In this document: piece by piece, positions 1 through 39,893 of the stretch
Layout of the letters: each line of letters begins with the position of its first letter
Position numbering within the stretch: position 1 is the first letter of the stretch
From: a virus
IMG/VR virus record: IMGVR_UViG_3300044492_000138
Location: 1-39,893 of that record
Strand: one strand, 5' to 3'
DNA length: 39,893 bases
The notes under the pieces: generated by a model
Databases searched by the model: none
What the model saw: the letters and a program-made list of their open reading frames with translations, nothing else
What the model was told of the DNA's origin: nothing
Made by a program: the position numbers and the translations under genes

Positions 1-675
1 AGGCAAAATATTTTTGGACCCTATCGCGGCTGTTGACTTGCTGTCAACACGAGTTGACAGAGTGTCAACATCATCAATCTCACTTGACTTTGAGCTAAAC
101 CAGCCGCGCTTGTTCAGCCATACTTTCCATTCAATCGAGACAATCTCGACGATGTTAGTGAGGCTCTTTGCTCCCCTTTGTGGTCGCTCGATTACGCGCA
201 CATGTCCCAAGCGCCGGGCTTCGTGCATGGCATTCTGCACGGTTGTTCGGCAAACGCCGGCTTTTGCTGCGATCTTGTCGATTGGCCAGTCGCAAAAGCC
301 GCCGGACCTAGCACATTCCGCAACGAAATACAAGGCAGAGCTTTCGCCTTCCGTGTAGCAGCTACGCATTCTCGGAGGCATGATGCTTGTTCTACCGAAC
401 ATGCGGCGCCGGTCTCTCGACTTCTCTCGATCGGGAGAGCGTTGACGAATGCGGCGCGGAAATGCGCGCGTTGTTGCGATGTCAACGCGTCGCAGGGCTA
501 CGCGAGAGATTTTCGACGTGATGAGATTCGCAACCTCATCGTAATCGGTTTGTGAAATTTTGCCGTCAGCGAAAAAACCACTTACTTCACTAAGTAAAAC
601 GCGCAGATTATCCTTGCTACTTGTGCCCGAAACACGGGCATAAATGGTATCGATAGCCCTGGCTACGTTGGCCAT
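1..675 (-). CDS. Helix-turn-helix DNA-binding protein, C-terminus cut by window edge
   Basis: 225 codons are visible, starting at the ATG at 675 behind an AGGA-type ribosome-binding site and running off the left edge without a stop. Residues 78-92 hold an RQRSPDR-type basic stretch, about 100-115 a MPPRxR...TEGE motif, and 130-162 a helix-turn-helix (PIDKIAAKAGVCRTTVQNAM) followed by a wing-like segment and TNIVEIVSIEW. From memory this is a recurrent rhizobial and phage family, possibly tied to replication or transcription control; function is not established. It overlaps the upstream gene by 13 bp, so it is probably last in the leftward operon. Two operator-like palindromes lie within its last visible codons. 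If the window is circular, it would end at a TAA at 39870-39872. Confidence 0.85.
   Translation of the reverse strand, partial: MANVARAIDTIYARVSGTSSKDNLRVLLSEVSGFFADGKISQTDYDEVANLITSKISRVALRRVDIATTRAFPRRIRQRSPDREKSRDRRRMFGRTSIMPPRMRSCYTEGESSALYFVAECARSGGFCDWPIDKIAAKAGVCRTTVQNAMHEARRLGHVRVIERPQRGAKSLTNIVEIVSIEWKVWLNKRGWFSSKSSEIDDVDTLSTRVDSKSTAAIGSKNILP
32..69. promoter_or_regulatory. Pair of 17-bp operator-like palindromes
   Basis: GTTGACTTGCTGTCAAC (32-48) and GTTGACAGAGTGTCAAC (53-69) have near-perfect 7-bp arms around a 3-bp centre. Their centres are 21 bp apart, about two helical turns, so they would face the same side of the DNA. They match the palindromes at 37983, 39145 and 39421. They lie inside the coding sequence of the leftward helix-turn-helix gene, and no convincing -10 box was found for them. 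A role as auxiliary operators or a partition-like site is inference. Confidence 0.6.
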
Positions 676-1184
676 TCCGGTACTTCCTCTTTTGCTCTCC
701 GTGAACGATAGTAGAAAGGCGTCTTCGCGGAAGGCGCGCGAGGATGTGCCTCTTTAGCAAGCTTCGTCATGTCGGTTTTGGTTAGGCGGTATTTGAACGC
801 GAGCACATAAAGAGGATACATGCCTCGGGTTAGCTCTGACTTAAGCGCCTCGCGTTCAGGGGTGGTCAAAGCAGAGACCGGGCGAATTCCGGTAGGTCCA
901 GCGCGCAAAACATAGGGGCCGCTAGGAACTGCCTGTGTAATTTCCTGTCGGATTGGCCTCAGTTTTCTATTTAGATAGAGCAAATGTACGTCTAGCGAGC
1001 GGCTGGCGTTGTCGGGGCCGCCGTCCTCGCGATCAGAGTAGACGTAATCGACGAGCGCGCCGCGATTGACACCATAGCGTCCAGACCGCTGGACGCGATC
1101 GTATAGGCGGCCCTGTATCTCCCCCATAAAGAACGGGCGGGAAGTGTCGTTTACTGTCTGTCCGCAGTTGGGGCAACATTTCAT
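663..1184 (-). CDS. Winged-helix-like DNA-binding protein with N-terminal CxxC
   Basis: 173 residues from the ATG at 1184. An in-frame ATG at 1214 is possible, but the MKCCPNCG start has GAGGG upstream. Cys4 and Cys7 form one CPNC knuckle. Residues 63-95 (LDVHLLYLNRKLRPI...VPSGPYVLRA) resemble the recognition helix and C-terminal wing of OmpR/PhoB-type effector domains (xDVHIxRLRxKL...GxGYxL). Residues 105-150 are helical and basic. No receiver domain is present, so it would be a stand-alone DNA-binding protein, probably a phage regulator. It overlaps the next leftward gene by 13 bp. The roughly 170 bp upstream (1185-1356) contains no other gene I can support. Confidence 0.7.
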   Translation of the reverse strand: MKCCPNCGQTVNDTSRPFFMGEIQGRLYDRVQRSGRYGVNRGALVDYVYSDREDGGPDNASRSLDVHLLYLNRKLRPIRQEITQAVPSGPYVLRAGPTGIRPVSALTTPEREALKSELTRGMYPLYVLAFKYRLTKTDMTKLAKEAHPRAPSAKTPFYYRSRRAKEEVPEWPT

Positions 1185-1356
1185 GGCTCCCATCCCTCGG
1201 ATTCTTTGCACCATGTAAAAACCACACGGCTTCCTGGACGTTGAAATGCGTCCTGTCTGCACTTTAGGCAACGCAAGAAAAAAACCTTTGTCTGGTGCCC
1301 TAATCTTACATGCTCGCGGTGGAAATTTGTCGGCCGCGTCCACTCGTGCTCACATT

Positions 1357-1722
1357 TCATGTTGGCGAGACCTTAAAAAACGAGGAGCTGCGCACAAATG
1401 TCGGGCCGAAAAAATACGGAGTGAAGAGGGGCGACGCGGCGGCGCCGCCCCTCAAGTTTCCCGGTCCGCAGACGGAGGCTGGCGGAGGCAGACCGGGAGT
1501 GGTCGCGGCGCGAATCTTCACCGCTATCTCTGGATGCATAACAATCGTGTTGTCGAAAACGAAACAATCGGATTTGGGCTTGTGGAAAATCTTGATATTT
1601 TGTCGGTGACCTTGCCGGCGGCGACGCTCGGCGCGGCTAGGTGCACGCACGCGGGACCAATCTTCGGTCACGTCAACGAGAGAGGCGTCTTCAATGATGC
1701 GTAGACCATCGAAAATGTTCAT
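1357..1722 (-). CDS. Small conserved partner of the DnaA-domain gene
   Basis: 121 residues, starting at an ATG (1722-1720) that overlaps the stop of the upstream DnaA-domain gene as ATGA, implying translational coupling. The first 70 residues look genuine: MNIFDGLRIIED, VDVTEDWSRVRAPSRAERRRRQG and a VMHPEIA segment, with a basic middle. From memory, similar small proteins sit next to DnaA-domain proteins in rhizobial genomes; function unknown. The last 50 residues are low in complexity and run through a GC-rich hairpin (1426-1453), so the annotated C-terminus may differ from that of relatives. Confidence 0.7.
   Translation of the reverse strand: MNIFDGLRIIEDASLVDVTEDWSRVRAPSRAERRRRQGHRQNIKIFHKPKSDCFVFDNTIVMHPEIAVKIRAATTPGLPPPASVCGPGNLRGGAAASPLFTPYFFGPTFVRSSSFFKVSPT
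1426..1453 (-). terminator. GC-rich hairpin, weak terminator candidate
   Basis: GAGGGGCG and CGCCCCTC form an 8-bp stem around a 12-nt loop. On the minus strand a run of T follows about 14 nt downstream, too far for a textbook intrinsic terminator. It lies inside the 3' part of the small leftward gene, so it could be a pause or attenuation site rather than a terminator. Confidence 0.3.
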
Positions 1723-2501
1723 AACGCGCCATCCTCCATCAGGAGCTTGCACGCCTCGGTGATGTCCCCCACGATGCTTAGCGGTTGGTCGCGGCCATGT
1801 AGTGACCAAAAGAGATTGATTGTTTTGATGTGGTTCGCCAGTTTTTGAGAGAGAACAACGCGACGATCACGTGAGCGCGCGCCGCCATTCTTCCAATCAA
1901 ACTTATAAGCGAGTGAAACGGTGATCGCGTTCAAGTCGGCGCGCAACGCGCGCGCCTCGATATCGTTGTAAGAGAGGATGTTTCGAATGCGATTGCGAAC
2001 GTAGCTCACGCTCGAATGATCGCAGCCAAATTTTGCGGCGAGCGAGTGCGTAGAATGTCTCGTGTGGCGTACCGCGATCTCAAAAACTATCCCGCGAACG
2101 TAGGACACTATTCCTGAACGGCGATTGGTGTCGCGTAGCTCGGAAAGTGTGATGTTGGTCGACTGGAAGTAATCCAGTATGGTATCATAGATATCTACCA
2201 GCGGGGCCGTGAGGCGATCCGGGCGGCTGCCGATGTTGAGGGCGGCGACCAGGGGGGCGTTTATAGCCTCGCTTTCAAGCGCGCGCTCTACCAGGATCGA
2301 TTTGAGCCGGTGGCTGGCGAGTTGATGCGTGGGGCGATATTTAACCTCGCCATCGCCCTCCCACTGCGGCCCCTGGGGACGACCTATGGAGTCCCGTCTT
2401 TGCGTCTGATCGGGGGGCAAAAAAGCGTGCTCGCGCTCGCTTTTACGGTTGCGTTGTCTTGATTTTGGCGCATCGGAGACGTAGTTTTGAACATCGGTCA
2501 T
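1719..2501 (-). CDS. DnaA domain IV-like replication initiator
   Basis: 260 residues. The ATG at 2501 is preferred because GGAG lies 9 nt upstream; an ATG at 2528 has no such site. Residues about 130-175 carry YVRGIVFEIAVRH...HSLAAKFGCDHSSVSYVRNRI, which matches the pattern of the DnaA C-terminal DNA-binding domain (helix-turn-helix, SLxxIGxxFGxRDHSTV). The N-terminal 60 residues are polar and basic, and no AAA+ ATPase motif is visible. Proteins with an isolated DnaA domain IV are known from phages and are presumed to bind an origin. It is first in the leftward operon, so it probably initiates or regulates phage replication. Confidence 0.8.
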   Translation of the reverse strand: MTDVQNYVSDAPKSRQRNRKSEREHAFLPPDQTQRRDSIGRPQGPQWEGDGEVKYRPTHQLASHRLKSILVERALESEAINAPLVAALNIGSRPDRLTAPLVDIYDTILDYFQSTNITLSELRDTNRRSGIVSYVRGIVFEIAVRHTRHSTHSLAAKFGCDHSSVSYVRNRIRNILSYNDIEARALRADLNAITVSLAYKFDWKNGGARSRDRRVVLSQKLANHIKTINLFWSLHGRDQPLSIVGDITEACKLLMEDGAL

Positions 2502-2697
2502 GACTCGTTGCTCCAGCAATGGGTTCATGGCGTCGGCCGCAGGTGCACAACTGCTGCCGGCCTTTGACGGGGACTTTCCTCGTCAATGTCTTAAGAGGGG
2601 GCGCCCTGTGAAGACGGGGCGTCCCCTCAGAGCTTTTGACGGTACGCCCAAATCGAAATAGTTTGCAAGTCTCTTCTGTCGGGAGGCGTACTGTTCC
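2502..2697. promoter_or_regulatory. Divergent intergenic region with strong hairpin
   Basis: This 196-bp gap separates the leftward replication genes from the long rightward operon and must hold promoters for both. It contains a 12-13-bp stem (2595-2628, GAGGGG-CGCCC type arms with one G.T pair, 9-nt loop) and a TTGACG...CGTCAA inverted repeat (2564-2586). TTGACG at 2636 followed 17 bp later by TAGTTT is only a weak sigma-70-like match. No convincing leftward promoter was found. Confidence 0.5.
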
Positions 2698-3174
2698 ATG
2701 GCCGAATGCTATATCGTTGACGCTTGCGCGGTCGAGCATCTCGGTTGTCCGATCGTGTGGGATATTCAAGTCTGGTACTGGCGCGGCGGCGATGGGCGGC
2801 ACCGCGCAATCGCATTGCCGGTCATTCCCGAAAGCTCAAAACTAGGATACAGCGGGCCGGTTGCGATCTTGGCTGGCGGCAGTCATGATATTTCAGAGGG
2901 GCTCTATCGTGGCGAATTGACAATGGGGCAATTGCAGGAAGCTAGGATCACTCGTGCCGCGGCGCTGATCAACCGAGTTGACGATTGTGGAATTACGCAT
3001 ATCATCTCGTCGGACGGGAACATGGAGGATGAACATGTAAGGTGGATTGAGAGCGAGATAGTGCTACGAGGCGGCACGCGCGACGAGAAAGAATTGATTG
3101 AACTGCTCAAGCTGATGACGTTGAGCGAGCGAGAAGAGGCTTACAGGTTGGCGACGGGTTATGATGGCGAGTAG
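2698..3174 (+). CDS. Hypothetical protein, first gene of rightward operon
   Basis: 158 residues, starting at an ATG preceded by GGGAGG. It is acidic and probably globular: VDACAVEHLG, then IHIISSDGNMEDEHV-like and EKELIELLKLMTLSEREEAYRLATG helical segments toward the C-terminus. No recognised motif, signal peptide or membrane segment. It is followed after 23 bp by the PGDYG-like gene. The position suggests an early or accessory role, but no function is proposed. Confidence 0.8.
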   Translation: MAECYIVDACAVEHLGCPIVWDIQVWYWRGGDGRHRAIALPVIPESSKLGYSGPVAILAGGSHDISEGLYRGELTMGQLQEARITRAAALINRVDDCGITHIISSDGNMEDEHVRWIESEIVLRGGTRDEKELIELLKLMTLSEREEAYRLATGYDGE

Positions 3175-3197
3175 AGCTGCAACATCGGGAGAGAGTC

Positions 3198-3602
3198 ATG
3201 AGATATCGGAAGCTGCCAGTCGAGATTGACGCTACGCAGTGGTTTAAGAACGGCGATCACCCAAATGACGGTGTTGGTCAGGAGGCTCGCGATCCGTTCA
3301 ACGACGGAACATACATTAGGATCGAGGGCGCCATAGTTCGATTTTTTTGTGTGCCCGGCAGTGACAAGATGAAATGCAAATATTGCGGCACGTCGATGAA
3401 GATGCATGGGTGGATTGACACGAACGAGGGTGGGCACATCGTTTGCCCTGGTGATTTTGTGATTACGGGCGTCAAGGGTGAGGTGTATCCTTGCAAGCCT
3501 GATATTTTTGCTCTGACTTATGAGGCGGTCGATGGTCCGGAAAGCAACGAAGCCCGCGGCCCCGATATCATTAGTGGATACGACGCACGCGCCAAGCCCT
3601 AA
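3198..3602 (+). CDS. PGDYG-family phage protein
   Basis: 134 residues with the layout I associate with the PGDYG family: N-terminal MRYRKLPVEIDATQW and C-terminal CPGDFVITGVKGEVYPCKPDIFALTYE. A CKYC pair and a further Cys between them suggest metal binding (C...C, H...C). The family is common in phages and its function is unknown. GAGAG lies just upstream of the ATG. The 3' end overlaps the small-terminase candidate by 71 bp in another frame. Confidence 0.85.
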   Translation: MRYRKLPVEIDATQWFKNGDHPNDGVGQEARDPFNDGTYIRIEGAIVRFFCVPGSDKMKCKYCGTSMKMHGWIDTNEGGHIVCPGDFVITGVKGEVYPCKPDIFALTYEAVDGPESNEARGPDIISGYDARAKP

Positions 3603-3885
3603 GCCACTCGCCGAAGGCGCGGCCGAATCTCCGCTCGATTATATGCTGCGGATCATGCGCGATCCGACATGCGACCCGAAGCGGCGAGATTCGTTCGCGC
3701 TCAAGGCGCTTCCGTATTGTCACAAACTATTAGATGGCGGAAAAAATGGCAAAGAAGGCAAAGACGCGAACGATAATCAAGGGCCGCAGGGTCCTACTAT
3801 TAGAAAGTTTGGTGAGGCAGTGCCTAGTCAATCAAATCACTCTGATGGCCAGCCTCAGGGATCACATGAGGATGGTGCACGGTAG
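3532..3885 (+). CDS. terS: Probable terminase small subunit
   Basis: 117 residues from the ATG at 3532, inside the end of the PGDYG gene; an in-frame ATG at 3520 is less likely. The centre, SPLDYMLRIMRDPTCDPKRRDSFALKALPYCHKLL, matches a motif I know from small phage proteins upstream of terL and annotated as terminase small subunits (DNA recognition for packaging). The last 45 residues are polar, Gly/Asn/Gln-rich and probably disordered, and are overlapped in the +1 frame by another open reading frame. The large subunit follows 1.3 kb downstream after a run of very small genes. Confidence 0.6.
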   Translation: MVRKATKPAAPISLVDTTHAPSPKPLAEGAAESPLDYMLRIMRDPTCDPKRRDSFALKALPYCHKLLDGGKNGKEGKDANDNQGPQGPTIRKFGEAVPSQSNHSDGQPQGSHEDGAR

Positions 3886-3967
3886 GGGGCATGCCGAGCA
3901 GATGATGTTTCGTTTTGATGAGACAATTAAGCAGACGGCCAACATGTTGACGAGGCCGCGAGAATGA
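3734..3967 (+). CDS. Possible out-of-phase overlapping gene
   Basis: 77 residues in the +1 frame relative to the small terminase, sharing 152 bp with its 3' end and continuing 82 bp beyond its stop. The C-terminal half (ESLVRQCLVNQITLMASL, then FDETIKQTANMLTRPRE) reads like an amphipathic helical protein. The stop overlaps the next gene start as ATGA, the spacing used throughout this operon. It could be a separate small protein or the product of a +1 frameshift in the small terminase. It could also be chance. Confidence 0.4.
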   Translation: MAEKMAKKAKTRTIIKGRRVLLLESLVRQCLVNQITLMASLRDHMRMVHGRGHAEQMMFRFDETIKQTANMLTRPRE

Positions 3968-4248
3968 GAACCGAATATCGGCAGCAGTTGCCGCCGCTCT
4001 GGTTTTGGCAAGATGGGCCGATGCAATATCACTTTGTCGAGTGTGTCGCCTCGGTGGAGATTGGGCGCGAGGTTGACCCGAAGCTTTGCATGCTTCACGG
4101 GAATGCAAAAAACTGTACCGCCATACACGCCTGCCTGATTGCGGGTTGCCCATATGCGAAAGCGAGGCTGAAGCAGTGGGAAGATCAGTATGATGAGCAA
4201 GCGAGAGCTTTTCGACGTGGCGGCCGAAGTGAAGGGCGAGACGGATAG
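3964..4248 (+). CDS. Hypothetical Cys/His-containing protein
   Basis: 94 residues starting at an ATGA overlap. HFVECVASVEIGREVDPKLCMLHG, then CTAIHACLIAGCPYAK, places six Cys and several His in a pattern compatible with a small metal-binding fold. The C-terminus is basic (RAFRRGGRSEGRDG) and overlaps the next small gene out of phase by 59 bp. Function unknown. Confidence 0.75.
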   Translation: MRTEYRQQLPPLWFWQDGPMQYHFVECVASVEIGREVDPKLCMLHGNAKNCTAIHACLIAGCPYAKARLKQWEDQYDEQARAFRRGGRSEGRDG

Positions 4249-4369
4249 GGCGTGGCGGCTGTTCGACGGCACCAAAACGGCATGGGTGCCGAAGTCGCAG
4301 GCAGAAGACAACGGCGACGGCACTTTCACCATGCCAATTTGGCTTGCCAAAGATAAGGGTTTTCTATGA
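4190..4369 (+). CDS. Small phage protein (LFDDG...WLPKS-type)
   Basis: 59 residues; a second ATG at 4193 is equally possible. The sequence ends with WRLFDGTKTAWVPKSQ, then EDNGDGTFTMPIWLAKDKGFL, a layout I recognise from many short phage proteins of unknown function. It is framed by overlaps: the start lies inside the previous gene and the stop overlaps the next start as ATGA. Below the usual length cut-off, so easy to miss. Confidence 0.75.
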   Translation: MMSKRELFDVAAEVKGETDRAWRLFDGTKTAWVPKSQAEDNGDGTFTMPIWLAKDKGFL

Positions 4370-4566
4370 GTCCAGCGCAATCGGCGGAGCTGCCGGAAAA
4401 GCTTGAAGCTATCTTGCAGGAGGTTGCTCGCAAGGCGCGCGAGGGTGATCAAGGGCCGTACTATCTGGAGGTTTGCAAGATCATTATAAACGTCGAGCGC
4501 TATCTAGATCGATCGCCCGACAAAGAGACCGTAGAGGTGCGAAACTTAGGAGAGATTCCGCTATGA
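4366..4566 (+). CDS. Small helical hypothetical protein
   Basis: 66 residues. Mostly alpha-helical and acidic (ELPEKLEAILQEVARKAREGD, then LEVCKIIINVERYLDR). Starts and ends with 4-bp ATGA overlaps, so it is translationally coupled to both neighbours. No recognised family. Confidence 0.75.
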   Translation: MSPAQSAELPEKLEAILQEVARKAREGDQGPYYLEVCKIIINVERYLDRSPDKETVEVRNLGEIPL

Positions 4567-4694
4567 AATGGCTATCGCATTTTCTGTGTTGGCTCGGCTC
4601 CCATGATTGGCGCAACATGGATGGTGTGTGTTGCGAGTGCGGCTACCGCGATCCCCTTTGGCATGACGGGGATTTCGGAGGCGGCGCGACGTGA
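4563..4694 (+). CDS. DUF1660-like mini zinc protein
   Basis: 43 residues starting at an ATGA overlap. The pattern LCWLGSHDW...CCECGYR fits the DUF1660 prophage-protein layout (LCxLxGHxW...CxxCG), where His and Cys probably bind one zinc ion. It resembles the protein at 4825-4941, suggesting a tandem paralogue pair. The stop overlaps the following GTG start. Confidence 0.7.
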   Translation: MKWLSHFLCWLGSHDWRNMDGVCCECGYRDPLWHDGDFGGGAT

Positions 4695-4828
4695 CCAAGC
4701 GCAAGGCAGTCGGCTACGAAGTTCGATGTAGCCGCAGGCTTGCGGAAGCGCTCGGCGCCTATATCGGGGTCTATAGGGGTCGAAACGTGCTGCATTGGAA
4801 CGGCGGTTTTCTGTGGTGGGTGATATGA
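4691..4828 (+). CDS. Small basic hypothetical protein
   Basis: 45 residues from a GTG that overlaps the previous stop (GTGA). Basic N-terminus (TKRKAVGYEVRCSRRLAEALGAYIGVYRGRNVL) and a hydrophobic, Trp-rich end (FLWWVI). The stop overlaps the next start. Support comes mainly from the unbroken chain of overlaps; no family recognised. Confidence 0.5.
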   Translation: MTKRKAVGYEVRCSRRLAEALGAYIGVYRGRNVLHWNGGFLWWVI

Positions 4829-4941
4829 TCATAGGGCGGCGCTTCCGCGACGTACTCTGCAAGCTCCTGGGGTGTGACTACTCGTCAACAACTCCGCAAA
4901 TCTGCCTGCGGTGTGGGCGAGAACGCGGGGGTGCATGGTGA
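4825..4941 (+). CDS. DUF1660-like mini zinc protein, second copy
   Basis: 38 residues, MIIGRRFRDVLCKLLGCDY, then ICLRCGRERGG. It has the same order as the protein at 4563-4694 (LCxLxxxD[WY]...CxxCG), with Cys in place of the first-knuckle His. ATGA overlap at the start; its stop overlaps the next start codons. Probably a zinc knuckle; role unknown. Confidence 0.65.
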   Translation: MIIGRRFRDVLCKLLGCDYSSTTPQICLRCGRERGGAW

Positions 4942-5192
4942 GGGACTATAAGAACGTCTACCCCGGCAATCCGACCACTGGCCCCATGCCGCCACGCAAG
5001 GAGAGCACGTGGCAAGATCCAGACCATCCCGGCAACAAGATCAGGCCGAAAGTGCGATGCGTCGGTTGCGGTAAGCTTGGCTGCATCACGGCGTGGGGGC
5101 CATGGTGCTTTGAGTGCAACGTCCCGCGCATGACCAGGATCGATGCGCGGATAGAAGAGATGGCCAAATCAATCGGCTTGTCGCGGTGGTAA
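4935..5192 (+). CDS. Zinc-ribbon hypothetical protein
   Basis: 85 residues from the ATG at 4935; a GTG at 4938 would give the GTGA overlap used elsewhere here. CVGCGKLGC and CFECN supply a four-to-five Cys zinc ribbon in the middle, after a Pro-rich, polar N-terminus. The C-terminus is helical (RIDARIEEMAKSIGLSRW). It directly precedes terL; whether it takes part in packaging is unknown. Confidence 0.75.
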   Translation: MVRDYKNVYPGNPTTGPMPPRKESTWQDPDHPGNKIRPKVRCVGCGKLGCITAWGPWCFECNVPRMTRIDARIEEMAKSIGLSRW

Positions 5193-5206
5193 GATGACGG
5201 CTTGCA

Positions 5207-6604
5207 ATGACTGACATTCAACTTCCGTTCAATTGGGAGCCGCGAAAGCCGCAAATGAAACTGTGGCTCGCGCTCGAAAACGGCATTCGCCGCGCGATGA
5301 TGGTTGCCCATCGGCGATGGGGAAAAGACGAGGTTGGATTGCATCACACGGCTTGCGCGATGCACGATCGCGTCGGGACCTACTGGCATTGTCTGCCGGA
5401 ATACGCGCAAGCAAAGAAAGCGATTTGGGACGCGGTCAATCCGCGCACGGGACGGCGGCGCATCGATGAGGCGTTCCCGAAAGAGCTACGCGATTCGACG
5501 CGCGCCGAAGACATGTTTATTCGCATGAAGAACGGCAGCACGTGGCAGGTGATTGGCTCCGATCGCTTTACCAGTCTCGTCGGCGCTGGCGTGTGCGGTA
5601 TCGTGTTTTCGGAGTGGGCGAAAGCCAATCCGGCGGCATGGGCCTATCTCGCTCCAATGCTCGTCGAAAATAATGGATGGGCGCTGTTCATTACCACGCC
5701 GCAGGGTCGCAACCACGCGAAGCGGCTGTACGATATGGCCAAGGCTGATCCGGCAAACTGGTACGTCGAGCTGCAAACTGTCGTCGACTCCGGAATGATC
5801 AATTTCGATACGATTGAGCAGCAGCGGAAGGAATACCGCGCACTCTATGGCGATGAGGCGGGCGACGCGCTCATACAGCAGGAATTCTATTGTGACTTTA
5901 ACGCGCCAGTGCTCGGCGCATTCTGGGGTAAGGCAATCGCGGACGTTGAAGGCAACAAACAAGTTGCCGAAGTGGCAATCGATCGTGAAAGGCCAGTTCA
6001 TGCAATGTGGGGGCTTGGTGATGACGCTGCGGTGGGGTTGTGGTGCTTCCAGATTTTGCCGGATCGGCTCAACATGGTTGACTATACCGAGTCCCATATT
6101 GGTGACATCGAGGCATTTGCTTCGTGGCTCAAGGCTCGCGGTTATCGCGGTCTAGATTACTTGCCGCACACCGCAAAAATGCGTGATTTCAGTCCGCAGC
6201 CAACGCGGACCAGGTTAGAAACTTTGCGCAAGCTCGGACGGCAGCCAATCTTGGTCCCGAACGTCAAGCTTGTCGACAGAATCAACGCGGGGCGCGTCAC
6301 GCTCGCGAGCTGTCATTTCGACGAGCGGCGCACAGAGCGCGGGCTTGATTGCCTCAAGGCGTTCTGTGCCGAATGGGATGAGGAGGCGAACGTGCCGCGG
6401 CAGACGCCAAAACATAATTGGGCGAGCTATGCGGCTTTCGCGTTTGGGCACCTCTCGGTGACTTGGCAGTTGCCGCAAAAAAAGGAGCTGGATAAGATCA
6501 AGGAGGCGCACGAGAAACTCTACCGGGAAGGAATTCACGTGACGGGCATACGCGTGAACGATCTCATTAAACAGAAGACGCAGCGGGCGAGACCGGGGTA
6601 TTAG
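5207..6604 (+). CDS. terL: Terminase large subunit with substituted nuclease site
   Basis: 465 residues. The ATPase half is intact: Walker A-like AHRRWGKD (34-41), Walker B-like GIVFSEWA (131-138, the SE variant known in this family) and coupling motif ITTPQGRNH (162-170). It powers DNA translocation through the portal. The C-terminal RNase H-like nuclease domain aligns by eye with family members (VHAMWGLG, YLPHTAKMR, TRLETLRKLG, HNWASYAAFAFGHL). All three catalytic Asp are replaced: Gly269 for the Asp of WDLG, Thr322 for the Asp of PHD, Phe411 for the Asp of SHAADAF. Headful or site-specific cutting may therefore need another nuclease. Confidence 0.92.
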   Translation: MTDIQLPFNWEPRKPQMKLWLALENGIRRAMMVAHRRWGKDEVGLHHTACAMHDRVGTYWHCLPEYAQAKKAIWDAVNPRTGRRRIDEAFPKELRDSTRAEDMFIRMKNGSTWQVIGSDRFTSLVGAGVCGIVFSEWAKANPAAWAYLAPMLVENNGWALFITTPQGRNHAKRLYDMAKADPANWYVELQTVVDSGMINFDTIEQQRKEYRALYGDEAGDALIQQEFYCDFNAPVLGAFWGKAIADVEGNKQVAEVAIDRERPVHAMWGLGDDAAVGLWCFQILPDRLNMVDYTESHIGDIEAFASWLKARGYRGLDYLPHTAKMRDFSPQPTRTRLETLRKLGRQPILVPNVKLVDRINAGRVTLASCHFDERRTERGLDCLKAFCAEWDEEANVPRQTPKHNWASYAAFAFGHLSVTWQLPQKKELDKIKEAHEKLYREGIHVTGIRVNDLIKQKTQRARPGY

Positions 6605-6605
6605 C

Positions 6606-6740
6606 ATGGATGAGATAGAGCGATTCTTTAACGATCACCCAGGACTGGAATTCGTGGCATCGACGGTTGTTGCCGCGATCGTAGCTATAGTCACGGTTCC
6701 AGTCGTGTTTTGGATCATAAGCCTATTCGGGGGATGGTAA
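6606..6740 (+). CDS. Single-pass small membrane protein
   Basis: 44 residues, begun just after terL. A short acidic N-terminus (MDEIERFFNDHPG) precedes one long hydrophobic segment (about 17-41, VASTVVAAIVAIVTVPVVFWIISLF). The stop overlaps the exonuclease start (TAATG). Function unknown; an unlinked holin-like or inner-membrane role is possible. Confidence 0.65.
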   Translation: MDEIERFFNDHPGLEFVASTVVAAIVAIVTVPVVFWIISLFGGW

Positions 6741-7201
6741 TGCGGTTCTATCTCGATACCGAATTCAACGGCCATGGCGGCGAGCTGATCTCGATGGCGC
6801 TCGTGTCTGAGTTGACATATATGGGCGCGGGCGTGAGGGGTTCGATCGAGTGGTATGGGGCAAGGCGAATTAAATCGCCGATCGCGCCATGGGTGGCGGA
6901 GAATGTGATGCCTGTGTTGTCAACGCGTCAATTGTCTCCGGAGGACTTCAGAAGTGAGTTTGGCACGTTCATATCGCGCTACGAAAATTGCCAGATTATC
7001 TGCGATTGGCATACGGACGCGGAACACTTCTGCGCAATGCTCGCCGGCCGCGATTATGGGTCGAGCCTCGATTTTCCGTGCATGATCCGGATTCTCAAAA
7101 CGCCACCGGGAGAGCCGGCGCCGGCTGCGATACCGCACAACGCCTTGCACGATGCCAGAACGCTTCGCGACTGGCACGAAGCTCAATTACTCGCGGCCTA
7201 A
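6740..7201 (+). CDS. DEDD-type 3'-5' exonuclease, Rv2179c-like
   Basis: 153 residues from the ATG at 6740, which overlaps the upstream stop. Motif I is YLDTEF (Asp6, Glu8), motif II is in CDWHTDAEHF (about 89-93), and motif III is PHNALHDAR (His133, Asp138). This fits the DnaQ-like fold of the Rv2179c 3'-5' exoribonuclease family, which degrades single-stranded RNA overhangs using two metal ions. The substrate here could be RNA or DNA. It lies directly behind terL. Confidence 0.75.
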   Translation: MRFYLDTEFNGHGGELISMALVSELTYMGAGVRGSIEWYGARRIKSPIAPWVAENVMPVLSTRQLSPEDFRSEFGTFISRYENCQIICDWHTDAEHFCAMLAGRDYGSSLDFPCMIRILKTPPGEPAPAAIPHNALHDARTLRDWHEAQLLAA

Positions 7202-7207
7202 TCGGCG

Positions 7208-7687
7208 ATGTCCCGCCGGGGGAAACAGGCCAGCGGTTACAAGCATGGCCATACGCACATGCGCAAAAACGGGACCGTCCATCGGTCTCCGACCTACATA
7301 TCTTGGCAATCGATGTGCTCGCGGTGCGAGCAGGACTCGCATCCCTGGTTCCATGCCTACGGAGGACGTGGTATAGCGATTTCGCCCAGGTGGCGGGGGA
7401 AGGACGGTTTTAAGAATTTCCTCGCGGACATGGGCGAGCGGCCCGCCGGTCTGACGTTAGAGCGGAAAGACGTTGAGGGCGACTATCGGAAGGGGAATTG
7501 CGAATGGGCGGATTTGAGCACGCAACGGCTAAATCAGCGCGCACTGCCATCCTTGAGCAAGCCCGCGCGCTCATCGCGCAAGAATCCAAAGCGCAAGCCG
7601 AAGGTGCAAAAACGGAAACAGCCGCGCACAATCCGTGCGCCTGCCCGCGATGTGGTCGACCAGTCAAATCGGAGCATGCGTTTATGA
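7208..7687 (+). CDS. HNH-type phage endonuclease-like protein
   Basis: 159 residues. The core, residues 27-110, follows a very common phage pattern: SPTYISWQSMCSRC, YGGRGI, SPRW...FKNFLADMGERPAGLTLERKD, GDYRKGNCEWAD and Q..NQR. Proteins with this pattern are often annotated as HNH or homing-type endonucleases; the exact catalytic residues are not certain. The last 48 residues are Lys/Arg-rich, share their DNA with the next gene in another frame and may be disordered. Its place between terL and the portal is where HK97-type phages keep an HNH packaging nuclease. Confidence 0.7.
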   Translation: MSRRGKQASGYKHGHTHMRKNGTVHRSPTYISWQSMCSRCEQDSHPWFHAYGGRGIAISPRWRGKDGFKNFLADMGERPAGLTLERKDVEGDYRKGNCEWADLSTQRLNQRALPSLSKPARSSRKNPKRKPKVQKRKQPRTIRAPARDVVDQSNRSMRL

Positions 7688-7803
7688 TCTTGCGGGCGGT
7701 CAAAAACTTGGATGGGTCATTCACCGTTATGCACCGCGATTGTAATGATCCGATTTCTCGCGTTGCCGGTCCGGCAATCGTGTTCGCTCCGCAGGGGTTC
7801 TAG
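7504..7803 (+). CDS. Zinc-knuckle hypothetical protein overlapping the HNH gene
   Basis: 99 residues from the ATG at 7504, 184 bp inside the HNH-type gene in a different frame. A helical N-terminus (ARTAILEQARALIAQESKAQAEG) precedes CACPRCGRPV and a later HRDC, a plausible zinc site. The C-terminal half after 7687 is free of overlap and reads as a genuine globular protein (FMILRAVKNLDGSFTVMHRDC). GGGG lies just upstream of the start. Function unknown. Confidence 0.7.
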   Translation: MGGFEHATAKSARTAILEQARALIAQESKAQAEGAKTETAAHNPCACPRCGRPVKSEHAFMILRAVKNLDGSFTVMHRDCNDPISRVAGPAIVFAPQGF

Positions 7804-7806
7804 GCA

Positions 7807-10134
7807 ATGGCGCCTTACGATCAAGTTGAAGCCGATGATGCGGAAGATTCATACTCCGCAGAGGGTGCTACCAAAAAAGGGCCGCGGGCGACCAAGGATG
7901 ATTGCAAACGCTATTGGCGGGAAATCGAGCGCTATGAGAAGGCGGCCAAGGAGTGGATCGTCTGCGGCGACAAGATTATAAGGCGCTACGAAGACGGCGA
8001 CCACGGGCAGCAAACAGAGCGGCGCTTTGCGCTTCTCTGGGCGAACGTGGAGACGTTCAAACCCGCGATCTATGCCAAGCTTCCGGTCTGTCTGATTGAG
8101 CGGCGATATCGCGACCGCGATCCGATTGGGCGCGTTGTTGCCGACATCATGGAGCGCTGCACAAACACAACGCTCGATATCAGTTGTGTGGACGAAACGC
8201 TGCGGCTTTGTCGTGACGATACGCTGTTGCCGGGGCGCGGCACCGCATGGTGCCGGTATGAGCCGAAATTTGAGACGGTCGAGTCTCAGGTGATCGATAT
8301 CAAAACGAGAAAGTTGACGGTTCAGAAACATGAGAAGCTGAAGAGCGAAAAGATTGTTGTCGATTATGTCTACTGGAAGTTTTTCGGACACAACGTCTCG
8401 CGCACGTGGTCAAACGTCTGGCTGGTCTGGCGCATCTGCCACTATGAGAAGTGCGACGCCATCGAGAAGTTTGGCGACAAGATCGCCGACAAGCTCAAGT
8501 ATACGTCGCGGCGCCAGGGGGATGAGGACAACGAGGCGGAGAGCAATTGTTGCGAGATTTATGAGGTGTGGGACAGCCGCAAGGGGCTGATGTCTTGCAT
8601 TACGAAGTCTTGGGAGAACGATGAGGCGATGGACTCCGGTCCGCCGCCGATTAATTTTTCGCGATTCTTTCCATGTCCGGAGCCGGCATACGCAACCAAA
8701 ACCAGCAAATCGCTCATTCCCACGCCCGATTATGAGTACTATCGCGATCAGGCAAAGGATATTGATGATCTAACAGCCAAAATTTCCAACATGCTCGATT
8801 GGCTGCGGGTCAAGGCCTTCATTCCGCGCGGCCCATCAAGTGGTGGAGCTGACGCAATCGAGTCGATGGTTACTGACAGCACTAACGACGACATTTTCAT
8901 TGAAGTGGGATCGTGGGCGGAGTGGGTCGAGAAGGGCGGGGCGAAGTCGCTCATTGACTGGCTGCCAACCGACATGATCGTGAAGACGCTGCAACAGGCA
9001 ATTGCGGTGCGCAACCAACTGATTCAGGACGTTTACCAAATCACGGGCATCTCTGACATTATGCGCGGTCAGAGCGATCCGGAAGAGACCTACGGCGCGC
9101 AAGATATCAAGCAAAACGTCGGATCGCGCCGCACGCGCAATCGCAAGGATGATTTTGCGAGATTCTGCGAGGACTTGTGCCGATTGATCGCCGAAGCGAT
9201 TGCGGAAAATTTCCAGCCGGAAACTCTGGCGGAAATGAGCGGCTATCAGTATACTCCCGGTCAGCCAACGCCAAGCGGCGAACCTCAGCCCCCCCAACCC
9301 GCCGCCGCTCCGTTGGCTGCTGTGCCGCCGCCCGGTGGCGCCCCGCAAGAGTTGCCGCCGGGCGGTAGTCCTACTTTTGGAATGGGGCATAACCAAGGAC
9401 CACCGGGGCCGTTGCCCGATGCATTGCCGGGTGCGCCTCCCGCGCCGGCTCCGCCGATCGTTCCCCAACAAGCACCCATGGCGTTCGGTGACGATGCTGT
9501 GGAGCTGATGCACAACGATCGCATGCGGACATTTCGAACCAAGGTCGAGACTGACTCAACCACGCAACCCGATGACGATCGCGAGAAGTCGCGCCGCATC
9601 GAGTTCCTCAACACGATCGCTGCCTATCTCGAAAAAGCGACGGTGGCCATACAGCAGGCGCCGGACCTTGGGCCGGCGATCAAAGAGTTTCTTTTGTTCA
9701 CGGCGCGCGGCTTCCGAGTTGGCCGTAGCCTTGAGTCGGTGATCGAGGATGCGATTGACAAGCTCGTAATGGACGCGCGCCAGCCGAAGCCGGACAAGAT
9801 CGACGCGGTATCGAAAGCCAAGATGGCGCAAGCCGAGCAGCAACACCAGCAAGTCTTGAAGCAGGGCGAGGAGCAATTCAAACAGAAGAGCGTGGAGAAC
9901 GATCAGCAGCATCAACAAAAGATGGATCAGTCTGACAAGCAATTCGGTCAACAGATGGCTTTCGAGCGAGAGAAGGGCGCAAAAGAAATCGCCGTAAAAC
10001 AAGAGGAGGGAAGGCAGGATCGTATAGACGAGCTGATGAATGCCGACAACATCGAGCAACTGGCAAAAAAGGTTGCGGCAATCATGGATAAGGCTAAGGT
10101 GCCAGTTCCGCAACAGAGGGTAGAGCAAACATGA
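7807..10134 (+). CDS. Portal protein
   Basis: 775 residues, the length expected for P22-like portals. The N-terminal 30-480 region matches podoviral portals (RYWREIERYEKAAKEWIVCGDKIIRRY, FALLWANVETFKPAIYAKLP, then DVYQITGISDIMRGQSDPEETYGAQ). The portal forms the dodecameric ring at one capsid vertex and docks the terminase. Residues about 490-550 are an unusual Pro/Gly/Ala-rich linker. The C-terminal 110 residues are a Gln/Lys/Glu-rich coiled coil, comparable in place with the P22 portal barrel. The stop overlaps the next start as ATGA. Confidence 0.9.
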   Translation: MAPYDQVEADDAEDSYSAEGATKKGPRATKDDCKRYWREIERYEKAAKEWIVCGDKIIRRYEDGDHGQQTERRFALLWANVETFKPAIYAKLPVCLIERRYRDRDPIGRVVADIMERCTNTTLDISCVDETLRLCRDDTLLPGRGTAWCRYEPKFETVESQVIDIKTRKLTVQKHEKLKSEKIVVDYVYWKFFGHNVSRTWSNVWLVWRICHYEKCDAIEKFGDKIADKLKYTSRRQGDEDNEAESNCCEIYEVWDSRKGLMSCITKSWENDEAMDSGPPPINFSRFFPCPEPAYATKTSKSLIPTPDYEYYRDQAKDIDDLTAKISNMLDWLRVKAFIPRGPSSGGADAIESMVTDSTNDDIFIEVGSWAEWVEKGGAKSLIDWLPTDMIVKTLQQAIAVRNQLIQDVYQITGISDIMRGQSDPEETYGAQDIKQNVGSRRTRNRKDDFARFCEDLCRLIAEAIAENFQPETLAEMSGYQYTPGQPTPSGEPQPPQPAAAPLAAVPPPGGAPQELPPGGSPTFGMGHNQGPPGPLPDALPGAPPAPAPPIVPQQAPMAFGDDAVELMHNDRMRTFRTKVETDSTTQPDDDREKSRRIEFLNTIAAYLEKATVAIQQAPDLGPAIKEFLLFTARGFRVGRSLESVIEDAIDKLVMDARQPKPDKIDAVSKAKMAQAEQQHQQVLKQGEEQFKQKSVENDQQHQQKMDQSDKQFGQQMAFEREKGAKEIAVKQEEGRQDRIDELMNADNIEQLAKKVAAIMDKAKVPVPQQRVEQT

Positions 10135-10316
10135 CGACGAGAGTAACAATCGCTAACTCAGAAACGAGCGATGCGGCGCACGAGGCCGTGATCACCGTCA
10201 AGAAGAGTCCCGCGGGCGGCAATCCGCAGGTTGTCGTTCTGATGGCGGGCGAGGAGCACGAATTCGTGTTGACGAGCGAGTTGACGCTGGAAGTTGCCGA
10301 GCGTGAGTTAACCTAG
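10131..10316 (+). CDS. Small beta-rich hypothetical protein
   Basis: 61 residues, ATGA-coupled to the portal. Alternating beta-like segments (TRVTIANSETS, AVITVKKSPAGGNPQVVVLMAGEEHEFVL) end in a short acidic helix. It could be a head accessory protein, but no family is recognised. Confidence 0.7.
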   Translation: MTTRVTIANSETSDAAHEAVITVKKSPAGGNPQVVVLMAGEEHEFVLTSELTLEVAERELT

Positions 10317-10319
10317 GTT

Positions 10320-10556
10320 ATGTCTGCCAAGCTGACACAGCAATTCAAGTTGCACATGCGGCTTGGCGATGGTGGCTATGTCTACAGCTACCATATCTTT
10401 GATGGTGATGCGGTCGTGGGCTCGATCTCGAAGGTTCGGGATAGTCAGAAAGTGCCAGAGCGCATCACCTACATTCTTCATTCCACGCGTGACGAGTTTC
10501 CAACTGCCAAGGCATTTCTAGAGGCTTACCAGCGGGGCTTGGCAGCGGTCGAATAA
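10320..10556 (+). CDS. Hypothetical protein
   Basis: 78 residues, 3 bp after the previous stop. A mixed alpha/beta sequence (HMRLGDGGYVYSYHIFDGDAVVGSISKV) with a C-terminal helix (AKAFLEAYQRGLAAVE). No motif recognised. It opens the block of small genes between the portal and scaffold genes. Confidence 0.7.
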   Translation: MSAKLTQQFKLHMRLGDGGYVYSYHIFDGDAVVGSISKVRDSQKVPERITYILHSTRDEFPTAKAFLEAYQRGLAAVE

Positions 10557-10600
10557 CGCGCTAGGCTGTTGACCGCTACGAAACCATCGGGAAATCTACA

Positions 10601-10831
10601 ATGATTGCTGATATCGTCGATGTCGCAATGCGATATTGCGAGCCGTACCGCGGCCCTTTTTTGGATGGCGCGCGCGAACGGGTCATTTCCGAGGCGACAG
10701 AGCTTGCCGGCCGGACGCAGGGTTATAAAAATCAGGTTATCGAGGCGGTCCAGCTTGCGCTTGGGCATGAGATTGAATTCTCGTCCGGTCACCCTCTGAT
10801 GGGGTCTATGTTCTATGACATGGGAGTTTGA
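10601..10831 (+). CDS. Hypothetical protein
   Basis: 76 residues; GGGAAA lies before the ATG. Largely helical (IVDVAMRYCEPYRGPFLDGARERVISEATELAG, then NQVIEAVQLALG). Function unknown. Confidence 0.7.
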   Translation: MIADIVDVAMRYCEPYRGPFLDGARERVISEATELAGRTQGYKNQVIEAVQLALGHEIEFSSGHPLMGSMFYDMGV

Positions 10832-10833
10832 AA

Positions 10834-11139
10834 ATGGTGGCAATGGTCTACGACAAAGAGAGCGGCAAACTTGTCCCGAAAGGATCGCTGCCGCCGAAGA
10901 TTAACAATTTTGGGCGATCGGCCTATGTGATCTCCGACGAGATGCCGCACGCGCAAAACATGTGCGACGGAAAGCACTACACGTCAAAGCGGGCATTCGA
11001 AGCGGAAGTGCGCGGGCATGGCTGCGAAATCATCGGCAACGAGGATGGCGTCAAGCACACGCCACCGAAGGCGGACCCGACAACAGAAATCATCAATGAC
11101 GTGCAACGCGCGTGGTCAGAGTTAGGGGGTGATGCGTGA
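10834..11139 (+). CDS. Conserved head-region hypothetical protein
   Basis: 101 residues. The ATG at 10834 has GGGAG 7 nt upstream; an in-frame TTG at 10828 is too close to it. The core SAYVISDEMPHAQNMCDGKHYTSKRAFEAEVRGHGCEIIGNE resembles short phage proteins found near portal or scaffold genes. Two Cys and two His could bind metal. GTGA overlap with the next gene. Confidence 0.75.
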   Translation: MVAMVYDKESGKLVPKGSLPPKINNFGRSAYVISDEMPHAQNMCDGKHYTSKRAFEAEVRGHGCEIIGNEDGVKHTPPKADPTTEIINDVQRAWSELGGDA

Positions 11140-11345
11140 CGACAGTCTCGACGACAACCGTTCGGACGACATGCGACCGCTGCAAGGCGACCGTAACGGA
11201 AGAGGCGAGCAGTTCGGGCACGTTGCCGCATTGGGGCACTCTGACTTTGCAAAACAATACCGGATCGGCCATTCTCGGCGGCTACAAATTTGATATCTGC
11301 GGCCTATGCATTGAGAAACTCACGTATTGGTGGGGCAACCCATGA
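11136..11345 (+). CDS. Small zinc-ribbon protein
   Basis: 69 residues from a GTG overlapping the previous stop. CDRCKATV near the N-terminus and CGLCIEKL near the C-terminus give a classical two-knuckle (CxxC...CxxC) zinc ribbon around a beta-rich middle. Ends with an ATGA overlap. Function unknown. Confidence 0.75.
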   Translation: MTTVSTTTVRTTCDRCKATVTEEASSSGTLPHWGTLTLQNNTGSAILGGYKFDICGLCIEKLTYWWGNP

Positions 11346-11533
11346 AGCCGAATCGCGTCACTGTTTACTTTGTTGGAAGCGAGACGCCGTGCATCTACAA
11401 CGATGCTGTAAAGGCAACCATCGTGGAGGGTTGGCTAGTCGTCGACAACGGTCATGGGGATATTGATTATTTCCCGTCGCACATGATCGACCACTGCGAA
11501 TCGAGACCGAAGGACTACGATCGAGGATCGTAG
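11342..11533 (+). CDS. Small hypothetical protein
   Basis: 63 residues beginning at the ATGA overlap. Beta-rich (RVTVYFVGSETPCIYNDAVKATIVEGWLVVDN, then IDYFPSHMIDHCE). The pattern of a short strand-rich domain with FPxHxI suggests a compact phage accessory protein; no known function. Confidence 0.7.
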   Translation: MKPNRVTVYFVGSETPCIYNDAVKATIVEGWLVVDNGHGDIDYFPSHMIDHCESRPKDYDRGS

Positions 11534-11562
11534 TTACCAGTACGGCAACAGGAGATTTAAAA

Positions 11563-11817
11563 ATGTGTGATAAAGCCGAAGCGGCAGACGGTGATTTGCT
11601 GTGGCGTAATCTCAACTCGCGACAAGAGCGGGCGGAAGCGCGGCAGGCGACAACAGCCAAGTTGAGCAAAGACCATGTTATAAGCCTGCTACATGGCGCG
11701 GCGCGTGAGCTGGAAATGCAGGCTGCCGGCGTGCGACGCCTCGCCGATATCGTCAATGTGGCTGGCGATCACGAATATCCGTTGTTTGCTGCGTTGATTG
11801 CGGTCGTGCGAAAATAG
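11563..11817 (+). CDS. Helical hypothetical protein
   Basis: 84 residues; AGGAG lies 12 bp before the ATG. Three predicted helices (LNSRQERAEARQATTAKLSK, HVISLLHGAARELEMQAAGVRRLADIV, LFAALIAVVRK). No recognised family. Confidence 0.7.
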   Translation: MCDKAEAADGDLLWRNLNSRQERAEARQATTAKLSKDHVISLLHGAARELEMQAAGVRRLADIVNVAGDHEYPLFAALIAVVRK

Positions 11818-11818
11818 C

Positions 11819-12103
11819 ATGCCGAGATGGGATACCAGCAACGAGGCGCTTCGGAAGGCTGTCCATTGGGCCATGCTCGACGCGTGGCTGTGGACGGCAA
11901 AGAAGAATCTCCGCGGTGCTGCTATCTCTCCGCCTCCCGATTTTGTGCGTGAGGGCGGCGAAATTAAATTTAGACCAAGTGTGTTTGCCGATCGCGTCGC
12001 CGAACTACTTTTGCAACGAGGATTCAAATCGGAGTGGGCGGACGATGAAGAAAGCGGAGATAATGTACCGGACGCGCCGAAAGCGGCTGCTGAAGGCGGT
12101 TGA
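11819..12103 (+). CDS. Hypothetical protein
   Basis: 94 residues, start 2 bp after the previous stop. Trp-rich N-terminal helix (KAVHWAMLDAWLWTAKKNLRG), a PPPDFVREGGEIKFRPSVFADRVAELLLQRGF segment and a polar tail. The 3' 59 bp overlap the next gene in another frame. Confidence 0.65.
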   Translation: MPRWDTSNEALRKAVHWAMLDAWLWTAKKNLRGAAISPPPDFVREGGEIKFRPSVFADRVAELLLQRGFKSEWADDEESGDNVPDAPKAAAEGG

Positions 12104-12224
12104 GGACGAGATACGCGCGACGCGGCGGACCATTATGTCACCCGATAGCGTGGCGCTCGTGGTCTCTTTGATCAATCTGCGCTCGCTGTTGTTGACAAAG
12201 CAGACAAAGGGGAGGGTGAGGTGA
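12045..12224 (+). CDS. Small basic hypothetical protein
   Basis: 59 residues from the ATG at 12045; an in-frame ATG at 12063 is possible. Strongly basic (MYRTRRKRLLKAVEDEIRATRR) with a hydrophobic helix (SVALVVSLINLRSLLL). The stop overlaps the next GTG start. Possibly nucleic-acid binding, from charge alone. Confidence 0.5.
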   Translation: MKKAEIMYRTRRKRLLKAVEDEIRATRRTIMSPDSVALVVSLINLRSLLLTKQTKGRVR

Positions 12225-12466
12225 TCACTCTTGAAGGTAAGGTAACGACACTGTTTCTGGATCGGGGCGGGCCGCTGATCCGCCACAGCCCTAAGCACGG
12301 CGGCTCGATTCATATTCATAGTCTCAATCCAGAGCGGGAAATGATTTGGCGCATGTCGCGGGGTGAGATGATCCGCTTTGCGTGGCGCTGCCTCTTCGCC
12401 GCACTGAGACCACAGGGGCGGTGGTGGGTGGGGGAAGGTTTTGCATGGTGGAGGGTGCGGCGATGA
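12221..12466 (+). CDS. Hypothetical protein
   Basis: 81 residues, GTG start with GTGA overlap and GGGGAGGGTGAG upstream. Segments: EGKVTTLFLDRGGPLIRH, SIHIHSLNPEREMIWRM, FAWRCLFAALRPQGRWWVG. Arg/Trp-rich C-terminus. No family recognised. Confidence 0.6.
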   Translation: MITLEGKVTTLFLDRGGPLIRHSPKHGGSIHIHSLNPEREMIWRMSRGEMIRFAWRCLFAALRPQGRWWVGEGFAWWRVRR

Positions 12467-12807
12467 TGCTTGGATATATTTGCGGGGTTCCTACAAGCTA
12501 TCGGCCGGCTCAAGAGTTATGGGAGTTCCTCGCGCGCTTGAAGCGCGCGGCAGTCTACGAAATGCCAGCGATTGACTATCCGACAACAACGGTCAAATAC
12601 GCGTGCCAGGGTTGCGGTATCAATGATCGGGACGTGCTGGTGCCGGCGCGCGCCAGTCTCGACGAGCCTATCGGGCCGTGGCTCTCGCGCGCCCGGCAGA
12701 TGTGCGAGGACGATCATAAGTTGGCGTCGCCAAACTGTCTGCGACGGACCTACGATATGAAAGTCATGATGGCAGGCGGTGTGCCGGGCGGGGCGCTCAA
12801 GCAATGA
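12463..12807 (+). CDS. Hypothetical protein with possible zinc site
   Basis: 114 residues from the ATGA overlap at 12463 (a second ATG follows directly). YACQGCGIND, then MCEDDH and NCLRRTY, give scattered Cys/His that could bind metal. Helical elsewhere. Overlaps the next start by 4 bp. Function unknown. Confidence 0.65.
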   Translation: MMLGYICGVPTSYRPAQELWEFLARLKRAAVYEMPAIDYPTTTVKYACQGCGINDRDVLVPARASLDEPIGPWLSRARQMCEDDHKLASPNCLRRTYDMKVMMAGGVPGGALKQ

Positions 12808-13136
12808 GAACACGCGAGAAGTTGGCCGCGGAGCTTCGGAAGATCGCCGCGATCGCCTCGCCGGACAACGCGGCGAAGTATGAGGCTTTCGCGAAGCGCG
12901 CGGCGACTGGCGAGTTTGAGGACTACGGCGAGGCCTATGCCTGCCCGATCACACAACTCCATTCCGAGCTGACGGCGGCGGGATTTTCCAAGTTTGCCGC
13001 TCGCGTGGCCAACGGCGAGTTTGACGCCACGAAAGAGGAAAGCGACGAATGGGCGCGCAGCCCATCCGGCCAAGATGCTGCGAAACAACTCTCGCCCGCG
13101 ATGCGCGAAGTGCTCGGGATGAAGCTACTCAACTGA
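12804..13136 (+). CDS. Hypothetical helical protein
   Basis: 110 residues. REKLAAELRKIAAIASPDNAAKYEAFAKRAATGEFEDYG is followed by a related segment, LTAAGFSKFAARVANGEFDATKEESDEW. The two F.KRA.TGEF / FAARVANGEF segments look like an internal duplication. Similar short proteins occur in other phages, without known function. Confidence 0.7.
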   Translation: MRTREKLAAELRKIAAIASPDNAAKYEAFAKRAATGEFEDYGEAYACPITQLHSELTAAGFSKFAARVANGEFDATKEESDEWARSPSGQDAAKQLSPAMREVLGMKLLN

Positions 13137-13146
13137 ACGGAGCGGA

Positions 13147-13365
13147 ATGATGGGCTTATTTGATTCGTTCTCTCCTGAATTTCCAGTGGAAAATGACAAA
13201 ATGGCAACAGAGCGTGTGTATCTCGATAGGCTGAAAGTCATAGACCAAATGCGCGATACGTCGGAAGCGCACCGGCTTGCCGATCAGGTGCTTTGCGATA
13301 TCGCTAAGCAGGCAGGCTATGGCGATGTCGTCGAGCAATGGCTATACATCAAAAAACACTACTGA
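13147..13365 (+). CDS. Small acidic hypothetical protein
   Basis: 72 residues, GGAGCGGA upstream. Mostly helical (ERVYLDRLKVIDQMRDTSEAHRLADQVLCDIAKQAG). The stop lies just before the RusA gene start. No family recognised. Confidence 0.7.
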   Translation: MMGLFDSFSPEFPVENDKMATERVYLDRLKVIDQMRDTSEAHRLADQVLCDIAKQAGYGDVVEQWLYIKKHY

Positions 13366-13376
13366 GGCGTGCGCGA

Positions 13377-13931
13377 ATGCGAGTAATGGCGGGCGAGCAA
13401 ATCCACATCGGAGAACTCGTTGTCATTCGCGATGGCGTCGCCTTTCGGGCGCGGGTGGAGACGGGCGGAATCCAGATTCGGTTGCCGGTTCCGCCATCGC
13501 TCAACAACATGTTTCCGAGCAAGCGCGGCAAGAGGGTGGCGGCGGTGCCGGCCGGTCCGGCCACCATATCGCGCGATGCTTACAGGGCTGCGGTCGCGGG
13601 CGCGAAAGAGAAGATGGGCGGGCGCGTCAAGAGCAAGGAATACGAGAATTGGATCAGGCTTGCCGATGCGGCCTATATGCAGCAGCGGGTAACTGTGCCG
13701 GGGCTCGCGCCGCGGCTCCGAGTTGCCGCCGGTTCAACGTTTTCAGTCGACATTTGGATGCCTAAGATCAGAGGCGACCTTGACAACCGAATCAAGGCAA
13801 TACTTGATTTTTTGGTCCGAGTGGGCTTAACGTTGGACGATCGGCACGCGCGGCGGGTCTGTATTGAAGAGGATTTGAGCCTCGATCGGGAATGCGTCGT
13901 CATAGTCGCACAGAGGAAAGCCAATGTTTAA
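13377..13931 (+). CDS. rusA: RusA-like Holliday junction resolvase
   Basis: 184 residues from the ATG at 13377 with GAGGCG upstream; 13386 is an alternative. RusA hallmarks: LPVPPSLNNMFPSKRGKR (36-53), and the acidic metal site GDLDNRIKAILDFL (Asp134, Asp136, Asp144) followed by LTLDDRHARRV (Asp154/155). RusA homodimers cut four-way DNA junctions; for a phage this frees packaged DNA of branches. A roughly 30-residue N-terminal extension (IHIGELVVIRDGVAFRARVE) precedes the domain. It sits among head genes, next to the scaffold gene, which it overlaps by 8 bp. Confidence 0.85.
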   Translation: MRVMAGEQIHIGELVVIRDGVAFRARVETGGIQIRLPVPPSLNNMFPSKRGKRVAAVPAGPATISRDAYRAAVAGAKEKMGGRVKSKEYENWIRLADAAYMQQRVTVPGLAPRLRVAAGSTFSVDIWMPKIRGDLDNRIKAILDFLVRVGLTLDDRHARRVCIEEDLSLDRECVVIVAQRKANV

Positions 13932-15285
13932 GCTACTTTCTGGCACTGCTCCTTTCTATCGGCCCGATGATGGCAACGGTTCCGGCGGTGATGCTCCGGT
14001 GGTCGAGAGCATCCGTTCGGACATAGAGGCGGCTTACGACGAGATTGAATCGGGGGGCGGCGATGGTGGCGCTGAAGGGCTGGGTGGTCGCGAGCCATCG
14101 GAAACGGCGGAGCCTGCGGAGCGAGCAGGGCAAGCGAGGCGCGATGGCCAGCAAGCGAAAGAAGGCGATGAAGCGGGCGACCGCGGCGACGGCCGAACCA
14201 AGCGCGGACAATTCGCAGCAAAACCCGGTGACAAGCCCGCTGGTGACAAATCCGCACAAGGCGACAAACCCGTATTGGACGCCGCAGCCAGGGCTGCGGC
14301 CGATGCCGCGCGCGCGGCTGCTGATCCTAATGCGGCAACTTTGGGAGCAGTGCCGCCGGTTGGGTTCTCGCCGCATAGCAAGGCGCAGTGGGAGAATTTC
14401 CGGCGTGCATTCCCGACCATAGCGGCAGACATTGCGCGGCGCGAGACTGAGACCAATCAGGGCTTGGCCGCGCTTCGCGATTTCAAAGACCTGAAGCCCT
14501 ATGCGGAAATGGCGCAACGGAGCAACACGACGCTCTCCGCCGCGCTGCATCGATTCACAAGTTTGGAAACGCTCGCGCGGCGCTCGCCATCACACGGGCT
14601 CGTTTCCGTCTGCTCAAGTCTAGGCATGCCGAAGGCGGAAGCGCTTGAAGCGCTCCAAAGGGCTGCACAGCTTATCGGCGGCGATATTCAGATTCCGTCA
14701 GCCCATCAACCGGCTGGCGATCCTGCGAACGGTGGCGCACGTCCGGGCGATCAAAAGCCCGATCCGCTATTGTCCGCGCTCGCGCCCATCTTCAAGCCAA
14801 TCTTGGACGAGCTGGGTTCACTTCGAAAATATGTTGCCGATGCGTCAACAGCCAATCAAACGGCTCTTGAATCGACGCTCGACAATGCGATTGTTACGTT
14901 TGCATCCGACCCGAAAAACGTCTTCTTTGAACACGTGGAAGAGGTGATCACAAATCTCTTTGCGTCAAAGTTGGTGCCATTGACGGGAAACCATGCGGCG
15001 GACCTTCGCGTAGCTTACGACTTGGCTTGCCGAATGCATCCGGAGGTTTCCGAAGCGCTAATCGAACAGCGGCTCGGGACAACGGGCGCCGCCAAGGCCA
15101 AGCGGGACCAGGACATTGCGGAGCGTGCGCGCCGTGCTGGCCGGTCTCTCGCCGGTTCCTCGTCGCCTGATATCGTGCGCGATCCTCCGCCACGACGGCA
15201 TGACGGCGTGAAGCCTTTGGATGCTGAACGCAGGAGTGATGTTGAGTCCGCCTACGAGCAAGTGGCGGGGTCAGCCTCCTATTAA
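13924..15285 (+). CDS. Probable scaffolding / capsid assembly protein
   Basis: 453 residues. Directly upstream of the major capsid gene. A Gly/Asp/Glu-rich, low-complexity N-terminal third (to about 140) precedes helical segments typical of phage assembly proteins (SKAQWENFRRAFPTIAADIARRETETNQGLAALRDFKDL, then LARRSPSHGLVSVCSSLGM) and an RSDVESAYEQ C-terminus. Similar sequences occur next to capsid genes in other podoviruses. Assignment rests on position, charge and helicity. Confidence 0.65.
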   Translation: MFKLLSGTAPFYRPDDGNGSGGDAPVVESIRSDIEAAYDEIESGGGDGGAEGLGGREPSETAEPAERAGQARRDGQQAKEGDEAGDRGDGRTKRGQFAAKPGDKPAGDKSAQGDKPVLDAAARAAADAARAAADPNAATLGAVPPVGFSPHSKAQWENFRRAFPTIAADIARRETETNQGLAALRDFKDLKPYAEMAQRSNTTLSAALHRFTSLETLARRSPSHGLVSVCSSLGMPKAEALEALQRAAQLIGGDIQIPSAHQPAGDPANGGARPGDQKPDPLLSALAPIFKPILDELGSLRKYVADASTANQTALESTLDNAIVTFASDPKNVFFEHVEEVITNLFASKLVPLTGNHAADLRVAYDLACRMHPEVSEALIEQRLGTTGAAKAKRDQDIAERARRAGRSLAGSSSPDIVRDPPPRRHDGVKPLDAERRSDVESAYEQVAGSASY

Positions 15286-15321
15286 TGCGCGAGCGGCGCA
15301 CGGCCGCGCTAGCAAAGCAGG

Positions 15322-16314
15322 ATGCCAGCTAATCCGAACTTCGACGACATCGTAACGACAACGTTGCGGTTGCGTGAAGGCAAGACAGCCGACAACGCGA
15401 CCAAGACAATGGCGTTGCTTGATCGGTTGCGCCGAAAAGGAAAGGTGCAACCGGGTGGCGGCGGGCGGACCATCGTTCAAGAGCTTGAAGTTGCGTTGAA
15501 CCCGTGGGGTGGGTGGTACGCCGGCTTTGATCTCTTGAGCACCAATGCGTTCGAACCGTTTTCGGCCGCCGAATATGATTGGAAGCAGGCTTACGTGCCT
15601 GCGGTGTGGAATGGTCGCGAAAAACTCATCAACCAAGGCAAGTGGGCGACCATCAATCTAATCGAGGGGCGACTCAAAAACTCAGAAAAGAGCCTCTACG
15701 ATCTCGTCGCGCAAGGTGTCTACTCTGACGGTACGAGCTTCGGCGGAAAGCAAATTTCCGGCCTTGGTCTCTATGTCGTCACGGGCAACACCACTGGAAC
15801 CATCGGCGGCATTGATCGCGCGCTCAACACGTTCTGGCGCAATCAAATCGTGTCCGTCTCGGTTTCGGCCGTGACGCCGAACCTTGCGACCAACAACCCA
15901 TCTGCCTTCCTCGTGGCCATGAACTCGCTCGCGATTGCTTGCACTCGCGGCACCGATCGGCCGGATTTGTGGATCGGCGATGGGCTTTCCTATGCGCTCT
16001 ATCTCAACAGCTTGCAGCCGATTCAGCGCATCACGAATCCGGAGCTTGGTGGGTACGGCTTCACCAATCTGAAGTACTACGGTGTCGGCGGTGATAGTGA
16101 TGTGGTGCTTGATAACGGCTATGCGCCGGCCAAGACCATGTTCGCGCTCAACACCGACTACATCTATCTGCGCCCGCACGAGGATCGGAACTTCGTGCCC
16201 ATCGGCGGAGACCGCGTTCCTGTCAACCAGGACGCGACGCTCCGCTACATTGGCGTCATGTTGAATCTTTGCCTCGCGAACGCCGCGTTGCAAGGGCTCA
16301 TGAAAGAAACGTAA
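15322..16314 (+). CDS. Major capsid protein
   Basis: 330 residues, the normal size for an unprocessed HK97-fold capsid protein of this podovirus group. Typical features: the N-terminal FDDIVTTTLRLREGKTADNATKTMALLDRLRRKG, then NPWGGWYAGFDLLSTNAFEPFSAAEYDWKQAYVPAVWNG and the C-terminal FVPIGGDRVPVNQDATLRYIGVMLNLCLANAALQGLM. It forms the icosahedral shell. It is followed by a decoration-like gene and a hairpin terminator that closes the head operon. Confidence 0.9.
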   Translation: MPANPNFDDIVTTTLRLREGKTADNATKTMALLDRLRRKGKVQPGGGGRTIVQELEVALNPWGGWYAGFDLLSTNAFEPFSAAEYDWKQAYVPAVWNGREKLINQGKWATINLIEGRLKNSEKSLYDLVAQGVYSDGTSFGGKQISGLGLYVVTGNTTGTIGGIDRALNTFWRNQIVSVSVSAVTPNLATNNPSAFLVAMNSLAIACTRGTDRPDLWIGDGLSYALYLNSLQPIQRITNPELGGYGFTNLKYYGVGGDSDVVLDNGYAPAKTMFALNTDYIYLRPHEDRNFVPIGGDRVPVNQDATLRYIGVMLNLCLANAALQGLMKET

Positions 16315-16325
16315 GGGGAGAGCCA

Positions 16326-16850
16326 ATGACAGGGTATGCAATTCTCCCCGACCCGACTCGCGTCTACACCAAAGCAGAAGTGTTGCAGGGAAAAGGTGTG
16401 GGGCAGGGTCAGGTTGTCACCGACAACGCCGGCAAGGTCTATCGCTTCTGTAAGGTGCCGGCTGGCCAAAACCTCTTCCGAGGCCAGTTGGTCCAGATCG
16501 TTGCGCAAGCAAACCTTACGGGCGATTACGTTGTTGTTGGTCCGTCAGCGCCGGCCGGGGTTCCCACATCGGGGGCACTGGGCGTCTACGTTGCGACCGC
16601 GACCGCGTCAACCTCTGCCTTCGTCTTCGTGCAAGTCTACGGCAATGCCGTGGTGATCGCGTCGGCGAGCGGCAACTACACGCCGGGCCTGCCTCTGAAG
16701 CCAGGGGCAACGCCGGGCAACGTCGAGCAGGGTGCCACAACGGCAAGCGCCTACATCAGCGGCATGACGGTTCAAAGTACCGTTACGGTCTCTGCGGTGG
16801 TCTCTCTGATCAACGTGTTCCTCAACTATCCGCGAATCATCAGCGGATAG
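16326..16850 (+). CDS. Capsid decoration-like protein
   Basis: 174 residues from the ATG at 16326 with GGGGAG upstream. Beta-rich, Ala/Thr/Val/Gly-rich (AKVYRFCKVPAGQNLFRGQLVQIV-type core, then GALGVYVATATASTSAFVFVQVYGNAVV and a hydrophobic C-terminus). Its place directly after the capsid gene and its composition fit a head decoration or cement protein. Function inferred from position. Confidence 0.65.
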   Translation: MTGYAILPDPTRVYTKAEVLQGKGVGQGQVVTDNAGKVYRFCKVPAGQNLFRGQLVQIVAQANLTGDYVVVGPSAPAGVPTSGALGVYVATATASTSAFVFVQVYGNAVVIASASGNYTPGLPLKPGATPGNVEQGATTASAYISGMTVQSTVTVSAVVSLINVFLNYPRIISG

Positions 16851-16858
16851 TTCGCGCG

Positions 16859-16894
16859 CGAGGGGCCGGGCGTTTCCCGATGACCGGCCCCTCG
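16859..16894 (+). terminator. Hairpin closing the head operon
   Basis: CGAGGGGCCGG and CCGGCCCCTCG form an 11-bp GC-rich stem around a 14-nt loop, just after the decoration gene. A long T tract is missing (TTGCGTCCCCTCCC follows), so termination may be partial or Rho-assisted. Confidence 0.6.
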
Positions 16895-16924
16895 TTGCGT
16901 CCCCTCCCTTGGTTGCGCTATAGT
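16895..16924 (+). promoter_or_regulatory. Candidate sigma-70-like promoter
   Basis: TTGCGT (16895-16900) and TATAGT (16919-16924) are separated by 18 bp, directly after the hairpin and about 30 bp before the start of the next gene. The -10 is a good match; the -35 keeps only TTG. It would give the cargo genes their own transcription. Confidence 0.45.
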
Positions 16925-16953
16925 CTGCACCGTCAACCATCGGGAGAATCACC

Positions 16954-17394
16954 ATGATCGAGATTTTTCTAGCCGCAATGGCCGGGCTCCTTTCTGGGCT
17001 CACCGTGGGCGGGTTTGTGCATCGGGCGCGCTACCGCGCGTGGAATGCCGAGCGTGCGCTACTCAAGGCGCAAATCGAAGATGACGAAGGCATATCCGAT
17101 ATCGATTTCAACGAGATTGTGGAAACGGCGCTGCGGAATCGTGCTATGGGCGTCGAGCCGATCGGGCTCGCGGCGCTTGTGGTGAGAATGCGCGAGGCGG
17201 GCGAATTGCCGGCCGGCATAGATCGGGCTCCTAGCGAGTTTTGGAATAGCGGGTTCAATGACGGTCTCATGCCCGTAACCTACGGGGATTTGGTGCCGCC
17301 ACTTGATTGGGAGCCGGATGATAAATGTAATTGTCAGTTTTGCGACGGTGAACGGCGACGGAGACGCCTTACCGTCATTCCGGGGGGCAAATAA
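16954..17394 (+). CDS. Membrane-anchored hypothetical protein
   Basis: 146 residues; GGGAG lies 9 bp before the ATG. One N-terminal membrane segment (IFLAAMAGLLSGLTVGGFV, about 4-22) followed by a cytoplasmic-like domain with helices and a C-terminal CNCQFC cluster before a basic tail. Directly precedes the glycosyltransferase, whose ATG overlaps its stop by 1 bp. A membrane anchor or partner for the cargo enzymes is possible. Confidence 0.7.
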   Translation: MIEIFLAAMAGLLSGLTVGGFVHRARYRAWNAERALLKAQIEDDEGISDIDFNEIVETALRNRAMGVEPIGLAALVVRMREAGELPAGIDRAPSEFWNSGFNDGLMPVTYGDLVPPLDWEPDDKCNCQFCDGERRRRRLTVIPGGK

Positions 17395-18269
17395 TGTTTC
17401 GGGTTTTCATCGGGTACGAGCCGCGGCAAGCCGAAGCCTACATGGTCTGCAAAGAGAGCGTGCGCCGGCACGCCGGCACGCGCGCGGTCGTTCAAGGTGT
17501 GCTGCTTAGCGATCTCATCCGGCGCGGTTGGTATCTGCGGCCCACGAACCGCAGATTCGGGGCGCTGATTGACGAGCTGTCAATCCGCGAGGGTTACAAC
17601 GGGGAGCTGTCAACTGAGCATGCGAACGCGCGTTTTTTTGTTCCGTATCTTGCGCGCTCGCGGCAGGGCTGGGCGATCTTTATGGATAACGATACGATGG
17701 TTCGTTCTGATATGGACGAGCTTTTTCAGTTGTTGGCGAAGTCGCGCGACAAGGCGTTGATGTGCGTGCATCACGACCATAGGCCGCTCTACGGCGCGAG
17801 CGCTAAGCAGCCATATTTGACCAAGATGGACAATCAAGTTCAAACGTCATACGAGCGCAAAAACTGGTCTTCGGTGATGGCGTTCAATTTGGAGCACCCT
17901 GCCAACGATCGACTCACACCGGAAATGCTGAACACGGTTCCGGGCCGCGAGCTACACCGGTTTTGCTGGCTTCACGACGACGAGATAGGGGAGCTATCGG
18001 TCGAGTGGAATTGGCTAGTTCGGGTCAATAATCAAGCGTTCTACCCGGATCGCGAAATTAAACCGAAAATCGTGCATTGGACGCTCGGCGGCCCATGGCT
18101 GCCGGCATTCTCCGCTGACCCGTTCTCTGAGGAGTGGTTTGATCTTCGCGACCAATGCGTATTGGGCGAGCGCAAGCCGCAGACGCGGGACGAGCTAGTG
18201 CAACGGTTGCGCGAAAAGATGATCGAGCCACCGCCCGAAATGGCGCGGCCGGCATGGTTGGGAGCTTGA
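17394..18269 (+). CDS. GT8-like glycosyltransferase
   Basis: 291 residues. MFRVFIGYEPRQAEAYMVCKESVRRH is the typical start of phage GT8-like enzymes, and AIFMDNDTMV (Asp98-Asn99-Asp100) is the DxD metal and nucleotide-sugar site. KNWSSVMAFNLEHPAND, LHDDEIGELSVEWNWLV and KPKIVHWTLGGPW complete the fold. It should transfer a hexose from a nucleotide sugar to an unknown acceptor. It is followed after 4 bp by the methyltransferase-DUF115 fusion, so capsid, tail or host-surface glycosylation is plausible. Confidence 0.85.
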   Translation: MFRVFIGYEPRQAEAYMVCKESVRRHAGTRAVVQGVLLSDLIRRGWYLRPTNRRFGALIDELSIREGYNGELSTEHANARFFVPYLARSRQGWAIFMDNDTMVRSDMDELFQLLAKSRDKALMCVHHDHRPLYGASAKQPYLTKMDNQVQTSYERKNWSSVMAFNLEHPANDRLTPEMLNTVPGRELHRFCWLHDDEIGELSVEWNWLVRVNNQAFYPDREIKPKIVHWTLGGPWLPAFSADPFSEEWFDLRDQCVLGERKPQTRDELVQRLREKMIEPPPEMARPAWLGA

Positions 18270-18273
18270 CGGC

Positions 18274-20097
18274 ATGTCAACAATGATGGATGGCGCGGCA
18301 TTGTTGAAGATGCCGAAGGCTGACCCCTTGGAGGGGATAGCGAAGTCTGTCCCGATGGCCGATCTCATCACACCGGGCTATGCCGAACAAAACCGGCTGT
18401 TGCATGAGATGGAACCGAGCTATGGCACCTCCGGGCAAAAATGGGGGCGCTACGTCGAGCGGCTGATTGAGGGCGAGCGCTTCAAGACGATCCTCGATTA
18501 TGGATGCGGGAAGGGAACGCTTGCCGCGGTGCTGCCGGGTTACAAGATCGCAGAGTATGACCCGTGCATCGCCGGCAAGGATGATCGCCCGCAGCCGGCC
18601 GAACTCGTTGTGTGTACCGATGTCTTGGAGCATATCGAGCCATCGCTGATTGACAACGTTTTGGCGGACTTGCGGGCGCTCACGCAAAAGAAACTGTTTT
18701 TCAACATCGCGACGCGCCCGGCAAAGAAGAGCTTACCGGACGGTCGCAACGCGCACATTCTGTTGCAGCCGCCGATTTGGTGGTTTGAGAAACTGAAAGA
18801 GCACTTCACGTTGACGCTCTGGGAAGAGCGCGACGGGCTTGTCTATGGAGAAGGGTTACCGGGTGGTGGACTCGTCGAGCTGGCGCGTAGTGGGGGCTAT
18901 GTGCGGCGGACGCGTAAAGAGCGCCGCAGAGTTGACGCGGAATTGCAGCCACTGGCGAACATGGTGCGCAAGGCAACGGCGAAATACGGCGATGCCCTGT
19001 CGCGCATCAACACAGTCGAGCAATGGGAACCATGGGACAATACGACGGCTGATATGTTGGTCGCCGGCAAGGTGCTGGAATATCTGAGCGCTGCAGTTGC
19101 GCCGGGCGGCTCCGAGCTTGAGCGTGGAATGACGGCGCTGACTAATCAGTGCCGTTGTGCGGTGTGCGCGATCGTGCAACTCGATCATTTGCGCGGCCCC
19201 GATTGGTGGCGGAAGTTTTTCGAGCGCTATCTGGTCATCAGCGAATGGACGATTGTGCACGGGCTTTTGTATTGCATCGGCGGGCCAAGCTCGCGTGTGC
19301 AGGGCGTCAAAACTGTGATGGGCGTCAAAGACGATGCTCTTTGGGAAAACGTTCGCGCCAACATTTCGCGCACGTCAAGGCGCATCGTGGCGCGGCCCGC
19401 GCACAAGCGTATTGCGATCCTTGTTTGCTATGGCCCATCGCTCAAGTCGGAAGGTGCTATCGAAGCGATCAAGAACGAAAGGGCGGGCAGCGAAACGGAT
19501 ATTATCAGCGTTTCTGGTTCGCATGATTTTCTGATCGGGTGCGGTGTCACGCCAGACATCCACATTGAGTGCGATCCGCGGCCACACAAGGCGGATAACA
19601 TCGCGCGCGGTCGTGCCGGTGTCGACTATCAGATAGCGTCGTGCGTGCACGAAAAAGTCTTTGAGAAACTCGCCGGCTGTGACGTTTCGCTCTGGCACGT
19701 TTCAATGCAGGACTTCATGGTGCCGCTTGTCGATCAGTACCATGAGAAACCGGACACGGTCATTTCCGGCGGTGGCAGTGTCGGGTTGCGCTCGATACCG
19801 TTGCTCTATGCGCAAGGCTATCGGGACTTTTCCGTGCATGCCATGGATTGCTCATTTGCGGCGGAGGGTGTCGAGCAATGGGCCGGCAAGCACGCCGGCA
19901 AAGTGCAAGAGGTGACGACGTGCAAAGTCGGGATCGGCGACAATGCGCGCGTATTCTATACCTCGCCGGTCCTGATGACCTACGCAACCAACTTCATGGA
20001 CATGATGCGGAAAACCGGGGATTGCACTTTCCGTGTTTATGGTGACGGCCTGTTGGCCGCGATGATCCGATTCCATTACGGGTCAGCGAGTGAGTGA
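18274..20097 (+). CDS. Methyltransferase fused to DUF115/MptE-like domain
   Basis: 607 residues. N-terminal class I SAM-dependent methyltransferase: ILDYGCGKGTLAAVLPG (73-89, SAM-binding motif I), CTDVLEHIEP (114-123). The middle (220-370) is helical and of unknown class. Residues about 375-600 carry a MAF/DUF115 domain: KRIAILVCYGPSLKSEG (GPSL loop), DIISVSGSHDFLIGCGVTPDIHIECDPRP and GGGSVGLRSIPLLYAQGYRDFSVHAMDCSF. DUF115 occurs in motility-associated flagellin glycosylation factors and in MptE. With the adjacent glycosyltransferase this suggests a phage glycan-modifying pathway. Confidence 0.85.
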   Translation: MSTMMDGAALLKMPKADPLEGIAKSVPMADLITPGYAEQNRLLHEMEPSYGTSGQKWGRYVERLIEGERFKTILDYGCGKGTLAAVLPGYKIAEYDPCIAGKDDRPQPAELVVCTDVLEHIEPSLIDNVLADLRALTQKKLFFNIATRPAKKSLPDGRNAHILLQPPIWWFEKLKEHFTLTLWEERDGLVYGEGLPGGGLVELARSGGYVRRTRKERRRVDAELQPLANMVRKATAKYGDALSRINTVEQWEPWDNTTADMLVAGKVLEYLSAAVAPGGSELERGMTALTNQCRCAVCAIVQLDHLRGPDWWRKFFERYLVISEWTIVHGLLYCIGGPSSRVQGVKTVMGVKDDALWENVRANISRTSRRIVARPAHKRIAILVCYGPSLKSEGAIEAIKNERAGSETDIISVSGSHDFLIGCGVTPDIHIECDPRPHKADNIARGRAGVDYQIASCVHEKVFEKLAGCDVSLWHVSMQDFMVPLVDQYHEKPDTVISGGGSVGLRSIPLLYAQGYRDFSVHAMDCSFAAEGVEQWAGKHAGKVQEVTTCKVGIGDNARVFYTSPVLMTYATNFMDMMRKTGDCTFRVYGDGLLAAMIRFHYGSASE

Positions 20098-20124
20098 GTG
20101 CGATCCTGAAAAGTAGGAGAGTTT

Positions 20125-20517
20125 ATGAACCAAGCACAGCAGGCGGGCACCCCGCAGCGTCCGCAGACGAAAGGCGAGTTTCTCGTCCGTCTGAGCTTCA
20201 ATCCGAGCAGCAACCAGCGGGTTGACGATATCAAGCGCCGCGTTGCCGATCTTCTCGACGATATCGAGAGGTGGAAGCCAGAGCACGGCGACCCGCGCGC
20301 CGGCTCCGAGGCGCAAACGTTGCTCGAAACGGCAGCCATGTTTGCGGTCAAAATGGTGACCACGCCAGCGGGCGCGGCGCCGGCACAGCCGCCCGGTGGT
20401 GCGAGTGCCGGTGGTTTCGGCGGTGCCGGCGGTGCCAGCGGTGCCGGCGGTGCCAGCGGTGCCGGCGGTGCCACTGGTGGTGGCGTGGGGTCGCAGCAGG
20501 GTCGCGCCCATGGCTGA
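20125..20517 (+). CDS. Acb2/Tad1-like hairpin-domain protein with Gly-rich tail
   Basis: 130 residues; TAGGAGAG lies upstream. Residues 18-80 follow a pattern common in phages, F..RLSFNPSSNQRVDDIKRRVADLLDDIE...AQTLLETAAMFAVK, which I associate with the Acb2/Tad1 hairpin-domain family. Studied members bind and sequester cyclic nucleotide or gcADPR signals of CBASS and Thoeris defences. Signal binding by this protein is inference. Residues 91-121 are an unusual Gly/Ala/Ser repeat, which most members I recall lack. Confidence 0.6.
   Translation: MNQAQQAGTPQRPQTKGEFLVRLSFNPSSNQRVDDIKRRVADLLDDIERWKPEHGDPRAGSEAQTLLETAAMFAVKMVTTPAGAAPAQPPGGASAGGFGGAGGASGAGGASGAGGATGGGVGSQQGRAHG
20402..20479 (+). 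repeat. Short tandem repeat coding a Gly-rich tail
   Basis: Imperfect 9-18 bp units of the type GGTGCCGGCGGTGCCAGC repeat within the 3' end of the hairpin-domain gene, encoding GGAGGASGAGGASGAGGAT. Such repeats slip easily, so the length probably varies between relatives. Confidence 0.8.
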
Positions 20518-20710
20518 ACCGGTCGAGATTTGCGGCACTAAGCTCCGCATCTTGGGGAGGGGGAAAAACGCTATCCTGCAGCAAGAATGGAACATTGTTG
20601 AAGGTGGCAATTCGCGCTATGAATGGCGCGATGTTCCGACTGTCCGCGAGGATGTGGGCGCGAATCCAGAGAGGGCGACCGAGGGGGAGGAATCTTCGGG
20701 GGCGCTCTAA
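20510..20710 (+). CDS. Small hypothetical protein
   Basis: 66 residues from the ATG at 20510, overlapping the previous stop by 8 bp. VEICGTKLRILGRGKNAILQ is a short beta-rich start, followed by an acidic, disordered tail. No family recognised. It ends just before a large inverted repeat. Confidence 0.6.
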   Translation: MAEPVEICGTKLRILGRGKNAILQQEWNIVEGGNSRYEWRDVPTVREDVGANPERATEGEESSGAL

Positions 20711-20717
20711 TCCGGAG

Positions 20718-20773
20718 GATCGGAGCCGCTCGTGCCCCCTAGGTCTCTAGGAAGGGTTCGGCGGCTCCCGATC
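20718..20773 (+). terminator. Two-tier hairpin between cargo and neck genes
   Basis: GATCGGAGCCGC (20718-20729) pairs with GCGGCTCCCGATC (20761-20773) with one bulged base; inside the loop CCTAG (20738) pairs with CTAGG (20747). The 3' side is followed by TTTC only. It could end the cargo transcript or act as a structured leader of the gene starting at 20797. Confidence 0.55.
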
Positions 20774-20796
20774 TTTCAAAAACGAAAGAGAGAATC

Positions 20797-21450
20797 ATGG
20801 CCGGTATGTTAGACGACGAATTCCCGATGATGCTTGAGCGCGAAGCCGGCATGCGTCCGGAGGTTCCTGAGGTGGCCGTTGCATTCGGGTTTTATCCGAT
20901 GATCAACGCAAAGAAGACCGAGGAAGCCGGGACGGATGTCTACGACGATGTCGAGCACATCAAGGTTGCCATTCCGGGTGATCGCAACAACATTCTGTTG
21001 CAACCCTCGAGTCCGACTTACCGCAAGCGGTTCCCGAACGCTTATCAGTCATTCAAGGATCGCACCGTTACGGGCGGGGAGGGATCTGGCAAGCCATTGA
21101 CGCATTGGCCGATGGTTACGCGCGCCATGGCTATGACGCTGATGGCGGCGCATGTGCGTACGGTCGAGATGCTCGCCGGTCTGTCCGATGATCACTTGCA
21201 GAAGTTTCCCGGCAACATTCAAGAGCTGCGGGACAAGGCGCGGGCGTACCTTGATGAGGCCAAGACCGGCGCGGCGCTTAGCAAGGCGGTGATAGAGAGA
21301 CAACAGCAGGACGCAACGATTGCGGCACTGCAGGCGCAAATCAATCAGTTGCAACAGCGCGAGCTGGCGCGGCAGCAGCAAGAGGCGGAAGCGCAGTCGG
21401 GCGCAAAGGGTGTCAACGCGCGCAATGCCGACAAGGGCAAGGCTGCGTAG
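20797..21450 (+). CDS. Conserved virion-region protein of unknown function
   Basis: 217 residues. VEHIKVAIPGDRNNILLQPSSPTYRKRFPNAYQSFKD, HWPMVTRAMAMTLMAAHVRTVEMLAGLSDDHLQKF and ELRDKARAYLDEAK match a conserved phage protein recognised from other podoviruses (PGDR...RFP...WP...TVEQLA pattern). The middle TVEMLAGL...LRDKARAYL segment resembles a helix-hairpin-helix-like module. The C-terminus is a Gln-rich coiled coil ending in a basic tail. Probably a structural or assembly protein. Confidence 0.75.
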   Translation: MAGMLDDEFPMMLEREAGMRPEVPEVAVAFGFYPMINAKKTEEAGTDVYDDVEHIKVAIPGDRNNILLQPSSPTYRKRFPNAYQSFKDRTVTGGEGSGKPLTHWPMVTRAMAMTLMAAHVRTVEMLAGLSDDHLQKFPGNIQELRDKARAYLDEAKTGAALSKAVIERQQQDATIAALQAQINQLQQRELARQQQEAEAQSGAKGVNARNADKGKAA

Positions 21451-21462
21451 CGAGGCGATGCC

Positions 21463-22110
21463 ATGGCCGACCCGTTCATCCGGATCAGTCCGACTCCTGG
21501 TGACGCGAACGCGCTAGGCGGCGCGCTCGGCGGTCTGACCGGGAGTCCAGGGCTTCGAGAGGTCATGGCAAAGCTTCTCAACGAGCGCTATCAATCGGCG
21601 CTCGCGGAGGGCGACAAATTCCGGCAGAATTTTAAAGAAAATCCTGTCGGCACGTTCGCGAAAGATGCGATGTTCGGATTGAACATGATCGGCCCGCGCG
21701 TCGGGCCGGTTTCGCGTCCGAATATCGTCACGGCGGGCGGCGGCGCGAAGCCACCGCCGGGTGAATTCTTTCAGCCGCGCTCGCCCTCAATGCCTCCGGA
21801 GGGAGCGTACACACCGCAAGGTCACATGGCGCAGTCGGTGCGCAATCGGCCCGATCCGGTCGAGGGAATGAAGGCCTACGCGCAAGAAATGCCGTTTCTC
21901 GATCCGAAGCGCGTCTCGTCGACTTATCAAAACATCTATCCGGAGCCGGGTGAGGCCGCATCCGTGCTAGAGGGTCAAACGCCGGTTACTATTATGTCAC
22001 CGGCGCCGGAAGCGGCGGCGATCCTGCGGCGCCGGCAGGCGCTTATTGAATCGATGACCAATCCCGACAACATGGGGCCGTGGGGGATGCGAAGTGCCGC
22101 CGGTCAGTGA
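21463..22110 (+). CDS. Hypothetical virion-region protein
   Basis: 215 residues. A Gly-rich start (GDANALGGALGGLTGSPGLREVMAKLL), a Pro-rich centre and a helical C-terminus (EAAAILRRRQALIESM). The composition, like later genes here, suggests an internal or minor virion protein. The 3' end overlaps the next gene by 17 bp. Confidence 0.65.
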   Translation: MADPFIRISPTPGDANALGGALGGLTGSPGLREVMAKLLNERYQSALAEGDKFRQNFKENPVGTFAKDAMFGLNMIGPRVGPVSRPNIVTAGGGAKPPPGEFFQPRSPSMPPEGAYTPQGHMAQSVRNRPDPVEGMKAYAQEMPFLDPKRVSSTYQNIYPEPGEAASVLEGQTPVTIMSPAPEAAAILRRRQALIESMTNPDNMGPWGMRSAAGQ

Positions 22111-22294
22111 ATCACAGAGGCGCGCGATGTATGCCGCCAAAGAGGGGCGCTCGACGATCGGCATTCCGCAGAGCGTGGGGGCTGAGTTTGCGCAAGCCGA
22201 TGAGGGCGGCAAGCTACCGGCACGGGTGCCGAACACTTACGAGAAACTCAAGCGCGCGATGATGTCGAGCGCTTCGCCGGCTAGGAGGTATTGA
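22094..22294 (+). CDS. Small SEAQRRAMYAA-type phage protein with AMM motif
   Basis: 66 residues from a GTG with GGGGGA upstream. SESQRRAMYAAKEGRSTIGIPQSVGAEFAQADEGGKLP follows a widespread short phage family of unknown function. Residues 51-57 are KLKRAMM, shared with the C-termini of four other proteins in this window. Stop overlaps nothing; AGGAGG at 22283 serves the next gene. Confidence 0.8.
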   Translation: MPPVSESQRRAMYAAKEGRSTIGIPQSVGAEFAQADEGGKLPARVPNTYEKLKRAMMSSASPARRY

Positions 22295-22296
22295 CC

Positions 22297-22488
22297 ATGG
22301 GCGGGCTCATTATTGTTGCCATGGCTTTCGCTTCGGCGCTGTTCACCGTCCTGCTGATCGGCCTTTACATCGGCTATTCATCGGTCAATCAATGTTTGGC
22401 AACGTTCGATGCGTTGTTGTTGTGTGCGTACTTTGCCGCTGAATTCGCCCACGGCGGCGGCAATCCCATGAACCGGTCGGGTATGTGA
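22297..22488 (+). CDS. Small membrane protein
   Basis: 63 residues. The perfect AGGAGG at 22283-22288, 8 bp before the ATG, fixes the start. Two hydrophobic segments (LIIVAMAFASALFTVLLIGLYIGY and LATFDALLLCAYFAAEFA) suggest one or two membrane passes. Function unknown. Confidence 0.75.
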   Translation: MGGLIIVAMAFASALFTVLLIGLYIGYSSVNQCLATFDALLLCAYFAAEFAHGGGNPMNRSGM

Positions 22489-22502
22489 AAGGGAGCATGA
22501 CG

Positions 22503-22877
22503 ATGGACGCAAAGCCGGCAGAGGAAGACCAGGAGAAAAAAGTCGAAGCCGAAGAGGCTACCAAGCGCGCGGCGGCGCTCGACGAGCTAGAGAAGGCAGT
22601 CGACTCGGGCGAGTACAGAGAGCCAATCGATATGCTCAAGTGGCTCAAGAGCCAAGAGACGATGCCGCCGAGCTTGAAACTTGCTATCGAAAAACAGCTC
22701 CGCTGGTATAAAATGAACGATGAGGCGGACGAGGACTACGCTAGCCAGAATGAGGCGCACGACATAGAGGAGGGCGAGGGGGGCGAGGAAGTGCGGCGCG
22801 GACGCGCGCCGATGGGGGATGAGGCGCCCGGAAATTCTGACGATGCTACGCGGTTCAGGCAGGAGAGAGGAACGTAA
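22503..22877 (+). CDS. Acidic hypothetical protein
   Basis: 124 residues from the ATG at 22503, which has AAAGGGAG at proper distance; GTG 22485 and ATG 22497 are in frame but less suitable. Very acidic, with a charged N-terminal helix (EEDQEKKVEAEEATKRAAALDELEKAVDSGEYREPIDMLKWL) and a disordered, Glu/Asp/Gly-rich C-terminus. Role unknown; possible assembly helper. Confidence 0.7.
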   Translation: MDAKPAEEDQEKKVEAEEATKRAAALDELEKAVDSGEYREPIDMLKWLKSQETMPPSLKLAIEKQLRWYKMNDEADEDYASQNEAHDIEEGEGGEEVRRGRAPMGDEAPGNSDDATRFRQERGT

Positions 22878-23594
22878 GTGGCTCCGAACGTTCGTAGTTG
22901 CATACAGATAATTCAGCGAGTGGCGCCCCGTGTGGGGCTCCGCTCGCCTACCGCCGCGCTGTTGTCGCAAGACCTGAACATTCAAAAACTCGTGTCATGC
23001 CTTCAGGAGTCTGGCGACGACGCGATGGAGCGTCACGAGTGGCCGATCCTCACGACCGAGACAACGCAGCTAACGCTCGCGGCCGAAGCGCAAACCGCGT
23101 TCCCGGATGATTTCGATCGCCTGTCCGAGAAGGCATCGATTTGGAATCGATCCGTCAACATGCGCTATGACGGGCCATGCGAGCCGTCGCAGTGGGATGA
23201 GATGCACGCCGCGACGGTGGGCACTGCTGGCTCAATCGGTTTCTGGCGCATCATTGGGGACGTGCTGCACTTCTTTCCGGCCGCGACCGCGGGGCAGACG
23301 ATCGCCTACACCTACATTGCAAACACGTGGGCGAAGAAAGCGGACGGCACGCCGCAACGCGAATTCTTGCTCGATAGTGATCTACCGAGGTTGCCAGACA
23401 GTCTATTCATCTATGGCGCTCGCTACCGGTTCAAGATGATGAATGGACTGGACTACGCCGAAGACATGGCGACGTATGAGCGTTATTTTGAAACCAAATC
23501 ATCTCACAGTCGCGGATTGCGTATTCTCCGAAAGTCAAATTCCGGATCGGGCGTGCCTGCTACGAAAACTTGGCCGGGCGTCATTATCGGATAG
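22878..23594 (+). CDS. Podovirus head-tail adaptor (neck) protein
   Basis: 238 residues, GTG start with AGGAGAGAGG upstream. Family features: HEWPILTTETTQLTLAAEAQTAFPDDFDRL, WNRSVNMRYDGPCEPSQWDEM, IIGDVLHFFPAATAGQTIAYTYIANTWA and FIYGARYRFKMMNGLDYAEDMATYERYF. Such SU10/P22 gp4-type adaptors bind below the portal and connect it to the tail. Its presence supports a short-tailed virion. Confidence 0.8.
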   Translation: MAPNVRSCIQIIQRVAPRVGLRSPTAALLSQDLNIQKLVSCLQESGDDAMERHEWPILTTETTQLTLAAEAQTAFPDDFDRLSEKASIWNRSVNMRYDGPCEPSQWDEMHAATVGTAGSIGFWRIIGDVLHFFPAATAGQTIAYTYIANTWAKKADGTPQREFLLDSDLPRLPDSLFIYGARYRFKMMNGLDYAEDMATYERYFETKSSHSRGLRILRKSNSGSGVPATKTWPGVIIG

Positions 23595-23603
23595 CGGGGC
23601 TTC

Positions 23604-24365
23604 ATGGCTGTGAAGCCCGCCGGTTCTAGTAATAATGAACTCTTTAAGTGGGCGAAGAGAACTGCGGCCTTGGTCGGCGCTCCGCCCGCCGCGGGCTCGG
23701 TCACGAACGCGATGCTTGCGGACATGGCAAGCCCGCGCGTCAAGGCGCGCGGTACTGCTGGCACGGGGCCGCCGGAAGACATCGCCATCGGCAATGGGAT
23801 AACGCTCGATGCGACATCGTTGCGCACCGCGCAGCAGATGAGCATTACGGTTGACGGTTCCGGATTGAAGCTTTCGGGTGACGCTACCAGTCCCGGCAAC
23901 AGCCAATACTATGGGACCAATAGCGGCGGTACGAAAGGTTTTTTCGCCTTGCCGGCCGGCGGCGGCTTGACGTTGATTACGTCGGTTGCTGCTGGCGCGG
24001 GAACGACAGTCACGGTCACCGGACTCGGTGGCTACAAGATGTTTTTTGTGGTGATGCGCGGTGTCAGCCACAATAGCGGAGTGGCGCAGGCATTTCGCGT
24101 CGAGTTGAGCGGCAACGCCGGCAGTACGTGGGGCACTCCACTGTCGCCTAATGGCGGCACTGGTTTTGCGGCCGCAGTCTTGGTCAGCGGTTGGTTTATG
24201 ATTTCGAGAATTGACCAGACCAACAATCAATTGGCTGCTGTGAGCACGATGGCCGGTCTCACGTCCGAGGATACGAGCAGCCGCGGGCCGATCGATGCGC
24301 TTAGGTTCTCGTTTGCGGCTGGCAACTTTGACGCCGGCAACTTTGACATCTATGGATTGAAGTAG
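23604..24365 (+). CDS. Tail fiber-like protein
   Basis: 253 residues. Short helical N-terminus (KWAKRTAALVG), then Gly/Thr/Ser-rich beta segments (ITVDGSGLKLSGDATSPGNSQYYG), and a beta-sandwich-like C-terminal domain (KMFFVVMRGVSHNSGVAQAFRVELSGNAGSTWG...FAAGNFDAGNFDIYGLK). This layout is that of small podoviral tail appendages. The coiled-coil gene downstream may be its partner. Function inferred. Confidence 0.6.
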   Translation: MAVKPAGSSNNELFKWAKRTAALVGAPPAAGSVTNAMLADMASPRVKARGTAGTGPPEDIAIGNGITLDATSLRTAQQMSITVDGSGLKLSGDATSPGNSQYYGTNSGGTKGFFALPAGGGLTLITSVAAGAGTTVTVTGLGGYKMFFVVMRGVSHNSGVAQAFRVELSGNAGSTWGTPLSPNGGTGFAAAVLVSGWFMISRIDQTNNQLAAVSTMAGLTSEDTSSRGPIDALRFSFAAGNFDAGNFDIYGLK

Positions 24366-24378
24366 GGAGGACTCGGCG

Positions 24379-24681
24379 ATGGGTGATGATCCGATTTTTG
24401 AGCGCGACGCGGACGGGCTCTTGCATCAGGTGCCGGCCGATACTGTGCCGGGGCGGCGCTTTCATCTTGTATATAGAGCCATTGGCGTGTTGTTCTCCGC
24501 TGAAGAGGAGGCGGCGCGCGACGCTGAGGAGGCGCAAGCTGCGGCGGCTGCGGTAGCCGAACAGGAAGCGGCAGAGCGGGCGGCGGCGGCGGAAGCGTCG
24601 CTAACAATTCAGGAGAGGCTCGCGCGCCTTGGTGTTGGTTTCGATGAATTGCGGGACGCGATCTTAGGAGAGAAAAAGTGA
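24379..24681 (+). CDS. Coiled-coil protein, possible fiber partner
   Basis: 100 residues; GGGAGG upstream. A short beta-like N-terminus (FERDADGLLHQVPADTVPGRRF), then a long Ala/Glu-rich helix (EEEAARDAEEAQAAAAAVAEQEAAERAAAAEA) and a closing helix. Could be a fiber assembly chaperone or linker; that is inferred from position after a fiber-like gene. GTGA overlap with the nozzle gene. Confidence 0.6.
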   Translation: MGDDPIFERDADGLLHQVPADTVPGRRFHLVYRAIGVLFSAEEEAARDAEEAQAAAAAVAEQEAAERAAAAEASLTIQERLARLGVGFDELRDAILGEKK

Positions 24682-26252
24682 GGAAGGCGCTTCGGCCGAA
24701 TCCGCAGAAAATCCAGCTCGCGCGCGGCGTTTCAATTCCTGCGCCGGTTGCCGGCTGGGATGCGATCAGCTCGCAAGCCGCAATGCCGGAAGATCACGCG
24801 ATCACGCTCAAAAACATGTTTCCGCAGCCGGGCTATGTGGAGATTCGCGGTGGGGCGAAGCGCCATCGGCTGACCAATGCGGCGAACAAGGTTGACACGC
24901 TCTTGCCCTATCAGGGCATGACGACAAATACGCTGTTCGCGGCGGCGGGTTCGGTGATCTACGAAGCGACGACGGCGGCAACGGCGACCGCTTCGACCGC
25001 GGTCTCTGGTCTGTCGAATGCTCGTTGGCAATTTGTCAACTTTTCAGGAACGGGAGGTCACTTCCTATGGATCGCGAACGGCGCGGACGTGCCGCGCTCA
25101 TTCGATGGCGGCACATGGGCGACGCTTTCGATAACCGGGCCGACCGCGTCGAGCATCATTCAGCCTGCGGTCTATAAGCGCCGCATCTGGCTTTGTGTCG
25201 ATGGGCAGATATCGCCTTACTATCTGGCGACTGATGCAATCCAGGGTGCCGCAACTGTGTTTCCGTTGACGGGCGTGTTTGAGAAGGGCGGGCAGTTACA
25301 GGCAATCGGGACTTGGAATTTCGGCAGTGACGGGCCGGACAACTTCATTGCGTTTATCAGCTCGCGCGGCGAATGTGCGGTCTATAGCGGGGACGATCCA
25401 ACGGCCACGGATGGGTCGTTTGCATTGCGCGGTGTCTACCCGCTTGGCGAGCCGATCGGCAGGCGGTGCCTAACCAAGGTGCAAGGCGATCTTGCATTTA
25501 TCTCAATCGATGGCGTTGTGCCGCTCTCGCGCGCGGTGTTCACGGAGCGAGCCGCGGCGCAAAACATCGCGCTCACAAAAAACATTCAACCGATCATGAA
25601 TACGTCCGCGCGCGCCGGCCGAACAAATTTCGGGTGGCAATTGATCAGTTACCCGCGCGGGACGCGCGCGATCCTCAACTACCCGGTGGCGGAAGGGTCG
25701 GGTCAGATCCAGTATGTCATGAATACCGTGACGGGGGCATGGTGCGAATTCGATGGCAATCCGGCTAATTGCTGGGCGCTGTTCAATGACCGGCTCTTCT
25801 TTGGCGGGAACAATGGTTATGTTTATGAGGCGGATTGCCAGGGCTTCGACGATGACGGCCCGATTAATTTCGATCTAGAGTGCGCGTTCAATTTCTGCGG
25901 CGCGCGCGGGCAGCTCAAGCAATGGCTGCAAGCGCAGCCCATCATTGCGACGGACGGGCAGGTAGCGCCAAGCATCGGTCTTTCAGTCGACTTTGACCGC
26001 AACGATGATTTGTCGGTGCCCACACCGATCGCGTCCACACAAGCGCTCTGGGATGTTGCGGTCTGGGATGTTGACGTATGGGGAACAACGCGCGGCATGG
26101 TGTCCGATTGGATCGGAGTTGCCGGGCTGGGATATTGCGCGAGCCTGCGTATGAAAGGCGCCGTCACTGTCGGCAGCGGTAGTGCGGCGCGTACGCTGTT
26201 GCTGCAGCTCTTCGGCTTCAATCTTCAAATGGTGGATGGAGGTTTGATGTGA
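24678..26252 (+). CDS. Podoviral nozzle / tail hub protein
   Basis: 524 residues, GTG start. It has the repeating beta-propeller-like character of podoviral nozzles: ISIPAPVAGWDAISSQAAMPEDHAITLKNMFPQPGYVEIRGG near the N-terminus, VYKRRIWLCVDGQISPYYL, FIAFISSRGECAVYSGDDP, MNTVTGAWCEFDGNPANCWALFNDRLFFGGNNGYVYEAD. These match a phage family placed after the neck adaptor, comparable with P22 gp10. It should form the lower tail hub and DNA exit channel. Confidence 0.75.
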   Translation: MRKALRPNPQKIQLARGVSIPAPVAGWDAISSQAAMPEDHAITLKNMFPQPGYVEIRGGAKRHRLTNAANKVDTLLPYQGMTTNTLFAAAGSVIYEATTAATATASTAVSGLSNARWQFVNFSGTGGHFLWIANGADVPRSFDGGTWATLSITGPTASSIIQPAVYKRRIWLCVDGQISPYYLATDAIQGAATVFPLTGVFEKGGQLQAIGTWNFGSDGPDNFIAFISSRGECAVYSGDDPTATDGSFALRGVYPLGEPIGRRCLTKVQGDLAFISIDGVVPLSRAVFTERAAAQNIALTKNIQPIMNTSARAGRTNFGWQLISYPRGTRAILNYPVAEGSGQIQYVMNTVTGAWCEFDGNPANCWALFNDRLFFGGNNGYVYEADCQGFDDDGPINFDLECAFNFCGARGQLKQWLQAQPIIATDGQVAPSIGLSVDFDRNDDLSVPTPIASTQALWDVAVWDVDVWGTTRGMVSDWIGVAGLGYCASLRMKGAVTVGSGSAARTLLLQLFGFNLQMVDGGLM

Positions 26253-26470
26253 GCGTTATCCTTGCCGCGACTAAAAAAGCGATTGTTCGCGAGGCGACGA
26301 AACACGACGGGCGATATTTGGTTACGCGTGCGGAGTTTCGCAGGAAGGCCGATGTTGTCTATATGGCGTGCAGCGAGCTAGTGGAGGGTGGTCAAGCTCG
26401 CTGGATTGACGCGGCCAGCAATTACTATCCGGGCATTCTGTTGACAGGGAAGCCATTGGAGGCGGCGTGA
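26249..26470 (+). CDS. Small hypothetical protein
   Basis: 73 residues, GTG start overlapping the previous stop. Helical with aromatic patches (KAIVREATKHDGRYLVTRAEFRRKADVVYMACSELVEGG). Linked by overlap to both the nozzle and the GNAT-like gene. Function unknown. Confidence 0.65.
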   Translation: MSVILAATKKAIVREATKHDGRYLVTRAEFRRKADVVYMACSELVEGGQARWIDAASNYYPGILLTGKPLEAA

Positions 26471-26904
26471 TTGTGCGTTGGCTGGGACAGGATGAGAAGG
26501 CGGCGAAGTACATCGGCTCAATGCTGGGCATCGTGTATTTCCCGCCTTATCAGATTTTCGGTTGCCTCGATCGCAACGCGGCGACGGGCGTTTATGATTT
26601 GCGTGGTGGTTACGTGCTTACGGGCAAGTCAGCGTCAAACATCGACGTGAGTCTCTATGGGCGCGGTTGCCTGACGCGAGAGGCGATGAGCGCGGTTGCG
26701 TCCCACGTCTTCGTCGCGCTTGGCTGCCAGAGAGCGACGGCGCGATGTCGGCGGGTCAACAAGGAAATGCGCAAATATCTGGAACGCCTGGGCTGGACCT
26801 ATGAGGGCTGCCAGCGGCGCTACTGGGGGCCTACAAAGTTTGACGATGCCATGATATACGGGTTGTTGCCGGGCGATTGCCGGTTTGTGAAAGAGGCGAA
26901 GTGA
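26467..26904 (+). CDS. GNAT-like acyltransferase fold protein
   Basis: 145 residues, GTG start in a GTGA overlap. NIDVSLYGRGCLTREAMSAVASHVFVALGCQRATARCRRVNKEMRKYLERLGWTYEG followed by DDAMIYGLLPGDCRF has the helix-strand arrangement and C-terminal RLGF-EG-like turn of phage GNAT N-acetyltransferases. This type is often found in podoviral tail gene clusters. Acceptor and activity are unknown; the protein may be structural. Confidence 0.7.
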   Translation: MIVRWLGQDEKAAKYIGSMLGIVYFPPYQIFGCLDRNAATGVYDLRGGYVLTGKSASNIDVSLYGRGCLTREAMSAVASHVFVALGCQRATARCRRVNKEMRKYLERLGWTYEGCQRRYWGPTKFDDAMIYGLLPGDCRFVKEAK

Positions 26905-27875
26905 TGGACGCTCCCGACGCTCCGGACCCGAAGGCCACGGCTGCCGCGCAAACGCAAATGAACAAAGAAACTGCGATTACGCAGTACGGGCTTGGCGCGA
27001 CCAATGTTACCGGCCCGATGGGGAAGACGACTTACAAACAAATCGGTACTTGGCCGGACGGCACGCCGCACTTTGAGCAAGAGACGACGCGCTCACCCGA
27101 AGAGCAAAAACTGGCTGACCTGCAATACGCCGCCTATGGGAAGATGGGCGAGGCTGGCAATACGTTGCTCGACAAGATCAAGGGTTCGATCTCCACGCCA
27201 TTCACCATGGATGCGGCGCGCGGCAAAGTCATCAGCGACATGCAAGCGCAATTCCTCGATCCGGAATGGAATACGAAGGCGGAGCAACTCGAATCGCAAC
27301 TGCAAAATAAAGGCATCATGCCGGGCAGCGAGGCTTACAATCGAGCGAAACAGCAATTCTCGGACTCGAGGGCGCGCGCTTACGATTCGATGTATCTCGA
27401 CGCCTACACAAAGGGCAATGACGCGGCGCTGAAAGAGCGCGGATTGCCGCTTGAGGAGTTGAATGCTTTGATTCGGGGGCCGACTGGTGCGCCGACTGCG
27501 CCGGCAGCGCCGACACCGGGCGTTGCGCCGGTCGATTACGCCGGGCTCGTTGAGTCGAACTACAAAAACGAGATGGCCGGCTATCAGGCACAGCTCGGCG
27601 CGATCGGCACCGCGGCGGGCGCCGGCTTCGGTGGATGGGCGAGCGGCGGCTTTAAAATGCCGAGCGATCGGCGCTTGAAGACCGATATTGAATTGATCGG
27701 TTTCGACCCGCGCGGCTGGGGTATCTATCTCTTCCGCTATCTGTGGGACCATCGGCAGGGCGAGCGGCGGACCGGCTACATGGCCGACGAAGTTGCGATC
27801 GTGCGGCCGGATGTGGTGGACGTGATGGCAGGCGGTTTCCTGTGCATCGATTACGGGGCGCTAGACCATGCCTAG
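26904..27875 (+). CDS. Virion protein with S74-type intramolecular chaperone domain
   Basis: 323 residues from an ATG overlapping the previous stop. N-terminal 1-240: helical internal-protein-like (QTQMNKETAITQYGLGATNVTGPMG, LQNKGIMPGSEAYNRAKQQFSDSRARAYD), Pro/Ala-rich linker at 193-210. C-terminal 251-323: KMPSDRRLKTDIELIGFD, YLFRYLWDHR, GYMADEVAIVRPDVV, the peptidase S74/ICA pattern with Ser254 and Lys259 as catalytic dyad. Such domains chaperone trimer folding and cleave themselves off before the Ser. Confidence 0.8.
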   Translation: MDAPDAPDPKATAAAQTQMNKETAITQYGLGATNVTGPMGKTTYKQIGTWPDGTPHFEQETTRSPEEQKLADLQYAAYGKMGEAGNTLLDKIKGSISTPFTMDAARGKVISDMQAQFLDPEWNTKAEQLESQLQNKGIMPGSEAYNRAKQQFSDSRARAYDSMYLDAYTKGNDAALKERGLPLEELNALIRGPTGAPTAPAAPTPGVAPVDYAGLVESNYKNEMAGYQAQLGAIGTAAGAGFGGWASGGFKMPSDRRLKTDIELIGFDPRGWGIYLFRYLWDHRQGERRTGYMADEVAIVRPDVVDVMAGGFLCIDYGALDHA

Positions 27876-29637
27876 TCCTACTTCGGGCGCTTACTACGAC
27901 TTTCGATCCGACACGCCAGAGTCGACGCGGGCGCGGCGAAAGTTGCTGGATACGATGCTAGAGCAGGCGGCGACCTATAAGCCGCTCGGGCATTGGTCCG
28001 CCGCGCTCGCACAGGGCTTTCAAGGCCTCATGGGCGGGATGGGCATCAACGATCTTCGGCAGGAGGAAAGGGCCGATCGCACTGCGGCGGCGGAACCAAT
28101 CAAGGCGCTCGGTACGCCGGGGCTCGACGATACGAGTCCTATTGTGCCGCCGGTCGCGCCTCCAGCCATGGTGCCGCCAGAGTTGACGCCGCCCGCCCCA
28201 CGGGCGCCGATCCAGCCTGCCCCGCGCGTGCAAGCGCCCGACACGGCACCGGCTATGGCAGCCAGTGCGCCTAATCCGGCCCCGGTGGGGTATGACTTCC
28301 GCGGGCCGCCCGTGAACGGCGACCGCGCACATGGCCGCTATGGGGTCATGGGGGCACAGGTTCCGAGCTACACCAAAGAGGTACTTGGGGCCGAAATGAC
28401 GCCGGACGCCTTCCTTGCAAATCCGCAGGCGCAGGACGCGGTTGCGAAAGCGATGGGGATGGAACCGGTTCCGCAGGCGCTCGCGCCCGGTGGAAGCTCG
28501 CCCATTCGTCAAAACGCGCCGGCCGGCGCTCCTGTGTCGGGGATGCCGATTCCCGCAGCCGGTGAGGCTCCCGCGGGGCCGGTCGCCCCTCCCGCGCCCA
28601 TGGCTCCTACGGGGCCGCTCGCCCCTCCGGTTCCCGCGCCTCCAGGGGCGCGGCCGATTGCCGCCGCAGTCGGTGCCGAAGGGGCGAGCCGGGCGCCAGC
28701 TCCGCCATCGCTTGCACCCTATCTTTCCAAGGCAATCAACGAAAACGCCTATTCAAAATTGCAATGGGCCATTGCCAACTCGAATACGGCACCGCCGCAT
28801 GCGGTCGCCGAAGCTTGGAGCGGGCTCAAAGCCAGGGCGGAGGAACTTCGCAAGTCTGATACGCCCATGACCCGCGAAGAGGTGACCACGCACGCCAAGG
28901 CGCAGGCGGAAGCGCAAACGGCGATTGGTGAGGCGGAGCTAAAGCGGCGCGAGATACTGAAGAGCCGCACCGGTCCGGAGACGGCGCAAGCGGTCAGTGG
29001 GATTCTTCAGGAGGCGCGGCAGTTGCCGGTCGATTTCGGCAAAGGAGCCTTCGAGCGCGGAACCGGTCCCTACGTCGGCAGTGCTGAACACATTTACGAG
29101 AATCCGCTTGGGATGATCAGCGGGCAAATTGGTCGCGGCCTTGGTGAAATAAAAAGCGCGATTGAGGGCGGCGCGCGTCCGGCAGAGGTGCAAGATCGAG
29201 TCCGCACCGTGCAATCGAATCTCGTCGCGATCCTGGGACCGTCGGTGCGCGCACCAGGGGCGCAATCAAACTATGAACTGCAACAGATCGAGGCGCAGGC
29301 TGGCGCGCTCGCGCGATCGACTGGCACGGAGGATTACAATCGACGGCTTGACGCGCTGGAAAAGAATGTCGGCACATTCCTCACACGCTTCGCCGATCCG
29401 GTTAAGCTCATGCATACGGTTGCCGGGCCACGGTCGCCGAACGCTCCCGATACGGTGGAGAGCGGTCAGAGCGGCTTGGCATCGCCGGCCGCCGTCGCCG
29501 GCTACACTGCGGCGCTCAAAAATATGCTGTCTCGGTCTGCGCCAGCGCAACCGACAATGCGCGGCATGGATGCGATGTTGCCAATTCAGGAACAAGGCAA
29601 GCGCGACAAACTCAAGCGCGCGATGATGGGGCAGTGA
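27868..29637 (+). CDS. Probable internal virion protein with degenerate transglycosylase motif
   Basis: 589 residues. N-terminal helical region (RKLLDTMLEQAATYKPLGHWSAALAQGFQGLMGGMG), a long Pro/Ala linker (85-140) and, at 141-196, GDRAHGRYGVMGAQVPSYTKEVLGAEMTPDAFLANPQAQDAV. This resembles lytic-transglycosylase-like segments of phage ejection proteins, but the usual upstream ES motif with catalytic Glu is not seen. A second Pro-rich stretch and a helical C-terminal half follow. Ends with KLKRAMMGQ. Probably ejected into the host envelope; enzymatic activity doubtful. Confidence 0.7.
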   Translation: MPSPTSGAYYDFRSDTPESTRARRKLLDTMLEQAATYKPLGHWSAALAQGFQGLMGGMGINDLRQEERADRTAAAEPIKALGTPGLDDTSPIVPPVAPPAMVPPELTPPAPRAPIQPAPRVQAPDTAPAMAASAPNPAPVGYDFRGPPVNGDRAHGRYGVMGAQVPSYTKEVLGAEMTPDAFLANPQAQDAVAKAMGMEPVPQALAPGGSSPIRQNAPAGAPVSGMPIPAAGEAPAGPVAPPAPMAPTGPLAPPVPAPPGARPIAAAVGAEGASRAPAPPSLAPYLSKAINENAYSKLQWAIANSNTAPPHAVAEAWSGLKARAEELRKSDTPMTREEVTTHAKAQAEAQTAIGEAELKRREILKSRTGPETAQAVSGILQEARQLPVDFGKGAFERGTGPYVGSAEHIYENPLGMISGQIGRGLGEIKSAIEGGARPAEVQDRVRTVQSNLVAILGPSVRAPGAQSNYELQQIEAQAGALARSTGTEDYNRRLDALEKNVGTFLTRFADPVKLMHTVAGPRSPNAPDTVESGQSGLASPAAVAGYTAALKNMLSRSAPAQPTMRGMDAMLPIQEQGKRDKLKRAMMGQ

Positions 29638-29921
29638 TGTTGCGAGCCGGGCAAGATTGGTTCAGTGGGGTTGATGGGCGCATATATGCGCTCATGACCG
29701 CGCGCGATCTTTTCTCGCTGTCGCTTGACGATCGCATGCGGCGTTGCCTTATCGTAAAAAAATGGTGGGGGGCTGCGCCGCTCAATCGGGATATCCGTTG
29801 GTGCGTGATGACGCGCGAGTTTTGGGCGACCGTGCGTCATGAGGCGCGCAAGCGGCGCTGGCGATGGATACACGGAAGGCTGTTTTTTAAACTCAATGGG
29901 GTAATGCGATGGCAGAGTTGA
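29637..29921 (+). CDS. Small basic, Trp-rich hypothetical protein
   Basis: 94 residues from the ATG overlapping the previous stop; an in-frame GTG lies at 29634. Strongly basic with many Trp and Arg (RMRRCLIVKKWWGAAP, RHEARKRRWRWIHGRLFFKLNG). No family recognised. It overlaps the next gene by 13 bp. Coding status is supported mainly by the gap it fills between two clear genes. Confidence 0.55.
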   Translation: MLRAGQDWFSGVDGRIYALMTARDLFSLSLDDRMRRCLIVKKWWGAAPLNRDIRWCVMTREFWATVRHEARKRRWRWIHGRLFFKLNGVMRWQS

Positions 29922-30295
29922 CAAACGCGGAGCGCAACAAAGCGCTGATTGAAGTGTTCGCTTCGCAATTCAATCCGGAGAGCGTCAAGGGCTTTGCCGG
30001 CTCGCCGAACGTGCACCCGACTGATGGCATTGCTGACAAGCGCGTGCCGGATGCCTACACCATGTCGATATTCGATCAGAGCTCCGGCATTGGCGTGACT
30101 GCGATCGTGTTTGGCCGGCAATTCTTCAAGGCCTATGTTGAGATTGTCGTCAGTCCAAACGATGGCATCGAATGCATGTCGAGCGCTGAAAGCTTCCGGC
30201 CGCTCATGGCCGGGATGCATCTCGCGTTCGCACTCGCGCGCTTCGGCGAGAGCTTGCGGGGCGAGGCTCCGCCGGTCGACAAAGAGGCAAAGTAA
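29909..30295 (+). CDS. Hypothetical protein
   Basis: 128 residues. NAERNKALIEVFASQFNPESVKGFAGSPNVHP is followed by beta segments (YTMSIFDQSSGIGVTAIVFGRQFFKAYVEIVVSPNDG) and a helix (FRPLMAGMHLAFALARFGESL). Globular, no known motif; lies among probable internal protein genes and directly abuts the next start. Confidence 0.7.
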   Translation: MAELTNAERNKALIEVFASQFNPESVKGFAGSPNVHPTDGIADKRVPDAYTMSIFDQSSGIGVTAIVFGRQFFKAYVEIVVSPNDGIECMSSAESFRPLMAGMHLAFALARFGESLRGEAPPVDKEAK

Positions 30296-30487
30296 ATGGA
30301 CCCGACCGACCCTAATGCAATGTCGCCGGTCACGGCGCAATCGATGTCGTCAATGGCGCCCTACATGGTGCCGAACACGTTTGCAAAGCTACGGGCTGCG
30401 ATGATGCAACAGCCGGCTATGCAGGCGCCGCAAACCGCGCCGCCTCCCGAATTGGGCTATGGTGGCGGCATGGGGTACGGAGGCTAA
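30296..30487 (+). CDS. Small Met/Pro/Gly-rich protein with AMM motif
   Basis: 63 residues; AAGAGGCAAAGTAA precedes the ATG. Met- and Ser-rich start, KLRAAMM at 31-37, then a Pro/Gln/Gly-rich tail (PPPELGYGGGMGYGG). The KLRAAMM stretch matches the shared AMM signature of neighbouring virion-region genes. Probably unstructured on its own. Confidence 0.7.
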   Translation: MDPTDPNAMSPVTAQSMSSMAPYMVPNTFAKLRAAMMQQPAMQAPQTAPPPELGYGGGMGYGG

Positions 30488-30490
30488 GCG

Positions 30491-32014
30491 ATGGTCGATC
30501 GCGCGCTCTTGGAAGCAATGCTATCCGGTCAACAGGACATGCCGCCCGATGCGATGGGCGGCATTGGCATGGTGCCCGATGATCCTTTCGCACGCGCGGC
30601 GCTCCGCCAAAGCCGCTACGTCGGCGGGCGATACCAGGAGCCGCCACCACAAGCGCCAACGCCATCGCCTATGGCCGTGGCAACAAGCGCGGTCGACCCG
30701 TTCGGGTTGCCGTCCTATGTGACCGGGCTCGTATCGCCAGAGGCAAAGGAAAAGTGGCGCGGCAGTTACGAGGGCGACACCGGGCAATACATTGGCGGGC
30801 TTGCGCCGGTCCCGTTCGTTGGCGGGGCCGCTAGTACGGTTGCGAAGCCGATCGTGAACTTTGCGAAGAGCTTCCCGAAAACGGTGGGCGCAACGCTTGG
30901 TCTGACATCGGCGACTGAGGCGGCGGAGGGCTCGAAACAAATCTTTGAGCGCGCGGGCGAGTACACGCCGCAGATCGAGGATTTGAAAACCAAAATTGCC
31001 GCGCAAGAGGCGGACCTTAAAGCGCTTGGAGCGCAAAAAACTCCGGAGCCAGGGCAATTCAAAAGCGCGCGTGCACAGAAGGCGGCGGAAGGACGAGCCG
31101 CCGCATCGTCGGATCGGCTCACGCGCCAAATGGAATCTGTCACATCACAGCTTGAGAAAAATCGCGCGCGACTTGGCGAGGTGCAAGACATCCAAGACAA
31201 GATCAGCGCCGAAGGGCGGAGCAAAGAGGCAGCCGAGCGACCGCTTGTTGAGCGCGCACCTTGGACCGGTAGCCTGCCCGTTGTCGGCGGGGTGATCGCC
31301 GCAACTGCGGCCTACAATCCGCGCCTTCGTGCCGTGATGGCGCAACGCGCGCTAAGTAAAGACCTTGGCGATATCGCGCCGATGGCGGAAGTCGCAGCCG
31401 GGCGAACCATGATGACGCCAAAGGGCGCCCCACAAAAGCAGTCGTTCAATCCAACGGGTGGTGACATCACGGCAATCGAGCAGGCGCGCGAGATGGCGCG
31501 CGTAGCGCCGGGTATGCGCAGTGCGGGCGAGGGCGATCTACTGAAGGGGCTCGCCGCGGCGCCGGCCGGCGTGGTGGCTGCCGCAGAGGGCGCAATGTTG
31601 CCCTATCAAATCGATTGGGCGAATGCGGGCAAAGACACTCCCGCCGGTCGCGCCGCACGTGAGCGCTTTTTTACGGGCGAGGGATGGGGAAAGACTGCCG
31701 TCGCCTCGTTGGTCGGCGGCACGGGCTCAATGGTGGGCGCGAAAATTCCGACCCATCGCGCGCCGGCCGCGACGCTTGAAGGCGATCTCGCGCGAGCGAC
31801 AGGAGCCGTCAACGCGTTCGATATCCGGCAGGCCGCTGCTGCCGCGCCCACGAAGGCAGTTGCGGCGCCGGGGCCACGGGGTGTGACGACTAATTCGATG
31901 CCAGTGGCGCCGGCCGCGTTCTCTCCGCAGGCTGCCAGGGCTCGCCAAGACATCGAGAAAATGTCAGAGAAGGACTTACGCATTGCGCTGCGCCGCGCGA
32001 TGATGGGGCGTTAG
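30491..32014 (+). CDS. Probable internal virion / ejection protein
   Basis: 507 residues. A Met/Pro-rich start, hydrophobic glycine-containing segments (GLAPVPFVGGAASTVAKPI, GSLPVVGGVIAATAAYNP, TAVASLVGGTGSMVGAKI) separated by a coiled coil (about 155-265, LKTKIAAQEADLKALG...SQLEKNRARLGEVQDIQDKI). It is Ala-rich and ends in ALRRAMMGR. Amphipathic and hydrophobic segments joined by coiled coil are typical of podoviral ejection proteins, which line a channel through the envelope. No enzyme domain is visible. Confidence 0.65.
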   Translation: MVDRALLEAMLSGQQDMPPDAMGGIGMVPDDPFARAALRQSRYVGGRYQEPPPQAPTPSPMAVATSAVDPFGLPSYVTGLVSPEAKEKWRGSYEGDTGQYIGGLAPVPFVGGAASTVAKPIVNFAKSFPKTVGATLGLTSATEAAEGSKQIFERAGEYTPQIEDLKTKIAAQEADLKALGAQKTPEPGQFKSARAQKAAEGRAAASSDRLTRQMESVTSQLEKNRARLGEVQDIQDKISAEGRSKEAAERPLVERAPWTGSLPVVGGVIAATAAYNPRLRAVMAQRALSKDLGDIAPMAEVAAGRTMMTPKGAPQKQSFNPTGGDITAIEQAREMARVAPGMRSAGEGDLLKGLAAAPAGVVAAAEGAMLPYQIDWANAGKDTPAGRAARERFFTGEGWGKTAVASLVGGTGSMVGAKIPTHRAPAATLEGDLARATGAVNAFDIRQAAAAAPTKAVAAPGPRGVTTNSMPVAPAAFSPQAARARQDIEKMSEKDLRIALRRAMMGR

Positions 32015-32018
32015 TCGA

Positions 32019-32513
32019 ATGGATCGAACATTGTTCGGGCTGTCTGATCCTGGTGCCAGCCAAGCTGCGGGGCAGCTCGCCGGCTGGCCAGACTCCCGGT
32101 CAATGGGCGGCGGCTTCGGCGGGATATTGAACAATCTTGGTCCGAAGTGGGGGCAACTCTCGTCGACCTTCTCCGACCTATCGGCGGGGGGCGATCCATG
32201 GCAGGCCATGGGTCGGATAGCGGCAAGAGGTGGCGTGCCGAGCGGCGCCGAAGCGTTTCAGGATATGCTTGGCTACGCGGCAAGGCAGGGCGCGCCTAGT
32301 ACGGCAGCGCCGGCCGCGCCGGCCGCGATGGGTGCGCCGGGTACGGCAGCGCCGGCCGCACCAGCCGCGCCTAGTGTCGACACGGGCGCGGTAGCCGATC
32401 CTTCGGCCGTGGCGCCATCGCCGGCCGGGGCTGCGGGGCAGGGGGACTTGCGGCGGACGATGATGGCAGGGCAGCCACAGCGCTTTGCATTCGGCGGATG
32501 GGGGCGCGCTTAA
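32019..32513 (+). CDS. Ala/Pro-rich virion-region protein with AMM-like motif
   Basis: 164 residues. Gly-rich start (SMGGGFGGILNNLGPKWGQLSSTFSDL), then an Ala/Pro repeat (TAAPAAPAA occurs twice, 32299 and 32341 onward) and LRRTMMAGQ at 144-152 near the C-terminus. The tail FAFGGWGRA follows. Low complexity suggests a flexible minor virion protein. It ends just before the long fiber gene. Confidence 0.65.
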   Translation: MDRTLFGLSDPGASQAAGQLAGWPDSRSMGGGFGGILNNLGPKWGQLSSTFSDLSAGGDPWQAMGRIAARGGVPSGAEAFQDMLGYAARQGAPSTAAPAAPAAMGAPGTAAPAAPAAPSVDTGAVADPSAVAPSPAGAAGQGDLRRTMMAGQPQRFAFGGWGRA

Positions 32514-32514
32514 G

Positions 32515-33825
32515 ATGGCTCGCGACGGTTCCGGAAACTATTCGATTCCCAATACGTTCGTACCGAGCACCACGATTGCTAGTACGGCGGTGAATGCGAA
32601 TTTCTCTGATATCGCCACGGCGCTGACAGGCAGCCTCGCGCGCAACTCCGAAGGGCCGATGACTGCGGCTCTCGTGTTGCATCAAAACGGTTTCAATTAC
32701 GAGGTTGACCCGGATACGGGCATCAAGCGCACCGCCGCAAACGAGCAGGCGATTTTCTGCGGTGGCGCCAACGTTGTTGTTGTCGGAACGGCAACAGTCT
32801 CCATTGCAATTGCCGTCAACATCGTTGGTGCGCTTGCGGTAGGCGGCGCCATGACGCTAGGCGGTACGCAAACAATCACGGGGTCGAGCGTCGGGTTTGT
32901 CGGGCAAGAAATTATCTCGACGGAGGCGGCTGCAGCGGTCGGACCAATTCATTCGCTCTATCGCAATTCCGCATCGCCAGCGAATGCTGACTTTATTGGC
33001 GCGTATGACTTTTATGGCAATGACTCTGGCGCGAACAAAACACTTTTCGGCAGGCTCACTTTCCAGATCACTGACGTAACGAACGGCAGTGAAGACGCGG
33101 ACTTTTTCATTCAAGCTATGATCGGCGGCACGGTGACAACCGTGCTGCGGTCGAGCGCTTCACAGATTCAAATTCCGGGCTCGCTCGCGGTCACCGGGGT
33201 TATCTCCGCATCAAACATCGTGCGCCCTACGGTTCAGAGATTCACGGCCGGGGCGGCAAACTACACGCCTTCGGCGGGGGTCTCTCATATCCGGGTGAGA
33301 ATGTGTGCCGGTGGTGGTGGCGGCGGCGGCGGAACGGCCAACAATGGCACGAACGGCAACACGACATCATTTGGGGCGTGGACGTGCCTTGGTGGGACCG
33401 GCGGAACCGGCAACAGCGGATCGGGCGGCGGTGCCGGTGGCACGGGTGGCGCGGATGGGACTGGGACGCTTATCAATCGCGTCCCCGGTGGGAAGGGTTG
33501 CGGTTCCGCGAGTGGCAACAGCGGTATGTCAAACGCTGGCGGGCATGGTGGCGTTAATCCGTTTGGCGGCGCCGGGGTGGGGGGCGCGCTTGCCGCTGGC
33601 AGCAATGGAACGGCGAATACGGGCGCGGGCGGTGCGGGTGGTGGCGGTGCCAACGTTGGCCCCGGTTCGGGCGGGGGTGCGGGTGAATACGTCGAGTTTT
33701 TTGTCAACAGCCCTGGTGTGATTGCCTACTCGGTCGGCGCTGCCGCGAACGGTGGTGCGGCAGGAACGTTTGCGGGCGGCAATGGTGCCGCCGGGGTGAT
33801 CTTCGTCGAGGAGTTTTACATATGA
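32515..33825 (+). CDS. Tail fiber with Gly-rich tip
   Basis: 436 residues from the ATG at 32515. The N-terminal part (GSGNYSIPNTFVPSTTIASTAVNANFSDIATALTGSLARNSEGPMTAALV) is a typical phage fiber start. A beta-rich shaft (about 90-240) is followed by a Gly/Ala/Asn-rich tip (265-420) ending GAAGVIFVEEFYI. Such Gly-rich loops resemble the polyglycine sandwich tips of receptor-binding fibers such as S16 gp38. It probably binds the host surface. The stop overlaps the next start as ATGA. Confidence 0.75.
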   Translation: MARDGSGNYSIPNTFVPSTTIASTAVNANFSDIATALTGSLARNSEGPMTAALVLHQNGFNYEVDPDTGIKRTAANEQAIFCGGANVVVVGTATVSIAIAVNIVGALAVGGAMTLGGTQTITGSSVGFVGQEIISTEAAAAVGPIHSLYRNSASPANADFIGAYDFYGNDSGANKTLFGRLTFQITDVTNGSEDADFFIQAMIGGTVTTVLRSSASQIQIPGSLAVTGVISASNIVRPTVQRFTAGAANYTPSAGVSHIRVRMCAGGGGGGGGTANNGTNGNTTSFGAWTCLGGTGGTGNSGSGGGAGGTGGADGTGTLINRVPGGKGCGSASGNSGMSNAGGHGGVNPFGGAGVGGALAAGSNGTANTGAGGAGGGGANVGPGSGGGAGEYVEFFVNSPGVIAYSVGAAANGGAAGTFAGGNGAAGVIFVEEFYI

Positions 33826-34025
33826 GCGGCGACAATTGGATGCGGGACATGCACCCGAACTTGCCTTGCGACGGATGGCTTGAGCGCTCGGACACGCCGC
33901 GATTGTTGGACGGATGGCTTGAGCGCTCGGATGTGCGGCGTTTACTGGGGATCGTAATCCTTGGCCTGCTCATCGGCCTTGTCGGCGGAATCGATTGGTC
34001 GCAGTCTGTGGTATTTTTGCCATAG
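33822..34025 (+). CDS. Small membrane protein with 13-residue duplication
   Basis: 67 residues, ATGA-coupled to the fiber gene. CDGWLERSDTPRL and LDGWLERSDVRRL are tandem copies of one 13-residue unit, encoded by a 39-bp direct repeat. A C-terminal hydrophobic segment (LLGIVILGLLIGLVGGI, about 41-57) would cross the membrane. Just before the lysis genes, so a holin or antiholin-like role is possible, but not shown. Confidence 0.7.
   Translation: MSGDNWMRDMHPNLPCDGWLERSDTPRLLDGWLERSDVRRLLGIVILGLLIGLVGGIDWSQSVVFLP
33870..33931 (+). repeat. 39-bp tandem duplication with identical 23-bp core
   Basis: The 23-bp core starting GACGGATGGCTTGAGCGCTC is found at 33870-33892 and 33909-33931, exactly 39 bp apart and therefore in frame. 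It creates the duplicated DGWLERSD unit in the small membrane protein. Confidence 0.9.
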
Positions 34026-34047
34026 CCAGCGCTGCCGCACTCGTGTT

Positions 34048-34075
34048 AATGCTCTGGCGAAACCAGGGCATTTTC
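34048..34075 (+). promoter_or_regulatory. Hairpin holding the endolysin ribosome-binding site
   Basis: AATGCTCTGG and CCAGGGCATT form a 10-bp stem (one T.G pair) with a CGAAA loop, followed by TTTTC. By shape it is an intrinsic terminator. The only Shine-Dalgarno-like element for the endolysin ATG at 34077 is AGGG in the 3' arm (34065-34068), 8 nt before the start. The hairpin may thus both stop upstream transcription and block endolysin translation. Confidence 0.7.
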
Positions 34076-34076
34076 T

Positions 34077-34697
34077 ATGCGCTACGGCGAAAAATGGCCT
34101 ACCTACGCGAAGCAATGGGACCGGATGAAGATCAAGCCGGCCCGCGCCGCCGAGTTCCGCAGGCTTGGTGAATATGCCGTTGAGCACCGTCAGCGCTACC
34201 AGACCATCCAAGACGCCACTGCGCATGATGGGCTTGGCCGTGAGGGCGAGGGCGTTCCCTGGTATGTGATCGCCGCTCTCCACCGTCGCGAGTCGGATTG
34301 CGATTGGGACACCTACCTCGGCAACGGGCAGTCGCTTCACAAGAAAACTACACTTGTGCCAAAGGGGCGCGGCCCTTGGCCTACGTTCGAGGCTGGTGCA
34401 ATCGATGCGCTCAATGTTGACGGTTTGTCATCCGTTATAGATTGGCGACTTGAAAAGGATTTGTATTTTTCGGAAATTTTCAATGGCGCCGGCTATCACA
34501 TGCGGGGCCTCCCGTCGCCGTACATTTGGGGCGGGACCAATATCCAGGTTGCGGGCAAGTTCCGAGAGGTGAAGAAAGACGGCAAATGGGTTTCCGTGTT
34601 CCGCTCGACGGAATGGGATACACAGCCGGGCGTCGCGCCAATCATCTTCGCCATCGCTCAAGTCGCAAACGATATCGAGTTTCTAAGAGAGACATGA
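34077..34697 (+). CDS. Endolysin, lysozyme-like superfamily
   Basis: 206 residues. The core is a phage endolysin type I recognise: KWPTYAKQWDRMKI at the N-terminus, then WYVIAALHRRESDCDWDTYLGNGQSL (Glu72 is the likely catalytic acid), VPKGRGPWPTFEAGAIDAL, YFSEIFNGAGYHMRGLPSPYIWGGTN. It should cleave peptidoglycan. No signal peptide is visible, so it needs a holin, which follows directly. The start is decided by the short distance to the AGGG inside the preceding hairpin. Confidence 0.8.
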   Translation: MRYGEKWPTYAKQWDRMKIKPARAAEFRRLGEYAVEHRQRYQTIQDATAHDGLGREGEGVPWYVIAALHRRESDCDWDTYLGNGQSLHKKTTLVPKGRGPWPTFEAGAIDALNVDGLSSVIDWRLEKDLYFSEIFNGAGYHMRGLPSPYIWGGTNIQVAGKFREVKKDGKWVSVFRSTEWDTQPGVAPIIFAIAQVANDIEFLRET

Positions 34698-34710
34698 GGA
34701 GGATTCTGAG

Positions 34711-35058
34711 ATGATTGACAACGTGCCGGGTATGTCGCAGCAAAATGTGCCGGCGATGTCGCAACAAAATACTCAGCTCATTACGCAAGTGGTTTCGATC
34801 GCAGGAATGCTCGCCACTTCGTTTGGCTGGTTGACGCCTACGCAGGTTGCGGGAATCACAACTAACGTGCTGGCGATAGTCGGGCCACTGATGACGCTTA
34901 GCGGAATTGTTTGGTCACTGCTGGCAAGTCGAAAGAACGCCATTGTTGCAGAAGCGGCAACCGTACCAGGGGTCAAGAATATCCAGCTCACCAACACGAC
35001 GGCGGGGCATGAGCTTGAGCAGGTTACGCCCGCAAACGTGACGGTCAATCGCAACTGA
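34711..35058 (+). CDS. Holin
   Basis: 115 residues; GAGGA lies upstream. A polar Met/Gln-rich start (NVPGMSQQNVPAMSQQN), then two membrane segments (about 26-42, TQVVSIAGMLATSFGWL; 49-68, ITTNVLAIVGPLMTLSGIVWSLL) and a soluble tail. SFGWLTPTQVAGITT...SGIVWSLLASRKNA resembles phage holins of the Pam3-gp28-like type. Between endolysin and spanins, it should open the inner membrane. The start of the next gene overlaps its stop by 1 bp. Confidence 0.75.
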   Translation: MIDNVPGMSQQNVPAMSQQNTQLITQVVSIAGMLATSFGWLTPTQVAGITTNVLAIVGPLMTLSGIVWSLLASRKNAIVAEAATVPGVKNIQLTNTTAGHELEQVTPANVTVNRN

Positions 35059-35288
35059 TGCCAACGTGGCTTAACATAGCCTTGGCGTGTCTGCGCCTTG
35101 CCGAAGTGTTCTTTGACAAGGCGCGAGCGGCCAAGGATTTCAAGGCAGGGCAAGATGCGGAGATTGCGCAGGCGGCTATGCGTGTTCTGGAGAAATCCGA
35201 GTATGCAAAAAAGTCGCTGGAGGATTTTCGCGCTCGCCCTGGTTCCGCTGACGACTTCTTGCGCAGCCTTGAACCAAAGTCCGATTGA
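35058..35288 (+). CDS. Probable inner-membrane spanin (Rz-like)
   Basis: 76 residues. Short hydrophobic N-terminus (WLNIALACLRLAEVFF) followed by a charged helix (AKDFKAGQDAEIAQAAMRVLEKSEYAKKSLEDF) and a polar end, as in short Rz-like proteins. The lipoprotein gene at 35203 starts inside it in another frame, the classic Rz/Rz1 overlap. The two would link inner and outer membranes at the last stage of lysis. Confidence 0.65.
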   Translation: MPTWLNIALACLRLAEVFFDKARAAKDFKAGQDAEIAQAAMRVLEKSEYAKKSLEDFRARPGSADDFLRSLEPKSD

Positions 35289-35448
35289 AACAGATAGTTT
35301 CTGTCAGACATATCAATCAATCGCAGGCATCAAAGGCGTGGGTTCGCTGAAGGCGCCAGCAGAGATAAGCAATCGTATCGCGACCAACGAGCGCACATAT
35401 CTTTGTAGGTGCCAAGGCCGTCCTGACCCGCGCTGTGAAGGGGCGTAA
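35203..35448 (+). CDS. Probable outer-membrane spanin lipoprotein (Rz1-like)
   Basis: 81 residues from the ATG at 35203, overlapping the inner spanin gene by 86 bp in the +1 frame. A basic start and hydrophobic stretch (SRWRIFALALVPLTTSC) form a signal peptide with a lipobox-like site, Cys20 as the likely lipidated residue. Further Cys at the C-terminus (YLCRCQGRPDPRCEG) could pair. Longer than lambda Rz1 but matching rhizobial phage spanins in arrangement. Confidence 0.7.
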   Translation: MQKSRWRIFALALVPLTTSCAALNQSPIETDSFCQTYQSIAGIKGVGSLKAPAEISNRIATNERTYLCRCQGRPDPRCEGA

Positions 35449-35494
35449 TGTTTCGGCGATCCCGTCGAAGCAAACTTGTGGGGAGTGTCACAAA

Positions 35495-36211
35495 ATGAAG
35501 TGGTGGATTAGGTGGCTGATCGCGGCGGGCGCATTCGGGTTTCCCGCGACAGTGCTCGCGGCGGATATGGCGATCAAGGCGCCACTAGCGCCGCGCGTCG
35601 CAGCCTACGACGGCTGGGCCGGTTTCTATTTAGGCTTCGATGGTGGATTCAATCTCGGTTCATTTAGCCCGATATTCGGTAGGGGCGTGACCGCAACCGA
35701 GGTGAACCTTGACGACAACAGCGCCTTTATTGGCGGGCACATCGCCTACCTTGGGCAGAGCGGTAGCTTTGTCTTTGGCGTCGAGGGCGGCGCACAGTGG
35801 TTAGGCTTCAAGAGCCAAGCCGAGCTTGCGCCGGCAGTCGGCACCACGCCTGCAGTCCTGCTACAGCAGAAAATTGACTGGCTTGCCTATGCCAACGTGC
35901 GCGCGGGCTTCACGCCGTTCGCGCGAACGCTTCTCTATGTGACCGGCGGTGTGGCATGGGCGCATGTGAAAGGCGAGTTTATCAACCTCGCCGCGCTCGA
36001 CACGAGCGCCGAACAATCGGTGACGGGGTGGAACCTTGGGCTTGGACTCGAGTTTAAGATCACTGAAAACCTTACGTTCGGCGGCGAATATCGGCATTAT
36101 GATTTCGGCAAGGTGCAAGCGGCAAATCCGGCGCTCACTTTGACGCTTGGCGGTGTCGATAAGCTGACGGTTGACCAAGCCATGGGGCGGCTATCCTATC
36201 GTCTAAACTGA
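35495..36211 (+). CDS. Omp25/Omp31-type outer-membrane beta-barrel
   Basis: 238 residues; GGGGAG upstream of the ATG at 35495. Signal peptide MKWWIRWLIAAGAFGFPATVLA, then ADMAIKAPLAPRVAAYDGWAGFYLGFDGGFNLG, the N-terminus of barrels of Bradyrhizobium and relatives. Alternating strands follow (FVFGVEGGAQWLGF, YANVRAGFTPFARTLLYVTGGVAWAHV, LTFGGEYRHYDFGK) and it ends in SYRLN. An 8-stranded barrel is expected. Phage barrels such as lambda Lom are inserted into the host outer membrane; receptor masking or surface change is a reasonable inference. Probably captured from a host. Confidence 0.85.
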   Translation: MKWWIRWLIAAGAFGFPATVLAADMAIKAPLAPRVAAYDGWAGFYLGFDGGFNLGSFSPIFGRGVTATEVNLDDNSAFIGGHIAYLGQSGSFVFGVEGGAQWLGFKSQAELAPAVGTTPAVLLQQKIDWLAYANVRAGFTPFARTLLYVTGGVAWAHVKGEFINLAALDTSAEQSVTGWNLGLGLEFKITENLTFGGEYRHYDFGKVQAANPALTLTLGGVDKLTVDQAMGRLSYRLN

Positions 36212-36231
36212 AGGAGCCAACGCCCCGCCCA

Positions 36232-36474
36232 ATGGACACATCGGACATCAACGCGTTGGCGCTACTGGCAGTCGCGGTCTTGAATGCACTGTCAGTAGCG
36301 CTCTCTCTCATGAACAATCGCAACATTCACAAAGTAGAGGTTGCGACCAACTCCATGAAGGACGCGCTTGTTGCCGCAACTGCAAAAGCATCTGACGCAA
36401 TTGGGGAGGCGAGGGGGCTGGCTAAGGGGCGAGCCGAAGAGAGACCGCCACACGAAAAATCTGGAGACACATGA
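36232..36474 (+). CDS. Small membrane protein of phage lysis region
   Basis: 80 residues; GGAGCC upstream. One N-terminal membrane segment (INALALLAVAVLNALSVALSLM) followed by a cytoplasmic helix (HKVEVATNSMKDALVAATAKASDAIGEARG). I recall similar NSMKDALVAATAKAS proteins in rhizobial phages near lysis genes; function unknown. ATGA overlap with the next gene. Confidence 0.75.
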   Translation: MDTSDINALALLAVAVLNALSVALSLMNNRNIHKVEVATNSMKDALVAATAKASDAIGEARGLAKGRAEERPPHEKSGDT

Positions 36475-36644
36475 TGCCGATAAGTCTGATCTTCTGGGTG
36501 CTCATGCTCATCTGGCTTGTGGGCGAGGTTAGCGTCAACTACGGCTATGGCGGCCCACATGCCGTATGGGGCAGGAGCTTGTTCTTGTTTATCCTCTTCG
36601 CGCTTCTCGGATGGAGGGTGTTCGGAGCCGCGATACATAACTAG
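36471..36644 (+). CDS. Small two-pass membrane protein
   Basis: 57 residues from the ATGA overlap at 36471. Two hydrophobic segments (LIFWVLMLIWLVGEV and SLFLFILFALLGWRVFG) around a short Gly/Tyr loop. It resembles short membrane proteins seen near phage lysis cassettes. Ends 26 bp before a strong terminator, so it is the last gene of the rightward operon. Confidence 0.7.
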   Translation: MMPISLIFWVLMLIWLVGEVSVNYGYGGPHAVWGRSLFLFILFALLGWRVFGAAIHN

Positions 36645-36669
36645 GGACCCGTCTGGGTGTGTACATTGT

Positions 36670-36702
36670 GGGCGGCATTCGCTATAAATGCCGCCCGTTT
36701 TG
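36670..36702 (+). terminator. Intrinsic terminator of the late operon
   Basis: GGGCGGCATT and AATGCCGCCC form a perfect 10-bp stem with a 7-nt loop, followed by GTTTTGCTGTTT. It lies between the converging rightward (to 36644) and leftward (from 36716) genes and may also work in reverse, although no T tract lies on that side. Confidence 0.85.
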
Positions 36703-36715
36703 CTGTTTGAAATCG

Positions 36716-37030
36716 TTAATCGTCCGTTTTGAGAGTGTGCGCGATGATGTCATCGCGCTTCGCGGCGATAGCCTTGCGCACGCTCTTTTCCGTCTCTGCC
36801 TTTTCCTCCATTATGGCGCCCTTGGTCGCTATTACGTGCGCCAGCTCAACGAGCGCGCGTGCAGTCGCCAAGAGATCGCTAACTGAGCGGATCGGCTGCG
36901 CAAAACCGAGATTTTCGAAGGGTAGTTTCTCAATGCGCTTGGTTAAGCTGAGAGCCTCACTCCGCAAGTCCAAGCCCTCATCTATGGCCCGGTCGAGCAA
37001 ATCGCCGATATCCGCTTCGCGCCTAACCAT
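36716..37030 (-). CDS. Helical hypothetical protein
   Basis: 104 residues. Almost wholly helical (DIGDLLDRAIDEGLDLRSEALSLTKRIEKL, then SVSDLLATARALVELAHVIATKGAIMEEKAETEKSVRKAIAAKRDD), dominated by charged residues, and could form a coiled coil. The start overlaps the upstream gene by 8 bp. Last gene of the leftward operon. Function unknown. Confidence 0.75.
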   Translation of the reverse strand: MVRREADIGDLLDRAIDEGLDLRSEALSLTKRIEKLPFENLGFAQPIRSVSDLLATARALVELAHVIATKGAIMEEKAETEKSVRKAIAAKRDDIIAHTLKTDD

Positions 37031-37241
37031 TGGTGACTCCCGTTTCGAAGGTGATCCTCATGTGCTGAGTCACGCTCTCAATCTCGACGTGAGGGTGGAG
37101 CGTGTGGAAGGCGAGTGCCGCCAGCTCTGGCGTTGGCGCCAGCGCGAAAGCAGGGCCGGGAAAGTCTGCCTCTAAGCCCATAAAGCCGGTGTCGACTTTA
37201 TAGGGCTTGTGAAGGATCTCGAAAACGAAACGATTCTTCAT
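37023..37241 (-). CDS. Small hypothetical protein
   Basis: 72 residues from the ATG at 37241, which overlaps the stop of the secreted-protein gene as ATGA. RFVFEILHKPYKVDTGFMGLEADFPGPAFALAPTPELAALAFHTLHP, then VESVTQHMRITFETG. A compact alpha/beta domain without known relatives. Confidence 0.7.
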   Translation of the reverse strand: MKNRFVFEILHKPYKVDTGFMGLEADFPGPAFALAPTPELAALAFHTLHPHVEIESVTQHMRITFETGVTNG

Positions 37242-37582
37242 GGCTGCCAATACCTCGCGACCAATGTTACGTGAGGCACGGGCGGGCGTGGTCGCCACTC
37301 GATCGCACCATAATTGCGAGTGCACTTGCCGCCACACAGGACGGCCATGGCGCGTTCGCGCGGCCATATCTGGTGACGCATGCTCACCTCACATGATCTC
37401 TTGCTCGGCTTGCGTCCGATGTACCAACACCGGTCGCCGCTATCGAGAATGCGAAAGCCGATGTAAGAGCCGGGGTGATCGGCGCGCGCCTGTGCGAGCG
37501 TCGAGTATGTGGGGCTGGCCATGGCCGGCATTGAGAAAAAGAGCGGTGCGCTAAGCACCGCCAAGGTGACGATACGCAACAT
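37238..37582 (-). CDS. Secreted (periplasmic) protein
   Basis: 114 residues; GGGAG upstream. Clear signal peptide, MLRIVTLAVLSAPLFFSMPAMA, with AMA-SP cleavage. The mature part has ARADHPGSYIGFRILDSGDRCWYIGR, KRSCEV and VLCGGKC, so four Cys could form disulfides. ARADHP...Y..FR..D...CWY is a pattern I recall from rhizobial and Afipia proteins. A secreted protein between a regulator and phage structural genes suggests a host-modifying or envelope role; not shown. Confidence 0.75.
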   Translation of the reverse strand: MLRIVTLAVLSAPLFFSMPAMASPTYSTLAQARADHPGSYIGFRILDSGDRCWYIGRKPSKRSCEVSMRHQIWPRERAMAVLCGGKCTRNYGAIEWRPRPPVPHVTLVARYWQP

Positions 37583-37618
37583 GTGAAGGCTCCCGATGAT
37601 GCTGTCGTAGTTGAGGGG

Positions 37619-37930
37619 TTAGGCTCTCTTTTCGAAGACGTGCACTGCCGGCATTTCGTCTAGCGTCCCGATATAGCGATAGAACGCCTGCGGTTCCGGT
37701 AGGGCCTCGTCCGATTTTCGGAGGCAAAATACTCGGTCGATCGCTGGCAGATGCGGGTTGCACGTGACGAAAAGCCTTATCCCGTCAAGGCCGTGGCGTA
37801 CCCCTATGACCTGGGCAGCGGTCGGCAATTTGATGGTTTGCTCTGCCGGCTCGTATGTAAGTCTAGCCTCGGTGATAACCCGCTCGGTCCGGGCGTCGTC
37901 GGCCTTGGCTTGTGCTGGCACAGTTTTCAT
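37619..37930 (-). CDS. DUF7352-like hypothetical protein
   Basis: 103 residues. The ATG at 37930 is chosen because AGGAG lies 9-10 nt upstream. Beta-rich core: EARLTYEPAEQTIKLPTAAQVIGVRHGLDGIRLFVTCNP, then RYIGTLDEMPAVHVFE, matching the layout of small phage DUF7352-type domains (strand, IxLP-A-VL, GTG). It is transcribed away from the Cro/CI-like gene and probably controlled by the shared operator at 37983. Confidence 0.7.
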   Translation of the reverse strand: MKTVPAQAKADDARTERVITEARLTYEPAEQTIKLPTAAQVIGVRHGLDGIRLFVTCNPHLPAIDRVFCLRKSDEALPEPQAFYRYIGTLDEMPAVHVFEKRA

Positions 37931-37982
37931 AAACGCGCTCTCCTGGTTGGTTGTGGTGGCAACAGGGGCGATGTAGCACCGT

Positions 37983-38017
37983 GTTGACATCGCGTCAACA
38001 GTTGTCTAGATTGCAAC
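37983..38017. promoter_or_regulatory. Divergent promoter with operator palindrome
   Basis: GTTGACATCGCGTCAAC (37983-37999) holds a -35 on each strand. Rightward: TTGACA (37984) then TAGATT at 17 bp, serving the Cro/CI-like gene. Leftward: TTGACG then TACATC at 17 bp, serving the gene at 37930. GTTGTCTAGATTGCAAC (38001-38017), with weaker symmetry, may be a second binding site over the rightward -10. Confidence 0.7.
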
Positions 38018-38043
38018 CACCGAAAAACGGGAGATAGGACATT

Positions 38044-38280
38044 ATGACTAAGCCGAAGGGACCGAAGGCGAAGCCGGGCGATTGGGCAAAAGATTACCGC
38101 CGCAGGAACGGGATCACGCAACAGCAACTTGCTGATAAGCTTGGGCTTTCCAAGTCGCTGATATGCCGTTTTGAGAACGGCGAACGCGTGCCAGATATCG
38201 AGCTTGTGCCGACGATCAAGGCAAAGCTTGGCATCATGCCCCGGCTGGTTCGGCCGGACCTTGCAAGCATCCTCCGCTAG
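38044..38280 (+). CDS. Cro/CI-type (XRE) transcriptional regulator
   Basis: 78 residues; GGGAG upstream. Basic start (MTKPKGPKAKPGDW), then the helix-turn-helix RRRNGITQQQLADKLGLSKSLICRFENGERVP (20-50), the standard XRE fold. It ends after about 25 further residues with no dimerisation or peptidase domain, which fits a Cro-like protein. Operator palindromes lie in its own promoter and two promoters downstream; it is the best candidate to bind them. Confidence 0.85.
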   Translation: MTKPKGPKAKPGDWAKDYRRRNGITQQQLADKLGLSKSLICRFENGERVPDIELVPTIKAKLGIMPRLVRPDLASILR

Positions 38281-38315
38281 GGCAATCACAACGGGATCGA
38301 TCGGGAGCAATGATC

Positions 38316-38699
38316 ATGATCGCGATAGACGAAAACGGGAAGACGGATGTTGAGCGGGCAACCGATCGCGCAATGGAGGCCGCGGCCGAACTCGTCAACA
38401 CGCCGGGCGCGGTAGTCGCCACTGCCGAAGTGTCGGGCGTTGCGCTCGGCGACGACTTGAAGTTGCTGACGGTGGAACAGGGGTGGGAGGCGTCTATTGA
38501 ATGGAAGTCGTCATTGCAAGTGTACGGAAATGCAGAGGAACTGATCAGGGCGGGCGCGTACTACAGCGAGTCGTCGCCTGACGGTGAAAAGAGGTTTTGG
38601 CGCGCAATGGGCGAGGCGGTGCGAAAAGCCGAGCTACTAAAGACCGAGCTTTTAACATTCCTAGACGCCGCTCGCCGCTTTCCAAAATCGAGGTTCTAA
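38316..38699 (+). CDS. Early-region hypothetical protein
   Basis: 127 residues. The ATG at 38316 is preferred because GGGAG (38303) lies 8 nt upstream; an ATG at 38310 is too close. Mixed: helical N-terminus (VERATDRAMEAAAELVN), beta centre (AVVATAEVSGVALGDDLKLLTVEQGWEASIEW) and C-terminal helices. No family recognised. Coupled to the next gene by TAATG. Confidence 0.7.
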   Translation: MIAIDENGKTDVERATDRAMEAAAELVNTPGAVVATAEVSGVALGDDLKLLTVEQGWEASIEWKSSLQVYGNAEELIRAGAYYSESSPDGEKRFWRAMGEAVRKAELLKTELLTFLDAARRFPKSRF

Positions 38700-38977
38700 T
38701 GGCTGAAGAGCAACGCACCGTAGGGCCGTTGGTCCTTATGTCAACGGCGGTGGGCGTCTATTCATTCGATGATACTGGGCATGTGTACGGCTGGTCACCG
38801 CCCTATCGCATGAAGCGGACGGACTGGCTTAGGGAGCCGTTGCCACCACCTCCGCCACCACCTATCCCGTTTCGTTGGGGGCCGAATGGATGCTTGATAT
38901 TGCTCGGCTACATGCTGACCGCATACGCTGCGGCTGTGACGCTGGCGATAATGGTGGTGGGGGTGATCAATGGATGA
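38699..38977 (+). CDS. Pro-rich protein with C-terminal membrane segment
   Basis: 92 residues from a TAATG start. An ordered N-terminus (TVGPLVLMSTAVGVYSFDDTGHVYGW), eight consecutive Pro residues (PLPPPPPPPIP), then one membrane segment (LILLGYMLTAYAAAVTLAIMVVGVI). Tail-anchored topology likely. Function unknown; early expression suggests host takeover or superinfection roles. Confidence 0.65.
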   Translation: MAEEQRTVGPLVLMSTAVGVYSFDDTGHVYGWSPPYRMKRTDWLREPLPPPPPPPIPFRWGPNGCLILLGYMLTAYAAAVTLAIMVVGVING

Positions 38978-39149
38978 TCCGTTGTCATTGGGCGAGCGTC
39001 GCATTCTGATCAATCAGCGGGCGCTAATGCTGGCTCTTCGGTGCCTCATCGGCGATATCAAGGTGACGCCAGCAATCGCCATACAGACGCTTCGAGAGGA
39101 TGCGGACGAGACGCTAAAATTATTGCAGCGGACATCCAAGCGGAGTTGA
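38970..39149 (+). CDS. Small helical protein
   Basis: 59 residues from the ATG at 38970, overlapping the previous gene by 8 bp. Helical (LGERRILINQRALMLALRCLIGDI, then AIAIQTLREDADETLKLLQRT). Its last codons run into the operator at 39145. Function unknown. Confidence 0.65.
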   Translation: MDDPLSLGERRILINQRALMLALRCLIGDIKVTPAIAIQTLREDADETLKLLQRTSKRS

Positions 39150-39174
39150 CAATCTGTCAACAGCCACATACACT
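39145..39174 (+). promoter_or_regulatory. Promoter with 17-bp operator
   Basis: GTTGACAATCTGTCAAC (39145-39161) has perfect 7-bp arms. TTGACA inside it serves as -35 with TACACT 17 bp downstream (39169-39174), about 35 bp before the next gene. Binding of a repressor here would cover the -35. Confidence 0.75.
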
Positions 39175-39207
39175 CCAAGGGTCGAAACCAACCAATGGAG
39201 ATGTTCG

Positions 39208-39414
39208 ATGAAAAAGCTGTTTTGGGTGCAATATCAAAGCGTTGATAAGCAATGGTACGATCAGGCGCCGGCCGAAGATATGGCAACGGCCATTGAGCTT
39301 TGCGTTGTCTACCAGACGCGCTCGCCGCAAGTGCGCTACCGGGCGATCGAGCGGGCCGACAAGGTGATATATCCGGATCATGAAATCGATCCGGCTAAGG
39401 AGCTTGGCGCGTAA
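39208..39414 (+). CDS. Small early protein
   Basis: 68 residues; GGAG upstream. KKLFWVQYQSVDKQWYDQAPAEDMATAIELCVVYQTRSPQVRYRAIERADKVIYP has a compact alpha/beta look (strand-helix-strand). It has its own operator-controlled promoter. No family recognised. Confidence 0.75.
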   Translation: MKKLFWVQYQSVDKQWYDQAPAEDMATAIELCVVYQTRSPQVRYRAIERADKVIYPDHEIDPAKELGA

Positions 39415-39420
39415 TTAGAA

Positions 39421-39450
39421 GTTGACAGGCTGTCAACTATGCGGTACGGA
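39421..39450 (+). promoter_or_regulatory. Promoter with 17-bp operator
   Basis: GTTGACAGGCTGTCAAC (39421-39437), perfect 7-bp arms, lies 7 bp after the previous stop. TTGACA is followed 17 bp later by TACGGA, a weak -10, with GATAAT a little further on. A half-site GTTGACA also lies at 39469-39475, over the ribosome-binding region of the next gene. Confidence 0.65.
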
Positions 39451-39477
39451 TAATCATCGGAAACGGAGGTTGACACG

Positions 39478-39741
39478 ATGAGCACGAAATACCAAGTAGT
39501 TGACAGCCGAGGTAAGACCCACACGCGCACAACCGAAGAGCGGACATACACCCATGCCGTTGTCGCTCACTACCCGGAGCACAAAGGCCACGATGGCAGG
39601 ACATGGCCCACTGCCGATCGCGTATCATGGGCCGGCTCGCTGCGGCTGGCACAGAAGAATGCAGGGACATGGAAGCGCGCCGCCTCCGTCGAGATTATTG
39701 AGGCGCAGGTTGTTGACAAGCGCGCAACAGTCAAGGCGTAG
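39478..39741 (+). CDS. Small early protein
   Basis: 87 residues; GGAGG lies 8 nt before the ATG. TKYQVVDSRGKTHTRTTEERTYTHAVVAHYPEHKG, then RVSWAGSLRLAQKNAGTWKRAASVEIIEAQVVDK. Basic, alpha/beta. Its own operator-controlled promoter suggests it belongs to the repressor regulon. Function unknown. Confidence 0.75.
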   Translation: MSTKYQVVDSRGKTHTRTTEERTYTHAVVAHYPEHKGHDGRTWPTADRVSWAGSLRLAQKNAGTWKRAASVEIIEAQVVDKRATVKA

Positions 39742-39755
39742 CCAGTCCGGCTACG
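39737..39755 (+). terminator. Hairpin at end of early gene
   Basis: CGTAGCC and GGCTACG form a 7-bp stem with a 5-nt loop, overlapping the stop codon at 39739. No T tract follows. A second possible stem, GGGGAGG with CCTCCCC, lies just downstream. Weak terminator evidence. Confidence 0.45.
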
Positions 39756-39893
39756 CTGGGGAGGTGAGGCAGTCAAGCCCCCTCCCCCTCACTTAACCAC
39801 AGCGTACCTGCAATACCTGCCATGCGTAGGCAGCAGAGCTAAAGCCTTGACAAGTCCGGGTTGGCCATGTTACAGCAACGCCACGCTATATGC
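39756..39893. other. Right-edge stretch without an intact gene
   Basis: 138 bp with no supported rightward gene. TTGACA at 39847 lacks a good -10. On the minus strand, 39893-39870 is open in the frame that would continue the cut left-edge gene if the molecule is circular, ending at TAA (39872-39870). Confidence 0.5.

Follow-up and report, generated by a model that had tools for sequence, protein, structure and literature searches.

Acids of the nuclease active site are reported to be conserved in the large terminase subunits (TerLs) of all phages (PMC9958956), and the domain that carries them has been described as a fully functional nuclease in all phages other than phi29 (PMC7672431). In the phi29 packaging ATPase gp16, the C-terminal domain has an RNase H fold but lacks the catalytic residues (PMC7672431), and phi29 systems possess no small terminase (TerS) and package protein-capped unit genomes (PMC7672431, PMC9410871). 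HK97 TerL keeps D302, D388 and D471, and the HNH protein gp74 promotes cos cleavage together with this terminase (PMC9410871). Mutants of the three metal ligands of G20c TerL show the lowest nuclease activity (PMC5389553). T4 mutants in the conserved acids retain ATPase activity and lose cleavage; they package pre-cut linear DNA but fail with circular DNA (PMC9958956). Outside the phi29 group, cutting by TerL is treated as universal. A strictly conserved natural exception would demonstrate that a packaging motor need not be tied to its cutter, would provide a system in which to probe other roles of the nuclease domain in translocation and would also allow the triggering of headful or cos cutting to be studied. 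Among the papers covered by a literature search of limited reach, none described a TerL without nuclease function in a phage of the TerS/TerL type (outside phi29).

The stretch of DNA analyzed here (the window) is a single IMG/VR virus record of 39,893 bases from an uncultured tailed phage. No end repeats were seen in the window, so the record is probably an incomplete fragment. The portal and major capsid proteins group the phage with Bradyrhizobium phage ppBjS10J-1, Rhizobium phage RHph_I3_18 and the Myxococcus phages Mx8 and Mx9. terL is part of a packaging module containing a probable TerS gene and a portal gene (Table 1). About 1.3 kb (3886-5206) with three small open reading frames (3964, 4366 and 4911) separates TerS from terL in the window, unlike in relatives, where the two genes adjoin directly or overlap. 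The CxxC-rich open reading frame at 4911-5192 is absent from L001, a second record treated below. On the minus strand, an open reading frame at 1-675 is truncated by the start of the record; judged by sequence alone, its product carries an HTH and resembles regulators of replication or transcription. The structural region also encodes a 607-residue protein (18274-20097) whose residues 71-179 match phrog_24759, annotated as a methyltransferase.

Table 1. Features of the packaging and head region of the window and of its TerL protein (nucleotide positions in the window unless residues are indicated).
Feature	Position	Strand	Remarks
Small terminase (TerS), probable	3520-3885	+	phrog_641, E 1.1e-6; homologues directly 5' of terL in relatives
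terL, large terminase subunit, 465 aa	5207-6604	+	phrog_2 match
Walker A region RRWGKD	TerL residues 36-41		intact
Walker B FSE	TerL residues 134-136		intact
TerL nuclease domain	about TerL residues 231-420		without catalytic acids
Gly269 codon GGG	6011-6013	+	motif I position
Asp272-Asp273	6020-6025	+	beta1-beta2 turn
Ala274 codon	6026-6028	+	
Thr322 codon ACC	6170-6172	+	motif II (PHD) position
Motif III	6416-6439	+	Asn404, Tyr408 and Phe411 replace Asp, His/Asp and Asp
Asn404 codon	6416-6418	+	motif III
Tyr408 codon	6428-6430	+	motif III
Phe411 codon TTC	6437-6439	+	motif III
DEDDh-type 3'-5' exonuclease	6740-7201	+	phrog_2259, annotated RNase H; motifs DTEF / D..E / HNALHDA read from sequence
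HNH endonuclease	7208-7687	+	phrog_374/3377, E about 1e-29
Portal protein	7807-10134	+	phrog_12082, E 3.8e-151
RusA-like Holliday junction resolvase	13338-13931	+	phrog_34, E 2.5e-9
Probable head gene	13924-15285		between RusA-like gene and major capsid gene
Major capsid protein	15322-16314	+	phrog_9953, E 1.6e-86; used to place the phage

Active-site residues and predicted fold of TerL

The ATPase motifs of TerL are intact, as an initial sequence-only reading of the window had stated. The N-terminal domain shows the ASCE, Walker A and catalytic Walker B glutamate features, and Lys40 and Glu136 are present as in every homologue with a residue at these positions. In Foldseek searches, an AlphaFold2 model based on a 75-sequence alignment (pLDDT 88) matched the full TerLs of D6E, T4 and Sf6. 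The ATPase part matched D6E, T4 and the P74-26 ATPase, while the nuclease domain matched the isolated nuclease domains of G20c (target TM 0.62) and SPP1 (0.60). Based on these matches to full TerLs and nuclease domains, the C-terminal domain is predicted to retain its RNase H fold despite the lost acids.

The sequence-only reading had pointed out Gly269, Thr322 and Phe411 at positions where relatives carry the three canonical aspartates, and it had named and located all three correctly. To judge this loss we compared TerL with 307 other distinct homologues drawn from phage records, IMG/VR and GTDB genomes. Aspartate is found in 301/301 of those with a residue at column 269 and in 299/299 at column 322. 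The claimed loss therefore stands for these two family-invariant columns. Phe411 alone is a weaker argument since column 411 varies, with Asp in 256 homologues and Ser (25), Ala (10), Lys (3) or Thr (2) in another 40. Column 408 (His in 266, Asp in 21 and Asn in 11; His or Asp in 287 of 298) is the stronger third-site column and is occupied by Tyr in the window. Column 274 is Asp in 267 of 301 homologues and Ala in the window, and column 404 is Asp in 264, Asn in 28 and Asn in the window. The window departs from the family at 6 of the 24 nuclease-domain columns with at least 85% conservation (R252Q, D269G, D274A, D322T, Y386F and D404N), four of which are acids of the active-site region. Conserved metal-binding acids are consequently missing from all motif positions (Gly269, Thr322, Asn404, Tyr408 and Phe411), and the original observation was correct and understated.

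The spacing between W268 and W279 equals that of relatives, with no indels in the motif I region, and a profile-based alignment with P22 TerL places the PHD motif of that protein on Thr322 and the DD..D motif on columns 407/408 and 411. The columns had thus been aligned correctly and misalignment is ruled out. No intermediate losses were found in the 307 other homologues; the sequences of L069, L102, L273 and L381 end before the nuclease motifs and were left out of the judgement on loss. Scanning genome contigs with a single protein returned no matches, and a profile scan returned 80 loci, all with both aspartates. The profile scans were built on ATPase-domain patterns; in the L318 scan DWVPHDAK and VDDPMAIW were added to these, which biases its matches towards an intact motif II.

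Motif III of the L068 TerL (HKEHSHAAAALCYA) has Lys at 404 and Ala at 411 while the Asp269 and Asp322 columns are intact, indicating that motif III acids vary more in this family than those of motifs I and II. In L039, L119, L127 and related prophage-type TerLs, motif III reads K[DN]WAEH with Ser at 411. In this subclade the residue preceding His is Glu instead of the usual Ser, a different local solution.

Given its TerL architecture, fold and gene order but missing catalytic ligands, we classify the window protein, as judged from its sequence, as a nuclease-deficient TerL variant.

A second record and selection on terL

L001, a 23 kb record with 94% nucleotide identity to the window over the terL region, contains the only other sequence with changed residues at 269 and 322, and every change is common to both records. 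The two terL genes differ at 60 nucleotides, 54 of them at third positions. Only three amino-acid changes result, all conservative and none at the lost active-site positions. As L001 shares the changes despite divergence concentrated at third positions, chance and error are excluded, and sequencing error, already thought unlikely from the sequence alone, is ruled out.

Pairwise NG86 estimates from these two sequences give a dN/dS of 0.013 for terL (dS about 0.2), the lowest of 13 genes. The nuclease domain alone yields 0.0055/0.197, a dN/dS of about 0.028, and values for other genes are 0.032 (capsid), 0.046 (portal), 0.135 (HNH), 0.245 (exonuclease) and 0.284 (RusA). In the TerL tree, window and L001 are located within a clade of nine with a support of 0.998, and the other seven members, among them L338 (56% TerL identity), have intact sites. 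Stem lengths from an earlier tree were 1.00 for the nuclease domain and 0.51 for the ATPase domain, compared with a ratio of 1.27 between the total lengths in the family, which fits a burst of nuclease-domain change followed by renewed constraint. By these comparisons, the loss of the nuclease site is derived and fixed in a working protein. Evasion of Avs3 defence was considered as a driver of the loss and is not claimed.

L314, L315 and L316 share the capsid family (70%), and only the nuclease domain of their TerL (open reading frame at L315:4742) matches the window (query residues 237-415, 32%). The ATPase half resembles another TerL lineage, suggesting a domain swap. In L325, matches to the portal protein are spread across three reading frames (L325:1261-4600), and the gene is evidently interrupted or misassembled.

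A proposed translocation-only motor and candidate cutting enzymes

We propose that TerL moves DNA but cannot cut it and that the cut is made in trans, a reading we consider probable by analogy with the G20c and T4 mutants. The ATPase would drive DNA into the capsid as a translocation-only motor. The nuclease domain would no longer bind the two catalytic metals, and its RNase H fold may be kept for structural roles, for example DNA gripping or portal docking. TerL itself most likely does not cleave, again by analogy with the mutants. Lost metal ligands, intact ATPase motifs and very strong selection together lend good support to the earlier proposal of translocation without cutting. The presence of a TerS gene indicates that the genome probably still needs to be cut from a concatemer, and the cuts at the start and end of packaging would then be made by another protein.

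That another nuclease cuts had also been suggested, and this is the best reading of a locus in which two nuclease genes, encoding the DEDDh exonuclease and the HNH endonuclease, sit exactly between terL and the portal gene. It falls short of proof, as HNH genes from the same family are found near intact TerLs in L318 and L047. The HNH protein is the leading candidate for cutting in trans because it keeps the residues conserved across its family, is clearly constrained and has a precedent in HK97 gp74, whose type of adjacency to the terminase genes it shares. The RusA-like resolvase would come second. The exonuclease alone cannot make the packaging cut and could only trim ends. Among the loci compared, the window and L001 are the only ones with this gene next to terL, and it is absent from 12 of 12 other related records searched whole, some of which are fragments.

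The packaging endonuclease may have moved off TerL to the adjacent HNH subunit, leaving a motor of the TerS/TerL type whose driving and cutting functions lie on separate proteins. Cutting in trans as such is probable, but we advance the role of HNH only tentatively because the HNH correlation is not clean. The intact TerLs of L318 and L047 weaken any explanation by correlation from an HNH gene beside terL, and RHph_I3_18, also with an intact TerL, contains several annotated HNH genes and a RusA. Insertion of genes between terL and portal is likewise weakened as a unique feature, gaps of at least 0.5 kb being common in the family.

Alternatively, the cutter could be a host enzyme or a phage nuclease encoded beyond the record, with the nearby HNH and exonuclease genes as unrelated passengers. 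HNH genes are often mobile and occur beside intact TerLs, the exonuclease gene evolves quickly and is common to unrelated phages such as Caulobacter phiCbK, and further nucleases may lie outside a record that is likely a fragment. We nevertheless consider this unlikely in view of the clear constraint on the HNH gene and its location in the packaging module of both records.

The sequence-only reading had offered new acidic residues as a second possibility. Asp272 and Asp273, with the conserved Asp292 and perhaps others, would bind metal in a rebuilt site and TerL would still cut, possibly weakly or by nicking. Asp272 and Asp273 are the only plausible acids for this role: column 272 is acidic in no homologue and column 273 in 12%, the turn acid D300 of G20c is located near metal A (PMC5389553), and the nuclease domain is strongly constrained. 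However, neither motif II (Thr322) nor motif III (Asn404, Tyr408 and Phe411) has gained a replacement acid, and in G20c D300 is dispensable while single changes at the real ligands strongly reduce activity (PMC5389553). The suggestion thus fares poorly beyond the turn acids, and a rebuilt site appears quite unlikely.

Packaging of unit-length genomes as in phi29, which would make cutting unnecessary and leave the nuclease domain as a vestige, is likewise quite unlikely. In its favour, gp16 is a known case of such a vestige in a TerL-like motor, and none of the genes identified in the window points to replication that forms concatemers. The window nevertheless has a TerS gene, its capsid and portal relatives possess intact TerLs, and PHROGs revealed no protein-primed polymerase or terminal protein in this probably incomplete record. 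An artefact, be it sequencing error, misalignment or a decaying remnant, is hardly credible even for a loss seen in two records only, given that the reading frame is open, that a second record with 6% nucleotide divergence has identical residues at these positions and that terL, like the portal and capsid genes, is under purifying selection.

Comparison with described packaging systems

The window TerL belongs to the same two-domain family as the TerLs of RHph_I3_18 (48%), ppBjS10J-1 (45%) and L338 (56%), with shared Walker motifs and similar portal and capsid modules. Unlike the window protein, all three keep both invariant aspartates. In RHph_I3_18 and ppBjS10J-1 the portal gene directly follows terL, whereas nuclease genes lie in between in the window.

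Similar to phi29 gp16, the window TerL combines a packaging ATPase with a nuclease domain devoid of catalytic acids. The C-terminal domain of gp16 has also lost secondary-structure elements while the window TerL is predicted to have a full-size fold, and the TerS gene of the window has no counterpart in phi29-type systems. HK97 resembles the window in having an HNH gene near its terminase genes. The window TerL differs from that of HK97 in lacking the catalytic acids, and the HNH protein of the window was assigned at the level of PHROG membership, to phrog_374/3377. G20c TerL and T4 gp17 mutants share with the window protein the loss of metal-ligand acids, but they were made in the laboratory whereas the window TerL represents a natural, conserved state.
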